From positions 104,017-168,016 of the forward strand of contig WNNJ02000818.1 of NCBI GenBank assembly GCA_012934845.2: a stretch of DNA of 64,000 bases, read 5' to 3'. Position numbers and translations under genes: made by a program. A model generated the notes under the pieces. That model did no database searches, was not told the origin of the DNA, and saw only the letters and a list, made by a program, of their open reading frames with translations. Position 1 is the first letter of the stretch; each line of letters starts with the position of its first letter. This DNA comes from Pomphorhynchus laevis. Lineage: Eukaryota > Acanthocephala > Palaeacanthocephala > Echinorhynchida > Pomphorhynchidae. Below are positions 1 through 64,000 of this stretch, piece by piece.

Positions 1-359
1 GAGATTGTATCCAGCACCACGTTCACGATATTTCATCTTTTGAATATGTCTTCGAAGTCCCATATGAATAACTTCGTACAACAAAATGTCCTATATTCAT
101 ACGCAACTACTTAATATATTACTTAAATAAAATAATAAAAATTCAAAAATTTAAAATCAATAATTCTAAGTTATAAAAAATTAACTTATAAATTAGATCA
201 GATAACTGAGTCTACGTATTTTATATTATATATAAATTAAAAACAAAGATAAATAATTAAAATAATAGATAATTATATAAGATTTTATACAATTGATATT
301 TATCTAAATATAAAATTTATTATTAAAATTTAAAATATTAGTCAATTTTTATGACTCAC
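1..359. other. AT-rich intron sequence with a Naiad terminal remnant
   Basis: Positions 195-345, read on the minus strand, match the terminal part shared by the Naiad copies (TACGTAGACTCAGTTATCTGATC followed upstream by AT-rich sequence). Positions 1-120 show nothing I recognise. Confidence 0.5.
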
Positions 360-3100
360 AATTTATTCTCAGTTAAAACATTTGTTTCTGCATTGATCAA
401 TGGTTAAGAAATGTGTATGTCACGATCGGCCATGTACTCTCGCAAGCATGCTGTGTTGCCCATCTGTATTGCGGCGCTGATCCTTTGCATTAAAAATGAA
501 AAGACGTGCACATCCCCAGTTCGTCTAACCAAACGCCTACCGAATTCCTGTTGAAAGTCAAGAGAATTGGAGCCTACCGCTTCTAGCGTCTTGATGACTA
601 TCGCGGTAAACATGTGTTTGCGAGGATCCAAATCCACATATTTTCGGTATTTTCGAATTGCTGCATCCTTTGCGATAAGTCCAGCGTCATGAACCGCCAA
701 ATGTTGGTTGCTTTAAGTCAACGTATTTGGACACTTAAAGTCCCAAGCGATGTACAATTCGTGTTTTAGGGCGACGAGGGTACCGCCCTCTATTCGCTTG
801 TCGTCGGTCCTCGACAGACACATGGGTTCAAGACGGGATGGCATATCTGCAGCCATTAAAGTTCTTCGAATGGTACCGCTGACCTCCGCGTGACGGGCAT
901 GACGGCTTAGAGAATACCGACAATCTAGACCGTGAGCGGTTGCGTTATCGCAAACGACCCCACACCTACACCCAAATGACCGACAGAAATCGACACCGAG
1001 TCTCAGAGCCACCGCTGCGGTAATAGAAAAATTGTCTAATCTCGTTCCCACTGCGGATATAGGCAACGTCCGAAGAAAATCACCGAAGTGCTTTGCGGCA
1101 ACTGCTAACAACCGAGCGTTCGACTTCGCGGATGATACCCCTTCCAACAACCACAGGAAACATGCTGTATGTACTGGTCTGGACCACTGTTTCTGAGATG
1201 TTAATTCTAGTGGAATACCAGGCCCATACAAGGACAACCATTCCGATACGGCAGCTGTGTAAAGTTGGCTATTACAGTATGAACCAGTGCTCAGATCCGG
1301 AATAAGTATTATGTTTATCAGTCGTACGTGGATGCGGCGAAAGCACAGTAAGACGGAATCGCGATGTTCTGGGTACTAGTGAAACCGAAGCCGTGTACGT
1401 CGATCGTGAGCGTTACCTGGCGCTATGCACCTTCGCCCAGGATCATGTTCAGAGTCGATGACAAAAGACTCTTTAGCTTGTCGTTGCAAGATGTAATTCG
1501 CGGGCTATGGAAACACGGCGAAGTTCGTAACAGGTATTGAATCTTGCGAAGGGTTACTGATCGTGTCAGTAAAACATTTTCTGTCGTGTTTATCATGCCC
1601 ACCCACTCGATAAGCTGGCTTGCTTCAACTGCAGCCAGGTCTTTGATAAAGCGGCATCCAGAGATTAATCACATTCGATTGATGCACCAAGTAATACCTC
1701 GTCACTGACTTTTGCAATTAAGACGGCAGAGCGAACCTTTTCGACTGCGAGTAGGTCGATACCCATAATCTCGCATTTGTGGTCATTAAGAGATATACCC
1801 ATTGGACCACCCAACCTCTTGATCATCTTGATATCCCGGTCAATAGAGTATACATTATCGCCCATGGAACAGTCATTCAAATACCAAATGTTTATAGCGT
1901 ATGTGCAGTGAGTGGCTATTGGATAAATTGCCAAAGAAAAACGTAGTGGACCTGAGGATCGCCCTGCTGAACCCCCACTACTGAGTTCACGATATTGTTT
2001 CCAAAAAATAGTTAACCGTGATTACAGTAGCATGCGAAAACACAGAAAAATTATCAGATTTTCTCTCGAACGCTCTCGAGCATTTTATCACGACTGAGGT
2101 TGTTGAATGCGTTGGCAAAATCCAGTTTGACGAACTCATTTTCGACATCCAATTTGTGTTGCCCAAAATGTATCCCCGCGTAAACAGCAGCCTCTGTTCC
2201 GTTTGGCACATTGACGCCCAGTTGATACGGAGAGAAGACGTTAACTATAAGATCATACGCATGTCGATTAACGATTTTGCCGTTAAGACGACTGAGAGAG
2301 CAACAGATAAAGATTGATCGTAATCCGTTACATATCTTTCGTAAAGCTTGTATTCAATCACTGAATATTATTGAACCAATGCATGGGGGAAATTACCGTT
2401 CTGTAATAGCAGACAGAGACGGCATAAAGAATCTACCAACTATACACCGGCCGGGAAGCTGCTCAAAGGCACGAGGTGTTCTGAATGGACAGCGCTTAGC
2501 CGTCTATTCCTTCGGCAGAAGCGTTTGGAAAAGAGCGGATAGCATTTAGGATTGACTCTCCAGATATGACAATTTCGAAGCTATTAACTGGAGATATGTC
2601 ATATCTCCAGATATGACAATTTCGAAGCTATTGTTTGCTAGAACTGACTCAATGCCTTCACGCCTATCAGACGAGTGTGGCATTTTCGCTAGGTGCACAT
2701 CTTTAAGTTGTCTTAAAGAGGCATAATAAGGTTGAACAAATTGTTTGTCGCTGCACTCAAAGCCGAACAACACCCGAACATCACTTTTCCCGATATTTTC
2801 TGAAGCTCTTCGACAAAGCGATTCGACGAGGCAATTGTCCGTAGAATTGTTCGGAAGAATCCTCGGATTTGTAAATTTTATCACTGACGTGCATCGAGAT
2901 TTGAATTTGAGGGAAACATTGGGATGATGCAAGGAATTCTCTTTGATTTTATTAATCAGCGAGCTGCGTCCTAATAAGTTTTTATCTGTCGAATCGTTTA
3001 GAAGACGCTACACCGATTTAGCGAAAGTCAGCAACGCAAAATATGCATCTTCCACCGACGGATCTGAGACAACAGTCAATAAGAGTCGAGTAAGAGAGCT
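360..3100 (-). mobile_element. Lineage-A RLE non-LTR retrotransposon, decayed
   Basis: Minus-strand relic with parts in family order: an N-terminal helical region (3100-2550), reverse transcriptase pieces (2330-1665: KLDFANAFNN, IWYLNDC, LNDHKCEI) and a C-terminal restriction-like nuclease region (1237-404). The nuclease part has a CCHC-like CxC...HGLDC motif, RHAEV, and a degraded LSRTDDKR where related elements have LSRxDGKRPDG. The tail encodes DLDPRKHMF and LMQRISAAIQMGN. The YxDD box reads YLND, several frames are broken and no intact ORF remains. This family copies itself by target-primed reverse transcription. It lies in intron sequence downstream of the last AGL exon seen. Confidence 0.75.
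2556..2631. repeat. Short tandem duplication with palindrome
   Basis: A segment of about 36 bp (CTCCAGATATGACAATTTCG...) occurs twice in tandem, joined by the palindrome GGAGATATGTCATATCTCC. It lies within the decayed RLE element. Confidence 0.7.
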
Positions 3101-3435
3101 AGCCACATGATAACATAGCAGTTCCTCCTGAACTGCTATGAAAACTGATAACATATCAGTTTATCCAGATGACCTCTAATCCTTATTCTGATACATTGAA
3201 TGTTATAATAACAGACAATCTTTATTCAGATACAACTTCTGTTATTATATTAGTCAAGTCTTAAAAATTGATTTTTATTTTAAATTACAATTTTTTATTT
3301 TAACTTGATATAAGTTATATGAAATCTTATAAAAAATATTTAATTATTTATCATTATTTAATTATTTCATTTTTATAATTATGTTTAATCTATAAATAAT
3401 TTAATATACGTAGACTCAATTACCTGATCTGATTG
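3101..3435 (+). mobile_element. Naiad terminal segment (pseudo-LTR remnant)
   Basis: Plus-strand copy of the Naiad 3' terminal region: CAGTTCCTCCTGA, GACCTCTAATCCTTATTCTG, the long AT-rich tract and the boundary ACGTAGACTCAATTACCTGA at 3408-3430. Two hairpins are specific to this copy: CATAGCAGTTC/GAACTGCTATG and AAACTGAT/ATCAGTTT (about 3114-3165). No coding part is attached. Confidence 0.65.
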
Positions 3436-3710
3436 TCGTATGTGTAATAAGACAGTCAATTAACATCTTTGATTTATTGGATAAAATAATCACGACCATC
3501 TTTGATACATGGTTATCTTTGATAACCATGTATCGATAAGCGAAAAATTAAAGTACGTTTAAGACAACGAATGTTTCCACATTATTGGTTGCAGTAACGC
3601 AGAAATTTGCATATATTCCAAAATAATATTGTTACTTTTACCTTTTCATCTTAAAATATTGTTAAGGGATGTGAAGGTACATGGAAGATTAAATCCGAGC
3701 ATAAGTTCCT

Positions 3711-4365
3711 GATACTTGCAAAAGTCTATTACAGAAATCTATTTACTCTATCAAGCTGATAGAAGTTTGAGGATACTATATCCGTATTAAGAATATCGTA
3801 TAATATATTATAAGTTCAAACTCTATTTTGAAATGTCGCCTTGCGTCGTCGAATGAAGATTTCGCAAATTGTGTAGTAAATTATATAGCGCTAAAATTTT
3901 GTAAATATGAGATTTGAATATCTATCTACCAGCGAGCGTTAATTTAAAGTATTTGTATGAATTTGAAAGTAGAAGAATAACATTTAAACCAATTATAATG
4001 ATGGTATGTCTAAGATACGAGCTAAAATTGTGGAAGATGTTTTTTGAGCACGACAAAGAAACCTTTTTAAATATGCCCATTTAATTTTATCAATGGGTTC
4101 AATACATTGATAATAAAATACATTAATAATAAATATTAATACATTTATACATCTCAGTACATTAATAATAAAATCCATTAAATCTGTGGATTTTATCGAA
4201 GAATACCAATAAAATCAATTAATTTTCCCATCAGAATTATATTTCTATAATTTTATTAATAAATAAATAAAAAGTAAATTCATTAATAAATACGGTAGGC
4301 ATCTGCATTTCTTTTGTCAGAAATGACCCCCTTTTAATTTCTGAAATATAGTGAGTTGTAATTTA
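3711..4365. repeat. Duplicated block, copy 1
   Basis: Near-identical to 17780-18632, same orientation. It lacks about 200 bp relative to that copy; the gap is bounded in the longer copy by the direct repeat GTAAATTC, so a microhomology deletion is likely. The sequence has no coding features. The stretch 3436-3710 just before it shows nothing I recognise. Confidence 0.9.
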
Positions 4366-5048
4366 ATTATTTATTAAATTAGCTATAAAAATTAGAATAT
4401 AAAGTGAATTTTTATTATGTCATAATAACATTAATTCAACTTATGTTATTAACAAAATATTGAATAACATTTGAAAAACTTTTTCTTTTGCCGTTAATCA
4501 TGTATGGAAATGAATTGGTTCTCAATGTACGCGTCCTCCATTTCGCACGGTTGTGGACCAGATCCGGTTAAAATCGAGCAGCTTGTAAACCTTTGTGTAG
4601 TGTGTTTTGTCATCGCTGCTTTGGTCGTTCTTTAGGACAGTTACCATCTATTTGAATCCCCAGACCTAACTATTAAGGCCTTTATTAAGGAGGCTTAGAC
4701 TTATATTAAGCTACTCAGACCTATATTAAGATTAAGCTCAGACATATAGCAGCTTGGATGTTCATACCTATGTTAATATTTAAACATCTTAATTCATTAT
4801 TTGTTATTAATAAAATATTTTAATTATATTGGAACATTAATAATGAAATTCAAAAATATTAATTTAATATTTACGTAATTTTTTAAATATTGTTATCATT
4901 AATTAATGGTTTTAACATCATCAATTCTAGTTTAACATTAAATGGGATAGAAATAAATAATAATTTAGCTTTAATAGATTATAATATAATTTAGCATTAT
5001 GCTGATTAATCAAAATGTGAGATAATTTATCTTGCTGGGAAAACTTAC
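4366..5048. other. Intron sequence without recognised feature
   Basis: Mostly AT-rich. A less AT-rich stretch at about 4497-4640 has no ORF of note on either strand and I cannot identify it. It is the start of the intron after the exon at 5049-5196. Confidence 0.5.
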
Positions 5049-5196
5049 ATTGCTTCCAGGCTCACATGCGGGTGACTCATCTGTTGGATACATCATCGCA
5101 CATGCATCCTTAAGTATTTCATGTCCTTTATCCACTGATTCAGTGTAGCACTTAATGCTGTAAAGCCACCACCAGTATGCATCGCGACAATTATAC
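5049..5196 (-). CDS. AGL: AGL exon with YNCRDA motif (last in window)
   Basis: 148-nt exon (1 nt plus 49 codons), acceptor TTTTAG, donor AAT/GTAAGT. It encodes YNCRDAYWWWLYSIKCY and MMYPTDESPACEPGSN, matching AGL YNCRDAVWWWL and MYPTDDS in the glucosidase domain. No downstream exon is visible in 1-5048. Confidence 0.95.
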
Positions 5197-5429
5197 CTAA
5201 AATCAACAATAGTTAAAATCTTCATGTATATTAAATGCTTTTAGAATAAATCAATAATGCATTCAATATTAAATATTGCATTCAATAATCGTTGTAAAAT
5301 CTCATTATTATAATTGAAAAGAATACCTTCAATTAAAGAAGCATAATTGAATTGACAGTTTACATGTCTTTAGATATTAATGTTTTTTATTAATATTAAT
5401 TTTTTATCTAAAACATTATTTTTCATAAA

Positions 5430-5570
5430 ATAAAAGCTTTATAGAATATGAATTTGTTCGATATGTTTCGATATATTGATGATATATGTGCATTTAATTC
5501 TAATAATTTTTATACAATAAGTGAACAAATTTATTCAAGTAGCTTTACTAAAACCAATATTTTCACAACG
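5430..5570 (+). mobile_element. Naiad reverse transcriptase fragment
   Basis: Plus-strand fragment encoding FIEYEF and, after an internal deletion, MFRYIDDICAFNSNNFYTIS. It is the catalytic YIDD region of the Naiad RT seen elsewhere in the window. Confidence 0.75.
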
Positions 5571-5610
5571 CCAATATTTTTTAAACAGTTGATACTGATA
5601 TATTATTGAT

Positions 5611-5767
5611 AAATAATTATTGGACTGGATCAAAGGAAAGAATAAATTATTTGTGATATTTCGCTAATTTTACTGAAGATGCAAACTTTTCTGAAGATGC
5701 TAACAGTAGTTAGCGAAATATTAAAAATAATTTATTCTTTCCTTTGATCTAGCTCCAATAATTATTT
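5611..5767. mobile_element. Fold-back (MITE-like) element
   Basis: Inverted repeat of about 55 bp per arm around a short centre: left arm AAATAATTATTGGA...GGATCAAAGGAAAGAATAAA..., right arm its near-perfect complement ending TCCAATAATTATTT. No ORF. Related ends bracket the retrotransposon at 19007-22472. No clear target duplication is seen. Confidence 0.65.
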
Positions 5768-5869
5768 AAAACCAATATTAAAAAATATAAAGGAAGTATA
5801 TAAAAGAAGGATATATTAAAAAGTTTGAGAAAAAAGTTTTTGAAATAATATAACTTATGACTTATGAGT

Positions 5870-7065
5870 AATCCTGCATTGCTTAGTTCAATTAAGCTTA
5901 ACAACACAAATGCAAAGAGTGAGGGAGCAGAACTACGAGGTTTTACAATTCGTTAACAATCCGGATTTAATGCGTCAAACAATGGAAATGATTCGTAATC
6001 CTACAACTACACAGGAAATTACGAGAAACCATGATAGAGCCCTGATTAACCTTGAGAGTTTACCGAGCGGATATAATGTTCGACAGAGAATTTATCGCGA
6101 TTTTCAAGAACCAATGCTTAATGTGGCACATGAGCAGTTTGGCGATAACCCTCTGAATACTAATTCTAGCTCATCTAGTACAGCTAACACTAGTCAAGTA
6201 GGAACTGAAAATACAAACCTCCTACCTAACCCGGGGCATCTCAGAATACTACATTTCAAATCGATTCGTCTAGATCATATGTATCTAATTCAAACCGTTT
6301 AGAGTCGCCTTTGCAATCTACGTCAAGCGAAAACACTGATCGGTATTCTACGATGAACCCTCAATAATTATTAGTAGGCGCTGCTGAAAATCCTCGCATG
6401 TTATTCGACATGTTGCGGATATCCAGTTTTAACCCAAATATGGATAATTCTATCCGCGATCCTGGTATTCTACTAAATCTGCTTAAGATTCTACTTAATC
6501 TGCTGCGTGCATATGAATTTATACAGGACGAAAGACAAGGAGAACAAGTACATCGTGTAATTCATGAGTTTATAAGTCAGTGGCCAATACCTGAAATTCG
6601 TACTCTATGCATAAATACTCGAGCATTGAGGACGATTGTACAAATTCTACAGAACCTAATTCGTCTTAGGGACACATCCCCACAAGTATATGCACAGTTG
6701 ATATCTTCAAATATACGCGGTCTAGTCGATAATCAAATGAATAGTCAACCTACTTCATCTGATGTGGATTCTTTTCGATCACCAAGCAATAGACAAACAG
6801 CTTATGCAACAACAGTATTTCAAAATTTACAATAATCAAATCAAGATTATACTGCTTCGTTGTTTCAACCATTAGATCGTCTTCATCCCCAGCAACATCA
6901 GCCGACAAATCAACAACCAAACCAAACTCAAGAACAACTTTATGCATCCGAACTTGTACAAATGCAGACAGTGGGATTCCATAGCTGTGATACTAATCTG
7001 AAAGCGCTTGCTCCATCTGTGTGGGACGCAAAAATTGCTGTAGAACGTAATGAAGACTATTGACT
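5870..7065 (+). pseudogene. Ubiquilin retrocopy (processed pseudogene)
   Basis: Intronless plus-strand relic of ubiquilin, the proteasome shuttle with UBL, STI1 and UBA domains. Visible parts are the STI1 region (NNPDLMRQTMEMIRNP, then HDRALINLESLPSGYN and QEPMLNVAHEQFGDNP, 5910-6220), a low-complexity serine/asparagine linker, LLPNPG where ubiquilins have LPNPW, a divergent second helical region (6398-6835) and the UBA domain (ASELVQMQTVGFHSCDTNLK, 6945-7060). The UBL is absent. There is a frameshift near 6235 and stop codons near 6368 and 6833. No clear poly(A) tail is seen. It sits antisense to AGL in the 13.4-kb intron. Confidence 0.87.
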
Positions 7066-7099
7066 TTTATTTGAATTTTAATTGTTTTTTAATAATATA

Positions 7100-7235
7100 A
7101 CATACATTTAGATTATACAATCCCATCGAATTATCGATATTATCGAATTATCGAAACAACCGAATTATCTACAAACGATATTCATATACGAACGATATTT
7201 ATCGACGAACGATATTTATCAACGAACGAAATAGC
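7100..7235. repeat. Short degenerate tandem repeats
   Basis: Repeats of ATTATCGAA type followed by (AC)GAACGATATTTATC type, several units each. Likely simple-sequence expansion. Confidence 0.6.
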
Positions 7236-7237
7236 AA

Positions 7238-7540
7238 TTGCCTAAGCAAAAGAAGAGTACCTCTTTCGTTAAAGCAGCACACGATATTGGACAAAAATCT
7301 GCAATCAAACAAAAACATGATTTTGTTACTCTTGAAATTGGTTGTGACTCAGCAGATTGTGAAATATGGACAATTTTGAATGTCCCTGAGTCAACGAGAA
7401 GTAAATTTATAACAACGCCGTTTTTATGTGGTTTCTACACGGCTGCTAAATTAGCATTACTATTCAAAGTCAACTCAAAGGATAGGCCAACCAGTACATT
7501 TATATCGAAAAGTGTGATTGAACCAGTATTGGCGCCTTAA
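7238..7540 (+). CDS. Unidentified open frame, 100 codons
   Basis: Open frame starting with a non-ATG codon, rich in K, S and T, encoding SFVKAAHDIGQKSAIKQKHD and ending SKSVIEPVLAP. I do not recognise it. Its composition is less AT-biased than the flanks, which suggests an inserted or once-coding segment. It may be an antisense frame of an unrecognised retrocopy. It follows the ubiquilin relic by about 170 bp. Confidence 0.25.
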   Translation: MPKQKKSTSFVKAAHDIGQKSAIKQKHDFVTLEIGCDSADCEIWTILNVPESTRSKFITTPFLCGFYTAAKLALLFKVNSKDRPTSTFISKSVIEPVLAP

Positions 7541-7764
7541 ATCCAAAACAAACAATGTCTGCACCCTATATTAAGATTGCCTCCATTAGCTTTCGCGAAA
7601 CAACGTTATTTCATCGGTAGAATATCGTTGCGCTGCACTTTGGTTGCTCATTTGAATGATGTTGTAAATAATGCACTGTCCATGTATTTATAAAATGTGT
7701 TTATAAATACATAGACATACATATTTAATAGATGCATATTTAAAAATATGTTACTATAAAAATA

Positions 7765-8105
7765 CAATCAAACAGGAATTAGTAAAATATATAAATCAAC
7801 TCAATATTATTAAAAATAAATTTAAAATCATTAGCGGAAATTTTTTATGGATGAATAATAAATAATATGCTTTGTATTAGAATAAGATACTAGATAATCA
7901 AATTTCATCAGATGAAAAACGTCCTTAACACGTATTTGGCGCCGCTGCTATGTTGAGTAGAAGAGTTAGGGGCGATAATTTAATATTATTAAAAAATAAA
8001 ATTTACAATATATAAATCAACAACATTATTAAAAATAAATTTAAACTCTAAAGCGTAAAATTTTTATAGATAAAAATATACTTTAAATTATCATAAGATA
8101 CTAGA
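7765..8105 (+). mobile_element. Naiad 3' end, two partial tandem pieces
   Basis: Plus-strand Naiad C-terminal coding and terminal sequence (about 7765-7980), followed by a second partial repeat of the same end (7981-8105). It meets the minus-strand Naiad terminal at about 8106, making a tail-to-tail junction. Positions 7541-7764 show nothing recognised. Confidence 0.65.
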
Positions 8106-9149
8106 TCAAATCAGCAAACTGAGTCTACGTATATAATATAATTATAAAATAAACAAAAAAATAATGCTAAACAAAATTTAATAATTAAATAATAAAATTA
8201 ATAATTGTTTTTAGATTTTCTATAATTTAAATCAAGTTAAAATAAAAAATTGGAATTAAAAAGAACGTAATATTTATGAATTGATAAATAAATAACAGAC
8301 GTTGCATCAGAATAAGAATAAGAGGTCATCAGAAGGAACTGCTATGCTATCAGGTTTCGGCCCCTAACTCCTCTGCCCAACATATCAGCGGGGCCAAATA
8401 CATGCTAATGATGTATTTCCTCTGATAAAACTATCTAGTATCTTATTCTAATACAAAGTATATTATTTATTATCAATCCATAAAAATTTGCCACTTAAGA
8501 GTTTAAATTTATTCTTTATATTATTGTGTTGATTTATATATTTTACTATTTTCTGCTTGATGTTATTTTTATAGTAACCTAGTTTAAAATATGTATCTAT
8601 TAAATTATTTAAATGATTTTGAAGAAAGCCAATATCATTACACATTGTTGCAATTCTTAAAATTTCATTATTTAATGTATTATATTTTACATTATATGGT
8701 ATGCATGAATGCTTATGCAAAAATATGTTTTTTGTAAATTTAAATATGTCATCTTTACGATATAAATTAATAGTAGTTTTAGTTAAAGTTAATTTAATGT
8801 TCATATCTAGATATACACCTTCTTTATCATTAATATTGGTTTTGTTAAGAATAAGGCTTTCTGGATAAATGTGCTCACTAATTGAATAAAAATTATTAGA
8901 ATTAAATACACATATATCATCAATGTATCGAAACATATATTTCATATATTTATATTGTTTAGATTTAGTTTTTACACAGTTATGAACAAATTCATATTCT
9001 ATAAAGCTTAAAAACAAGTCAGCTATAATTATGCTACTATTACCACCCATTGGAACACCTTTTACTTGTCTAAATATAGATGTCCCTACTTTTAAATAAT
9101 TTTGATTTATCAAAATATTTAAGGATTCTATTAATTCAATTTTATCCAT
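8106..9149 (-). mobile_element. Naiad copy A2: RT palm domain plus terminal segment
   Basis: Minus strand. The open frame 9149-8463 (228 codons) encodes the C-terminal half of a Penelope-like RT: GVPMGG, MFRYIDDICVFNSNNFYSIS, YLDMNIKLTL, HSCIPYNVKYNTLNNEILRI, ending SGKFLWIDNK. The terminal segment 8462-8106 contains the GGCCCC/GGGGCC hairpin followed by GAAAC (8395-8354) and the boundary TACGTAGACTCAGTTTGCTG. 5'-truncated; the frame is intact but lacks the fingers domain and the nuclease. Confidence 0.85.
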
Positions 9150-9164
9150 ATACTTATATTTATA

Positions 9165-9795
9165 TTTAAATTATCATTATATATTGTTGCAATTCTTAAA
9201 ATTTCATTATTTAATGTATTATATTTTATATTATATGGTATGCATGAATGCTCATGCAAAAATATGTTTTTTGTAAATTTAAATATGTCATCTTTACGAT
9301 ATAAATTAAAAGTAGTTTTAGTTAATGTTAGTTTAATGTTCATATCTAGATATACACCTTCTTTATCATCAATATTGGTTTTGTAAAGAATAAGGGTTTC
9401 TGGATAAATTTATTGACTAATTGAATAAACGGTTTACTGTCCAGTGAACATTTCGTATAAGAACGGAATATAAAATCGGTGTGTGGTGGATTCGAATTTC
9501 GAATATTAGTTACCGCCCACTAAATATTAATATTAATATCAATAATATTAATATTAGTTAATAAATTTATCCAGAAACCCTTATTCTTTACAAAACCAAT
9601 ATTGATGATAAAGAAGGTGTATATCTAGATATGAACATTAAACTAACATTAACCAAAACTACTTTTAATTTATATCGTAAAGATGACATATTTAAATTTA
9701 CAAAAAAAAACAAACTTTTGCATGAGCATTCATGCATACCATATAATATAAAATATAATACATTAAATAATGAAATTTTAAGAATTGCAACAATA
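9165..9795. repeat. Inverted duplication of a Naiad RT piece
   Basis: Positions 9165-9415 (minus) and 9555-9795 (plus) are near-identical Naiad RT fragments (YLDMNIKLTLTKTTFNLYRK) facing each other across about 140 bp. The spacer contains a partial unit of the satellite that follows (9428-9517) and an AT palindrome-like run. Confidence 0.85.
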
Positions 9796-9800
9796 TAGAA

Positions 9801-10722
9801 CACCAAATATAGAACACATTAATTGTGTTATTTGGTATATAAGCCAAATATAAACCAGCATTTCGGCAACAAGGAATCAGCAGAAGCAGTATAAGGACCG
9901 AAACACGAAATGTAGGCGTGGGCTCACGCTGATGAAGTCCACCACGCTGATTGTAGTTTACAGTGATGCTGATAGGATTTAAACAACCACACGAGGATAA
10001 TATCAAAACCGACCAGTGATGAATAGCGGTTCGTGTATGCAATATTCACAATAGTAAAAAGACAGCTTACGGTTTACTGTCCAGTGAACATTTCGTATAA
10101 GAACGGAAAATAAAATCGGTGTGTGGTGGATTCGAATTGCGAATATTAGTTACCACCCACACCAAATATAGAACACATTAATTGTGTAATTTGGTATATA
10201 AACCAGCATTTCGGCAACAATGAATCAGCAGAAGCAGTATAAGAAACGAAACACGAAATGTAGGCTGGGCTCACGCTGATGAAGTCCACCACGCTGATTG
10301 TAGTGTACAGTGATGCTGACAGGATTTAAACAACCACACGAGGATAATATCAAAACCGACCAGTGATGAATAACGGTTCGTGTATGCAATATTGACAATA
10401 GTATAAAGACAGCTTACGGTTCAGTGAACATTTCGTAAAAGGACGGAATATAAAATCGGTGTGTGGTGGATTCGAATTGCGAATATTAGTTATCGCCCCC
10501 ACCAAATATAGAACACATTAATTGTGTAATTTGGTATATAAGCCAAATATAAACCAGCATTTTGGCGACAAGGAATCAGCAGAAGCAGTAAAAAGACCGA
10601 AACACGAAATGTAGGCGTGGGCTCGCTGCTTATGATGTCCACCCACGCTGAGTGTGGTATACAGTGATACTGATAGGATTTAAACAACCACAAGAGGATA
10701 ATATCAAAACCGATCAGTGATG
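9801..10722. repeat. Tandem array, 340-359-bp unit
   Basis: Units start with CACCAAATATAGAACACATT at 9801, 10160 and 10500, giving lengths of 359, 340 and about 223 (truncated) bp; a partial unit lies at 9428-9517. Each unit opens with a hairpin (CCAAATA...TATTTGG around ACACATTAATTGTGT). It also contains GGACCGAAAC and, shortly after, CTGATGAAGTCC (9895-9940 in unit 1), which resemble hammerhead ribozyme boxes in permuted order. The array interrupts a Naiad RT gene. No ORF. Confidence 0.85.
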
Positions 10723-11863
10723 AATTGAATAAACATTATTAGAATTAAATATACATATATCATCAATGTATCGAAACATATTTTTCATATATTTATATAG
10801 TTTAGATTTAGCTTTTAAACAGTTATGAACAAATTCATATTCTATAAAAACAAGGCAGCATAATTGGGCTACTATTACCTCACATTGGAACACCCTTTAC
10901 TTGTCTAAATATAGATGCCCCTACTTTTAAATAATTTTGATTTATCAAAATATTTAAAGATTCTATTAATTTAATTAATCCATATATTTATATTTACTTG
11001 ATGGTTTAATTTTTGTTAAATAGGCGTTATAATTATTATAACATATATATGTATATATTTTTCAGAATATGAGATTAATTAATTTTACTAACGCTTCTTT
11101 AAAATCTACTAAATCTAGATTTGTATAAAGCGTACTAAAATCGTATGTATTTATATTTTGAAAATTTATTCCTTTTGTCTGTTTTAAAAATTCTTTTGTA
11201 GAATTAATACTGAAATAGTGTTTTATACCAGTATTAATTTCGATTACCTTGCAATATTTTTTAAAATGTGCTTTAATTACTTTAAGTATTTTATTCATAT
11301 AGACAGAAAGTGGTTTTAATGTACATTTAAACGCACTACATATGAACCCAGGTTTTATTGGATTTTTATGTAATTTTGGATTCCAATATAATATAGGTAT
11401 AGTTTTATTATCTAATTCAACCTTTATACCCTTTTTATCCATTATAGAACAGTGACTTGTAATAATTGTTTCTAAACTCAACTCACTACGTTCATATGTT
11501 GGATTTACATTTAAATCATTAGAATTAACCTCTTTCACTAGTATATCATAATAAAGCTTTTTGCATATGAAGACAAAGTTATTACTAGCTTTATCAATAG
11601 TTGTTATTATATAGTTATCATTTAATTTAGTAAGTTCTTTATACATATCTTTATTAATTTTATCTTTCCTTTTGTAATTGTTCGCTATTTTTATTTTATT
11701 TTTAATTTTATCAAACATATATAATCTTTCCAAATGTTTATCTTAGATATATTCGAGCTTTCACTATTAATCAGCTTACTGAAGTAATCATTTAAGTTAT
11801 TATATAACGAATTGTAAATTTTATTTTTGTCGTTGTTATTATTTAATCTATATTTATACCCTT

Positions 11864-12178
11864 GGACCTGAGACAGATAAAATACTAAAATGGATAGCAG
11901 CCAAATCTGCTGATCGTAATAAGCTTGCATACAGCGAATGTATTTCTAGGCTGAAATCAAAAATCAGTCGCCATTGCAGTTAGTGCATCGGTTTGTATAC
12001 GTGCTACAAGGCTTAGAATAAACGAACAAGCACAGTATTATCAAACATAGTAAAAGATGGGCAAGCGTCTAAGATTTACATCAATGACTGATCAAAAAGC
12101 AAACAAATTTAAGGATATTATGTGTATTTGTTGTTTATTTTTATATTAAAAACTGGTATTTAAAAAAAAGAAAAAAAA
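11864..12178 (+). mobile_element. Lineage-C RLE element, 5'-truncated 3' end, inside Naiad A1
   Basis: A 315-bp insertion flanked by the 14-bp target duplication ATATTTATACCCTT (11850-11863 and 12179-12192), ending in an A-rich tail. Allowing one frameshift, it encodes GPETDKILKWIAAKS, LKSKIS and AIAVSASVCIRATRLRI. This aligns with the C-terminus of the element at 53280-56688 (GPRALKLLKDIAS, LKRKISFSIARASSLCLR). The insertion point in the Naiad is the same as for that element. Orientation is antisense to the Naiad. Confidence 0.85.
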
Positions 12179-12464
12179 ATATTTATACCCTTTTGATAGC
12201 AGCTTTCTTAATTCACAATTTTCAATTAATTCTAGATTATGGGTACATATATGTTCATTTATTTTATCAAAACTAAGACTTTTACAATTGCATTCTGTTT
12301 CCATTATGTCTCTAATATTATTGTTACATATTGATTTTAATTTTTTATTATATTTACAAATTTTTTGTTCTAATGGTGGTAGGAGTTTATACCTTATTTT
12401 AGGAATATATTTACTAATATCTGACCCTATTATTTCTTTTCATTTAGAATTATTTAAAAGTCTG

Positions 12465-12509
12465 GCTATCTATACATTTATTAATGAAGTTAATAAATGT
12501 ATAGATAGC
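12465..12509. repeat. 18-bp inverted repeat in Naiad A1 linker
   Basis: GCTATCTATACATTTATT and its exact complement, separated by 9 nt. It looks like a local inverted duplication; copies of part of the arm recur at about 12552-12575. Confidence 0.85.
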
Positions 12510-12607
12510 ATTATAAATGTATAGATAACATGTATTGTATAAATGTATATATGTTATCTATACATTTATTAATGAAGTTTAATGGTTAATGTATATTTTA
12601 TATTGTT

Positions 12608-12623
12608 ATTATTAACATTTATT
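12608..12623 (+). repeat. Target site duplication of RTE (left)
   Basis: ATTATTAACATTTATT, repeated exactly at 15803-15818. It fixes the RTE boundaries at 12624-15802. Confidence 0.93.
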
Positions 12624-15600
12624 AGTGGTGCGGTCCGTTCATCCTCGTGGTGCCACTGGATAACGCTTACTCTCTGTGAGCGTGAACCAAACGCGGACCT
12701 TACCGACGACAGGCATGCGGCAGCCGGTCGGGAAAACAATTGTCGCAACCATCAAACCATGAGAAAGTTTAATCAAAATGCCATTACTAAGGCGTCCTCT
12801 GTAGACGACGCGTTCAGGAGGTGCCATCCGACCTGTTCGAAAAATTCACGAGGATGTGCGATCAGACAAGACCCGGTCTGTTCGGCAAATAAGCGAGGGT
12901 TCACGACGGAAGGTCGACGCCGAGACGCAAGTGATCTGGCCCAATCATACGTACGAGTTGCAACGCTCAACGTAGGAACACTGACGGGTAAATCTCGAGA
13001 AATTGCAGCTGACCTAAAGAGGAGAAAGATTGACATTCTTGCAATACAAGAGACTAAATGGAAGGGCGGAAAAGCCAAGGAAATTGGAGACGGATACAAA
13101 CTGTATTATATGGGAACTGAGACAGCACGAAACGGAGTAGCCATTGTCGTAGCAGAGAGACTCAGAGACCAAGTGTGCGAAGTGACGCGATACACTGGGA
13201 GGTTGATGAAGATTAAGCTGGCATTATGCGAAACGACCGTACACTACTTCTCTGTGTACGCTCCTCAAACAGGATGCACAGATGAAGAGAAGCTGGACTT
13301 CTGGGAAATGCTAGATGAAAAGATGGCAGAAGTCCCCGAAGAAGACTATGTGATCATAGCCGGTGATATGAATGCCCATGTTGGACAGACGGATGAGAGT
13401 GAATGTCACGGTGGATATGGCATAGGTGAGAAGAACGCAGAAGGGGAACAACTACTGGAGTTTGCAACTACGCACAACCTCACCATCACCAACACCAACT
13501 TCACAAAAAGGCCGAGCCACCTGTACACATATTACCATGGAACGGGCTCACAAATCAGGAAGTCGCAAATTGATTTTGTCCTGGTGAGGCGAAAACACAA
13601 GAAGACGGTGCTAGACACAAAGGTCATTCCATCAGAGACCACAGCGACTCAACATAAGCCACTGATATGTGACCTGAAAATTGAAGTCCCCCGTAAACCG
13701 AGGCCAGAACAAACAAAGACGAGCCGAATCAAGTGGTGGAAACTGAGGGAAGAAGACACAGTTGGAACAAAGGCAAAGCTGGCCCGGATAAGACTACCTA
13801 GCATACATGGAGTACAGGACACCTGGACCGCGTTGCGCTGCACGATCCACCTAGCTGCAAAGCACATACTCGGATCCACCAAGCCATGTCAAAAATACAT
13901 CGACAAAGAAACTTGGTTTTGGACAGAAGAGGTCAAAGACGCAGTGAAGGCAAAGAAAAATTCATACAAGGCTCTCCGGATAGCACAAACGCAGGAGAAC
14001 AAAGATGAATATCACCGAGCGAAAAAGAAAGCAAGGAAACAAGTGGCTATTGCTAGGAGTAACCACCTAGATAACCTCTACCAAAAGCTCGACACTCGAG
14101 AAGGAGAAAAAGGCGTGTACCGACTAGCCCGTTCAAGACGGAAGAAGGCAGCAGACATCGAGAAGTTCCATGGTATCAGCAATGAGCAGGGAAAACTCAT
14201 TATACACCCACAAGACGTGCTGGAGAGATGGAGAAGATATTTTGAAGCCATCTTTACAGAAGAGTTTGAACATCCACCAATACCAGAGGGGACTCCAAAT
14301 CACACACAAGTCGATCCACTCAATGGTGCAGAGGTCAGAGAGGCAATGATGAAGATGAAGCAAGGTAAAGCCAACGGACCCGATGATTTAGCGGTGGACT
14401 TCTGGAGAATCAATCCGGATGAGTGGACACCATGGCTAACTAATTTTCTCCAGAAGATTGTTGACGCAAAAGAGGTGCCAGAAGACTGGAGTCGAAGCAT
14501 AACTATCCCAATCTGGAAGCAGAAAGGAAGCCCAGCAGATTGTGAAAACTACCGCCCAATTCGTCTTCTCAGTCACACCATGAAAATCTTCGAGAGAGTG
14601 CTCGACAAGAGAATCCGTGACTCCGTCAAACTAAGTGTCAACCAGGCAGGCTTTGTGCGCAACTGTGGAGCCATCGATGCAATACACTCAGCCAGACTAC
14701 TCCTTGAAAAGCACAGAGAGAAGAAGCATCCCCTCCATGTAGCTTTTCTGGACCTTGAGAAAGCGTTCGACAGAGTACCTCATAAGCTTATATGGTACGC
14801 TTTGAGACGCAGAAAAGTACCGGAGGAATTGATCGAATGGGTGAAGATGTTGTACAAAGGAACGACGAGCAATGTGCTAACAGCAGCGGGAAAATCCAGA
14901 GAATTTCCAATCTCAGTCGGTGTGCACCAAGGATCTGCACTCTCCCCATTACTATTCATCATAGTTATGGACGTGATTACGAAAGACCTTCTAAGACAAG
15001 CACCATGGACCATCCTGTATGCCGACGATGTTATGCTGGTATCTAAATACAAACATGACCTCGAGCAACAAGTTCAGCAATGGCACGATCGCCTGGCACA
15101 GTTTGGGTTGAAACTGAACAGAGCCAAAACAGAGTACATGACGACGAACCAGAACGAAGATGTAAGCATATCAGTTAATGGCGTGCTTCTGCCAAAGACA
15201 ACTGCGTTCAAATATCTGGGATCAGTCATCTCCAGCACAGGAGGAGTGGCAAAAGACGTCACCACTCGCATCAACGCAAGCTGGACAAAATGGAGAGCAG
15301 CCACTGGAGTTTTGTGCGACAAACGCATGCCAGACAAACTCAAATCGAAGTTCTACAGAAGCGTAATACGGCCTGTAGCAATGTACGGTGCTGAGTGCTG
15401 GGCAATGACAGCAGAAGCAGAACGTAAGCTTGGATGCATGGAAACCAAAATGCTAAGGTGGATCGCAGGAAAGACTCGCCTAGATCATATCCGTAACGAA
15501 GACATCCGCAAGCGATTTGGCGTAGCACCCATAGCAGACAAACTGAGAGAATCAAGGCTGCGATGGTATGGACATGTAATGAGGGCAGACGTGAACACAT

Positions 15601-15802
15601 TAGCGCAGGCACCATTTCAAATCGAGGTCGACGGAAAGAGACCAATAGGAAGACCACAGAAAAGATGGATGGATACCCTTCTTAAGGACATGCAAATGGT
15701 CGGACTCACGCCCAAAGACGTAGCAAAGAAGGCATTTTGGCGTCAACGATCGTGGCAAGCGGACCCCGTCATACGGGATAAACGCTAAGAAGAAGAAGAA
15801 GA
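12624..15802 (+). mobile_element. Full-length RTE-clade non-LTR retrotransposon
   Basis: A 3179-bp element bounded by a 16-bp target duplication, antisense inside a Naiad. It encodes one protein with an apurinic-type endonuclease followed by RT, then a 3' end made almost only of AAG/GAA repeats right after the stop, as is typical of RTE elements. There is no poly(A). The uninterrupted frame suggests recent activity. Confidence 0.93.
12759..15788 (+). CDS. RTE endonuclease/reverse transcriptase
   Basis: The protein is about 1009 residues from the first in-element ATG at 12759. The open frame runs back to an ATG at 12582, but that lies outside the target duplication, so its first 14 codons are Naiad DNA. 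The N-terminal endonuclease has VATLNVGTLTG, AIQETKW, VYAPQTG, IIAGDMNAHVG, IDFVLV and ATQHKPL. RT motifs follow: PIWKQKGSPADCENYRPI, NQAGF, FLDLEKAFDRVP, VHQGSALSPLLF, ILYADDVMLV and KYLGSVI. The C-terminus has RLRWYGHVMR and GRPQKRWMD, common in RTE. The protein nicks target DNA and copies its RNA at the nick. No missing catalytic residue is seen. Confidence 0.93.
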   Translation: MRKFNQNAITKASSVDDAFRRCHPTCSKNSRGCAIRQDPVCSANKRGFTTEGRRRDASDLAQSYVRVATLNVGTLTGKSREIAADLKRRKIDILAIQETKWKGGKAKEIGDGYKLYYMGTETARNGVAIVVAERLRDQVCEVTRYTGRLMKIKLALCETTVHYFSVYAPQTGCTDEEKLDFWEMLDEKMAEVPEEDYVIIAGDMNAHVGQTDESECHGGYGIGEKNAEGEQLLEFATTHNLTITNTNFTKRPSHLYTYYHGTGSQIRKSQIDFVLVRRKHKKTVLDTKVIPSETTATQHKPLICDLKIEVPRKPRPEQTKTSRIKWWKLREEDTVGTKAKLARIRLPSIHGVQDTWTALRCTIHLAAKHILGSTKPCQKYIDKETWFWTEEVKDAVKAKKNSYKALRIAQTQENKDEYHRAKKKARKQVAIARSNHLDNLYQKLDTREGEKGVYRLARSRRKKAADIEKFHGISNEQGKLIIHPQDVLERWRRYFEAIFTEEFEHPPIPEGTPNHTQVDPLNGAEVREAMMKMKQGKANGPDDLAVDFWRINPDEWTPWLTNFLQKIVDAKEVPEDWSRSITIPIWKQKGSPADCENYRPIRLLSHTMKIFERVLDKRIRDSVKLSVNQAGFVRNCGAIDAIHSARLLLEKHREKKHPLHVAFLDLEKAFDRVPHKLIWYALRRRKVPEELIEWVKMLYKGTTSNVLTAAGKSREFPISVGVHQGSALSPLLFIIVMDVITKDLLRQAPWTILYADDVMLVSKYKHDLEQQVQQWHDRLAQFGLKLNRAKTEYMTTNQNEDVSISVNGVLLPKTTAFKYLGSVISSTGGVAKDVTTRINASWTKWRAATGVLCDKRMPDKLKSKFYRSVIRPVAMYGAECWAMTAEAERKLGCMETKMLRWIAGKTRLDHIRNEDIRKRFGVAPIADKLRESRLRWYGHVMRADVNTLAQAPFQIEVDGKRPIGRPQKRWMDTLLKDMQMVGLTPKDVAKKAFWRQRSWQADPVIRDKR

Positions 15803-16557
15803 ATTATTAACATTTATTGTACGATTATAGTATTTTGTGTTACAATAACTGTCTATTATACAACTTAGCATATAATAGTCGTTAATTAATTTTTGATTTA
15901 TTGAAGATATGATATCTTTAGAAAAACTTCTTATATTTACATAAAGATCTTTTAGCTTATTATCTCTTAAAAGTTGTTTTAATATTTCTAATTGTTCATT
16001 TATATACATATCTTTTTTAATATTTTTAACTCTATTTTTCTTATTCCTTTTATCACCATGACTTCTTGGTTTGCGTTTAACCGGATTATTATAATATAGT
16101 TGTTTATTATGTATTATACTACTTCTGCCAATTCCTTGTACCACGTCATTCAATCCTAATGGGTACATGGAATTAAGCGTTTTAATCCAAAAATCTTCTT
16201 TTTCTAATAGTTTTTGATTTAATATTGATATGTTTTCTTCGATAATATGTTCTAAAATAAATAATTTACAGTTTTTAATATCATGTCCTATTAATCTCAT
16301 ATGTTTATGAAATATAGTTTTACTATTATGCTGTATATTATATATGTGTTGCCTAAACCTAGTTTTTAACATTTGATATGTTTTTCCTTATATATTGCAA
16401 TCCACATGTACATTGTATTAGATACACTACACCTACTTACAATACAATTATTATTATTTATAACATCACAAACTATACAATTTTTTCTGTTACATTTAAA
16501 AGATCTAAAATTGAAATCATTAGTACTTACGTATTTTTCCAATATGGTTGAGTACAT

Positions 16558-16924
16558 GTAACTTTTAAGTCATAATTTTTAACGTTGCTTTTTCGGTGTC
16601 GCCACCTAGTTTAGTTGACTCAGACTAAACTTACAACGGGCCATCCAGCAGCATCTGACAGGGGGCTGCCCTGCTTAAGGCGGTTGCAGGCTGGAACAAG
16701 ATCTATAAAGATCTACCACCTTCACTCCACGCGCTACGTGACCTGGCTGTTGGTCATTACCTGGTCTCTTAAACATGATCACGTGAAGCAGTTTACATTT
16801 TAAAGTGTAAACACCTTGGGATGCAAACTTCTCCCTTTTTTAGAAACTAATAATTCATCAAACTTGTTTGAAAATAAGAAAAAATAAGAGTAAAGTCGTA
16901 ACCAATAATACATAGTTTCAGTAT
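16558..16924. other. Unassigned segment with a less AT-rich core
   Basis: About 16590-16790 is clearly richer in GC than its surroundings and carries no convincing ORF. It adjoins the nuclease end of Naiad A1 and could be its 5' untranslated part or another insertion. I cannot identify it. Confidence 0.4.
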
Positions 16925-17779
16925 TTCTGACAGAGGTCAAATTTCATCAGAGGAAATACGTCAGATTATATCAGAGAAAATACGTCAGCGCGTAATTGGC
17001 TACGCTTCTATGCTGGTTCGAGAAATATGGGACAAAACCGTTTTACATAGCTGTTCTTCCTGAAGACCTCTAATCTTTATTCTGATACATGTTATATTGT
17101 CTATATATTTATTTATATTGTCAAGGAATATCAATTCCTTGTCATTGCTTGTTTTAACCTGTTTCATTAAAACTTTTCATAATAGTTGATGCAGTGGTAA
17201 TGCAACAGCTTGGGTTGAGAAATAGGGGCCGAAACCTGATAGCATAGCAGTTCCTCTTGATGACCTCTAATTCTTATTCTGATACATCGTCTATTATTTA
17301 TTAGTTAATTCATAAAAAATATTTAAACTTTTATTTTATATTTTAATTTTAAATTTTAACTGTATATTAGTTATATAATATATTGAATAAAATTATTTAA
17401 TTATTTATAATTATTTATTTATTATTTTATTATGTTATTTATATAACATATTATAATATATTACTATATTTAATCTATAAATAATTTAATATACGTAGAC
17501 ACAGTTACCTGATCTGATTTGATTTCACTTTTTACACAATTTTAACTCTGAATATTGAATCGCTGTACAGGATATAAAATTTATAAATCAACACAATGTT
17601 ATAAAAAATAAATTTAAACTATTAAACAAAAAATCAGAGGAAATATCAACATGAATTTGGCATGCTAATGACGTCATTAGTATCATTAGCATGTTGTATC
17701 GAGGGACAGGATCTGAAACATGATAACATCACAGTTTCTCTTAATGACTTTTAATCTTTATTCCTATAATATATTTTCA
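16925..17779 (+). mobile_element. Cluster of Naiad terminal remnants
   Basis: Three partial plus-strand Naiad ends. 16925-17100 has TCAGAGGAAATACGTCA and a GACCTCTAATC box. 17180-17525 has GGGGCCGAAACCTGATAGCA, GATGACCTCTAATTC and the ACGTAGACACAGTTACCTGA boundary. 17560-17779 carries another partial end with ATCAGAGGAAATATCA and CATTAGCATG. Confidence 0.7.
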
Positions 17780-18632
17780 GATACTTGCAAAAGTCTATTA
17801 CAGAAATCTATTTACTCTATCAAGCTGATAGAAGTTTGAGGATACTATATCCGTATTAAGAATATCGTATAATATATTATAAGTTCAAACTCTATTTTGA
17901 AATGTCGCCTTGCGTCGTCGAATGAAGATTTCGCAAATTGTGCAGTAAATTATATAGCGCTAAAATTTTGTAAATATGAGATTTGAATATTTATCTACCA
18001 GCGAGCATTAATTTAAAGTATTTGTATGAATTTGAAAGTAGAAGAATAACATTTAAACCAATTATAATGATGGTATGTCTAAGATACGAGCTAAAATTGT
18101 GGAAGATGTTTTTTGAGCACGACAAAGAAACCTTTTTAAATATGCCCATTTAATTTTATCAATGGGTTCAATACATTGATAATAAAATACATTAATAATA
18201 AATATTAATACATTTATACATCTCAGTACATTAATAATAAAATCCATTAAATCTGTGGATTTTATCGAAGAATACCAATAAAATCAATTAATTTTCCCAT
18301 CAAAATTATATTTCTATAATTTTAACGAGTCAATTTTATTATCACACTTACTAGCTGCAACATAAAAGTAAATTCGAATTTAAATTAGATAGTTTTAAAA
18401 GAACAAAGAAGAAAATATTTCCATATTTTTAAAGTACTATATTTCGATAGATCACGCTATCATCAAGATTAAATTAAAAGTTTCACAAAAATGTCTATTT
18501 GTACTATTTAATTTAAATATAAAAGATAATTATCAGATTCGTAAATTCATTAATAAATACTGTAGGCATCTGCATTTCTTTTGTCAGAAATGACCCCCTT
18601 TTAATTTCTGAAATATAGTGGGTTGTAATTTA
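17780..18632. repeat. Duplicated block, copy 2 (at intron start)
   Basis: Near-identical to 3711-4365, with about 200 bp more. It begins within 6 bp of the AGL splice donor at 18637, so it may be original intron sequence, and copy 1 a duplicate near the other end of the same 13.4-kb intron. Confidence 0.9.
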
Positions 18633-18637
18633 CAAAC

Positions 18638-18715
18638 CTTGCGCCAACTCCTGCTCCAAGTAAATTTGGTATTAATCCATGTCGAAGACACTGTCCATAA
18701 GATAGAATTATGAAG
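18638..18715 (-). CDS. AGL: AGL exon
   Basis: 78-nt exon (1 nt, 25 codons, 2 nt). It encodes FIILSYGQCLRHGLIPNLLG AGVGA. RHGLIPNLLG is invariant in debranching enzymes. Donor AG/GTTTGT is a weaker site than the others. The next intron is 13.4 kb, the largest in the window, and begins with a duplicated block (17780-18632). Confidence 0.95.
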
Positions 18716-18765
18716 CTTTGAAACACATTTAATTTAAGATAAGAAAGTAATTGTAATGTACATAC

Positions 18766-18868
18766 CGAGCTTCGTTGTGTCTACCAGTAAGAAGGAGTAA
18801 TCCACGCAAAGAGATAAATGTATCTCTACCCCAGTTTCTAAATGCTCCAGTGCTAAAATGCCTTAATC
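18766..18868 (-). CDS. AGL: AGL exon with GRDTFI motif
   Basis: 103-nt exon (2 nt, 33 codons, 2 nt). It encodes [20 protein letters not shown] and [13 protein letters not shown]. This is the highly conserved entry to the amylo-1,6-glucosidase domain (HFSSGIFRCWGRDTFI in vertebrates). A 50-bp intron follows. Confidence 0.96.
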
Positions 18869-18991
18869 CTAAAACACGATATTCTTGAAATATCTATCCA
18901 GAACTTTGTTATTTGATAAATAAAGGAATATTAAAATTAAAAACTACATGGTATCACTAGAACTTTTGAAAAATACAAAAACAAGAAGGAT

Positions 18992-19006
18992 TAATTGTTT
19001 AACATG
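18992..19006 (+). repeat. Target site duplication (left) of lineage-B element
   Basis: TAATTGTTTAACATG, repeated exactly at 22473-22487. Together they bracket a 3466-bp insertion in an AGL intron that would otherwise be about 170 bp. Confidence 0.8.
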
Positions 19007-22000
19007 CTTGTAAATAGTTGATAATAATCCATTATTGATGAAGAATTATTGGAGCGTGGTAACAAAATTGGGAAAATTTCATTTTATATTTCGCTAACCG
19101 CTGTTAGCATCTTCAAATGCTTACAGTCCTAATTGATTACAATTCTTGAAAATGACGAAAATTACAATTCGATCACAATTAGAGTGCAATTTAGAAAATC
19201 AAAATGTATATGTCAGAGGTTGAGAAAAGAATTTTCCACCACTCTTAACCCTCATCAGGTCGGGGCGTCGACTTCGAACGGCATAGAACTCATCATTCAT
19301 GAGGCAAAACTCAAAAACCACGTGCAAATTAATAATTCAGATTGGGTGTGGCTAAAGGTTGACGTACACAATGCCTTTAATTCACTAAGTCGTGGTGTAA
19401 TTATTCAAGCCGTCGGTTGTCAATTTCCAAAGTGCTCAGCGTGGGTACGTTGGTGTTATGAACGACTTTCGCATTTACGTATTATAGGTCAGGAATCCTT
19501 AAATTCAATATGCGGAGTCCAACAAGGTGACCCTCTTGGACCCGACTTGTTCTCGTTTTCAATTCAATCGACTATATAGAGTATAAATTCAATTGATGAT
19601 ATTGAGTTTAATAAATAATACTTGGACGATGGATTAATCATTGGGTCGGCACGATCCATTATCAAAGTCTTGTCCCAGTTATCTAATGCATTTGGTAGTG
19701 TTAACTTGCAACTCAATTGGTGGAAAACTGAGATAATAGGACAACGGGAAGCTATTCAATTTGTACAATCGCATTTCTCTGAATTTATGGCCTTGAACGA
19801 AACCATGAATTTTGTTCTACTTGGATCACCAATCGGAAGTCCAGAATTCACTGCTTCTCATCTTGAATATATGATTCTGCCGGGATTAATGAGAGATCTT
19901 GACTTGCTTTCAGAAATTTCCGATCCGCAGATTGTTTACCTGCTTTTGCGACACTGCGCGTCAGTCTCCCGTATTAACCATTTAATGCGAACAATCAATC
20001 CGTCTTCTATACACTCTGCTTTAAAACAGTTTGATTAAGCCGTAACCAACGTCCTTAACGAAGTGATAGGATTAGACTAGATTCACCCTCACAAGTTCAA
20101 GCAAACCTTCCATTGCGGATGGGCGGATTCGGAATGCGAAGTTTTCTAGTCCATGCTCCTGTTGCGTATGTAGCCAACATCGCAAATGTTGCGAGTACCT
20201 TGAGTATGAATTCGTCTTCTTTCCCGGGATATTCACAAACTTTTAAGACGTTAACCCGCCACTATCCGGAAGAACTCGTTACGGATAACAGTGATCGCTC
20301 AGCAATCTTATCTCAATTTGGTTAGGGACGAGAATTAACCAAGAGTTGGGCTTTCGTTTAATTGAAACGCCATCCTTTTTTGAAAAATCACGACTCCTAG
20401 CTGTATGTTGTCCTCACGCAAACGCATGGTTGAATGCTACACCCTCAACAATTAAGTCACTGAACATGCCTCCTGCCGAATTTCGTATCTTGATAAATAT
20501 GTGGTTGGGAATTCCAATATCAAAAAACCATATAAATGCAGACGATGCTTTAAAGATGCTGACAATTACGGATTTCACGGCCTTACTTTTTAATTAGGAG
20601 GATACCCAGGGATACGTCATAACGGAGTAAGAGATAAAGTATTCCATGCAGCCGAGGCAGCAGGTTTACATGTTGAGCGTGAAGTTTTATATCTTGTCAG
20701 GGGTTTAAGAGAACGGCCAGCTGATATCCTCCTACACGGCGACCCACACGAAACAATTGACTTCGCTGTTTCAAACCCTCAGCAGTTATTTTCATGATTA
20801 TCTTAATTTATTCATGATTTACATGAATAAATCAAGCACGGAGGCTACTTACGTCGCGGAAGAGTACGCAATTCGCGTTAAATAACGAAAATACTGACAT
20901 CCCATGGAGGAAAATGGTTACATTTTTACCCCTGCAGCTGTTGAGACCTATGGGGGATTGAATATTGGCAGACGACGTCTTATCTGTAGAATAGCGCGCG
21001 ACCTTGCAGCTCGTCGAAACATCCCTTATTCACGGGTAGCTGAGGAATTATTTCAGCAAATATCGATCGCGCTAATGAGAGGGAATGCCAAGGCTCTCCT
21101 GAAGAGCCTCTCCGATGATGACAACGGCTGGAATAGAGTGTCTATTGATTGCAATGAGGATCCTCAATATCGACTTTTTTCACTGCACCCATCAACATCC
21201 ATTATTGACGGATCCAACCAACAAATATTGCTGCAACAGGGAAATGAACAGAATTGCAGTAGTGAGGAACTAGAAATTTCAAATCTAGTTGGAATTTAGG
21301 TACACGCCCTTACCGATAATTTCGGAAATTTTGTAATTCCGTGTTGTGCGAGCGAGTGACAAGCGACTGTCTAGTAAGTACTTGGATAAATCCGAGGAAT
21401 ACTTGTGGTTTGGCTCACAAAAGCGGGGAACGTTTAACAACGTGACAGCATACAGAGATCCAAGCAAATAAAAAAGTTTTTTTTTTCGCTCAGTACAAAA
21501 TATCTGTGAAAAATATATATATACAAACGGAGAAACCAAGTTTCTTTCTTAACACCATCACGCGATTTCTCTTCTGCCTCGATATGTTTGTGCTTCATGT
21601 CCAAAAGCAACATGCCGGCAGCGAGAACCGAAGATGTAGTCGACAACAAGGCGAATCTATCGACAAGCAACAATCTGATATGATGCGGATAAGATTGGTC
21701 GAAACAAGAAAAGTCAAAGAAAAATCGATTTTGTCATCATGGCCCACCTAGGAAACATGTTCTTCCAACGAATTTAACCGGCACTAGAGCCGAATAAAAT
21801 ATCTATCTTCGTCCTATGAAACGTGCAACCCCGAAGGACCAGCTATAAAGGGCTCGATGCTTCCAACTTTAGCGTCAGTGAACAGATCAAAACAATCCAG
21901 CAACGAGCAACAGCGACCGCGAGAAATTGCGACGGGCAGGCCAGCAAACTTATTGGCCATCGGAGACAATCGAGAAATGCGAAATATTAGCGCAATGCTA

Positions 22001-22472
22001 ATATGCTCTAATATTAGCCTTTTTACAGAGGTAGAAAGCGAATGGGTTGATGTCGCGATCATTAATCGGCCCAACTTATCCTTCTCAAGGTCGGAGAGTC
22101 ACTTTTTCGAAAACGGTGCTGAAAATTCAAAAATGGGGTATTCACATGAGGATCTAAGCAGGGAAGATAATTCCCCGTCTTTGAATGGTTGTCACGTTTC
22201 TGTAGCTGCCGAGCGTTGTCTACAGCAAGGAGATAGCCGCGATTGGCACGGTGAGGCGGGCACTCCTCTTAATATGGAGTCGCGTAAAGACGCAGAATTT
22301 TCAGACAACGAGGGCATCTACTGCACTGTTCGTGTAGACGACGGGCTGCATGAGGATTTACACTGACATAGAATGTTAGATTTAGATAATTAGAAAATTA
22401 CAATTAGATTGTAATTTTCTGAAGATGCTAAATATCAAATAAAATTTTCTCTCTTTTTTGATCTAGCTTCAA
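19007..22472 (+). mobile_element. Lineage-B RLE non-LTR retrotransposon, decayed
   Basis: Plus strand. RT: HQVGASTSNGIELIIHEAK, LKVDVHNAFNSLSRG, GVQQGDPLGPDLF (19240-19579), then DDGLIIGS, the second half of YxDD (19626-19649), and LLGSPIGSPEF. Then LGIPISKNHI (20505-20530), and a C-terminal nuclease region with IRHNGVRDKVFHAAEAAG and ERPADIL (20600-20790). The final part has AVETYGGLNIGRR and LMRGNAKALLKSL (20904-21299). Several frameshifts and stops break it, including one just upstream of DD, and it lacks the N-terminus. A 15-bp target duplication flanks it. The two outer ends are imperfect inverted repeats related to the fold-back element at 5611-5767. Confidence 0.75.
21300..22400 (+). 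other. Long tail of the lineage-B insertion, with unidentified 169-codon frame
   Basis: This part follows the RLE C-terminus. A frame at 21857-22366 encodes an acidic, S/N-rich protein (VESEWVDVAIINRPNLSFS is the most structured stretch). I do not recognise it. It may be untranslated sequence of the element or a further insertion. Confidence 0.3.
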
Positions 22473-22517
22473 TAATTGTTTAACATGTTATCAAGTAATG
22501 ACGTTCACGAAAAATAC

Positions 22518-22699
22518 CTGCAGATAAACTGGGTATTAGTTGATATGTTTTGCGGGTTTCAAGATCTACATATTGTTCAGGAACTGGTTTTTGTAAATAC
22601 GGAGACAGTTTTGGCATTAAGGACGATTTCGTGTATCCGACAAGTTGAACTGATACCAAAGAGAGTGCTTTCAGAAGTGTAGAACCATTTCGAATATAG
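22518..22699 (-). CDS. AGL: AGL exon
   Basis: 182-nt exon (1 nt, 60 codons, 1 nt). It encodes YIRNGSTLLKALSLVSVQLV and the KLSPYLQ segment, ending SLSA. It matches the QNGSTFVKHLSLGSVQL region of AGL. The donor GCAG/GTATTT is only 31 bp from the end of a 3.5-kb retrotransposon insertion (19007-22472). Confidence 0.92.
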
Positions 22700-22756
22700 C
22701 TAAATATTGATATGGTTCAGTTTTAAAATACAAATTAAATAACATCTTTCGAGTAC

Positions 22757-22890
22757 CTAGGCATATGAGACCATGCGCGATCTATTATACATGTATACGC
22801 GCCTGTAAGGACAGCATCGAAATATGAAGGAATAAGAAAACGCGGCAGTCGTTTGAAATTTTCAAAAACATTCTCAAACCATAATCCAAG
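22757..22890 (-). CDS. AGL: AGL exon
   Basis: 134-nt exon (44 codons plus AG). It encodes LGLWFENVFENFKRLPRFLI and PSYFDAVLTGAYTC, then AWSHMP. The donor AG/GTACTC was chosen over a GT 20 bp further on because only it joins the next exon as MPSYIRNGST, like AGL MSSFVQNGST. A 57-bp intron follows. Confidence 0.93.
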
Positions 22891-22936
22891 CTAAAAATTA
22901 CTAATCACATTTAAAATACACATACTAGTAATTTAC

Positions 22937-23070
22937 ATCAAGGGTATCTTTGTGATATTTAAGTCTTTTAACAATATATTCCATTATCCAATTTCCATTA
23001 CGAAGATTTTCACATATAGGGCTTCCCATATCTTCCGATAATCGGATCTTCTCCATTACACTCATAAATC
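22937..23070 (-). CDS. AGL: AGL exon
   Basis: 134-nt exon (2 nt plus 44 codons). It encodes FMSVMEKIRLSEDMGSPICE and NLRNGNWIMEYIVKRL, matching AGL blocks around CNNLRSGDWMIDYVSNRL. A 46-bp intron follows, among the shortest in the gene. Confidence 0.94.
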
Positions 23071-23440
23071 CTATAATTAGTATAATTTTTTTCACACTAC
23101 AGAAGACAGAAAGCAATATTTTCTGAAATTCTCATCAAAAAATGTTTTATTTAATAATAAAATTTAAACATCTCAAAATTAAGATAGATTTAATTATACC
23201 TTTTGATGGATTTTTTAAAAACATGGTTAGGCTTATCTTAAATCAACTGAAGTGAGATTGGATATTTTAATAATAAACTGTCAGGTTTCAGATACTCAAA
23301 GTGCATCTGTCCAAAATACATACTAATTACATATTTCGCAGTTTACGCCAATATTGGCAAATATCAGTTCCTTTTAATGACCACTAATCTTTATTTTAAT
23401 ATATCGTCTGTTCTGTATCGCCTGATATGCTATAGATAAT
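23070..23440. other. Intron sequence with minor Naiad terminal traces
   Basis: AT-rich. Fragments around 23330-23410 resemble the Naiad terminal segment (TCAGTTCCTTTTAATGACC, CTAATCTTTATTTTAATA). Nothing coding. Confidence 0.4.
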
Positions 23441-24190
23441 AAACAATATACTTTGTATTAGAATAAGATATACTGGATAATCAAATTTTATCAGAGTAAA
23501 TACGTCGTTAGCATGTATTTGGTCCCGGAGCTATGTTGGGTCGAGGAATAGGGGCTGAAACCTGATAACATATCAGTTTCTCCTCATGACCTATAATCCT
23601 TATTCTTATACATCATCTGTTATTTATTGTCGATTCATAAAAATTGACTTTTATTTTAAATTTCAATTTTAAATGTTAACTTGATATAAATTATAAAAAT
23701 ATATATAAATCATTTAGCGAGGCAACACTTCTTGCATAAGGGAGTGCATGGACGATCTCGGCCTATGCGCATTTCGCGGCTACGACTCGATACCACACGA
23801 GCCTGAGACGTTCTGTGAATTTATTTTTTGTTGGTATCTCATTTTTGTTTATTGTAATGCTTTCTAAAAAAGTTATGATTTTTTTAAATTAAATTATTTG
23901 TAATCTGTTTTATTATTTAATTATTGATTATTAAATTATTTTAGTTTTATTTGTCATTATGTTTAATTTATAAATAATTTAATATACATAGATTCAGTTA
24001 TCTAATCTTTAAAGAATTAATAATTTTAGAAATCCAAACAAGGGCAACAAATGTATTCCATAAATTTGAGACGCTTACGCGTTGGATTCAGTCAAGATTT
24101 ACAGAATTTTCAACTATTTCAATAGTCCTTTTCAAGTGATACAATTTACTGAATTATTCGTCTTAAAAAAATTACACTCATTTTGTAGAT
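23440..24190 (+). mobile_element. Naiad terminal segment with inserted GC-richer piece
   Basis: Plus strand, from TATACTTTGTATTAGAATAA through the GGTCCC/GGGGCT hairpin and GAAAC (23521-23561) to TATACATAGATTCAGTTATC near 24000. Positions about 23718-23830 hold a GC-richer stretch absent from other copies and unidentified. Confidence 0.7.
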
Positions 24191-24366
24191 TGTGAAAAAA
24201 TTAACTTAAATAGAAAATAGAACGTAGACTCAGTTACCTGATTTGATTTATTTAGTCTTAGATTTTTGATTAACACTATGTGAAAAAATTAACTTTAATA
24301 GAAAATAGAACGTAGACTCAGTTACCTGATTTGATTTATTTAGTCTTAAATTTTCGATTAACACTA
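24191..24366. repeat. 88-bp tandem duplication carrying the Naiad boundary motif
   Basis: Two adjacent, nearly identical 88-bp units start with TGTGAAAAAATTAAC at 24191 and 24279. Each contains ACGTAGACTCAGTTACCTGA. Confidence 0.9.
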
Positions 24367-25544
24367 CAATAAGTGACAAATTAGACACAATGGTTTTTAT
24401 CAGGTAGAAGTGTGATTAATGTTGCTTTACTTGTCTTTTCTGTTTTAAAGAAATTGATTTACATTGTTATAGCTTTTGCACTATCTTGAGCATATTATAT
24501 TGTATGTTATTGTAGGTTATAATTATTGGTATATATTGACTTCATCAATAAGTAAATTTATCGAATTGTAATTTAGTAATAATTATAAAGCATAATAATT
24601 TGCTTTTGTGTCAGAAAACTTCACCAGTTGCTGTTATTAAAGAACAAATTTTCATCATCAAAAATCTATATGTAAATTTACACAATCATTTTCTTCTAGT
24701 ATCTTTCAATATTTATAGTGAAATTTTTGTTAAGCCTGCTCTAAAATTTATGATTAAATTTTAATTTATTTATTTAAATTTAATTAATTTAGTTGTAAAT
24801 TAAATTTAGTTATAATTCAAATTTAATTCAAATATTATTAATTTTGTTATATAATTAATTAAATTCTTACTCAATTTCTAATTACACATTCTATATTAGT
24901 TATAATATAATATAACAGTCTAAACAGTTTCTTTAACGATCAACATATTTATAATATTTGTTTTTAACTGTTTGTTTTTAAATTTAAGTTTGCTTTCAAT
25001 TTGTTTTTAACTGTTTGAACACTAAAAAGATGAAAATAAAAAATGTTTAATTGAGGCATTATAAATTTAAGATTTAAAGGAACAGGAAATTGAATAGCCA
25101 AAAATATTGCTTCTAGAGAGTGTTTTGAGAAAATTCTGAAGTTGAATTTATAAACCTTTCTAGATGTATTTATAATATGTTTATAAAATTCATAGTTTAG
25201 TAAATTCTTTGCAATTAGAGGATCATTTCATACATTCAATTTACAAATTAATTAACTTTTTTGTATTGTTTTAACTAATATTGTTTTAACATAAAATTAA
25301 TCAAATTAATTTAGCTTATCTCTTTTGTATGATTTTATATTAATTAAAATATACACTTTGAGAATATTATATTTCCTAAATTTGGATATTAAATATTACT
25401 ATTAGATAAAGAAATGTTTGAATTTTTAAATTTAACTTAAATTTATAAGTTGATTTTACAGTGATTTGTTTAATGTTTTACATTTTTATTTAATACTAGA
25501 TGAATGTAATAAATAAAAATTTCATTATCGTATCATGTATTTAC
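24367..25544. other. AT-rich intron without recognised feature
   Basis: Very AT-rich, with poly-A/T runs and no ORF or repeat unit I can name. Confidence 0.6.
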
Positions 25545-25783
25545 CTTGAAGGCCGGCGTATACTAATTCTCCATAATTGGGTATATTGTAAACGTTCGAT
25601 CCGTATCCGTCATCCATCTCTTCTTCTGAGCATCTATATAAAACTCGATTCAGATCTGACAGTGAAAGGCGGGAGACAATGGACGTAAAAGAGCTTGGAT
25701 CACTGCTTTCACTGCTACAAAATTCACTTGCGGCCTTCCTTATTTGAAATACAGCCTGTTTAACATTGTTTGCTAGTGACACT
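25545..25783 (-). CDS. AGL: AGL exon
   Basis: 239-nt exon (1 nt, 79 codons, 1 nt). It encodes VSLANNVKQAVFQIRKA and LNRVLYRCSEEEMDDGYG, ending GELVYAGLQ. It matches the LNxxLYRCxxEExxDG and YAGLQG blocks of AGL. The donor AAG/GTAAAT lies 2.5 kb before the next exon. Confidence 0.95.
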
Positions 25784-25959
25784 CTAAAATATATATTTTG
25801 TTCATTAAATAAAATATCAAATAATGTACGCAAATATTGTCAATCAATTTTTATACAATCAAACAAATATAAGTTATTATTTCTTGTATACAATTGTTGC
25901 ATATAATTACTATTGAATACCTTGTCTTATATCATATAAACAAGTATCTCTCTTCATCG

Positions 25960-27300
25960 TAGCTCTACCCTTTTTTCAATCTGCTTTCCGCTCCAATCAT
26001 TCCACCGAACTAGCATGTCATAAAGTATTTTCTTATCTGCTCTCCTTTCGTGACACAGGACTTTATAGTGTGGTAATATCGCTCGCTATTTTATCTGTAT
26101 TCGACATTGTCGGTCACAAAATCCTTTTTCGTCTTCGCTATCATTCGGGCTTTCCTTCGTCCACCTTGGCTTGTTTCGTTTCGTATCTCTCCGGTTGATC
26201 ATTTTCCGTATATACCAATTCAATGTGTTCTCCTCTATCTTCTCTCTTGTGGTGTACCTCAATGTTCAATACTTAGCCCTATTCTATTTACGCTTTTTCT
26301 TGGAGATTTATCTTGTATAACTTTTGTAGAACTTTTGTATATCTTGTATAACTTTTTCTTGGAGATTTATCTTGTATAACTAGTAAATTCTGCTTAAGGG
26401 TAATGCAGTACGCTGATAATATACTTCTTTATTCTCATTCGTCTCCTCATTCCCTAAGCCAACTTTTCGTATCCGCATTTAATTGTCTTCGTGCTCTATC
26501 AAAACATCTAATTTCTTTGCGCATGTCCCTAAATCCTACCAAATCTAAAGTGTTATGGATTTTACCCTCCACTGTTTCTGTTACTCCTCCATCTCTGTAT
26601 CTTCAGACCACAATTATTCCTGCTGTAGATAAACTAGTATTTCTAGGTATTCACTTCGACAATAACCTGCATCTCAATCCCTTCATTCGTGATAAAACTA
26701 GGTCTTCTAATATTCTTCTCCGTGATATTCGTCTCGTCAGAAATTCTCTAGATTTTAGTTCTTGTAAATCTCTTATCTCCTCCCTTCTTTTCACATGTAT
26801 TGATTACTGTCTTAGCATTCTCGTCTTCTCTTCAAAGTCATCCCTTAAACCTCTTCAACGCCTCATTAACACTGCGGTGCGCATCCTTTTTCGACTTTGT
26901 AAATTCGATCATATATCTTCCTATTTATCAAAACTTGGATGGCTAAGTATTGAACATCGCGTTCGTTTTCGTCTGCTTTGCCTGACTTATCGCCTTCTCC
27001 ATTGTAATTCTCCTTCTTATCTTTATCTGCCAACTCTAAGTGAATCTCACTTAGAGTTGGCAGACGTACACGTACCTCTATACTTAACCAACTTCGACCG
27101 TCGATCCCTACATATCGCTGCTCCTCTCCTTTGGAATTCCCTACCTGAGCTTCTGCGATCATCATCCTCACTCCAATTTTTCAAAAGGCAACTACATTCG
27201 ATTCTACTAAACGAGTAACTTTTTTTCAATGTTTCACTTTTGTAGGCTTGTAAGCACACAGTCTGTGTGCATTTGCCACATTAAAAAGCTTTCCTTTATA
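25960..27300 (+). mobile_element. CR1/L2-like non-LTR retrotransposon, 5'-truncated
   Basis: Plus strand. RT from HSTELACHKVF and FDIVGHKILF (frame-broken, about 25990-26130) through the region corresponding to the QGS box (GVPQCSILSPILFTLFLGDL, 26245-26310) to an open 271-codon frame (26403-27218). That frame starts MQYADNILLYS in place of the YADD box and continues LNPTKSKVL, FLGIHFDNNLHL and LGWLSIEHRVRFRLLCLTYR. It ends LLWNSLPELLRSSSSLQFFK, the classic CR1/L2 C-terminus. There is no endonuclease and no N-terminus. The second catalytic Asp is replaced by Asn and GVPQG reads GVPQC, so it is inactive. It lies antisense in a 1.7-kb AGL intron. Confidence 0.85.
27030..27060. repeat. Perfect 14-bp inverted repeat
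   Basis: CCAACTCTAAGTGA and its complement around a 3-nt loop, inside the CR1/L2-like frame. The frame stays open across it, reading LPTLSESHLELADV. Confidence 0.9.
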
Positions 27301-27458
27301 TAACTCATTGCCATATGTGTTGCAGATTATGTCAATATGCCAACAAATCATTTGATAATTCATTAATAAGCTGAATTAAAAATAAATTAAAGTATTTGTA
27401 ACAGATTCGACAAAAATGATTTAGTGTGTTAAATTTTAGTGATAAGTTTTTAATATAC

Positions 27459-27856
27459 CTGAATGCGATAACACAACCAGGAGTAAAATGCTTGAACTCT
27501 ACATTTCTGTCTGGTTTATCGTACTCGTTATTAGAAATAAATACAAATTGACTGTCATTTAATTTTACATGGCATCGCATATTTAATTTGAAAGCAGATT
27601 CAGACAAGCCATTAATGAATTTTGAATTACGGGTGTATAGCATATTACATGAATCTTCACATATACGTTGAAGGTCTGCTTCAACAATCACTTCTTCAAT
27701 ATGTCCAGGAATAAACAACGGACGAATATATCCAGTATGTTCCGGATTGTCAGGCAGGGCAAACGACGTGCGTGCTACTAGAACTATTGAATGATGTGTG
27801 CTAGGATTATGGCGAGTTATTGCAATAATATCCGTTGTTACTTGATCTACATAAAT
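27459..27856 (-). CDS. AGL: AGL exon (longest in window)
   Basis: 398-nt exon (132 codons plus 2 nt). It starts IYVDQVTTDIIAITRHNPST, continues through FIPGHIEEVIVEA and ends TPGCVIAFR. This matches the AGL central region (VDQVDEDIVAVTRHSPS, CIPGKIEEVVLEA, SPGSVIIFR). The next intron is 1.7 kb with a CR1/L2-like element. Confidence 0.95.
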
Positions 27857-28419
27857 CTAAATAATTATTTATAGTTATTTATAGTTAATATAGATAAAAA
27901 ATAATTTCATATTTTAGTCAAGCGAGAATACATTCGGGGTAAAATCAATATATATTAGGCGAAGCATCCTGACGGTGCAAATCAAAAGATAATGTTATTG
28001 ATATTTCGGCTTGACACGCAACCCTTTCCAATTGTGTTTGAGCTATTAAATTTTTTTGTTCTAAATTGGTTGTTAATTTTAAAATATTATAAATATAATT
28101 TAATATTATAATAATTTCTAATATGTATAATAGACATTTGATATTAATATAATATTAATATTGACGATATTTATCAGTATAAATATAAGAATAATATTTA
28201 ATTGTATTAACTGTCGATGTTAAATTATGATATAATAACAATTTTCATTCGTGATATACAACATATTAAAAATAGTTGATATTAATTCTACAAGGCAATA
28301 TAAACAGAAGTATTTTTACTGAAGTAAACTAAGATTATAATTTTATGATTAACGATTAATATAAAGAAAAATTAAAGCTAGCTCTATATGTTCTTGAGGA
28401 TAACACAAGTATTCTTAAA
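27857..28419. other. AT-rich intron without recognised feature
   Basis: No ORF or repeat I can assign; strongly AT-rich from 28060 on. Confidence 0.5.
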
Positions 28420-30375
28420 AGTTGATTATTTTTACACAAACAATAATGTACATTCGTCAAATGGAAACACGAATTTTTATATGATGACTTAAATGCTTAC
28501 TTCGGTAAGCTGGTTACTAGTAAAAGCTTAAATACATCAAAGGAAAACATATATATTGGATAAAATTAGATAGGAAATGAAAATTACAAACAATTACAAA
28601 AGGAAAGATAAAATTAATAAAGATATATGTAAAGAACTTACTAAATCAAAAGATAACTATATAATAACAACTATTGATAAAGCTAGTAATAACTTTGTCT
28701 TCATACGCAAACAGCTTTATTATGATATACTGATGGAAGAAGTTAATTATAATAATTTAAATGTAAATCCAACATATGAACGTAGTGAGTTAAGTTTAAA
28801 AAACAATTTTTACAAGTCACTGTTCTATAATGGATAAAAAGGGTATAAAGGTTGAATCAGATAATAAAACTATACCTATATTATATTGGAATCCAAAATT
28901 ACATAAAAATTCAATAAAACCTAGGTTCATATGTAGTGCGTTTAAATGTACATTAAAACCACTTTGTCTATATGAATAAAATACTTAAAGTAATTAAAGC
29001 ATATTTTAAAAAATATTGCAAGGTAATCGAAATTAATACTGTTATAAAACACTATTTCAGTATTAATTCTACAAAAGAATTTTTAGAACAGACAAAAGGA
29101 ATAAATTTTCAGAATATAAATACGCACGATTTGAGTACGCTTTATACAAATCTAGATTTAGTAGATATTAAAGATGCATTAGAAAAATTAATCAATCTTA
29201 TATTCTGAAAAATATATACATATATATGTTATAATAACTATAACGCCTATCTAACAAAAATTAAACCATCAAGTAAACATAAATATATGGATAAAATTGA
29301 ATTAATAGAATCCTTAAATATTTTAATAAATCAAAATTATTAAAAAGTAGGGACATCAATATTTAGACAAGTAAACGGTGTTCCAATGGGTGGTAATAGC
29401 AGCCCAATTATAGCTGACTTGGTTTTAAGCTTTATAGAATATGAATCTGTTCATAACTGCTTAAAAAATAAATCTCAATTATATAAAGATATGAAATATA
29501 TGTTTCGATATATTGATGATAAGTGTATTTAACTAGAACAAATTTTTATTCAATAAGCGAACAAATTTATCCAGTTAGCCTGATTATTAATAAAACCAAT
29601 ATTGATGATAAAGAATGTATATATCTAAATATGAACATTAAATTAAAATCAATTATAACTTCTTTTAATTTATATTGTAAAGATGTCATATTTAAATTTA
29701 CAAGAAACGTATTTTTGCACGAGCATTCATGCATACCATATTATATTAAATATAATACTTTAAATAATGAAATTTTAAGAATCTCAAAAATTTGTAACGA
29801 TATTGGCTTTCTTCAAAATCGTTTAAATAATTTTATAGGTTACTATAAAATATCAACAATATAAAAATAGTAAAATATATAAATATATATAACAATTATA
29901 TTAAAAATATAATTATAAGAACAATTTAAGAACAATTAAATTAAAAATAAACTTAAAATCAATAATTAAAATTTTTGTGGATTGATAATAAATAATATAC
30001 CGTGTATTAGAACAAAATACTCTATAATCCGTGAATAGCCTGTATATGACAACGCTGCTATTTTGTGTCGAGGCATTGCGACATCAACCTGTTAATATAG
30101 CACTTACTCCTGATGACCTCTAATCCTTATTTTTATGCATCGTTTCTTATTTCTTAGCAAATTCGTAAAAATTGACTAATTATAAATTTCTATTTCAAAT
30201 TTAAACCTGAAATAAGTTATATTAAATCCTATAGCAATTATCTATAATTATTTATTATCTAATTATTAAATTTTGATTTATTGATTTAGCATTATTTTAT
30301 TTTTATTTATTAACTTTTATTTATCTATTTTGATTTTATAATTATATTAATTACGTAGACCCCATTAGCTAAATT
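28420..30375 (+). mobile_element. Naiad copy B, RT part and terminal segment
   Basis: Plus strand. It starts in the fingers region (ITNNYKRKDKINKDICKELT, 28577) and continues through LYWNPKLHKN and TLYTNLDLVDIKDALEKL to the palm (GVPMGG at about 29380, FRYIDD at 29500-29520) and YLNMNIKLKS. The terminal segment 29990-30375 ends at ACGTAGACCCCATTAGC. Many stops and frameshifts. Nuclease and linker are missing. Confidence 0.85.
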
Positions 30376-30594
30376 GATTTGTAAATTATCGTCGGTTTAC
30401 AAAATGTACCACACAATGCAGCGCTGATGATTTTTTTAAATATGTATGAATGATTATTCAAACATCGTCCAAATTATAATTAGCTCTTTTTTATTATGAT
30501 TGTCCAAAATATCTTGTCCAAATTATGATTAGCTCTTGCTCATTTTTGATTAGCTCAAAAATTTTTTAAACTACAGAATATTTTTAAAATGAGG

Positions 30595-30765
30595 CCATCA
30601 TATAATAAAAACAAAGTAGTCTACAATATACCTTGTGGTGATTGTGTCTGTGTGTTCGGCAACTGGCCATAATTTACAAAAGCATGTAGAGCAGCACAAA
30701 TAATCGGTTAGGCGAGGTATTGCTCAAGTGGTAATTGTAGATCACACATTACATAATAATTGTAC
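30595..30765 (+). mobile_element. Possible GIY-YIG remnant of a Penelope element
   Basis: Plus-strand frame reading KVVYNIPCGDCVCVFGNW then FTKACRAAQIIG, similar in spacing to the GIY-YIG core (VYxIxCxxCxxxYVGQT) of canonical Penelope elements. Short and broken, so tentative. It sits between Naiad copies B and C. Confidence 0.4.
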
Positions 30766-30774
30766 GATCAACTT

Positions 30775-32410
30775 TAATAATTAAATCAGCTAACTGAGTC
30801 TACGTATTGAATATAATTATAAAATAAACAAAACATAATAATGCTAAATCAAAATTTAATAATTAAATAATAAAATTAATAATTGTTTTTAGATTTTCTA
30901 TAATTTAAATCAAGTTAAAATAAAAAATTGAAATTTAAAATAAACGTCATTTTTATGAATTGACTAATAAATAACAGATGTTGTATCAGAATAAGAATTA
31001 GAGGTCATCAGGAGGAAATGCTATGCTATCAGGTTTCGGGCCCTAACTCCTCTACCCAACATAGCGGCGGGGTCAAATACATGCTAATGATGTATTTCCT
31101 CTGAAATAACTATCTAGTATCTTATTCTAATACAAAGTATATTATTTATTATCCATCCATAAAAATTTGCCACTTAAGAGTTTAAATTTATTCTTTATAT
31201 TATTGTGTTGATTTATATATTTTACTATTTTCTGCTTGATGGTTTTTTTATAGTAACCTAGTTTTAAAATATGTATCTTTTAAATTATTTAAATGATTTT
31301 GAAGAAAGCCAATATTATTACATATTGTTGCAATTCTTAAAATTTCATTATTCAATGTATTATATTTTATATTATATGGTATGCATGAATGCTCATGCAA
31401 AAATATGTTTATTGTAAATTTAAATATGTCATCTTTACGATATAAATTAATAGTAGTTTTAGTCAATGTTAATTTTATGTTTGTATCTAGATATACACCT
31501 TCTTTATCATTAATATTGGTTTTGTTGAGAATAAGGCTTTCTGGATAAATGTGCTCACTAATTGAATAAAAATTATTAGAATTAAATACACATATATCAT
31601 CAATGTATCGAAACATATATTTCATATATTTATATTGTTTAGATTTAGTTTTTACACAGTAATGAACAAATTCATATTCTATATAGCTTAAAAACAAGTC
31701 AGCTATAATTGGGCTACTATAATTGGAATTTTACTTGTCTAAATATAGATGTCTCTACTTTTAAATAATTTTGATTTATCAAAATATTTAAGGATTCAAA
31801 TAATTCAATTTTATCCATATATTTATATTTACTTGATGGTTTAATTTTTGTTAGATAGGCGTTATAATTATTATATCAGATATATGTATATATTTTTCCG
31901 AATATAAGGTTAATTAATTTTACTAACGCTTCTTTAATATCTACTAAATCTAGATTTGTATAAAGCGTACTAAAATCGTATGTATTTATATTTTGAAAAT
32001 TTATTCCTTTTGTCTGTTCTAAAAATTCTTTTGTAGAATTAATACTGAAATAGTGTTTTATACCAGTATTAATTTCGATTACCTTGCAATATTTTTTAAA
32101 ATGTGCCTTAATTACTTTAATTACTTTTATTCATATAATTACTTTTAATACTTTTTTACTTTTCGATTACTTTTAATTACTCTTAATTACTTTTATTCAT
32201 ATAGACAGAAAGTGGTTTTAATGTACATTTAAACGCACTACATATGAACCTAGGTTTTATTGGATTTTTATTTAATTTTGGATTCCAATATCTACTAAAC
32301 CTAGATTTGTATAAAGCGTATTGAAATATAGGTATAGTTTTATTATCTAATTCAACCTTTATACCTTTTTTATCCATTATATAACAGTGACTTGTATATT
32401 TCAATTAAAA
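30775..32410 (-). mobile_element. Naiad copy C, RT part and terminal segment
   Basis: Minus strand: terminal segment 30775-31140 (boundary TACGTAGACTCAGTTAGC, hairpin region about 31044-31080); RT palm 31697-31248 (IEYEFVHYCVKTKSKQYKYM, RYIDDICVFNSNNFYSIS); fingers to 32410. A local rearrangement at 32110-32320 duplicates TTAATTACTTTTATTCATAT and TCTACTAAACCTAGATTTGT pieces. The palm motif box GVPMGG is deleted near 31725. Confidence 0.85.
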
Positions 32411-32639
32411 ATAATCTACTTAAATTCAGGAAGCTATTTTCATAACAAAAAATAAGCATAATTTTAAGACTAACAATAAAGTAGATTTATAATATATAAT
32501 ATATATAATATATGTAAGAATTGGATAATACATAACACTTATTGTGATAGTTTTTAATAATAAGGATTTTCTTAATAATAAATAAAAAGGACAGTTGAAA
32601 AGCAACAGTTCAAGACCGACAAGTAAAATAAAAAATGTT

Positions 32640-35600
32640 CAGTTTTCACGATATTATCCTGGCCTTAGGTCCAGGAGGATCTAAGACTTCCACCCAATCC
32701 AACACGCCGCTCTCCGACTGAACCACCCGGGGTCTTTCAACCCCCCCCCGAAGATCGTCCAATCGAGGAGGACTATGCTCGGTAATCGCGAGATGAGGAG
32801 CTTGAGAAACCTTGGTATTTGCTCTGCCGGACGTCCTCTTAAAGAAGACTAATCTCGAGATACCCCAAGTACCCCAGAGGCGCACTTGAGTTTTCTCATT
32901 CAATGACAGATGCTGAGCCCGTTTCAGGGCCCACCTAGCTCTCTTCAGAATAAGTTTGAGTCTATCGAGTATAGCTTTCGCTGTCCAGTTCACCGTAATG
33001 GTGAACCCCAGGTATTTTACTGGACTTGTGAAGGTAGGGAGTGCTTGATTAGTCAATATGGAAGAAAGAGCTGAGAGTGCTAGTCTTTTTTTTCTTTGTC
33101 GCAGGAGCGCCATGAAAGACAACCACCTACGATTTGGAGGAGTTACAATTAAGATTAGATATGGGTAACTGATCTTTTAATCTTAAAAAGAAACGGCTAA
33201 TGTCAGAGATTAAATCTTTGCACCTGCGTTCAGAGAACAAGGATATGGTATCATCAACGTATACCACTAGATATTAGTCGCGTTTAAAGTTTTTGTAAAG
33301 TTCAATAGAGGCAGTAAGATACAAGATTGGAGAAAGCGGGGAACCTTGAGACACACGTGTAATAGGGTAGAACTGATGTGCATCAGGGTCGTCTTCATAG
33401 AATAATCGCTTGGTATATAACAATATTTCCACCCTGTTAACAACTCTCGCAGGCAACCCGAGGGACCTGAGAGAAAAGATAACAAAGGGAATAGAGATGC
33501 GGTCAAATGCAACAGAAAAATCAAGGAAAACAGCTACAGCAAGCTGATGACTGTTGTCTTGACAAAACTGGCGTACTTCACCTATTGCTGTATGGACCGA
33601 GCGGTCTTTTACTTACCCATGAAAACCAGGTGGGATTAAATTTCGCCTACATAGATGGTCGGGGATTTTACGCGCAAGCTCTTTTTCATAAATGGAGATG
33701 AGAGAGTTTTGAATCGAAAAAGAGCCGTAAATCTTTAAGTACATGAAATCAATTTCTTTTTTGGCATAAAAACACGACAGCTAATATTAATGCCAGCAAC
33801 ATCGGACGGGGAGGCTAGTAGCATAGTGATGGCGACCTCTTTTCTCTGACTGCCTGTCAAAAGCTGACAGTCCCGAGTAGTGAGTGGCGCGTGATATTTG
33901 GAGGTACCTGGAAGTGGCCCCCAGGAGTTTAGGATATCTATGACAGATAAGTCCCTGCTCCTGAAGTAGCCCCAATGAGGCATTGGTTGGGGAGATTGAG
34001 TGGCTTCATAATTATGCAAAGATAGTGACTCCTCCAAAACTGTGTCAAGGCCTATGCTACCGATCCAACCCAATGCTCACTCCTTCCAGCAGACGAACTT
34101 CTTCCTCTTAAATATCTTCCAAAAGGAAGACTGAGAAGGGTTAAGGCAAGTAATGCTCGCCTTATCCCTAGTCAACTGAAACCTGTATCTAGTGCTCCAA
34201 TATTCATTCGAGAGGATCTGCCTGGTGGAAACAGATAGATTAGGGAGGTGTACTATTTGGGCTAGTACCTTGAGTTTTGTTAAAGTGGGATTGTATATAT
34301 GACCTTTATAGATAGTCGAAAAAAACGCAGTAGCTTGCGATGAGAGGTAGAAATTAAATTCAGTCAAACTATCACTACAAATTCTTGGCAAGAGTTGAAT
34401 GGCTGCCTGAAATAAAGCCACTCTGATGGGGTCAAAGTGATATCTTCTCCTAAGCAACGTATCCTCCTCTATCCGCCAACGAATTAGGCCATGAGAGGTG
34501 GTCTGTTTTTGACGCGATTGCTCAGTACAGATGGGTTTCAACAACCACATTTTATGAAGCTGTAATATGTCGAGGAGTGAATTAGTTGGTGAGCAATGAG
34601 AGGTGGGGGACGGTAGTTTATGAATAAGGTAGTTGTTCCTGGCTCTGCGGAGTGCTGCATTAATCCAACGACCAGTTCTGTCGTTAAAGTCACCGAGTAA
34701 CATGTGATAGCCACTACCTAATACACGGTCCAGGAGCTTACGGTTCTTGTTAATCACTCCTGGACGGATGTATACATTGGCTAGACTGAGGCGTTTACCG
34801 TTCTTACAGAGTGAAACTACTAAACAAGACAGGGCTGGACAAGAATAGTTGAGTAGAAAGGACAATCGTAGGGAACATTTAACTAAGGTTAAAAGACCTT
34901 GAGACGAAGAAGAGTGAAATGGGGTTATGTACGGAGTATAGTGGGAATAAATGTGTTTAGAAATGAATCGACTAATGTAATGGAAGAGACGGATAGACCG
35001 CGTATCCTGAAGGACTACGACATCTGAATTTCTACCGGATAGCAGAAGCACCTCCCGAATTCCACTAAAGGATATTCAGGGAAAAAAGCTCACGAGCACT
35101 CTGCATTGCATTAGATTAGCTGGGTGGGATTGCCTTGGCATTGACGGAGCTAGGGGCGGAAAGGTCGCCCTTTCCACCACATGCCTCGACTAGGGAAGAC
35201 ACTTGCCCACGGACATTGTATTCATTTCCCATAAGTGCAACGGCAACATCTTCGGCCTTAGATTGTAACATTTGCCCTATCTACACAGGAGGAACTATGT
35301 GTGAGGATGCTACTCTTTTCTTTGATTCCTTCAGAACCGGAGGGTCGGGATTACTGGATCGGTAAAAAATAATGCAAGCTGTTTCTGGATCAAGTTCTTC
35401 AATTGCTTGAAGATTGCTTGTTTTGTGGAGTCGACTAACCTGATGATGTCGTTGTCAGTCATTCTACCCGCATCCACACCAAAAGTTACGGGGTCATCTT
35501 TTATATTGGGGTGGGAAGAGCAGTAGCGGGAACAACACATTTTGAAGTTCGCACACTTCCTGGACCACGCCGGGTGGACTCCTCCACGATTTGAACATAT

Positions 35601-35765
35601 TGGCTGGGAGGAGCACTTCCCGCTAACTTGCGGGCAATTCATTAGGCCGCATACCCCACAAGACTTCCCCTTAACACATTCGGATCCCCATTAGCCCCAT
35701 TCGTGACAAGCATTGCAATGCGGGTAAGTTAGCTCGTCTGTGCTAATGAGTTTAAACATTAGGAT
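32640..35765 (-). mobile_element. APE-type non-LTR element (Jockey/I-like), minus copy
   Basis: Minus strand: end of a gag-like ORF1 with zinc-knuckle pattern (ICSNRGGVHPAWSRKC, 35765-35331), then pol. The endonuclease region 35051-34077 has VVLQDTRSIRLF, SLANVYIRPG and LLGDFNDRTGRWIN. The RT region has DHPDAHQFYP-type and QGSPLSPILYLTASIELYK (33456-33274) and a C-terminus from 33122 (SPVKYLGFTITVNWTAKAIL). Frames are broken at several places. It faces the plus copy head-to-head at about 35766. Confidence 0.75.
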
Positions 35766-38700
35766 AAAAAGGTCAGTAACGTTTCAATTGTTACTGAGGG
35801 TGTGGAGGTACTCCCTCCCATCCCAAAGTTAAAAAATCTTGTTATTATAAAGATAGTAAAGCCTATTGAAAGGCATATGTTCAATACGTTCTTACGACCT
35901 TTTGCCGATAAATACACAAACAGAATTTTGTTCAATTCGATTAAATTTTTGAAACCGAAATTAAAATTTCTTTTGCAACGCCAGATATACTAAAAAGCTA
36001 TGTGAACTTCTTTGATTCTACACTTAAGGATATGGCCCAAAATCCAGGTTAGACCGATACTCGTTTCAATTAAAATTTCAAATCTTTCCAGTCACTTAGA
36101 AGTGAAAGACAAAAGATCTTCAATCTATGTTTAAAGTATCGACTCTTCGAACAGTCATGGGGAATAGCGGCTTCCCTCTGCCTATAGGTTTTTGTTCCGC
36201 AATAACATAACAGGCGGAGATTCTTTCAAAGACGGCCTTTAACCCTATTTTAGAATACAACCTACGCTTTTCGGTTATAAACACGGATGAACATACTTTC
36301 CCGCATTGCAGACGGTGCCACGAGTGGCGGCACAACCTTCCAGCTGCTGCAAACAGAAACATTCGGTATTTGCAGTTCTTCTTCCTGTCAGGGACTAATT
36401 CCCGGAGAAAGTGTATGGCTCCCTTTATATGTTCCAACTGTGATGGGAGCCATCCAGCCTGGTCACGAAAATGCATTCACTTAAAGAATGATTGCAACTC
36501 GTTCATCAAGCAAGCACCAGTGTAGGTCACCGAAACATTTGCTCACACAACCTCGCAAATGGCTGACGGCGGCATACTTCGTATTGTTGATGAGCGTGCC
36601 AAGACGGCTATCAATAAAATAGAAGATTTGGTTGCTACTTTTCTCTCCGTCATCTGTCCAAATCCAGTCTCGCCTATACCTATTGCTGTTCCTAAGTCAA
36701 AGAAGATTATGGTTTCGGCGCATCCCACACCACCATAAAGTTGGGAAAGATGCTAAAGGGAAGAGAGTAGCCGCTCATGGAAATGAAGATGCTGCCCATA
36801 GACAATTACCCACATTAAACGCCGCCAGTGGCGGAAAGGGGGACCTTTCCGTCCCTGGCTCTGTCTAGGTCGGCAATCCCACTTCCAACTATTCCATCAC
36901 AATGCGGAGTAATCGAGAGCCTTTTTCACTGAATATTTTTAATTGGAATTCGTGAGGTGCTTCTGCCCTTCTATCCGGTAGAGACGAGGTTGTTATAGTC
37001 ATTCAGGAGACGCGTTCTATCCGTCTCCCCTACGACATTACTCGATTTATTCCAAAGCACATTTGTTCCCACAATACTCCGTACATAACCCCATCTCACT
37101 CCTCTTTATCTCAAGGACTCTTGATCTTAGTAAAGTTCTCGTTAAGATTCTCCCACCTATAAAACTTTTTATGTTTAGTCATGTCTTGTTTAGTAGTTTC
37201 ACTCTGTAAGAACGGTAAACGCCTCAGTCTAGCCAATGTCTACATCCGTCCAGGGGAGATACACAAAACCCGTGACCTTCTGGATAGTATTATCGACAGC
37301 GGCTATGACATTATATTCAGGGATTTCAACGACAGGACTGGTCGTTGGATTAATGCAGCACTTCTCAGAGCTAGGAACGGTTATCTTATTCACAAACCAC
37401 CGTCCCCTACCTTTTATTACATATCAACAAATTCAATCCTCGACATTTTACTGCTTAACTCGAGGTGCTTGTTTAAACCCCTCTGTGCAAAGCAGTTGCG
37501 TCAACATCTGTCCACCTCTCATGACCTTATTCGTTGGAGGATTGAGAAGGATACGTTGCTTCAAAGGAGGTTTCACTTTAACCCGATCAGAGTGACCTTC
37601 TTTCAGGCAGCTATCCCACTCTTTCCCATAATTCTTAATGCGAGTCTGACCGAATTTAATACCTAACTCTTTTTGCAAGCCTCCAGGATTCTATCTACTA
37701 CCTATAAAGGTCGTATATACAATCATACTCGGACGAAACTCAAGGTCCTAGCGAAATTGCTTAACCTCCCTAATCTCTCTGTTTCCGCCAGACAAGCCCT
37801 CTCGAATGAATACTGAAGCACCAGAGATAGATTCCAGCTGAGCATGGATAAGACGAGTATTGCTCGCCTTAACCCTTCTTAGTCATTGCTTTGGAAGATT
37901 TTCAAGAACGAGAAGTTTGTTTGTTGGAAGGATAGGGCATTGAGTTGGATTGATAATGTTAGCCTTGACAACGTTTTTGAGGAGTCACCAAATCCGTCGG
38001 TCCGTTTCTTCTCGGGTCTTTCAGCTTTTGACAGCCGATCAGAGACGAGAGGTCGCCATATCAATGCTTTTAGCCTCCCCATCCGATGTAGCAGCATCAA
38101 CATTAGTAAACGTGTTTTTATACATAGGAAAAATCTTGTCTCATGCCCTAAAGATCTACGACCCATTTAGATTCAAAATGCCCTCGTGTCGATTTACCAA
38201 ACGCGCTTGCGCGTAAAATCGGCGACCATCTAAGTAAGCATAATTTAATCCCCGCAGGTTTTCATGGGTTGGTTAAAGGTCGATCGATCCATTCAGGGAT
38301 TGGTGAAGTGAATCAGTTTTGTCAGGTTAATATCTATCGTTTAGTTGTGGCTGTTTTCCTTGACTTCTCTGCTGCATTTGACCGCATCTCCGTTCCCTTT
38401 GTGATCTCTTCTCTCAGGTCCCTTAGGTTTCCTGCGAGAATTGTGAACAGGATAGAGATCATGCTGTATAACAAGCGATTTTACTATGAAGACGACCCTG
38501 ATGCGAATCAGTTCTACCCTATTACGGAGGTGCCTCAAGGTTCCTCACTTTCTCCTATCTTGTATCTTGCTGTCTCCATTTATTTATTCAAAATATTTAA
38601 ACGCGAACAACGTCTAGTGGTGTACGCTGATGACATCACAGACTTGTTCCCTGGACACAGGTATAACGACGTAGTCTCAGACATCAGCCGTTTCTTTTTA

Positions 38701-39230
38701 AGACTAAAAGACCAGCTACCCCAATCCAATCTTATTTAACACTCCTCAAAATCGCAGGTAATTGTCTTTCATGGCTCTCTTGCTACCAAGCAAAACCTTA
38801 ATAGATTAGCACTCTCTGCGCTCTCCTCCATATTTGCCTCTGAACCAATACCTACCTCCATGTTCACCGTTACGGTAAACAGGTCGGCGAAAGCTGACCT
38901 AGATAGATTCAAACATATCCCGAAGAAAGCTAGGTAGGCCCTGAAACGGGCCCAACATTTGTCATTGTATGGGAAAACCCAAGTGCGCCTCCCGGGCTTT
39001 TGGGCTATCTCGGGATTAGTCTTCTTTTCTAGAGGACGTCCCCCCGGAGCAAAGGCTAAAGTTTCTTAACCTTCTTGTCTCTCGTTTACCCAGCATAGTC
39101 CTCCTCGATTGGATTCTTAGGAGGGTGAAGACCACGGGTGGTTCAGTCGGAAGGTGGCGTGTTGGATCGGTTAAAGGGCTCAGATCCCCTTGGACCTAAG
39201 GCCGTAAGTCATGTAGGAAGACATTCCATG
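35766..39230 (+). mobile_element. APE-type non-LTR element (Jockey/I-like), plus copy
   Basis: Plus strand, same family as 32640-35765. ORF1 (35770-36870) has knuckles FPHCRRCHEWRH and ICSNCDGSHPAWSRKC. The endonuclease begins NIFNWN (about 36940) with VIVIQETRSIRL, SLANVYIRPGE and FRDFNDRTGRWIN, where the usual GDFN reads RDFN. RT: VFLDFSAAFDRISVPFVI, VPQGSSLSPILYLAVSIY and VVYADDITDLF (38341-38660). Stops and frameshifts are present; it ends near the sequence TTGGACCTAAGGCC (about 39190), which the minus copy also has. It extends about 500 bp further 5' than the minus copy. Confidence 0.77.
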
Positions 39231-39577
39231 TCATTTACGATTTGTTTTCATCTAGTTTTTTTGCTTTTCTCTTTTCTCTGTTTCTGTCGGTTTACCTTAT
39301 GTTTAGTTATTTAAGAAAACCCTTACTTTTTATTTTCCTTTATTTGTATACGGTTTGAAACAGGGCTATCTAGATTTCGGTACTTCAATAGCAACATATT
39401 TTCGGTTAATATATGAGGAAGCTAATGTTTTCAACGCTTTTTTTGGACCTGATGATGAATACAGTAGTTTTCGAAAGTCGTAATTAAGTTTTGATAAATT
39501 GTGGATAATTGAAATTAATATCATTTTCACAAGAAGGATTTTGTGGAACTATTCTTAAATATCAACGTAATGCTTAC
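39231..39577. other. Intron sequence without recognised feature
   Basis: T-rich stretch after the APE element (possible 3' untranslated part up to about 39330), then ordinary intron up to the AGL donor. Confidence 0.5.
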
Positions 39578-39733
39578 TTGTGTAAATCCTTCTTCTCTTA
39601 ACGACTCATGTAATTTATTGGCCACTCTTCTTGCAGCGATAATTCCACTATTTCCATTTACCGTTGATGGATCTGTTGTCTTATTATCTTTAGTAAACTT
39701 GGCATATAATCTTTCTTCAGTCACAACACTTAT
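39578..39733 (-). CDS. AGL: AGL exon
   Basis: 156-nt exon, 52 codons, phase 0. It encodes ISVVTEERLYAKF and SGIIAARRVANKLHESL, matching the AGL SVVSEERFY and SGIIAAR blocks. Donor CAA/GTAAGC. The next intron is 11.7 kb and contains the head-to-head APE elements and Naiad copies B and C. Confidence 0.94.
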
Positions 39734-39805
39734 CTGAATTTAAATTACAATGTCAATGTCAATTTTAATATAAGGCATATTTAAAGCCAAAACTTTAATG
39801 CTTAC

Positions 39806-39907
39806 ATGGTGTGGAACCAATTCATCATAACCACGAGAACTACCAGTTGAACAGCATGCCATGTTAGTTAAGAACATTCTTGGTAGTATGTCGTATATTG
39901 AATGAGT
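39806..39907 (-). CDS. AGL: AGL exon
   Basis: 102-nt exon, exactly 34 codons, phase 0 at both ends; donor CAT/GTAAGC. It encodes [11 protein letters not shown] and [13 protein letters not shown], the block at the end of the transferase domain in animal AGL. A 72-bp intron follows. Confidence 0.94.
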
Positions 39908-40239
39908 CTAAATTACAAAGCGACTAATTTTGTAATATTTTAAATTTTAATGCAAATCAATAGTTATTCACAAATTATAAATTAGAATACGAAACAATAT
40001 CTTCATTAAAATGGAATTTTATTTTTAAGTACAAAATATTTATTAATATTTAAGAATCTTTCAATTTTATGATAGGTTGTAACGAGGTCTCTTTTTAAAA
40101 GCTAATTACTTTATTAAAAAAAGTTTGATAACTAATAAACATACAATTAAAAAAGTTTGAGATCTGGTAAACATACGCTAAATACAAGTCTAATTGGAGC
40201 TAAAAAACGTACGTAAACAATTTTAAAAGAAGAAGCTCG
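39908..40239. other. AT-rich intron without recognised feature
   Basis: No ORF or repeat that I can name. Confidence 0.5.
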
Positions 40240-43200
40240 TTGCACCAACAATATCAACTTATTAACGCAGAATTGTCGATTATTTACTACCAAATGATTC
40301 AAAGAAATAGTTGCTGTGAATTTGATGGAGGCGAGGACAACGATGAAATATCGAATTTATTTGAAACTGCCGGGACGCATCGAATGATCGACAGCCGAAC
40401 GTTCGATATCCAATCAACGCATACGGCAGACTTTAGTATCCATAAATACGGATATAAACGGATATGCGGAAGTCAAATCGCCATTCGTTCCAGAAGTTAA
40501 TAACACTCCTCAAGAACACATTAGTAGACAACAATTTGGCGAATGCTGCGTGTGCTCCCGATCCTTCCCTATAACGTTAGCCGGTGTGTTGTGGAAACAC
40601 GAAGGAAGAGTTAGCTGCCCCGGATTCGGATTGCTCCCAAAATCAGCAGATGCAGCAGCGTTTCTCTAGGGCCCGATACCTTTGTCGCCTACAGTTGAAG
40701 ACCTCGTCTCAGACGTCAAGGAACAGTTTCGATCTGGATTCCGCGCTGTTAGACGAATTCCTAAGACAGTGCGCTGCACCGTAGCAATGAAACTTTGCTC
40801 CCTTTTGCGTGCCCCCACAATCTCTCCTTCTGAATTGATTAACTGGAAGAATTTGTTAAGTTTACCCCGCTATTGTCACTGTTTCTCTGTTTTGTCACTG
40901 CCTCCCTCCCGTGAAGTTTCTCTTGTCAGCGGGATAAAAACATCATTTAGTCGATTTCCGCCAGCTCGGGATAGCATGATTGATTTGGGTTTCCACCGTC
41001 TGCCACTGAGCCGTAAAAAAATGTTCGAGTAGGCGACCCGAATCAGAAGAATTGCGCCGTAAGATTTCCGAAAAAATTAAGCTCGGGCATGCACGCAGCG
41101 CCATGAGACTAGCATTGTGCGAGGATACTTTTGTCCCTATGATGAAGAGACCTATCTTATTTTACAGCATTTGCACCCCCCAGTCTTTGCTCAGCCAGTA
41201 ATGATTCGTCTTTGCCCATTTCACAGGATACATTAACAAGCTGTCCACAAGTGGTCTCGGAGGAGATTATAAAATCAAAGAGCTCCTTTGCTAACCATGC
41301 ATCAGGAAGACCTGATGGTCTGAGCCCGATCCATTGGAAGGATATTACCGGACCGGGCTGTGCCGCTGCGGGACAAGATCTTCTAACAGCTTTGTCTAAT
41401 TTCTCGTCCATGGTCCTGAACGGCGGCGTCCCACTTTGCTTTAGACCAATTTTATTTGGAGCTAAGTTGATTGTGCTCAAAAAACCTGATGGCGGACTTC
41501 GCCCAATAGCCATTGGTAACACCTTACGAAGAATGGTGGCCAAAAAATAGCATGTCGTCGGGCTACTGGTGAGGCAGTTGCTGGCCTGTCTCCCTTTCAA
41601 GTTAATGTCGGAGTGCCGTCAGGTGCTGAAGCCGCTGTACATACTTGCAGAGCCCATCTTAGACTATTGCACGGACAGAACGCTTGCTTAAGCTGGATTT
41701 TCGAAATGCTTTTAATTGCATCAAACGATCATCGTTACTCGCTGCTGTGTACCGTTATATACCTGCCATTTCCCGCTTTGTGCAATCAAGTTATAACAAA
41801 ACTTCTTGGTTATTTCACGGCACGAAAATCCTACTTTCACAAGAGGGAGTGGAGCAAGGGGACCCTCTGGGACCAATGCTATTTTCCTTGGCGGTTATAG
41901 GGCTAAGTAAGACATTACATAGCCCACTAAATATATGGTACTTAGACGACGCCACCTTATCCGTGGATGTAGCCACTCTAAATGATGACATTCGTCGTAT
42001 TCGCGAAGGAGGACTTGAGCTAGGACTTGTTTTGAATGAAGACAAATGTAAGGTCATTACTAATAACCAGAATGTGGCTAATTTTATTTTGCTGTCACTA
42101 CTAGGATCAAAACGAGTATCAGTCGAACGTTCTACGCTTCTGGGTTCTTCTACTAACGATGGGGCCAATATCGATGGATTATTAAACAGAGCGACTTCTA
42201 GCTTAACAAAAATGAGTACTAGACTTTAATTCCTCGCAAGACATGACAGTTTTTTTTTGTTGCGGCACTGCGTGAGAGGGACAAAGTTATCGTATTTGCT
42301 TCATACATCACCGGCCTTTTTACGTGCAGGCCTTTTAAGTTTTGACACAGTCCTATGATTTCCTCTGGAGTCACTGTTAAATGTTAGCATTGACGAACAA
42401 TCCTGGACACAGGCGACCTTCCCGATCGCCCTTGGTGGTCTAGGGATTGCGTCAGCCGTCAATACTGCCCTTCCAGCATTTCTGTCATCGATATCCACAA
42501 CACAGGGATTGGTCGAGCGACTGTTGGCACACTGTCCCGCTTTTTCCCATACAGACCCCGAATTCGAGCTGGGAAGGTCGAGGTGGTTATTGAGACTCGT
42601 ATCCGATCATCCTGATAATCTAGAGCGTTAGAAATCTTGGAGTGCCCCGATTCAAAAGCTAATATTCAAGCACCTATCAGACTCTGCCCCAAACATAACA
42701 GAAAGAGCACGATTACTGGCCGCGGACCGCACCAGCTGCAGGATCATTCCTACAAGCAATACCAAACGCGGCAACCAGAACAAGATTAGGCGACCAGAGA
42801 ATTCGCATCTCAATTGGCCTTCGTTTGGAATTGCCGCTCTGTGCCTTACATACTTGTAAGTGCGGCGCAATTGTAGATATACTAGGCCGGCATGGGTTAG
42901 ACTGCAAAAGGGCTATCGGCCGCCACTTCCGACATGCCCAAGTGGATGGAATAATAAAGGCAGCTTTATCAGCAGCGGATTACCCATCCTCCTTGGCGCC
43001 CTGTGGTATGTCCCGAACTGAGGTAAGAGACCAGATAAGGTCACTTTAGTACCATGGGACTGTGGACGTCTACTAGTATAAGACCATACTTGCGTGAACA
43101 CCCTATCTCCGTCTCACGTAGATTGTTCTGCAGCAAGTGCTGGAGCTCTGGCCACATAAGCCGAACGCAGGAAACGGATCAAATATACATGTCTGGATCC

Positions 43201-43430
43201 TTCATATTGCAGTTTCGTCCCAGTAGCTGTCGGGTCAATCGGCGCCTTAGGATGTGAAGCCACCTCCCTCTTTGAACTAATTGGGAAGCGACTGAGGCTA
43301 GCTACAAACGACGCCCAGGCAAAATCCCATTTCCTACAGCGCATAAGTGCTGCAATTCAGCGGGGGAATTCAGCATGCGTCAGGGAGAGTCTTATGCAAT
43401 CTTGATTCCAAAGCCCAATGATCCTCTACT
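40240..43430 (+). mobile_element. Lineage-A RLE non-LTR retrotransposon, decayed
   Basis: Plus strand, same family as 360-3100. N-terminal region with KISEKIKLGHARSAMRLALC (about 41065-41130). RT: GRPDGLSPIHW, GGLRPIAIGNTLRRM (41487-41540), LKLDFRNAFNCIKRS (41687), VEQGDPLGPMLFSLAV (41849), IWYLDDATL (41932), LGLVLNEDKCKV. Nuclease region: CKCGAIVDILGRHGLDC and RHAQVDGIIKAALSAADYPS (42855-42990), with MSRTEVRDQIRSL where intact relatives have SRxDGKRPDG. The tail near 43130-43390 has SYCSFVPVAVGS and LQRISAAIQRGNSA. At least five frame breaks. Confidence 0.82.
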
Positions 43431-44619
43431 TTTTAGTAAACGTTATCTAAGTAATAATATGGGGTCCATTTTTGGGCAACCCATTCAATTGTATCAATTT
43501 TAAAACAACAAGTTTTTTATTAAAAAATCTTTATTTTATAAATAAATTTAACAAATAAATTTTATTTTATTTAATTAAATTAATTAATCAATTAAAAGCA
43601 TTTTTTTTCTAAATATTTATTTAATAAGAAATATATGTATATATATTTATAATATTTTATATTATATATATGTATAATATTTTATATTTTAAATTTATAT
43701 TTATATCAAGTTAAAATAAAATCATTAAACTTGTTTGAAAATTATCAGAAAAAAAAGTCGTATCAAGAATACATAATTTTAGTATATTTGACAGATTATA
43801 TTACAGGGAAAACAAAGTCCATAGGTCAATAAAAACTTGTCAGTAGAACAAATCAAATCAGATAACTAGGTCTACGTATTTTATACTAATAATAAAAATA
43901 AAAATAAAGATAAATAATAAATAATTATATAATATTATTAAATATTATATTATTTTAATATTATATTATTATATAATTATTATATAATAAATATTAAATA
44001 ATTATATAATATTAATTATATAATTAATATTAAAATACCGATAAAATTAAAAATTAAAATTAAAAAAAATCATTTTTAAAAATTGAATAATAAATAACAG
44101 AGGATGTATAAGAATAAGGATTATAATGTAGTGATTATCACCAATTGCTTACATCTTTATATTTATATTATATAGTAAACAATGCTTTAAATCCATAAAA
44201 TGTTTGTTTTTATCTTTTTTCGGTAAAACAAGATAGTGTTAAAACAACTTTTTTTATCTAATTTTTATCCAATCATTTTAATATTAAGAAGATTTTTTAT
44301 ATTTTTAATTTTATTTTACTTTTAATAAAAAGGATTGCATTTTTAAATCAATAAAAATTTATAAAAAGTGCAAAAATCACTATCGCTTCTTAATCGACAT
44401 TATGTTGACAAATATTTAGATTCTTGTCTGATTTAAGTCTGTCAAACACTTATCTGCCAATATTAAAATCAATTATTCATGAAGACTCGTAAATAACAAT
44501 TTCAAATTTCTACAAAACATGATCATTCAATCACATTTTTTTTGGTTTTCAATCTACAAATTCTTTTTTGAAATTATGAAATGATTGTTTCTAAAATTCA
44601 TATCGATTGCTTTTTGAAA
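43431..44619. other. AT-rich intron with a minus-strand Naiad terminal piece
   Basis: About 43855-44120 resembles the Naiad terminal segment in minus orientation (CAGATAACTAGGTCTACGTA at 43860). The rest is AT-rich low complexity with no coding signal. Confidence 0.5.
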
Positions 44620-45816
44620 CATTGATAAAGCAAGTAATAACTTTGTCTTCATATGCAAAAAGCCTTATTATGATATACTAATGAAAGAGGTTAATTCTAA
44701 TGATTTAAATGTAAATCCAACATATGAACGTAGTGAGTTGAGTTTAGAAACAATTATTACAAGTCACTGTTCTATAATGGATAAAAAGGGTATAAAGGTT
44801 GAATTAGATAATAAAACTATACCTATATTATATTGGAATCCAAAATTACATAAAAATCCAATAAAACCTAGGTTCATATGTAGTGCGTTTAAATGTACAT
44901 TAAAACCACTTTCTGTCTATATGAATAAAATACTTAAAGTAATTAAAGCACACTTTAAAAAATATTGCAAGGTAATCGAAATTAATACTGGTATAAAACA
45001 CTATTTCAGTATTAAATTCTATAAAAGAATTTTTAGAACAGACAAACGGAATAAATTTTCAAAATATAAATACATACGATTTTAGTACGCTTTATACAAA
45101 TCTAGATTTAGTAGATATTAAAGAAGCGTTAGTAAAATTAATTAACCTTATATTCGGAAAAAGATATACATATATATGTTATAATAATTATAACGCCTAT
45201 CTAACAAAAATTAAACCATCAAATAAATATAAATATATGGATAAAATTGAATTAATAGAATCCTTAAATATTTTGATAAATCAAAATTATTTAAAAGTAG
45301 GGACATCTATATTTAGACAAGTAAAAGTTGTTCCAATGGGTGGTAAGAGTAGCCCAATTATAGCTGACTTGTTTTTAAGCTCTATAGAATATGAATTTGT
45401 TCATAATTGTGTAAAAATTAAATCTAAACAATATAAATATATGAAATATATGTTTCGATACATTGATGATATATGTGTATTTAATTCTAATAATTTTTAT
45501 TCAATTAGTGAGCACATTTATCCAGAAAGCCTTATTCTCAACAAAACCAATATTAATGATAAAGAAGGTGTATATCTAGATATGAACATTAAAATAACAT
45601 TAACTAAAACTACTATTAATTTATATCGTAAAGATGACATATTTAAATTTACAATAAACATATTTTTGCATGAGCATTCATGCATACCATATAATATAAA
45701 ATATAATACATTGAATAATGAAATTTTAAGAATTGCAACAATATGTAATAATATTGGCTTTCTTCAAAATCATTTAAATAATTTAAAAGATACATATTTA
45801 AAACTAGGTTACTATA
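44620..45816 (+). mobile_element. Naiad copy D, RT part
   Basis: Plus strand from DKASNNFVFICK, through LETIITSHCSIMDKKGIKVE and ILYWNPKLHKNPIKP, to MDKIELIESLNILINQNYLK (45237). It then runs VVPMGGKSSPIIADL, MFRYIDDICVFNSNNFYSIS and YLDMNIKITL, ending at LKLGYYKLN. One frameshift lies near 45020. GVPMGG reads VVPMGG. It is cut off about 30 codons before the normal end and joins the terminal boundary of copy E directly. Confidence 0.88.
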
Positions 45817-45823
45817 AATTAAA

Positions 45824-47160
45824 TCAGCTAACTGAGTCTACGTATTTAATATAATTATAAAATAAACAAAACATAATAATGCCAAATCAAAATTTAATAA
45901 TTAAATAATAAAATTAATAATTGTTTTTAGATTTTCTATAATAATAATCAAGTTAAAAGAAATAAAAATAAAATAAAAAAATAATAGAAAAAATTCAAAA
46001 TAAACGTCATTTTTATGAATTGACTAATAAATAACAGAAGTTGTATCAGAATAAGAATTAGAGGTCATCAGGAGGAACTGCTATGCTATCAGGTTTCGGC
46101 CCCTAACTCCTCTACCCAACATAGCAGCGGGGCCAAATACATGCTAATGATGTATTTCCTCTGAAATAACTATCTAGTATCTTATTCTAATACAAAGTAT
46201 ATTATTTATTATTCATCCAGAAAAATTTGCCACTTGAGAGTTTAAATTTTTTCTTTATATTATTGTGTTGATTTATATATTTTACTATTTTCTGCTTGAT
46301 GTTATTTTTATAGTAACCTAGTTTAAAATATGTATCTATTAAATTATTTAAATGATTTTGAAGAAAGCCAATATCATTACATATTGTTGCAATTCTTAAA
46401 ATTTCATTATTTAATGTATTATATTTTATATTATATAGTATGCATGAATGCTCATGCAAAAATATGTTTCTTGTAAATTTAAATATGTTATCTTTACGAT
46501 ATAAATTAATAGTAGTTTTAGTTAATGTTAATTTAATGTTCATATCTAGATATACACCTTCTTTATCATTAATATTGGTTTTGTTAAGAATAAGGCTTTC
46601 TGGATAAATGTGCTCACTAATTGAATAAAAATTATTAGAATTAAATTACACATATATCATCAATGTATCGAAACATATATTTCATATATTTATATTGTTT
46701 AGATTTAGTTTTTACACAGTTATGAACAAATTCATATTCTATAAAGCTTAAAAACAAGTCAGCTAATAATTGGGCTACTATTACCACCCATTGGAACACC
46801 TTTTACTTGTCTAAATATAGGATGTCCCTACTTTTAAATAATTTTGATTTATCAAAATATTTAAGGATTCTATTAATTCAATTTTATCCATATATTTATA
46901 TTTACTTGATGGTTTAATTTTTGTTAGATAGGCGTTATAATTATTATAACATATATATGTATATCTTTTTCCGAATATAAGATTAATTAATTTTACTAAC
47001 GCTTCTTTAATATCTACTAAATCTAGATTTGTATAAAGCGTACTAAAATCGTATGTATTTATATTTCTGAAAATTTATTCCTTTTGTTTGTTCTAAAAAT
47101 TCTTTTGTAGAATTAATACTGAAATAATGTTTTACAACAGTATTAATTTCGATTACCCTA
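45824..47160 (-). mobile_element. Naiad copy E, terminal segment and RT palm
   Basis: Minus strand: terminal segment 45824-46200 with hairpin GGCCCC/GGGGCC plus GAAAC (46134-46093), RT C-terminus 46543-46202 (MNIKLTLTKTTINLYRKDN...FKLSSGKFFW), then YIDD and GVPMGG regions with single-base frameshifts (about 46645, 46765, 46822). 5'-truncated near 47160. With copy D it forms an inverted tail-to-tail pair. Confidence 0.88.
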
Positions 47161-47290
47161 CAGTAATAACTCAACGAATAAACTAACTCCGAAAAATTCA
47201 TATATTAGCATGGTTATGCTGAATTGTTAGATATTTGCTTGTATAAAAAAATTGCTTCTATAAAGAAAATATTGATCGATTTTTACTTAC

Positions 47291-47454
47291 AGTAATTGGG
47301 CACATATTATCGTGTGTAATATCATAGAATATGGCATGAGCAACACCAGCTACAATGGGCCGAACAGGTGGATGGTAAAATGAGCCAACAGATTTCCCTC
47401 CATATCTGTATATCTGTCGACCAAAATCGTAAGCATTGTAGGAACTCATTGATT
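47291..47454 (-). CDS. AGL: AGL exon with ITHDN motif
   Basis: 164-nt exon (2 nt plus 54 codons), donor ACT/GTAAGT. It encodes SMSSYNAYDFGRQIYRYGGK and DITHDNMCPIT; the HD pair is the third conserved GH13 acidic site. The following intron (7.4 kb) carries Naiad copies D and E and a lineage-A RLE element. Confidence 0.95.
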
Positions 47455-47500
47455 CTATAATAACTCCAAAGTTATTCAGTAAATCTAGTTGTCACTTTAC

Positions 47501-47624
47501 CTCTGACTAAAGAAGTTATTCCAAGCTTATTAACAAAAATGTTATCTAATTCTTCATTTCCAGTAAATAATTCTCCAAATATATACAAATCTGATTTAAC
47601 TTTGCGAGCCATGTCAAGCATGTG
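47501..47624 (-). CDS. AGL: AGL exon with transferase acid/base motif
   Basis: 124-nt exon (41 codons plus 1 nt), donor AG/GTAAAG. It encodes [20 protein letters not shown] followed by [10 protein letters not shown]. The Glu in GELFTG fits the GH13 general acid/base. It directly continues the HVAE end of the previous exon. The next intron is only 46 bp. Confidence 0.94.
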
Positions 47625-47759
47625 CTATAAATTAATAGAATCACAATTGCTATTAATAATAACTATTGTTTTAAACTAACAAAAATTACATAAATGGTGT
47701 TTCTCGAAAATGAACAAGAAATTAGTATAACTAATTTACTAATCAAATTATTTAATTGA

Positions 47760-48346
47760 TCAGATCAGCCAACTGAATTTAAGTATTTAATATTATTTGT
47801 AATTAAAAGCTATAAAAATGTGTTTTGCATGATGATAAAGTTATTCCTAGCTTTATTAATAGTTATATAGTTATATGTTATATAGTTATCATTTAATTTA
47901 GTAAGTTCTGTATACATATCTTGATTAATTTGATCTTTCTTTTTATAATCGCTTGTAATTTTCATTTTATTTTTAATTTTATCAAGGATATAATTAAATA
48001 TATAATTATATAGATTAATATATAATATTTCTAAATTTTAGTCCTGGATATATTAAAGCTTTCGCTATTAATCAGCTTACTGAAGTAAGAATTAAAGTCA
48101 TTATATAACAAATTGTAAATTTTATTTTTGTCGTTGTTATTATTTAATCTATATTTATACCATTTCGATAGCAGCTTTCTTAATTCACAATTTTCAATTA
48201 ATTCTAGATTATGGGTACATATATGTTCATTTATTTTATCAAAACTAAGACTTTTACAATTGCATTCTGTTTCCATTATGTTTCTAATATTATCTTTACA
48301 TATTGATTTCAATTCATTATTACAATTACAAATATTTTGTACTAAT
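47760..48346 (-). mobile_element. Naiad copy F, linker region
   Basis: Minus strand: terminal-type boundary at about 47765-47790, then the fingers start (ITSDYKKKDQINQDMYTELT, about 47900) and the CxC linker frame 48312-48031 (ICKDNIRNIMETECNCKSLS, EHICTHNLELIENCELRKLL, then SKWYKYRLNNNND). This copy keeps the RLE target site uninterrupted. Its upstream part continues at 51472 beyond an RTE insertion. Confidence 0.85.
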
Positions 48347-48359
48347 AGCAGTAACAGCT

Positions 48360-51300
48360 ATGCGGCGGAGCGGCATAGCTTGTGCCATGCCGCGCATCCG
48401 CGGGTTGCGGATAGGGAAAGGACTTGCAGATATGCGGATTAGCTGCGATATAAGCGAGCTTCGGCTTGACGGATAAGCAGTCGCTGACAGCAAACAGTAG
48501 CGTTATCGCGATGGCGTTGTAAATCGTGGCAGCTTTACGTCTATAAAAATCCATTCATCCAATGGGGGCTTAACGCTATGATATGGCGAGTCGATCCCGC
48601 CATTAAATAAGGATCTGCCACTTGTTGCCAGACAAGTTATCCTATTGGTTTAGTACCGGCTAGGCCCACCGCTTATAACTGTGGTTGACGATAGGCTGTT
48701 GCGACAGGCCAGTCACAAAATCAAATCGACGCATCATGACAGAAAAGCCTTCCAATGTTTGCACTGGGACTAGGGCGTACACCGCAATCGACGCGGCAGG
48801 GCGGATCCTGGCACGGCCGAAAAATATACGAGGGTTCCTGACGCAAAAACGGCGTCGGGACACAAGCAAGCAAGTCCAAAGAAATAAGGAGACGTCAGGC
48901 AAAAAGATTCGTGTAGCATCTCTGAACGTGGGTACTCTCATTGGTAACGTTGAAGAGATCGCATCAATGCTGAGACGAAGACAAATAGATATTTGTGCAC
49001 TGCAGGAAACACAGTGGAACGGATCTAAAGCGTACAATATGGAGCAGGAACGTGGTAACAGTGGCTACAAGCTTCTCTACTATGGTACGGTGGGAACTAG
49101 CAGCGGAGTAGGTATTGCAATTTCTGATCGACTCCGTGATTCAGTTATGGAGGTCAGTCGCTACACCGATCGACTCATGAAAATAAGCATTGCAACTGCG
49201 GACCGCATAGCTCACATTTTCTCCGCATATGCACCACAGACTGGACGCAGTGAGATGGAGAAAGATGCCTTCTGGGAAACGCTAGACGCTCACACACGGG
49301 AAATCTCTCCTGCAGACATCATCATAATTGCTGGAGATCTCAACGGACATGTCGGGCAGACTGCTGATGGATCTCCATGCCATGGTGGCAAAGGCTATGG
49401 TCGACGGAATAAGGATGGAGAACGAATAATTGAGTTTGCTGACTCGCATGTCTCGTTATTATTAATACATGGTTCATCAAGCGATCCACGCAGCTCCCAA
49501 CAAATTACAGCACGACATTAAAACCCAAATCGATTATATTCTTGTGTGGCGTAAAAACTTGTCCACTGTAACTAATGTCAAGGCCTTACCATACGAGACA
49601 CTAACAACGCAACACCGCCCAATAATTGCAGTCATGAAAATCAAGCCACCGCAGCAAAACGTGATGGAAAATCGCACGGGACCATCAAGAACCAAATGGT
49701 GGAATTTTGGCGATAGGGAAGCAGAGATAATCTCGAGGATACGGCTTCCCGAAGTAACCACAGTTGAAGAAACGTGGAGAAACTCAAAAAAGACCGTTGC
49801 GATTGCCAGAGCTGTACACTACGATAAGGTGCACAAAAGACTCGATACACGCGATGGTGAACGAGACCTATTTCGGCTTGTGAAGCGAAGGCATCAAAAC
49901 ACGCAGGACATCGAAAAGTTTTACTGCATTAATGGAAGGGACGGCAAACTAATAATTGATCGACAGAAAGTTCGAGATAGATGGCGTGATCATTTTCAGG
50001 AAATCTCAAATGAAGAGTTTCCGCATCTACCGATCTCAAAAATTGCAGAAACGTCCGGTCCATTACCTCAAATAAGTGAGGACGAGGTGAAAGATGCATT
50101 AAAGCGTATGATGACTAGCAAAGCCACAGGTCCAGACCACAGGTCCAGTTGCTATAGGATACCGAGCGACTGGCAGAGCAGCACCACGATACCAATATGG
50201 AAAAAGAAAGGGAACACAGCGGACTGCTCAAGTCACCGTCCAATTCGACTGCTCTCGCAAGATAAGCGTATCCGTGACATTGTTGATATCACCGTAAACC
50301 AAACAGGATTTGTAAAAAACTGTGGCACCACTGACGCTATCCACGCAGCACGACTGCTCCTAGATAAACACTTAGAGAAAAATTAGCCGTTTTACGTTGT
50401 ATTCTTGGATTTGGAAAAGGCTTTTGATCGTGTACCACATGAATTAATATGGTATGCGCTGCGTCAGCATCAAGTCCCGGAACATATAATCCGATGGATG
50501 TTGCTGCTCTACGAGAATACCGAAAGTTGGGTTCTAAGCGCAGCTGGAATGTCACAGCCATTTCAAATATCAGTGGGATCCATCAAGGAAGTGCTCTCTC
50601 ACCGGCATTATTCAACACAGTTATAAACGCTATAACGCATGATATCCAAAAGTCGATTCCATATACCATTCTTTACGCTGACGATGTCTGGCTGGCGGCG
50701 GACAACAAAAAGGACCTGGAGGAATCAACTACTGTATGGAATAACCGACTCGCACAATACGGACTACGACTTAATCTAGACAAGACCGAATAACTCACAA
50801 TATACCCACATGAAAGTGGTACCATCAATATTAATGGCTTTGACCTGAGACGTACGGACCGGTTCAAGTACCTCGGAACCATACTCTCGGCAAGCGGCGA
50901 CGAGACTTATAAAGTCAATGCACGAATAAGCTCAGCGTGGACGAAATGGCGAGCGATGACAGGTTATTTATGTGACCGTCGCATCAAGGATCACCTGAAA
51001 TCAAAGATCTACCGCTCAATCATTCGCCCTGTTGTTATGTACGACACAGAATGCTTGCCTGTTGCCAAGGCAGCGGAACGACGCTCTGCGGTCATGGAGA
51101 CGAAAATGCTGCGGTAGATGAGCGGAATTACCCGGTATGTCCACGTGAGAAATATGGACATCCTCCGAAGATACGGAGTCGCCCCTATCGTAAATAAAAT
51201 GCAAGGGGCCAGACTCCGGTGGTACGGCCACGTGTTGCGGAGTGAAAATTATTCCCTTGCAAAGACCGCCTTAAAGTATGAGATTATGGGCAAACGCCCC

Positions 51301-51458
51301 AGAGGTCGACCCAAGCACCGATGGTTAGATGGCCTTCACACAGATATCAAGGCAGCTGGACTTGACCCAGACCAAGCCGAAAATAGAGCGAAATCAGGGC
51401 TAAATCTCACATAGCCGACCCTGCCTCAAAGCGGGACAAAGGCTGAAGAATAAGAAGA
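48360..51458 (+). mobile_element. Second RTE element, defective
   Basis: 3099 bp, bounded by the 13-bp target duplication AGCAGTAACAGCT (48347-48359 and 51459-51471), ending in AAG-type repeats. The endonuclease region 48685-49521 has VASLNVGTLIG, ALQETQW, AYAPQTG and IIAGDLNGHVGQ. RT follows: PIWKKKGNTADCSSHRPI, FLDLEKAFDRVPHELIWYAL, IHQGSALSPALF, ILYADDVWLAA. The C-terminus has RLRWYGHVLR and GRPKHRWLDGL. Compared with the intact RTE it has internal deletions (about 49790, 50150 and 50260), a frameshift near 49480 and stops near 50384, 50791 and 51116. It is inserted antisense in Naiad F. Confidence 0.92.
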
Positions 51459-51471
51459 AGCAGTAACAGCT

Positions 51472-51591
51472 TATATCTTATTTTGGAATATATTTACTTA
51501 AATTTGATCCTATTATTTATTTACGGTTAGAATTATTTAAAAGTCAACTTATATTTATATTATCTATACATTTATTAATGAAGTTTATGGT
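51472..51591 (-). mobile_element. Naiad copy F, upstream remnant
   Basis: Continues Naiad F on the far side of the RTE: TTATATCTTATTTTGGAATA through CTATACATTTATTAATGAAG, matching 12390-12575 of copy A1. It ends where the RLE fragment begins. Confidence 0.75.
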
Positions 51592-52055
51592 TCATACTAT
51601 AAGTATGCTCATCATATTCAGCCGACAATCGAGGTGATAAACTTCGGGCGGAACAACCTCTTACCGTAAAGAAAATACGTACCCAGAGGGAAGAGGCACT
51701 AAAGCTCTAGATAAAGACTGCAAACGACCGTCTGTCTAAACGAACTCAGACAGTTCTCGAATACGCCAAAATTGACGGAGCGTCAACATGGCTGAGTGTT
51801 CTGCCTACTGACCACAAAAACCGCCATTTATCCCCTCATGTTTTTCATGACAGTCTAGCACTCCGTTACAGATGGGAGCCAAACCATTTGCCACACGGTG
51901 CATATGCGTTGTCACTATGAGTTTGTCTCATTGAATGTCATGCAAACGGGAAGGGTTTCAAATGATATATCACAACGATGTACGGGATATCCTTGCAACG
52001 AATCTCACGGCCGTATGCCACGGAGTCGACATTGAACTGCTAATAGAATGCCCAA
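51592..52055 (+). mobile_element. Lineage-C RLE fragment, nuclease region
   Basis: Plus strand. Frames read STWLSVLPTDHKN then CKREGFQMIYHNDVRDIL and AVCHGVDIELLIECPK, aligning with SAWLSALP, CKRGGVPIIRHNDIRNTI and EICHGVEVEPTLQKIPD of 53280-56688. It lacks both the RT and the 3' end, and is wedged between two Naiad fragments. It is not at the site shared by the other two members. Confidence 0.75.
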
Positions 52056-53279
52056 AATCTAGATATACACCTTCTTTATCATCAATATTGGTTTTGTTAA
52101 GAATAAGGCTTTCTGGATAAATTTGTTCACTAATTGAATAAAAATTATTAGAATTAAATACACATATATCATCAATGTATCGAAACATATATTTCATATA
52201 TTTATATTGTTTAGATTTAGTTTTTACACAGTTTTGAACAAATTCATATTCTATAGAGCTTAAAAACAAGTCAGCTATAACGGGGCTACTATTACCACCC
52301 ATTGGAACACCTCTTACTTGTCTAAATATAGATGTCCCTACTTTTAAATAATTTTGATTTATCAAAATATTTAAGGATTATATTAATTCAATTTTATCCA
52401 TATATTTATATTTATTTGATGGTTTAATTTTTGTTAAATAGGCGTTATAATTATTATAACATATATGTATATCGTTTTACGAATATAAGATTAATTAATT
52501 TTACTAACGCTTCTTTAAAATCTACTAAATCTAGATTTGTATAAAGTGTACTAAAATCGTATGTATTTATATTTTAAAAATTTATTTCTTTTGTCTGTTC
52601 TAAAAATTCTTTTGTAGAATTAATACTGAAATAGTGTTTTATACCAGTATTAATTTCGATTACCTTGCAATATTTTTTAAAGTGTGCTTTAATTACTTTA
52701 AGTATTTTATTCATATAGACAGAAAGTGGTTTTAATGTACATTTAAACGCACTACATATGAACCTAGGTTTTATTGGATTTTTATGTAATTTTGGATTCC
52801 AATATAATATAGGTATAGTTTTATTATCTAATTCAACCTTTATACGCTTTTTGTCCATTATAGAACAGTGACTTGTAATAAGTGTTTCTAAACTCAACTC
52901 ACTACGTTAATATGCTGGATTTACATTTAAATCATTAGAATTAACCTCTTTCATTAGTATATCACAATAAAGCTTTTTGCATATGAAGACAAAGTTATTA
53001 CTAGCTTTATCAATAGTTGTTATTATATAGTTATCCTTTAATTTAGTAAGTTCTTTATACATATCTTTATTAATTTTATCTTTCCTTTTGTAATTGTTTG
53101 TTATTTTCATTTTATTTTTAATTTTATCAAATATATAATCTTTCCAAATGTTTATCTTAGATATATTCGAGCTTTCACTATTAATCAGCTTACTAAAGTA
53201 ATCATTTAAGTTATTATATAACGAATTGTAAATTTTATTTTTGTCGTTGTTATTATTTAATCTATATTTATACCCTTTT
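52056..53279 (-). mobile_element. Naiad copy G, RT part up to the RLE insertion
   Basis: Minus strand: palm (52365-52070: GVPMGGNSSPVIADLFLSSI, MFRYIDDICVFNSNNFYSIS), fingers (52897-52574: ILYWNPKLHKNP, VYMNKILKVIKAHFKKYC), 53110-52907 (ITNNYKRKDKINKDMYKELT), and the start of LNNNNDKN at 53260. It continues beyond the inserted RLE element at 56689. Confidence 0.87.
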
Positions 53280-56200
53280 TAATTCAGTTACCCTAATGAG
53301 TAACTGAATTTTTGAAAATTCAGTTACTCATTGATTCTCGGTACTTATTCTTTACAAAAAAAAGAATTTTCCTACTATTATTGTTTTAATTTATCAATAA
53401 TAAATAAAAACAATAATAAGATTTCGACAACGAAAACCATCGACGACATCGACAACGACAACCATCGACGACATCGACATTAAAAAAGTTTGCGAACTGA
53501 AGTAAATACATTTATTTATTTGGGCTAATAAATTAACTACTTACAATAATAATGCCTAAAGGACGTCCTGACAGTGTATTGAAATGCTGCAATTGCAATG
53601 GACAGGCTGCAAAATGCAAAAACTGCAAATGTGTTAAGGCCGGTCGAAAATGCACAACATGTAGAGTGGGCGGATGTATCAATAAGACGAATATAAGTAC
53701 ATCGCCCGATGTATGTATTTTAACTGGAATTCCGGAAAATAATATATACAGAAACGCTATAGAATCAGAATCTTCGCAAAGAAATGCATATCAAAATCAT
53801 GCAAACAGAACAGTAATTACTGATGCTACTCAGATTGTATCTGTGAATAATGGAATTTCTAATAACTTAGAAATTTGTAATATTGAGGGGATATATCAAG
53901 TGGTTATTCAATGGAAGCCAAATATCATGGTGCTCCCTCGATGTTCTGCAAGTAATACTATAATTGATACTATCGCAAACTTCTATTTCGATGTTGCACG
54001 AAAAAATAATAATGAGAACTCTGTTCTCAAGTCTGCTACAGTTTTTTTACAATGCGTTCTCCAAAGAATTCCATCGAAAAAAGTTAACGTGATTCGAAAA
54101 ACATTAGAGAACAGACTGGCTTTGTGGTCAACAAAAAATATAAAGAGCTTTTTGACGAGGCCAATTACCTACAAGTAGCTTTTAGTGAACCTAGAAAAAA
54201 TTCACATATGACGGATTGGAAAAAGAATTATGTTAGACTAATGTTACGAGGGAAAGTTGCTGCAAGTTCCGCGATTCTTGATAACAATGATTCGTCAGGT
54301 CCGCTAGGCCCTAATGTTATGGTTGGATCTTCATCTGTCAAAGAAGTGCTTGAAAATCTACACCCTATCTAAGAAAATCTACATCCTGATTCTCTTCTGT
54401 CATCACCAATTCATGGAACGATCACACATCACTCTGTACGCTTCACGCAAATTGACGAAGACGCTATCATCAAAGCTTGTAAAAAGACTAACGGAAGTGC
54501 AGGACCGTCAGGATGTGATTCGAATCTATGGAAATTCATGCTCACAGGCTTCGGAAATCATTCACGTAACCTTGCCAGGGCTTTGGCTGAATTCACAATT
54601 CGATTAACTACTGATAAAATTCCTCCTGGTGTTCTTGATGCGTTTACGACATGTAGGCTTGTCGCTATCCCTAAGAAATCTGGGGGCATAAGACCGATAG
54701 GAGTGTGTGAAGTTACGAGACGCATAGTATGTAAAGCCATACTTGAAGTGGTAAAATTCGACTTGCAAGACGTGGCTGGAAAGAGTCAACTGGCAGCATC
54801 ACAACGTGGCGGAATTGAGTTTGCTATTCATTCCATCAAATTCGCATTTATGTTGAATAAACAACGCTGTGTTCTTGCCGTGGATGCTTTTAACGCATTT
54901 AACTCTTTAAATCGACAAGCTGCTATTCACAATATACAATACATTTGTCCTTCGTTGGCTTGTGTTCTTGCAAAAACTTACAGAACTGACGCTCAACTAG
55001 TGCTTGGCGGTACGAGCATATTTTCTCGAGAGGGGTTCACACAAGAGGACCCCTTAGCTATGGCGGCTTTCTTGATGGCATCACTTCCGTTGATCAACAA
55101 AATTAAAAACAGTGTTCCCAGCATCACACAAGTTTGGTCTGCGGATGATGCAAACTTTGTCGGTACTATTGACGAGTTAAATATAGTATGGAATGTATTG
55201 AAAAGCGATGGACCTCAATACGGATATTTCGTTAACGCTAAGAAAACACAACTGCTTACTCATCCATCTGAAATGAAGCAAGCATGCCCATTGAAAGAAA
55301 TTGGAATATCATCGGATGGTATTATGATACTTGGCATTCCTATAGGCACTACCGAGTATGTAGATTCGGTTGCACTTGATAAATCTCAAAGTTGGACTCG
55401 TCTACTTGATCGTTTAGTAGAAATAGCCAAAGTTGATCCACATGTATCTTATATCGGTCTTACAAAATCAGTACAATGGAAATAAACTCACTTTTTCAGA
55501 AATACAACATTTGAATGTGGGCATTTGTCAACGCTGTTGACCATACTAAAAGACAAGCTTTTACCATCTTTAACAAGTCGAACCTTGAATCATGATTGGT
55601 GGACAATATTGACCTCACCTCTTAAACTAGGAGGTCTAGGCGTATTAGACCCCATTTTCACACCCACACTGGAGTATGAAAACGCACAACTAATCTGTAA
55701 TACTTATGATTCTGAATATACAGGAGAAACTCTGCGACAAGTACAAGCAGATGTTATAAAAAGTATTTCTTGTCAACGAATTAATGTTTACAAGAACCGT
55801 TTAATTGATGTCAAACAAAGGGCTCAACAAGCAGTATTGAATGCAATTAACCATGCTACTCAGAATTGCGCTTCATCATGGCTAAGTGCGCTTCCTCTAG
55901 CCGTTGATAAATTTCATCTCCATTCTTATGAATTTAGGGATGCCATATGTTCCAGATATGGATGGAATCTACCAGATCGAAACAAAAAAAACATGTATAT
56001 GCGGTACAACAAATGGCATTATTCACGCATTATCATGTAAACGCGGTGGTGTACCAATAATCCGTCACAACGATATTCGGAACACGATCGCTTATGCATT
56101 ATCAGAGATATGCCACGGCGTCGAAGTCGAACCAACTTTGCAAAAGATTCCAGACAGCTTAGAATTCATGAATAATTCAACAACGAAAAATAACAATGCG

Positions 56201-56688
56201 CGCCTAGACATTTTATGTTATGGACTACAGGACAATCGATATGAGTGGACGTTTTTTGACGTCAATGTTTTTTCAGTACATGCTCCGTCATATGCCAGCA
56301 GTTCGCCTCTCGCCGCCTTTGAATATAATGAAAATCGCAAAAACAGCAAATACAATGAAAGAATTGTCAGTGTGGAAGAAAGCAAGTTTATACCATTAAT
56401 TTTTCATCATCAGGAGGAGTTGGACCGCGAGCTCTTAAGCTACTCAAGGACATTGCCTCGATATCATCGAGGTTAAAATCAGAAAAATATAGTGATGTAT
56501 TGGTTCACCTTAAACGCAAGATTAGCTTCTCGATTGCACGTGCTTCTTCACTATGTCTGCGAATGCCGCGATCAAGTAGAAGACATCCAATCTTTCCTGA
56601 CAATAAATCTCATTTATAGGCCCGTTTACGGGAACCTAATTTCTGTAAATTAACTTTTCTTTTTTAATAAATAATATTACAAAACAAA
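53280..56688 (+). mobile_element. Lineage-C RLE non-LTR retrotransposon inserted in a Naiad
   Basis: A 3409-bp insertion bounded by the 16-bp duplication ATATTTATACCCTTTT (53264-53279 and 56689-56704). The 5' leader has inverted and tandem repeats. One coding region, lightly broken: N-terminal cysteine-rich domain, RT, CCHC plus restriction-like nuclease, C-terminal helical tail. It ends in an A-rich tail (TTACAAAACAAA). It is antisense to the Naiad and placed at the same base as the 315-bp relative at 11864. The domain order puts it in the R2-like (RLE) supergroup; the exact clade is uncertain. Confidence 0.87.
53552..56583 (+). pseudogene. Lineage-C RLE protein (CXC domain, RT, nuclease), disrupted
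   Basis: ATG at 53552. Residues about 11-45 form a cysteine-rich module (CNCNGQAAKCKNCKCVKAGR then KCTTCRVGGCINK), similar to a TSO1/tesmin CXC fold that binds DNA. RT: VAIPKKSGGIRPIGV (54663), LAVDAFNAFNSLNRQ (54878), FTQEDPLAMAAF (55036) where QGDP is usual, VWSADDANFVG (55134) as the catalytic box, and LGIPIGTTEYV. The nuclease has CICGTTNGIIHALSC, IIRHNDIRNTI, ARLDIL and FFDVNVFS (56010-56275), i.e. the CCHC and D...D signature. Frameshifts near 54170 and 55990 and in-frame stops at 54370 and 55483 disrupt it. The tail GPRALKLLKDIAS identifies the copy at 11864. Confidence 0.82.
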
Positions 56689-56790
56689 ATATTTATACCC
56701 TTTTGATAGCAGCTTTCTTAATTCACAATTTTCAATTAATTCTAGATTATGGGTACATATATGTTCATTTATTTTATCAAAACTAAGAAG
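56689..56790 (-). mobile_element. Naiad copy G, linker remnant
   Basis: Continues copy G on the far side of the RLE element: complement of HICTHNLELIENCELRKLLSK. It breaks off at about 56790. Confidence 0.8.
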
Positions 56791-57180
56791 CATATTTCAG
56801 TACGTATTCTTAAACAATAAAAATGGATATGATAAATTCGATTTTATCTATCAATTTTAGAATATTTATCATATTCTACTAGCATTCATTCTGATAGACA
56901 AATAGCTATGATAATTCTGTCAATGAACAAAATTTTAATGATAATTTAAAATCATAATTGTGCTAATTTTTTGTCAAATAATTAACAATTAAATAATAAT
57001 AGATAATAAAAAATTATTACACAGGATATTATGAATTGATTAATAACATACGATAAATCAGAATACAGATTGCATATCATTAGGAGGAATTGCTATATTA
57101 TAATGTTTCGGCCCTTATTCCTAGATATCAACAGGGCCAAATACGTATTTCCTCTGATGAAATTTAATTATCTATTTAAT
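56791..57180 (-). mobile_element. AT-rich segment and Naiad terminal piece
   Basis: 57055-57180 on the minus strand is a Naiad terminal segment with the hairpin GGCCCT/AGGGCC followed by GAAAC (57138-57105), a compensated version of GGCCCC/GGGGCC in other copies. 56791-57050 is AT-rich with no recognised feature. Confidence 0.65.
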
Positions 57181-57184
57181 TCTA

Positions 57185-57345
57185 GATTATTATTAATCAG
57201 CTTATTAAAGTAAGCTGATTAATAGTGAAAATTAATAGCTGATTTACTTCTTATATTTACATAAAGATCTTTCAGCTTATTATCTCTTAAAAGTTGTTTA
57301 AATATTTCTAATTGTTCATATATCACATATTTTTTCTCTTATGAC
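57185..57345 (-). mobile_element. Naiad linker fragment
   Basis: Matches 15925-16010 of copy A1 (complement of EQLEILKQLLRDNKLKDLYV), preceded by TTAATCAGCTTATTAAAGTA, another Naiad piece. Confidence 0.75.
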
Positions 57346-57529
57346 ATGTCGTTTCCACCAAACGGTATTTTATAAAGTTAAGTTAGCTGTTACTTCTCGC
57401 GCATGCCATTTTACCAGTATTGTAATCGCTCTCGAAGTATTGTAATCGCTAATGAAGTAAAGTACACCCTCATCCATAATTAAAATAAATTACAACAAGT
57501 ATCAAGATAATTATGCATATAAAAACTAC

Positions 57530-57717
57530 CTCGGCTACATGTAATGGTGTAGAGTGACAGTTGTCGAGTCTAACCGCTTTGAAAACTTCTGCGGTATTAA
57601 CTGTATACTGCTCCATATATTTCCATAAGGCTGGACAATCATCGAGGCAATTTCCATACCTGACCTTTATCAAATCATTCCAAACTATCAACTCTCTTCT
57701 TAGATAAACATGAGAAT
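57530..57717 (-). CDS. AGL: AGL exon with glucanotransferase nucleophile motif
   Basis: 188-nt exon (2 nt plus 62 codons), donor GAG/GTAGTT. It encodes [19 protein letters not shown] and then [15 protein letters not shown]. The Asp in RLDNCHS corresponds to the GH13-type nucleophile of the transferase half. The following intron is 9.9 kb and holds the Naiad F/G cluster, an RTE and the lineage-C RLE elements. Confidence 0.95.
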
Positions 57718-57768
57718 CTTAGATTAAATCAATAATGTAAGAAAAACTATTATGTATCAATTAAATAC

Positions 57769-57908
57769 CTTCGTCAGCGAATGATTTCAAAGCGTCATTA
57801 TTTGCAGTCCAACCATTAAATGCCATTATTAAAGTAGAAATTTTGTCGTCATACATTATCTTTTCTTCATTTTCGACATCAGAATCAGGTAGTGTGAAGT
57901 GAAAATAT
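57769..57908 (-). CDS. AGL: AGL exon (first in window)
   Basis: 140-nt exon, acceptor TTTAG, donor GTATTT, entry and exit phase 1. It encodes the block beginning YFHFTLPDSD and ending NGWTANNDALKSFADE, matching the animal AGL segment with the HNGW-type motif just before the VYLRREL block. It is separated from the next exon by a 51-bp intron. Upstream exons are not found in 57909-64000. Confidence 0.88.
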
Positions 57909-58418
57909 CTAAATATGTATTGTAATATGCAATTTAAATTTAGCTTCAAAATATTTATTAGATATGTTTAACGTTGCACATCCCAATATAAAATTTATAT
58001 TTAAAAAACCTTCAAAGTGACATTTTTAGTTTTGACAATATTTCGACAGCAACATCATGTATAAATCACTATATTTACCCCACAAGGAGGCATTAACATC
58101 AGGCAGCATTCGATATATCATCAGACTAAGAAATAGAACTGAATTATTCTCGAAATATTTAGTCTCTACGAATGACCAGTCATCATATGTATGACTACAA
58201 ACTTTAACAACGGCAGACGCGTTTGGCTCTTACGGAGCTCATCAATACCGTACCCACAATAATAATCATCTATAACACCTTAACACAAGCTCAAACAGTG
58301 TTCAAATATCGAAAAACAAGGCAGGTATATATGGTTTGTTGTTCGAAACGCCTGTTGTGATACTTTTTCCATTCGGATTCGATTTTATAATTGTTCAATC
58401 AGTTAAATTATTGAAACA

Positions 58419-58420
<2 letters not shown>
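57909..58420. other. Intron sequence without recognised feature
   Basis: On the minus strand 58190-58030 is open (for example DWSFVETKYFENN, MLPDVNASLWG) but matches no AGL block I know and has no clear splice sites. It may be a chance frame or an unidentified exon. Confidence 0.4.

Positions 58421-58471
<51 letters not shown>
58421..58471. repeat. (AT)n microsatellite, left part
   Basis: Uninterrupted AT dinucleotides up to the LTR. The same array resumes at 62110, so the LTR element inserted within it. Confidence 0.95.
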
Positions 58472-58475
<4 letters not shown>

Positions 58476-58555
58476 ATGATACTTACCTTTTGACTTGTTA
58501 TTCTAGATGTATTAGAATAAAGCCTATTCTTCTCTGCTTGAATTTACTCGGTACA
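58472..58555 (+). repeat. 5' LTR, 84 bp
   Basis: Begins TGTAATGATACTTACC and ends CTCGGTACA (TG...CA), identical to 62026-62109. It contains AATAAA at about 58516. The 14 bases TGTATTAGAATAAA at 58508-58521 are the exact complement of TTTATTCTAATACA at 58557-58570. Confidence 0.93.
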
Positions 58556-58556
58556 A

Positions 58557-58570
58557 TTTATTCTAATACA
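58557..58570 (+). promoter_or_regulatory. Candidate self-primer binding site
   Basis: TTTATTCTAATACA lies one base after the 5' LTR, where a tRNA primer site is normally found. It is perfectly complementary to 58508-58521 inside the LTR. This is the arrangement of self-primed elements such as Tf1, where the mRNA 5' end folds onto this site. I recognise no tRNA 3'-end complement here. Confidence 0.6.
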
Positions 58571-58578
58571 CTGTTACC

Positions 58579-61500
58579 ATGGACAAGATCTTGAAGCCAA
58601 ACATCTTGGAATTGCATCCTGATGACACGAATGCCGAGCGCACCTGGAGACATTGGCTCATACGTTTCAAGACATTCATTTCGTCCTTGGAGTCACCGTC
58701 CGATAGTGACAAATTTCACATTTTAACGAACCTGGTTTCAGCGGAGGTTTACGACCTTTTTCGAGAAACGGAAACTTACGAAGACGCGTTATCGACGTTA
58801 TCTACTACGTACGTCAAATCGAAAACGGATTTGTTTCTGCGACATCAATTGCGTAATCAGCGCCAATCGTCCAACCAAACAATCGATCAATTCATAAGGC
58901 ATATCGAATCTCTGGGTCGTGAATGTCCATTCGAGGCTGTAACAGCTCAAAATCATCGAGATTTATTTTTACGCGACACGTTCGTCGCAGGAATCAACTC
59001 ACCGATAATTCGGCAACGCCTGCTTGAAGCTGCGGTACACAATAAAGCCAAGGCGTACGAGCTTGCACGAACTTTGGAAGACGCGCATACTCAAGCAAGC
59101 CATTTCACAGAACAAGGGGTTTCGTTAAATGCGTTGATTGATACAGGTAGTGCACTCAATTTGATAAGACCTGATATTTCCACTTTGTGCAAACTGACAT
59201 CGAACCCCTCAACTATACGTGTGTCTATGGCGAACACCGCATTCTCGACTAAATTACGACAATTCGTAGTAGCGGATATATCAGCTGATGGCAGACCTTA
59301 CAAGAATATAAAATTCCATATTTTGTCGTCTTTATGTTCGGATGTTATACTTGGCCGGCCATTCCTTTCAAGACACACTTCGTTACTTATGAAATTCAAC
59401 GGTTCCGAGCCTTGTTTTACAATTGGAGCTGCAGAAGCTTTGACAGTTGAATCTCCTCAGCTATTCAAATTTCTGGACGAATCCATCCATCCTATCGCAA
59501 CAAAATCTCGTAGAAGAAATCCGTACGATGAAAAGTTCATTGACAGCCAAATCAAACAACTATTATCCGACGAAATTATCGAACCAAGTCAATCGCCCTG
59601 GCGCACTCAAGTACTCATTGTCAATCAGAACCAAAAGAGACGGATGGTTGTTGACTATTCGGAAACTGTCAAGAAATTTACTCAGCTCGACGCCTTCCCA
59701 CTTCCACGAATTGATGATTTTATCAACAAATTAGCTCCATATTCCTTTTACAGTTGTCTCGATCTTAAATCAGCTTACCATCAGATTTTGCTGCGCAGTG
59801 ACGAGCGTCATTATACTGCTTTCGAGGCGAATGGATCCTTATATCACTTCAATCGTCTACCATTCGGTCTCACAAACGCCGTTCCTGCTTTTCAACGAGT
59901 TATCAATGGGATAATTAATAGAGAGAAGTTGACAGACACCTACGCTTATCTGGATGATGTCGTGATCGGCGGAAGAAATAAAGAGCAACATGACAGTAAC
60001 CTGAAGCGTTTTCTAAACGTAGCCACAAAATACAATATAACCTTGAACAATTCAAAGTGTGTGTTCGCGTCTTCGTGTATACGAATACTTGGTTACCAAA
60101 TTTCTAAAGGAAAAATGTCCCCTGACCCCAATCGAGTGATTTCAGTTACTTCCCTTGAGGAACCCAAGAACGCAGCATCCTTAAAGCGTATTGTTGGTTT
60201 GTTCGCCTACTACAGTTCCTGGATTAAAGATTTCTCAAAGTTGATTCGTCCTCTAATAGATTCTCAGTCTTTCCCATTATCTCATTCTGCACTGAAAGCT
60301 TTCCATACTTTGAAGGAACGTATAGCTGAAGCCACTTTATCAACCATCGACTTTGAATTGCCATTCACGATAGAGACAGACGCAAGTGAGCGATCGATTG
60401 GAGCTTGTTTGTCTCAAAATAGTAAGCCTGTCGCCTTCTTTTCAAGATCCCTCGACAAAAACGCGAAACGATTCACCGCCATTGAAAAGGAAGCGCTGGC
60501 TATTGTTGAAGCGTTAAGATACTGGAGACACTATTTGTACATCCAATCATTCAAGATTATTACGGATCAGCGTTTTGTTTCATACATGTTCAGTGCTCAC
60601 AACAACAAAATAAAGAACGACAAGATATTAAGATGGCGTTTGGAGTTGTCCCAATTTAAATTTGATATCCAGTACCGAGCTGGGAAGCTCAATCATGCCG
60701 CTGACGCTCTTTCTCGCGACGCGTTCTGCAACTCTGTCTCATTCACCAATCATGATCTTCAGCATCTTCGTAAAGTCCATAGTCAATTATGCCACCCGGG
60801 AATTACCCGCCTTTGGCATTTCGTGCAAAAACGGAACCTCCCATTTTCCCTCTCGGATGTTAGGAATATTTCAAGCGAGTGCAAAAGCTGCGCTATATTG
60901 AAACCAAGATTTTTTCGTCCACCTGAGGCTAAACTCATAAAATCAAGTATGCCATTTGAACGCTTGTCTATGGATTTTAAGGGCCCAATTCCTACAAAGA
61001 ACAATAAAAGGTATTTGTTAACCGTCATTGACGAGTATAGCAGATTCCCCTTTGCCTTTCCATGTTCTGATATGACTACACACACTGTCATAGACTGTTT
61101 AACCCAGATCTTTTCAATTTTCGGTTCACCTGCTTCAATCCATTCTGATCAAGGTACGGCTTTTACCTCTAAGGAAATCCAGTCATTCCTCTCTCATCAC
61201 GGGGTGGCGATTACTCATTCAAGTTCATTTAACCCTCCTCGCAATGGTCAAGTCGAGCGCCTTAATGGTGTACTATGGAAGGCAATATCATTGCGTTTAC
61301 ATGACCTCGGAAAGAAAACAGATGAGTGGCAAAGTGTATTACCACAATGTCTCAACGCTATTCGATCACTTCTGTGTACTGCCACGAACCACACACCACA
61401 TGAACGACACTTTACATTCAGCCGACGCTCTATAAATGGTCATGATCTTCCGTCTTGGTTATCAAACCCTGGCCCAGTCTTAATAAGACGCTTTAATAAA

Positions 61501-61899
61501 ACGAACAAATACGAGAACCCTGTGGAAAAAGCTGAAATTGTGTACGCCAATCCCAATTTTGCTCTCGTGAAGTTACAAAACGGGAGGGAGATATATATAT
61601 CAACTCGACATTTATCCCCGTATCCCAGAGTCGACGAAAACCTCAATATCAACTCGTCCGATGGAGACATTCCCTTTGACCTTGAAACTTTGAATTTATA
61701 CGATGGCGATAAAATGTGTGATCAGGCATCAATAAATGACCATTCAACAGTAAATAGCAATTCTCATTCACGTTCAGATAAGCGTTCTGATGAAATCACT
61801 GTCAACCCTGAAAACTTGGATACAACGAAGTATATCGATGAGACGGTCAATCACAACGAGGAAAACGAACTATCCAGACAGGATAATCATGTCTCTTAA
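58579..61899 (+). CDS. Gypsy-like gag-pol polyprotein
   Basis: 1106 residues, no internal stop. Gag-like region, residues about 1-185 (RTWRHWLIRFKTFISSL, FLRHQLRNQRQSSNQTIDQF). The protease signature LIDTGSALNLI follows at once (about 187), with no CCHC knuckle between, unlike most Gypsy gags. RT about 300-510: SAYHQILL, RLPFGLTNAVPAFQR and YLDDVV. RNase H: TDASERSIGACL, EKEALAI and AADALSRD. Integrase has an HHCC finger (CHPGITRLWHF ... CKSCAI), the catalytic acids in MDFKGP, HSDQGTAF and GQVERLNGV, and a C-terminal domain ending STRHLSPYP. The last 80 residues are polar. All core catalytic residues are present, so it looks competent apart from the missing nucleocapsid. Confidence 0.93.
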   Translation: MDKILKPNILELHPDDTNAERTWRHWLIRFKTFISSLESPSDSDKFHILTNLVSAEVYDLFRETETYEDALSTLSTTYVKSKTDLFLRHQLRNQRQSSNQTIDQFIRHIESLGRECPFEAVTAQNHRDLFLRDTFVAGINSPIIRQRLLEAAVHNKAKAYELARTLEDAHTQASHFTEQGVSLNALIDTGSALNLIRPDISTLCKLTSNPSTIRVSMANTAFSTKLRQFVVADISADGRPYKNIKFHILSSLCSDVILGRPFLSRHTSLLMKFNGSEPCFTIGAAEALTVESPQLFKFLDESIHPIATKSRRRNPYDEKFIDSQIKQLLSDEIIEPSQSPWRTQVLIVNQNQKRRMVVDYSETVKKFTQLDAFPLPRIDDFINKLAPYSFYSCLDLKSAYHQILLRSDERHYTAFEANGSLYHFNRLPFGLTNAVPAFQRVINGIINREKLTDTYAYLDDVVIGGRNKEQHDSNLKRFLNVATKYNITLNNSKCVFASSCIRILGYQISKGKMSPDPNRVISVTSLEEPKNAASLKRIVGLFAYYSSWIKDFSKLIRPLIDSQSFPLSHSALKAFHTLKERIAEATLSTIDFELPFTIETDASERSIGACLSQNSKPVAFFSRSLDKNAKRFTAIEKEALAIVEALRYWRHYLYIQSFKIITDQRFVSYMFSAHNNKIKNDKILRWRLELSQFKFDIQYRAGKLNHAADALSRDAFCNSVSFTNHDLQHLRKVHSQLCHPGITRLWHFVQKRNLPFSLSDVRNISSECKSCAILKPRFFRPPEAKLIKSSMPFERLSMDFKGPIPTKNNKRYLLTVIDEYSRFPFAFPCSDMTTHTVIDCLTQIFSIFGSPASIHSDQGTAFTSKEIQSFLSHHGVAITHSSSFNPPRNGQVERLNGVLWKAISLRLHDLGKKTDEWQSVLPQCLNAIRSLLCTATNHTPHERHFTFSRRSINGHDLPSWLSNPGPVLIRRFNKTNKYENPVEKAEIVYANPNFALVKLQNGREIYISTRHLSPYPRVDENLNINSSDGDIPFDLETLNLYDGDKMCDQASINDHSTVNSNSHSRSDKRSDEITVNPENLDTTKYIDETVNHNEENELSRQDNHVS

Positions 61900-62025
61900 A
61901 TACTGATAATACGTGCCAGAGCAACTACCCTACGAGATACTTCAATCGTTCTGAAAATGGGGAACTACGACCTCAAAGAAATCGAAGAAGTCCTGCGTAC
62001 TTAAATGATTATGTCGTGGGGAGAA

Positions 62026-62104
62026 TGTAATGATACTTACCTTTTGACTTGTTATTCTAGATGTATTAGAATAAAGCCTATTCTTCTCTGCTTGAATTTA
62101 CTCG

Positions 62105-62109
<5 letters not shown>
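62026..62109 (+). repeat. 3' LTR, 84 bp
   Basis: Identical to 58472-58555. Preceded by the purine tract GTGGGGAGAA. Confidence 0.93.

Positions 62110-62174
<65 letters not shown>
62110..62174. repeat. (AT)n microsatellite, right part
   Basis: TATATA... run between the LTR element and the Penelope element; the continuation of 58421-58471. Confidence 0.95.
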
Positions 62175-62175
<1 letters not shown>

Positions 62176-62178
<3 letters not shown>

Positions 62179-64000
62179 GAATTGTGATTACACCGCCTCC
62201 TGGGATTTCTAGCAAATTCGGCCATATATTCTGAACAGAAGCGTTTTACCAGGAAAAATTGACGAATAGCTGATTTTTTAACGTTTCGGCCTCAGTCGGC
62301 CTTTCTCAAATCTAGAATACAGTAGCACATATACAATAGGTAACATAAAGCAAAAAGAACAAAAACACAAAACGCATGCAACCGTTCATGTTATATCCTT
62401 CCAAGTGAAGGTGTTTTCGTCGTTACATCCATGGGGGCATCACTATAAAGCAATCCCATGAGGCGCGTTTCTGCTTCAACCCTTTTTACTGTATCTGCCT
62501 CCTGAGTAAACACACAGTAATCCATGCAATCGATTTCTCCGTGCAATATGTAATGTGCAACAGCCCCGTCCGTTATATTAGCCGTGCGAAAATGCGTTCT
62601 TCTTGAATTTAAACGACGTGAAAGTGACATTGACGTTTGCCCAACATATTGGATTTTACAAATTCTACACGTGCCAACATAAATAATGCCCAAAGACTTA
62701 CAATTGAACATACCATGTATGCGAAGTCTTGCCCCAGTTATGCTACTCTCAACAAATGTGGCTTCTGCCATTAATTTACAAGTTTTACATCTTCTATCCA
62801 TACATGCTCTGCTAATATTTTCTATTCTGTTCAATTGCTCCTCAACAGCCTTTATCTTTGAGCATACTAACGTGTGCGCCACTTTTCTTGTTATTCTAAA
62901 GCAGACAATAGCCTTCTTAGCACCATTAGTATTTCTCACTATTCTGTTAATTTCTCTTCTTAACGACACTAATTGTGCGTTATATTCCACAATGATTCTA
63001 TTCTTAACTTCTTCACGCCTTTCTTGTAATAAGCTCGCAGAGCGTGAAATCCGTCTCACATGTCTCACTTGTCGTACAATAAATTCACGCTTATAGCCGC
63101 GTTTACAAAAATCGTGTATCATATTCTGAATACTTTCCTCAAATTGGGAATAATCGGTGCATGCCCGCCGAATGCGAAGGGCCTCATTGTATACCAGATT
63201 TCTTTTCATTGACGGTGGATGACAGCTGACGGCGTGCATATGCATTGGCGGAGATTCTGGTTTGCGAAAATATTTTGATTTATAAACACCTTGTTGTTTA
63301 TATAATGTTAAATCCAGAAAATTGACCCGCTGTCCGAATTGGCATGTAAGTTTAAGCGGGCTACATTCCTCAAACAAGTTAAGAAATTTTTCAAGGCTTT
63401 GATCATTGTCCGGCCACACAAAGAAAACGTCATCAATATATCGACAATAGAATAACGGCTTGATGTCTGACTTTTCTATCCATAATTTCTCTATTGCACC
63501 CATATATATAATTGCCAAAGCAGGAGCTAAAGGTGTTCCCATTGCCGTTCCATGTTTTTGTATATAATACTGGCCATTAAACTCGAATACATTAGAGTTG
63601 AGAACAACTTTTGTCGATTCAACTATAAATTTGCGTTGGCTATCTGATACGCCGGAGTCTTTAAGCAAGTTAGAAATAGAATCCAAAGCTTGCGTTTGAG
63701 GTATATTTGTATAGAGACTGCTCACATCTGCAGTTACAAGAATCGCATCATGAGGCCATGATCCCTTCTCATGCTCAAACTTTCTTATGAACTCTAACGT
63801 ACTGTTAATGTGAGCCGGCACGTTTTGAAGGTATGGTTTCAGCTGAGTATGTACATACCTCGATAACTTTTCACTCGGTGTACCATTGCAGCTAATTATC
63901 GGTCTTCCAACGTATGGGCGAATGGGTTTGTGTACTTTTGGCAACATGTAGAATATACCAAACCGCGCACGTTCATTTATCAGCTCATTTGCATCGGACA
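62176..64000 (-). mobile_element. Penelope element (C-terminal GIY-YIG), runs off the right edge
   Basis: Minus strand; the 3' terminal part (62390-62176) abuts the AT microsatellite. Near its end, 62310-62281 reads GAGAAAGGCC-loop-GGCCGAAACGTT, a hairpin followed by GAAAC typical of Penelope ends. The single protein frame is open to the window edge, so the element is probably complete outside. Confidence 0.88.
62391..64000 (-). CDS. Penelope reverse transcriptase with GIY-YIG endonuclease (partial)
   Basis: Open from 64000 (SDANELINERARFGIFYMLPK) to the stop at 62391; at least 535 residues are visible. RT motifs: YMLPKVHKPIRPYVGRPIIS, TADVSSLYTNIP, GTAMGTPLAPALAI, CRYIDDVFFVW and VNFLDLTLY. 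A basic helical stretch (RRISRSASLLQERREEVKNR) leads to CMDRRCKTC and the GIY-YIG nuclease core IIYVGTCRICKIQYVGQTS, a following Arg (LSRRLNSRR) and the Glu of AETRLMGLL. RT and nuclease are both needed for target-primed insertion. The nuclease is C-terminal, the opposite of the Naiads in this window. No break is seen in the visible part. Confidence 0.92.
   Translation of the reverse strand, partial: SDANELINERARFGIFYMLPKVHKPIRPYVGRPIISCNGTPSEKLSRYVHTQLKPYLQNVPAHINSTLEFIRKFEHEKGSWPHDAILVTADVSSLYTNIPQTQALDSISNLLKDSGVSDSQRKFIVESTKVVLNSNVFEFNGQYYIQKHGTAMGTPLAPALAIIYMGAIEKLWIEKSDIKPLFYCRYIDDVFFVWPDNDQSLEKFLNLFEECSPLKLTCQFGQRVNFLDLTLYKQQGVYKSKYFRKPESPPMHMHAVSCHPPSMKRNLVYNEALRIRRACTDYSQFEESIQNMIHDFCKRGYKREFIVRQVRHVRRISRSASLLQERREEVKNRIIVEYNAQLVSLRREINRIVRNTNGAKKAIVCFRITRKVAHTLVCSKIKAVEEQLNRIENISRACMDRRCKTCKLMAEATFVESSITGARLRIHGMFNCKSLGIIYVGTCRICKIQYVGQTSMSLSRRLNSRRTHFRTANITDGAVAHYILHGEIDCMDYCVFTQEADTVKRVEAETRLMGLLYSDAPMDVTTKTPSLGRI

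Follow-up and report, generated by a model that had tools for sequence, protein, structure and literature searches.

A single base in the coding sequence of a Naiad-type Penelope element is a real, base-precise hotspot for putatively RLE-encoding non-LTR retrotransposons in Pomphorhynchus laevis. This conclusion was drawn from the occupation of that base by about 10 divergent subfamilies in differing hosts, and from the low number of matches (0 to 2) obtained at four of the five control positions counted in the host. Among the copies examined, the site is not the usual home of these elements. One group of retroelements repeatedly breaks the coding sequence of another, and the site offers a natural experiment, replicated many times over, on the choice of a base by RLE retrotransposons, in which divergent subfamilies meet at one site and thousands of empty copies, together with near-misses, serve as controls.

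Two Insertions at One Junction in the Window

The window, that is, the whole stretch of 64,000 nucleotides analyzed, lies on contig C3112 of a 249-Mb assembly (G000, 3242 contigs). Two RLE inserts were found in it, in two Naiad-type Penelope elements and at the same junction, between CT and ATATTTATACCC. The larger one is a lineage-C retrotransposon of 3.4 kb (L086; 53280–56688, plus strand), and it is bounded by a 16-bp target-site duplication, ATATTTATACCCTTTT, at 53264–53279 on its 5' side and at 56689–56704 on its 3' side (both plus strand). Its reading frames are broken: an N-terminal Cys cluster was located in 53552–54178, the RT in 54538–55485, and the CCHC, RHN and RLE region in 55525–56040 together with 55904–56476. 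The motif GGCCCGTTTACGGGAACC is present in its 3'UTR. The second insert (11864–12178, plus strand) is a 5'-truncated element of 315 bp from another subfamily, with an A-rich 3' tail, and the duplication around it, ATATTTATACCCTT, occupies 11850–11863 on the 5' side and 12179–12192 on the 3' side (plus strand). Its length is 14 bp; this value and the 16 bp of the larger insert are to be read as ±1, as the first A may be part of the A-rich tail.

Both inserts are antisense to their Naiad host. Around the 3.4-kb element, the coding strand of the host is the minus strand, with the RT side of the site at 53000–53263 (97.5% identical to 11584–11863) and the GIY-YIG side at 56705–56788, the homology stopping near 56788. 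A third Naiad copy (48150–48180, plus strand) carries an empty site in the variant TATTTATACCATTTC, and from 48150 onward the uninterrupted site reads TCTATATTTATACCATTTC. The coordinates, the common junction, the 16-bp and 14-bp duplications and the empty third copy had been reported in a first-pass annotation of this DNA, and all of them were confirmed from the window sequence. The same annotation had regarded the two inserts as separate events, and this was borne out. No similarity between them was detected by blastn within the window. The 315-bp insert forms one family with L063, L072 and L078, and the proteins of L086 and L072, a longer relative of the 315-bp insert, share 33% identity; therefore, the two insertions are separate.

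The Host and the Inserted Elements

The host protein was read at locus L032 as a single frame of 905 aa. A GIY-YIG motif, judged by eye (GVVYLIQC..GLQYIGKT), precedes the RT (YIDD) in this frame, and SKGYKYR stands between them. Pfam gave no match to the L032 frame at E values up to 1. The order of GIY-YIG before RT is a likeness to the Naiad/Chlamys Penelope-like elements that concerns the host only. The assignment of the host to a permuted (Naiad-type) Penelope element, hit at its SKGYKYR codons, is supported; the family name itself, taken from the first-pass annotation, is a presumptive one. A relative of the host at 30% identity retains LLSKG..YR at the site (LLSKGYKYR versus LLSKGPNYR). 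The LLSKGYKYR codons are adjoined by a run of Asn codons, which contains a GTTGTTATTATTT run and reads GTTGTTATTATTTAA, a TTA-like repeat, on the target strand.

The RT of the inserted elements matched Pfam RVT_1 with an E value of 3.6e-11, and the L021 protein did so with 2.9e-12; two further proteins included in the Pfam search of L021 gave no RVT match. The best PDB relatives of the RT were R2 proteins, and in profile alignments it was aligned to the R2 chains 9nl2 and 8gh6, to which the CCHC/RHN part aligned weakly. The residues CxC..H..C, RHN, D796 and D813 (P0001 numbering) were invariant across 50 homologs. Judged from these sequences, the elements appear to be RLE-encoding non-LTR retrotransposons, with a recognizable RT and a putative RLE region that matches R2 weakly.

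Occupied and Empty Sites in the Assembly

The uninterrupted site was matched 2259 times in the whole assembly (at most 3 mismatches), and an A-run joined to the site was matched 55 times (at most 2 mismatches); the reversed control gave 0 matches in both searches. Twelve of the 55 junction matches, with the prefixes AATCAA, AATATA and AAACTA, were recognized as native forms of the empty site and removed. The comparison of occupied with empty Naiad sites, suggested in the first-pass annotation, was thereby scored as 43 A-tailed junctions at the exact base versus 2259 empty sites. The antisense orientation of all counted junctions is fixed by the search pattern, and the junction list is blind to junctions that have no A-rich tail. 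When the first 30 site loci were inspected, 29 were uninterrupted at the expected index and one, L051, was uninterrupted at another index.

Thirty of the junction loci were read. They comprised 25 RLE retrotransposons, three unassigned A-run loci (L062, L066 and L076) and two native variants (L088 and L090). The 25 retrotransposons fell into about 10 subfamilies, short matches being used to assign L080 (a short protein match) and L077 (83 bp at the 3' end). Nine subfamilies were placed in a tree composed of homologs of these elements, and their representatives showed 28–45% pairwise protein identity. Within each subfamily, the host matches stop at differing points and the host pairs are 83–100% identical over the shared stretch (for L078 the host is visible over 28 bp only); therefore, the insertions within subfamilies are independent. 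The first-pass annotation had seen one exact base hit independently by RLE elements at the SKGYKYR codons, and this proved to hold more widely, for about 10 subfamilies. Additionally, nine junction matches have the host variant GATAGCATT, and one of these nine (L087) was read.

The marks of target-primed insertion were present at the site: a 3' tail, 5' truncation and duplications. Duplications of 14, 15, 15, 15 and 16 bp were measured in five copies, namely the two of the window, L070, L074 and L079. No target copy was found on the 5' side of three short or truncated on-site copies, L064, L077 and L082. The variant TTATTATTT was present upstream in all five occupied copies with that flank, and among 31 empty copies it was present in 14 (Fisher 0.031 one-sided, 0.047 two-sided); the effect comes from five occupied copies, and host subfamily could account for it.

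As controls, an A-run was joined to each of five positions within the conserved host region, and the matches were counted. The control TTAATTCAC... gave 0 matches; TATATGTTC... gave two, at least one of them a native variant; and TTATTTTATC... gave two, both native-looking. Two matches, one of them exact, were obtained with TATTTATGTT..., a stretch that starts with the same first seven bases as the site (TATTTAT) and is found in 17 of 30 host loci. Since this control yielded one exact match, a longer context than TATTTAT is needed, and the first seven bases were rejected as the sole explanation. The fifth control, TTATTTAATC..., lies 12 bp upstream of the site and gave 36 matches, seven of them exact, with one match in its reversed control; this position is therefore a candidate second junction. 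The hotspot is a local one; its two junctions are separated by 12 bp, the second being a candidate from pattern matches.

Copies Outside the Site

Among 41 lineage-C matches, four occupy the site (L001, L020, L025 and L029, the window copy included). The remaining 37 are off the site, 27 of them by reading of their ends and 10 by absence from the junction list (31 ends were read in total). One of the lineage-C copies, L016, is located elsewhere in a Naiad, and the start of another, L002, lies in a region 75% similar to a Naiad. For the family of the 315-bp insert, the junction list contains two of the 40 scored places (the best 40 of 85 candidates), and for the L069 group it contains three of 40 (the best 40 of 96 candidates); the presumed off-site status of the other 38 and 37 places is taken from absence from that list. 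More on-site copies are known outside the scored places, L063 and L072 in the former family and L070, L074 and L082 in the latter group.

For the clade as a whole, the common 3'UTR motif GRCCCRTTTGMGGGWAMC was found 3145 times with at most 1 mismatch, a count that takes in tandem arrays and does not equal the number of insertions. Forty of the first 41 listed occurrences were sampled; L112 is cut by a contig end, which leaves 39 with a flank. At most one of these 39 ends is on the site (L118, an ambiguous case whose entry point into a Naiad is either the site itself or a point as much as 7 bp upstream of it). Uniform insertion would be expected to place about 0.014 of the 3145 clade ends at the 2259 sites. 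The 3'UTR motif GGCCCATTTGAGGGAACC was also considered as a conserved hairpin, but it gave only three pairs, none of them changed on both sides, and so no support for a structure.

For its idea of a “retrotransposon specialised on another retrotransposon”, the first-pass annotation had named as the refuting outcome that the majority of copies end in unrelated DNA; this was observed among the copies examined, and the idea is accordingly not supported. Of the off-site ends examined, some were located in AT-rich DNA and others at, or close to, further RLE copies, and shared flanks were noted for L008/L011 and L026/L030. From 69 ends, 10 without an A-run of five and the flanks holding TATTTATAC were dropped, and 55 flanks were kept, on the 3' side only and with the start set after the A-run. 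T is the first base in 81% of the off-site flanks. The 55 flanks fit the phase TTATTATTATTA (z 3.8, versus z -2.0 for the shifted TATTATTATTAT), this TTA phase being the best among nine motifs tried, and they do not fit the Naiad site (z 0.9). A TTA-repeat-like start was observed in 11 of the 55.

Weighing of the Explanations

We consider it probable that these elements form a clade with a general preference for TTA repeats, for which the Asn-codon run of Naiad is a hotspot. This reading is favored because of the TTA phase of the off-site flanks and the association with the TTATTATTT run; against it stand the first bases of the hotspot, TATTTATACCC, which are out of TTA phase, and the three on-site copies (L064, L077 and L082) that lack a 5' target copy. 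It was preferred over an inherited and weakened specificity for the Naiad linker, in which Naiad would be the present or former home and the other copies would be off-target insertions, a possibility that we regard as rather doubtful. The few copies on the site (4/41; 2/40 and 3/40 in the junction list; at most 1/39) and the lack of resemblance of the off-site flanks to the Naiad site speak against such a specificity. It would account for the one base common to all nine subfamilies of the tree in spite of their divergence, and for the insufficiency of TATTTAT alone; moreover, the target codes for a motif kept in the relative at 30% identity and would thus be a stable one, and a similar weak specificity has been reported for crocodilian Utopia (PMC4640811). 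A still bolder form, that the whole RLE radiation shares an ancestral recognition of the LLSKGxxYR codons of another retrotransposon, is slightly more doubtful again. If it were true, the target would be stable, as the host element cannot easily change these codons, and each insertion would inactivate one copy of the host element.

The general TTA preference was also weighed against three explanations of lower probability. Fragile or open DNA, at which any A-tailed element would land, is unlikely: it could be suggested by the three of 28 A-tailed loci read that have no RLE assignment (L062, L066 and L076), but the other 25 are RLE elements, though the frames in the window show other retrotransposon types too. 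Moreover, a single base defines the 3' junction, the duplications are near-constant where visible, and three AT-rich positions lying no more than 80 bp away are unused. Strict specialization, with the Naiad linker as the sole normal target of an RLE retrotransposon, is very unlikely. It is refuted for lineage C, in which 37 of the 41 matches lie elsewhere, and, within the sample, for the clade, in which the same holds for 38 of 39 ends; 38/40 places of the family of the 315-bp insert and 37/40 of the L069 group are likewise absent from the junction list; the observations in its favor are the two window inserts and the four lineage-C copies, the window's included, at one base. Finally, copying of a single RLE-in-Naiad composite together with its host, or duplication in the assembly, is hardly credible. 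The nine matches with the host variant GATAGCATT, among which L087 was the one read, and the duplicate flanks off the site (L008/L011 and L026/L030) would agree with such copying, but the subfamilies are divergent, the host ends differ, and the hosts range from 83 to 100% identity within a subfamily. One insertion duplicated with its host, an objection raised in the first-pass annotation, is excluded by these divergent subfamilies and differing hosts for the 25 loci read.

Relation to Known Site-Specific Elements

R2 is described as site-specific in 28S genes. Its RT, and weakly its CCHC/RHN part, aligns with that of the present elements, and in both cases a fixed base in a multicopy sequence is used. 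In contrast to R2, most of the copies examined here are off the site, so that strict specificity of the R2 type, with most copies at one target, was not observed, and here it is coding sequence of a transposable element that serves as the target. Microsatellites are preferred by some HERO families and by Dong, a member of the R4 clade with a TAA repeat as its target; microsatellite specificity is described for some RLE families (PMC4640811). The apparent TTA-phase preference of the off-site junctions would resemble that of HERO and Dong, and the extra single-base hotspot in a Penelope element sets the present elements apart from them.

A transposable element is also the target of Tx1L, which inserts in Tx1D. 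The endonuclease of the Tx1 clade is of the apurinic type (PMC4640811), whereas the elements studied here are of the RLE type and their target is a Penelope-like retroelement. “Other TEs” (PMC8869645) and “transposons” (PMC4640811) are named among the known targets of non-LTR elements. Utopia, a weakly specific element of the U2 snRNA gene, combines a precise target with insertions elsewhere (PMC4640811), and in having a precise preferred target alongside other insertions it is similar to the present elements. The off-target junctions of Utopia often resemble the U2 site (PMC4640811); by contrast, the off-site junctions found here are unlike the Naiad site. A literature search of partial coverage returned no account of Penelope elements as a hotspot for RLE insertions.

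Proposed Mode of Insertion

A constant 3' junction together with a variable 5' end agrees with target-primed reverse transcription. A large radiation of RLE non-LTR elements would insert in this way and would loosely favor AT-rich DNA that resembles TTA repeats. The Asn-codon run of Naiad beside the LLSKGYKYR codons may act as a strong docking sequence and so give rise to the base-precise hotspot. The bottom strand would be nicked between CT and ATATTTATACCC (CT/ATAT) and reverse transcription primed there, and a cut of the top strand 14–16 bp downstream would then produce the duplication. The order of the nicks, the strands nicked and recognition by way of the adjoining TTA-like run are what we infer from the junctions.

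As a separate observation, the host matches of L061 and L089, which belong to different subfamilies, stop at the same point. On the 3' side of L082, AAAAAATATTTATACCCTTT (15 bp plus the A-run) is present as two tandem units, which could reflect a second hit on the restored site. Moreover, the tail of L069 consists of repeated units of an A-run plus TATT(T), which were probably produced by slippage on the target primer.

A-tailed junctions in the Naiad host and RLE 3' ends

A second A-tailed junction, in which an A-run is joined directly to host sequence, was detected in Naiad 12 bp upstream of the hotspot (near position 53252 of the window). This junction, AAAAAATTATTTAATC..., had 36 matches genome-wide when up to 2 mismatches were allowed, 7 of them exact. 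Additionally, the host variant GATAGCATT was common to nine junctions of the assembly, L087 and eight others; they may stem from amplification of a single composite, or the inserts may favour this subfamily of the host.

At the on-site junction L082, the target duplication and the A-run were present twice, in tandem, an arrangement that would result from repeated use of the site. The tail at another on-site junction, L069, consisted of stuttered A-run/TATT units.

RLE 3' ends were also observed abutting or near other RLE copies, both among the sampled clade ends (L093, L095, L096, L099, L100, L114, L116, and L121) and among the lineage-C matches (L004, L013, L024, and L026). In L099 and L100, a further RLE frame begins ~20 bp and ~70 bp past the A-run, respectively, as in head-to-tail arrays. 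Moreover, the RLE 3'UTR motif was found at G000:C147:170517-181487 in 24 copies among the matches listed, all on one strand and spaced by multiples of about 244 bp, apparently a satellite built from the RLE 3' end.

Self-comparison of the window detected imperfect self-complementary stretches at the 5' end of the lineage-C element (window positions 53295-53332 and 53376-53418).
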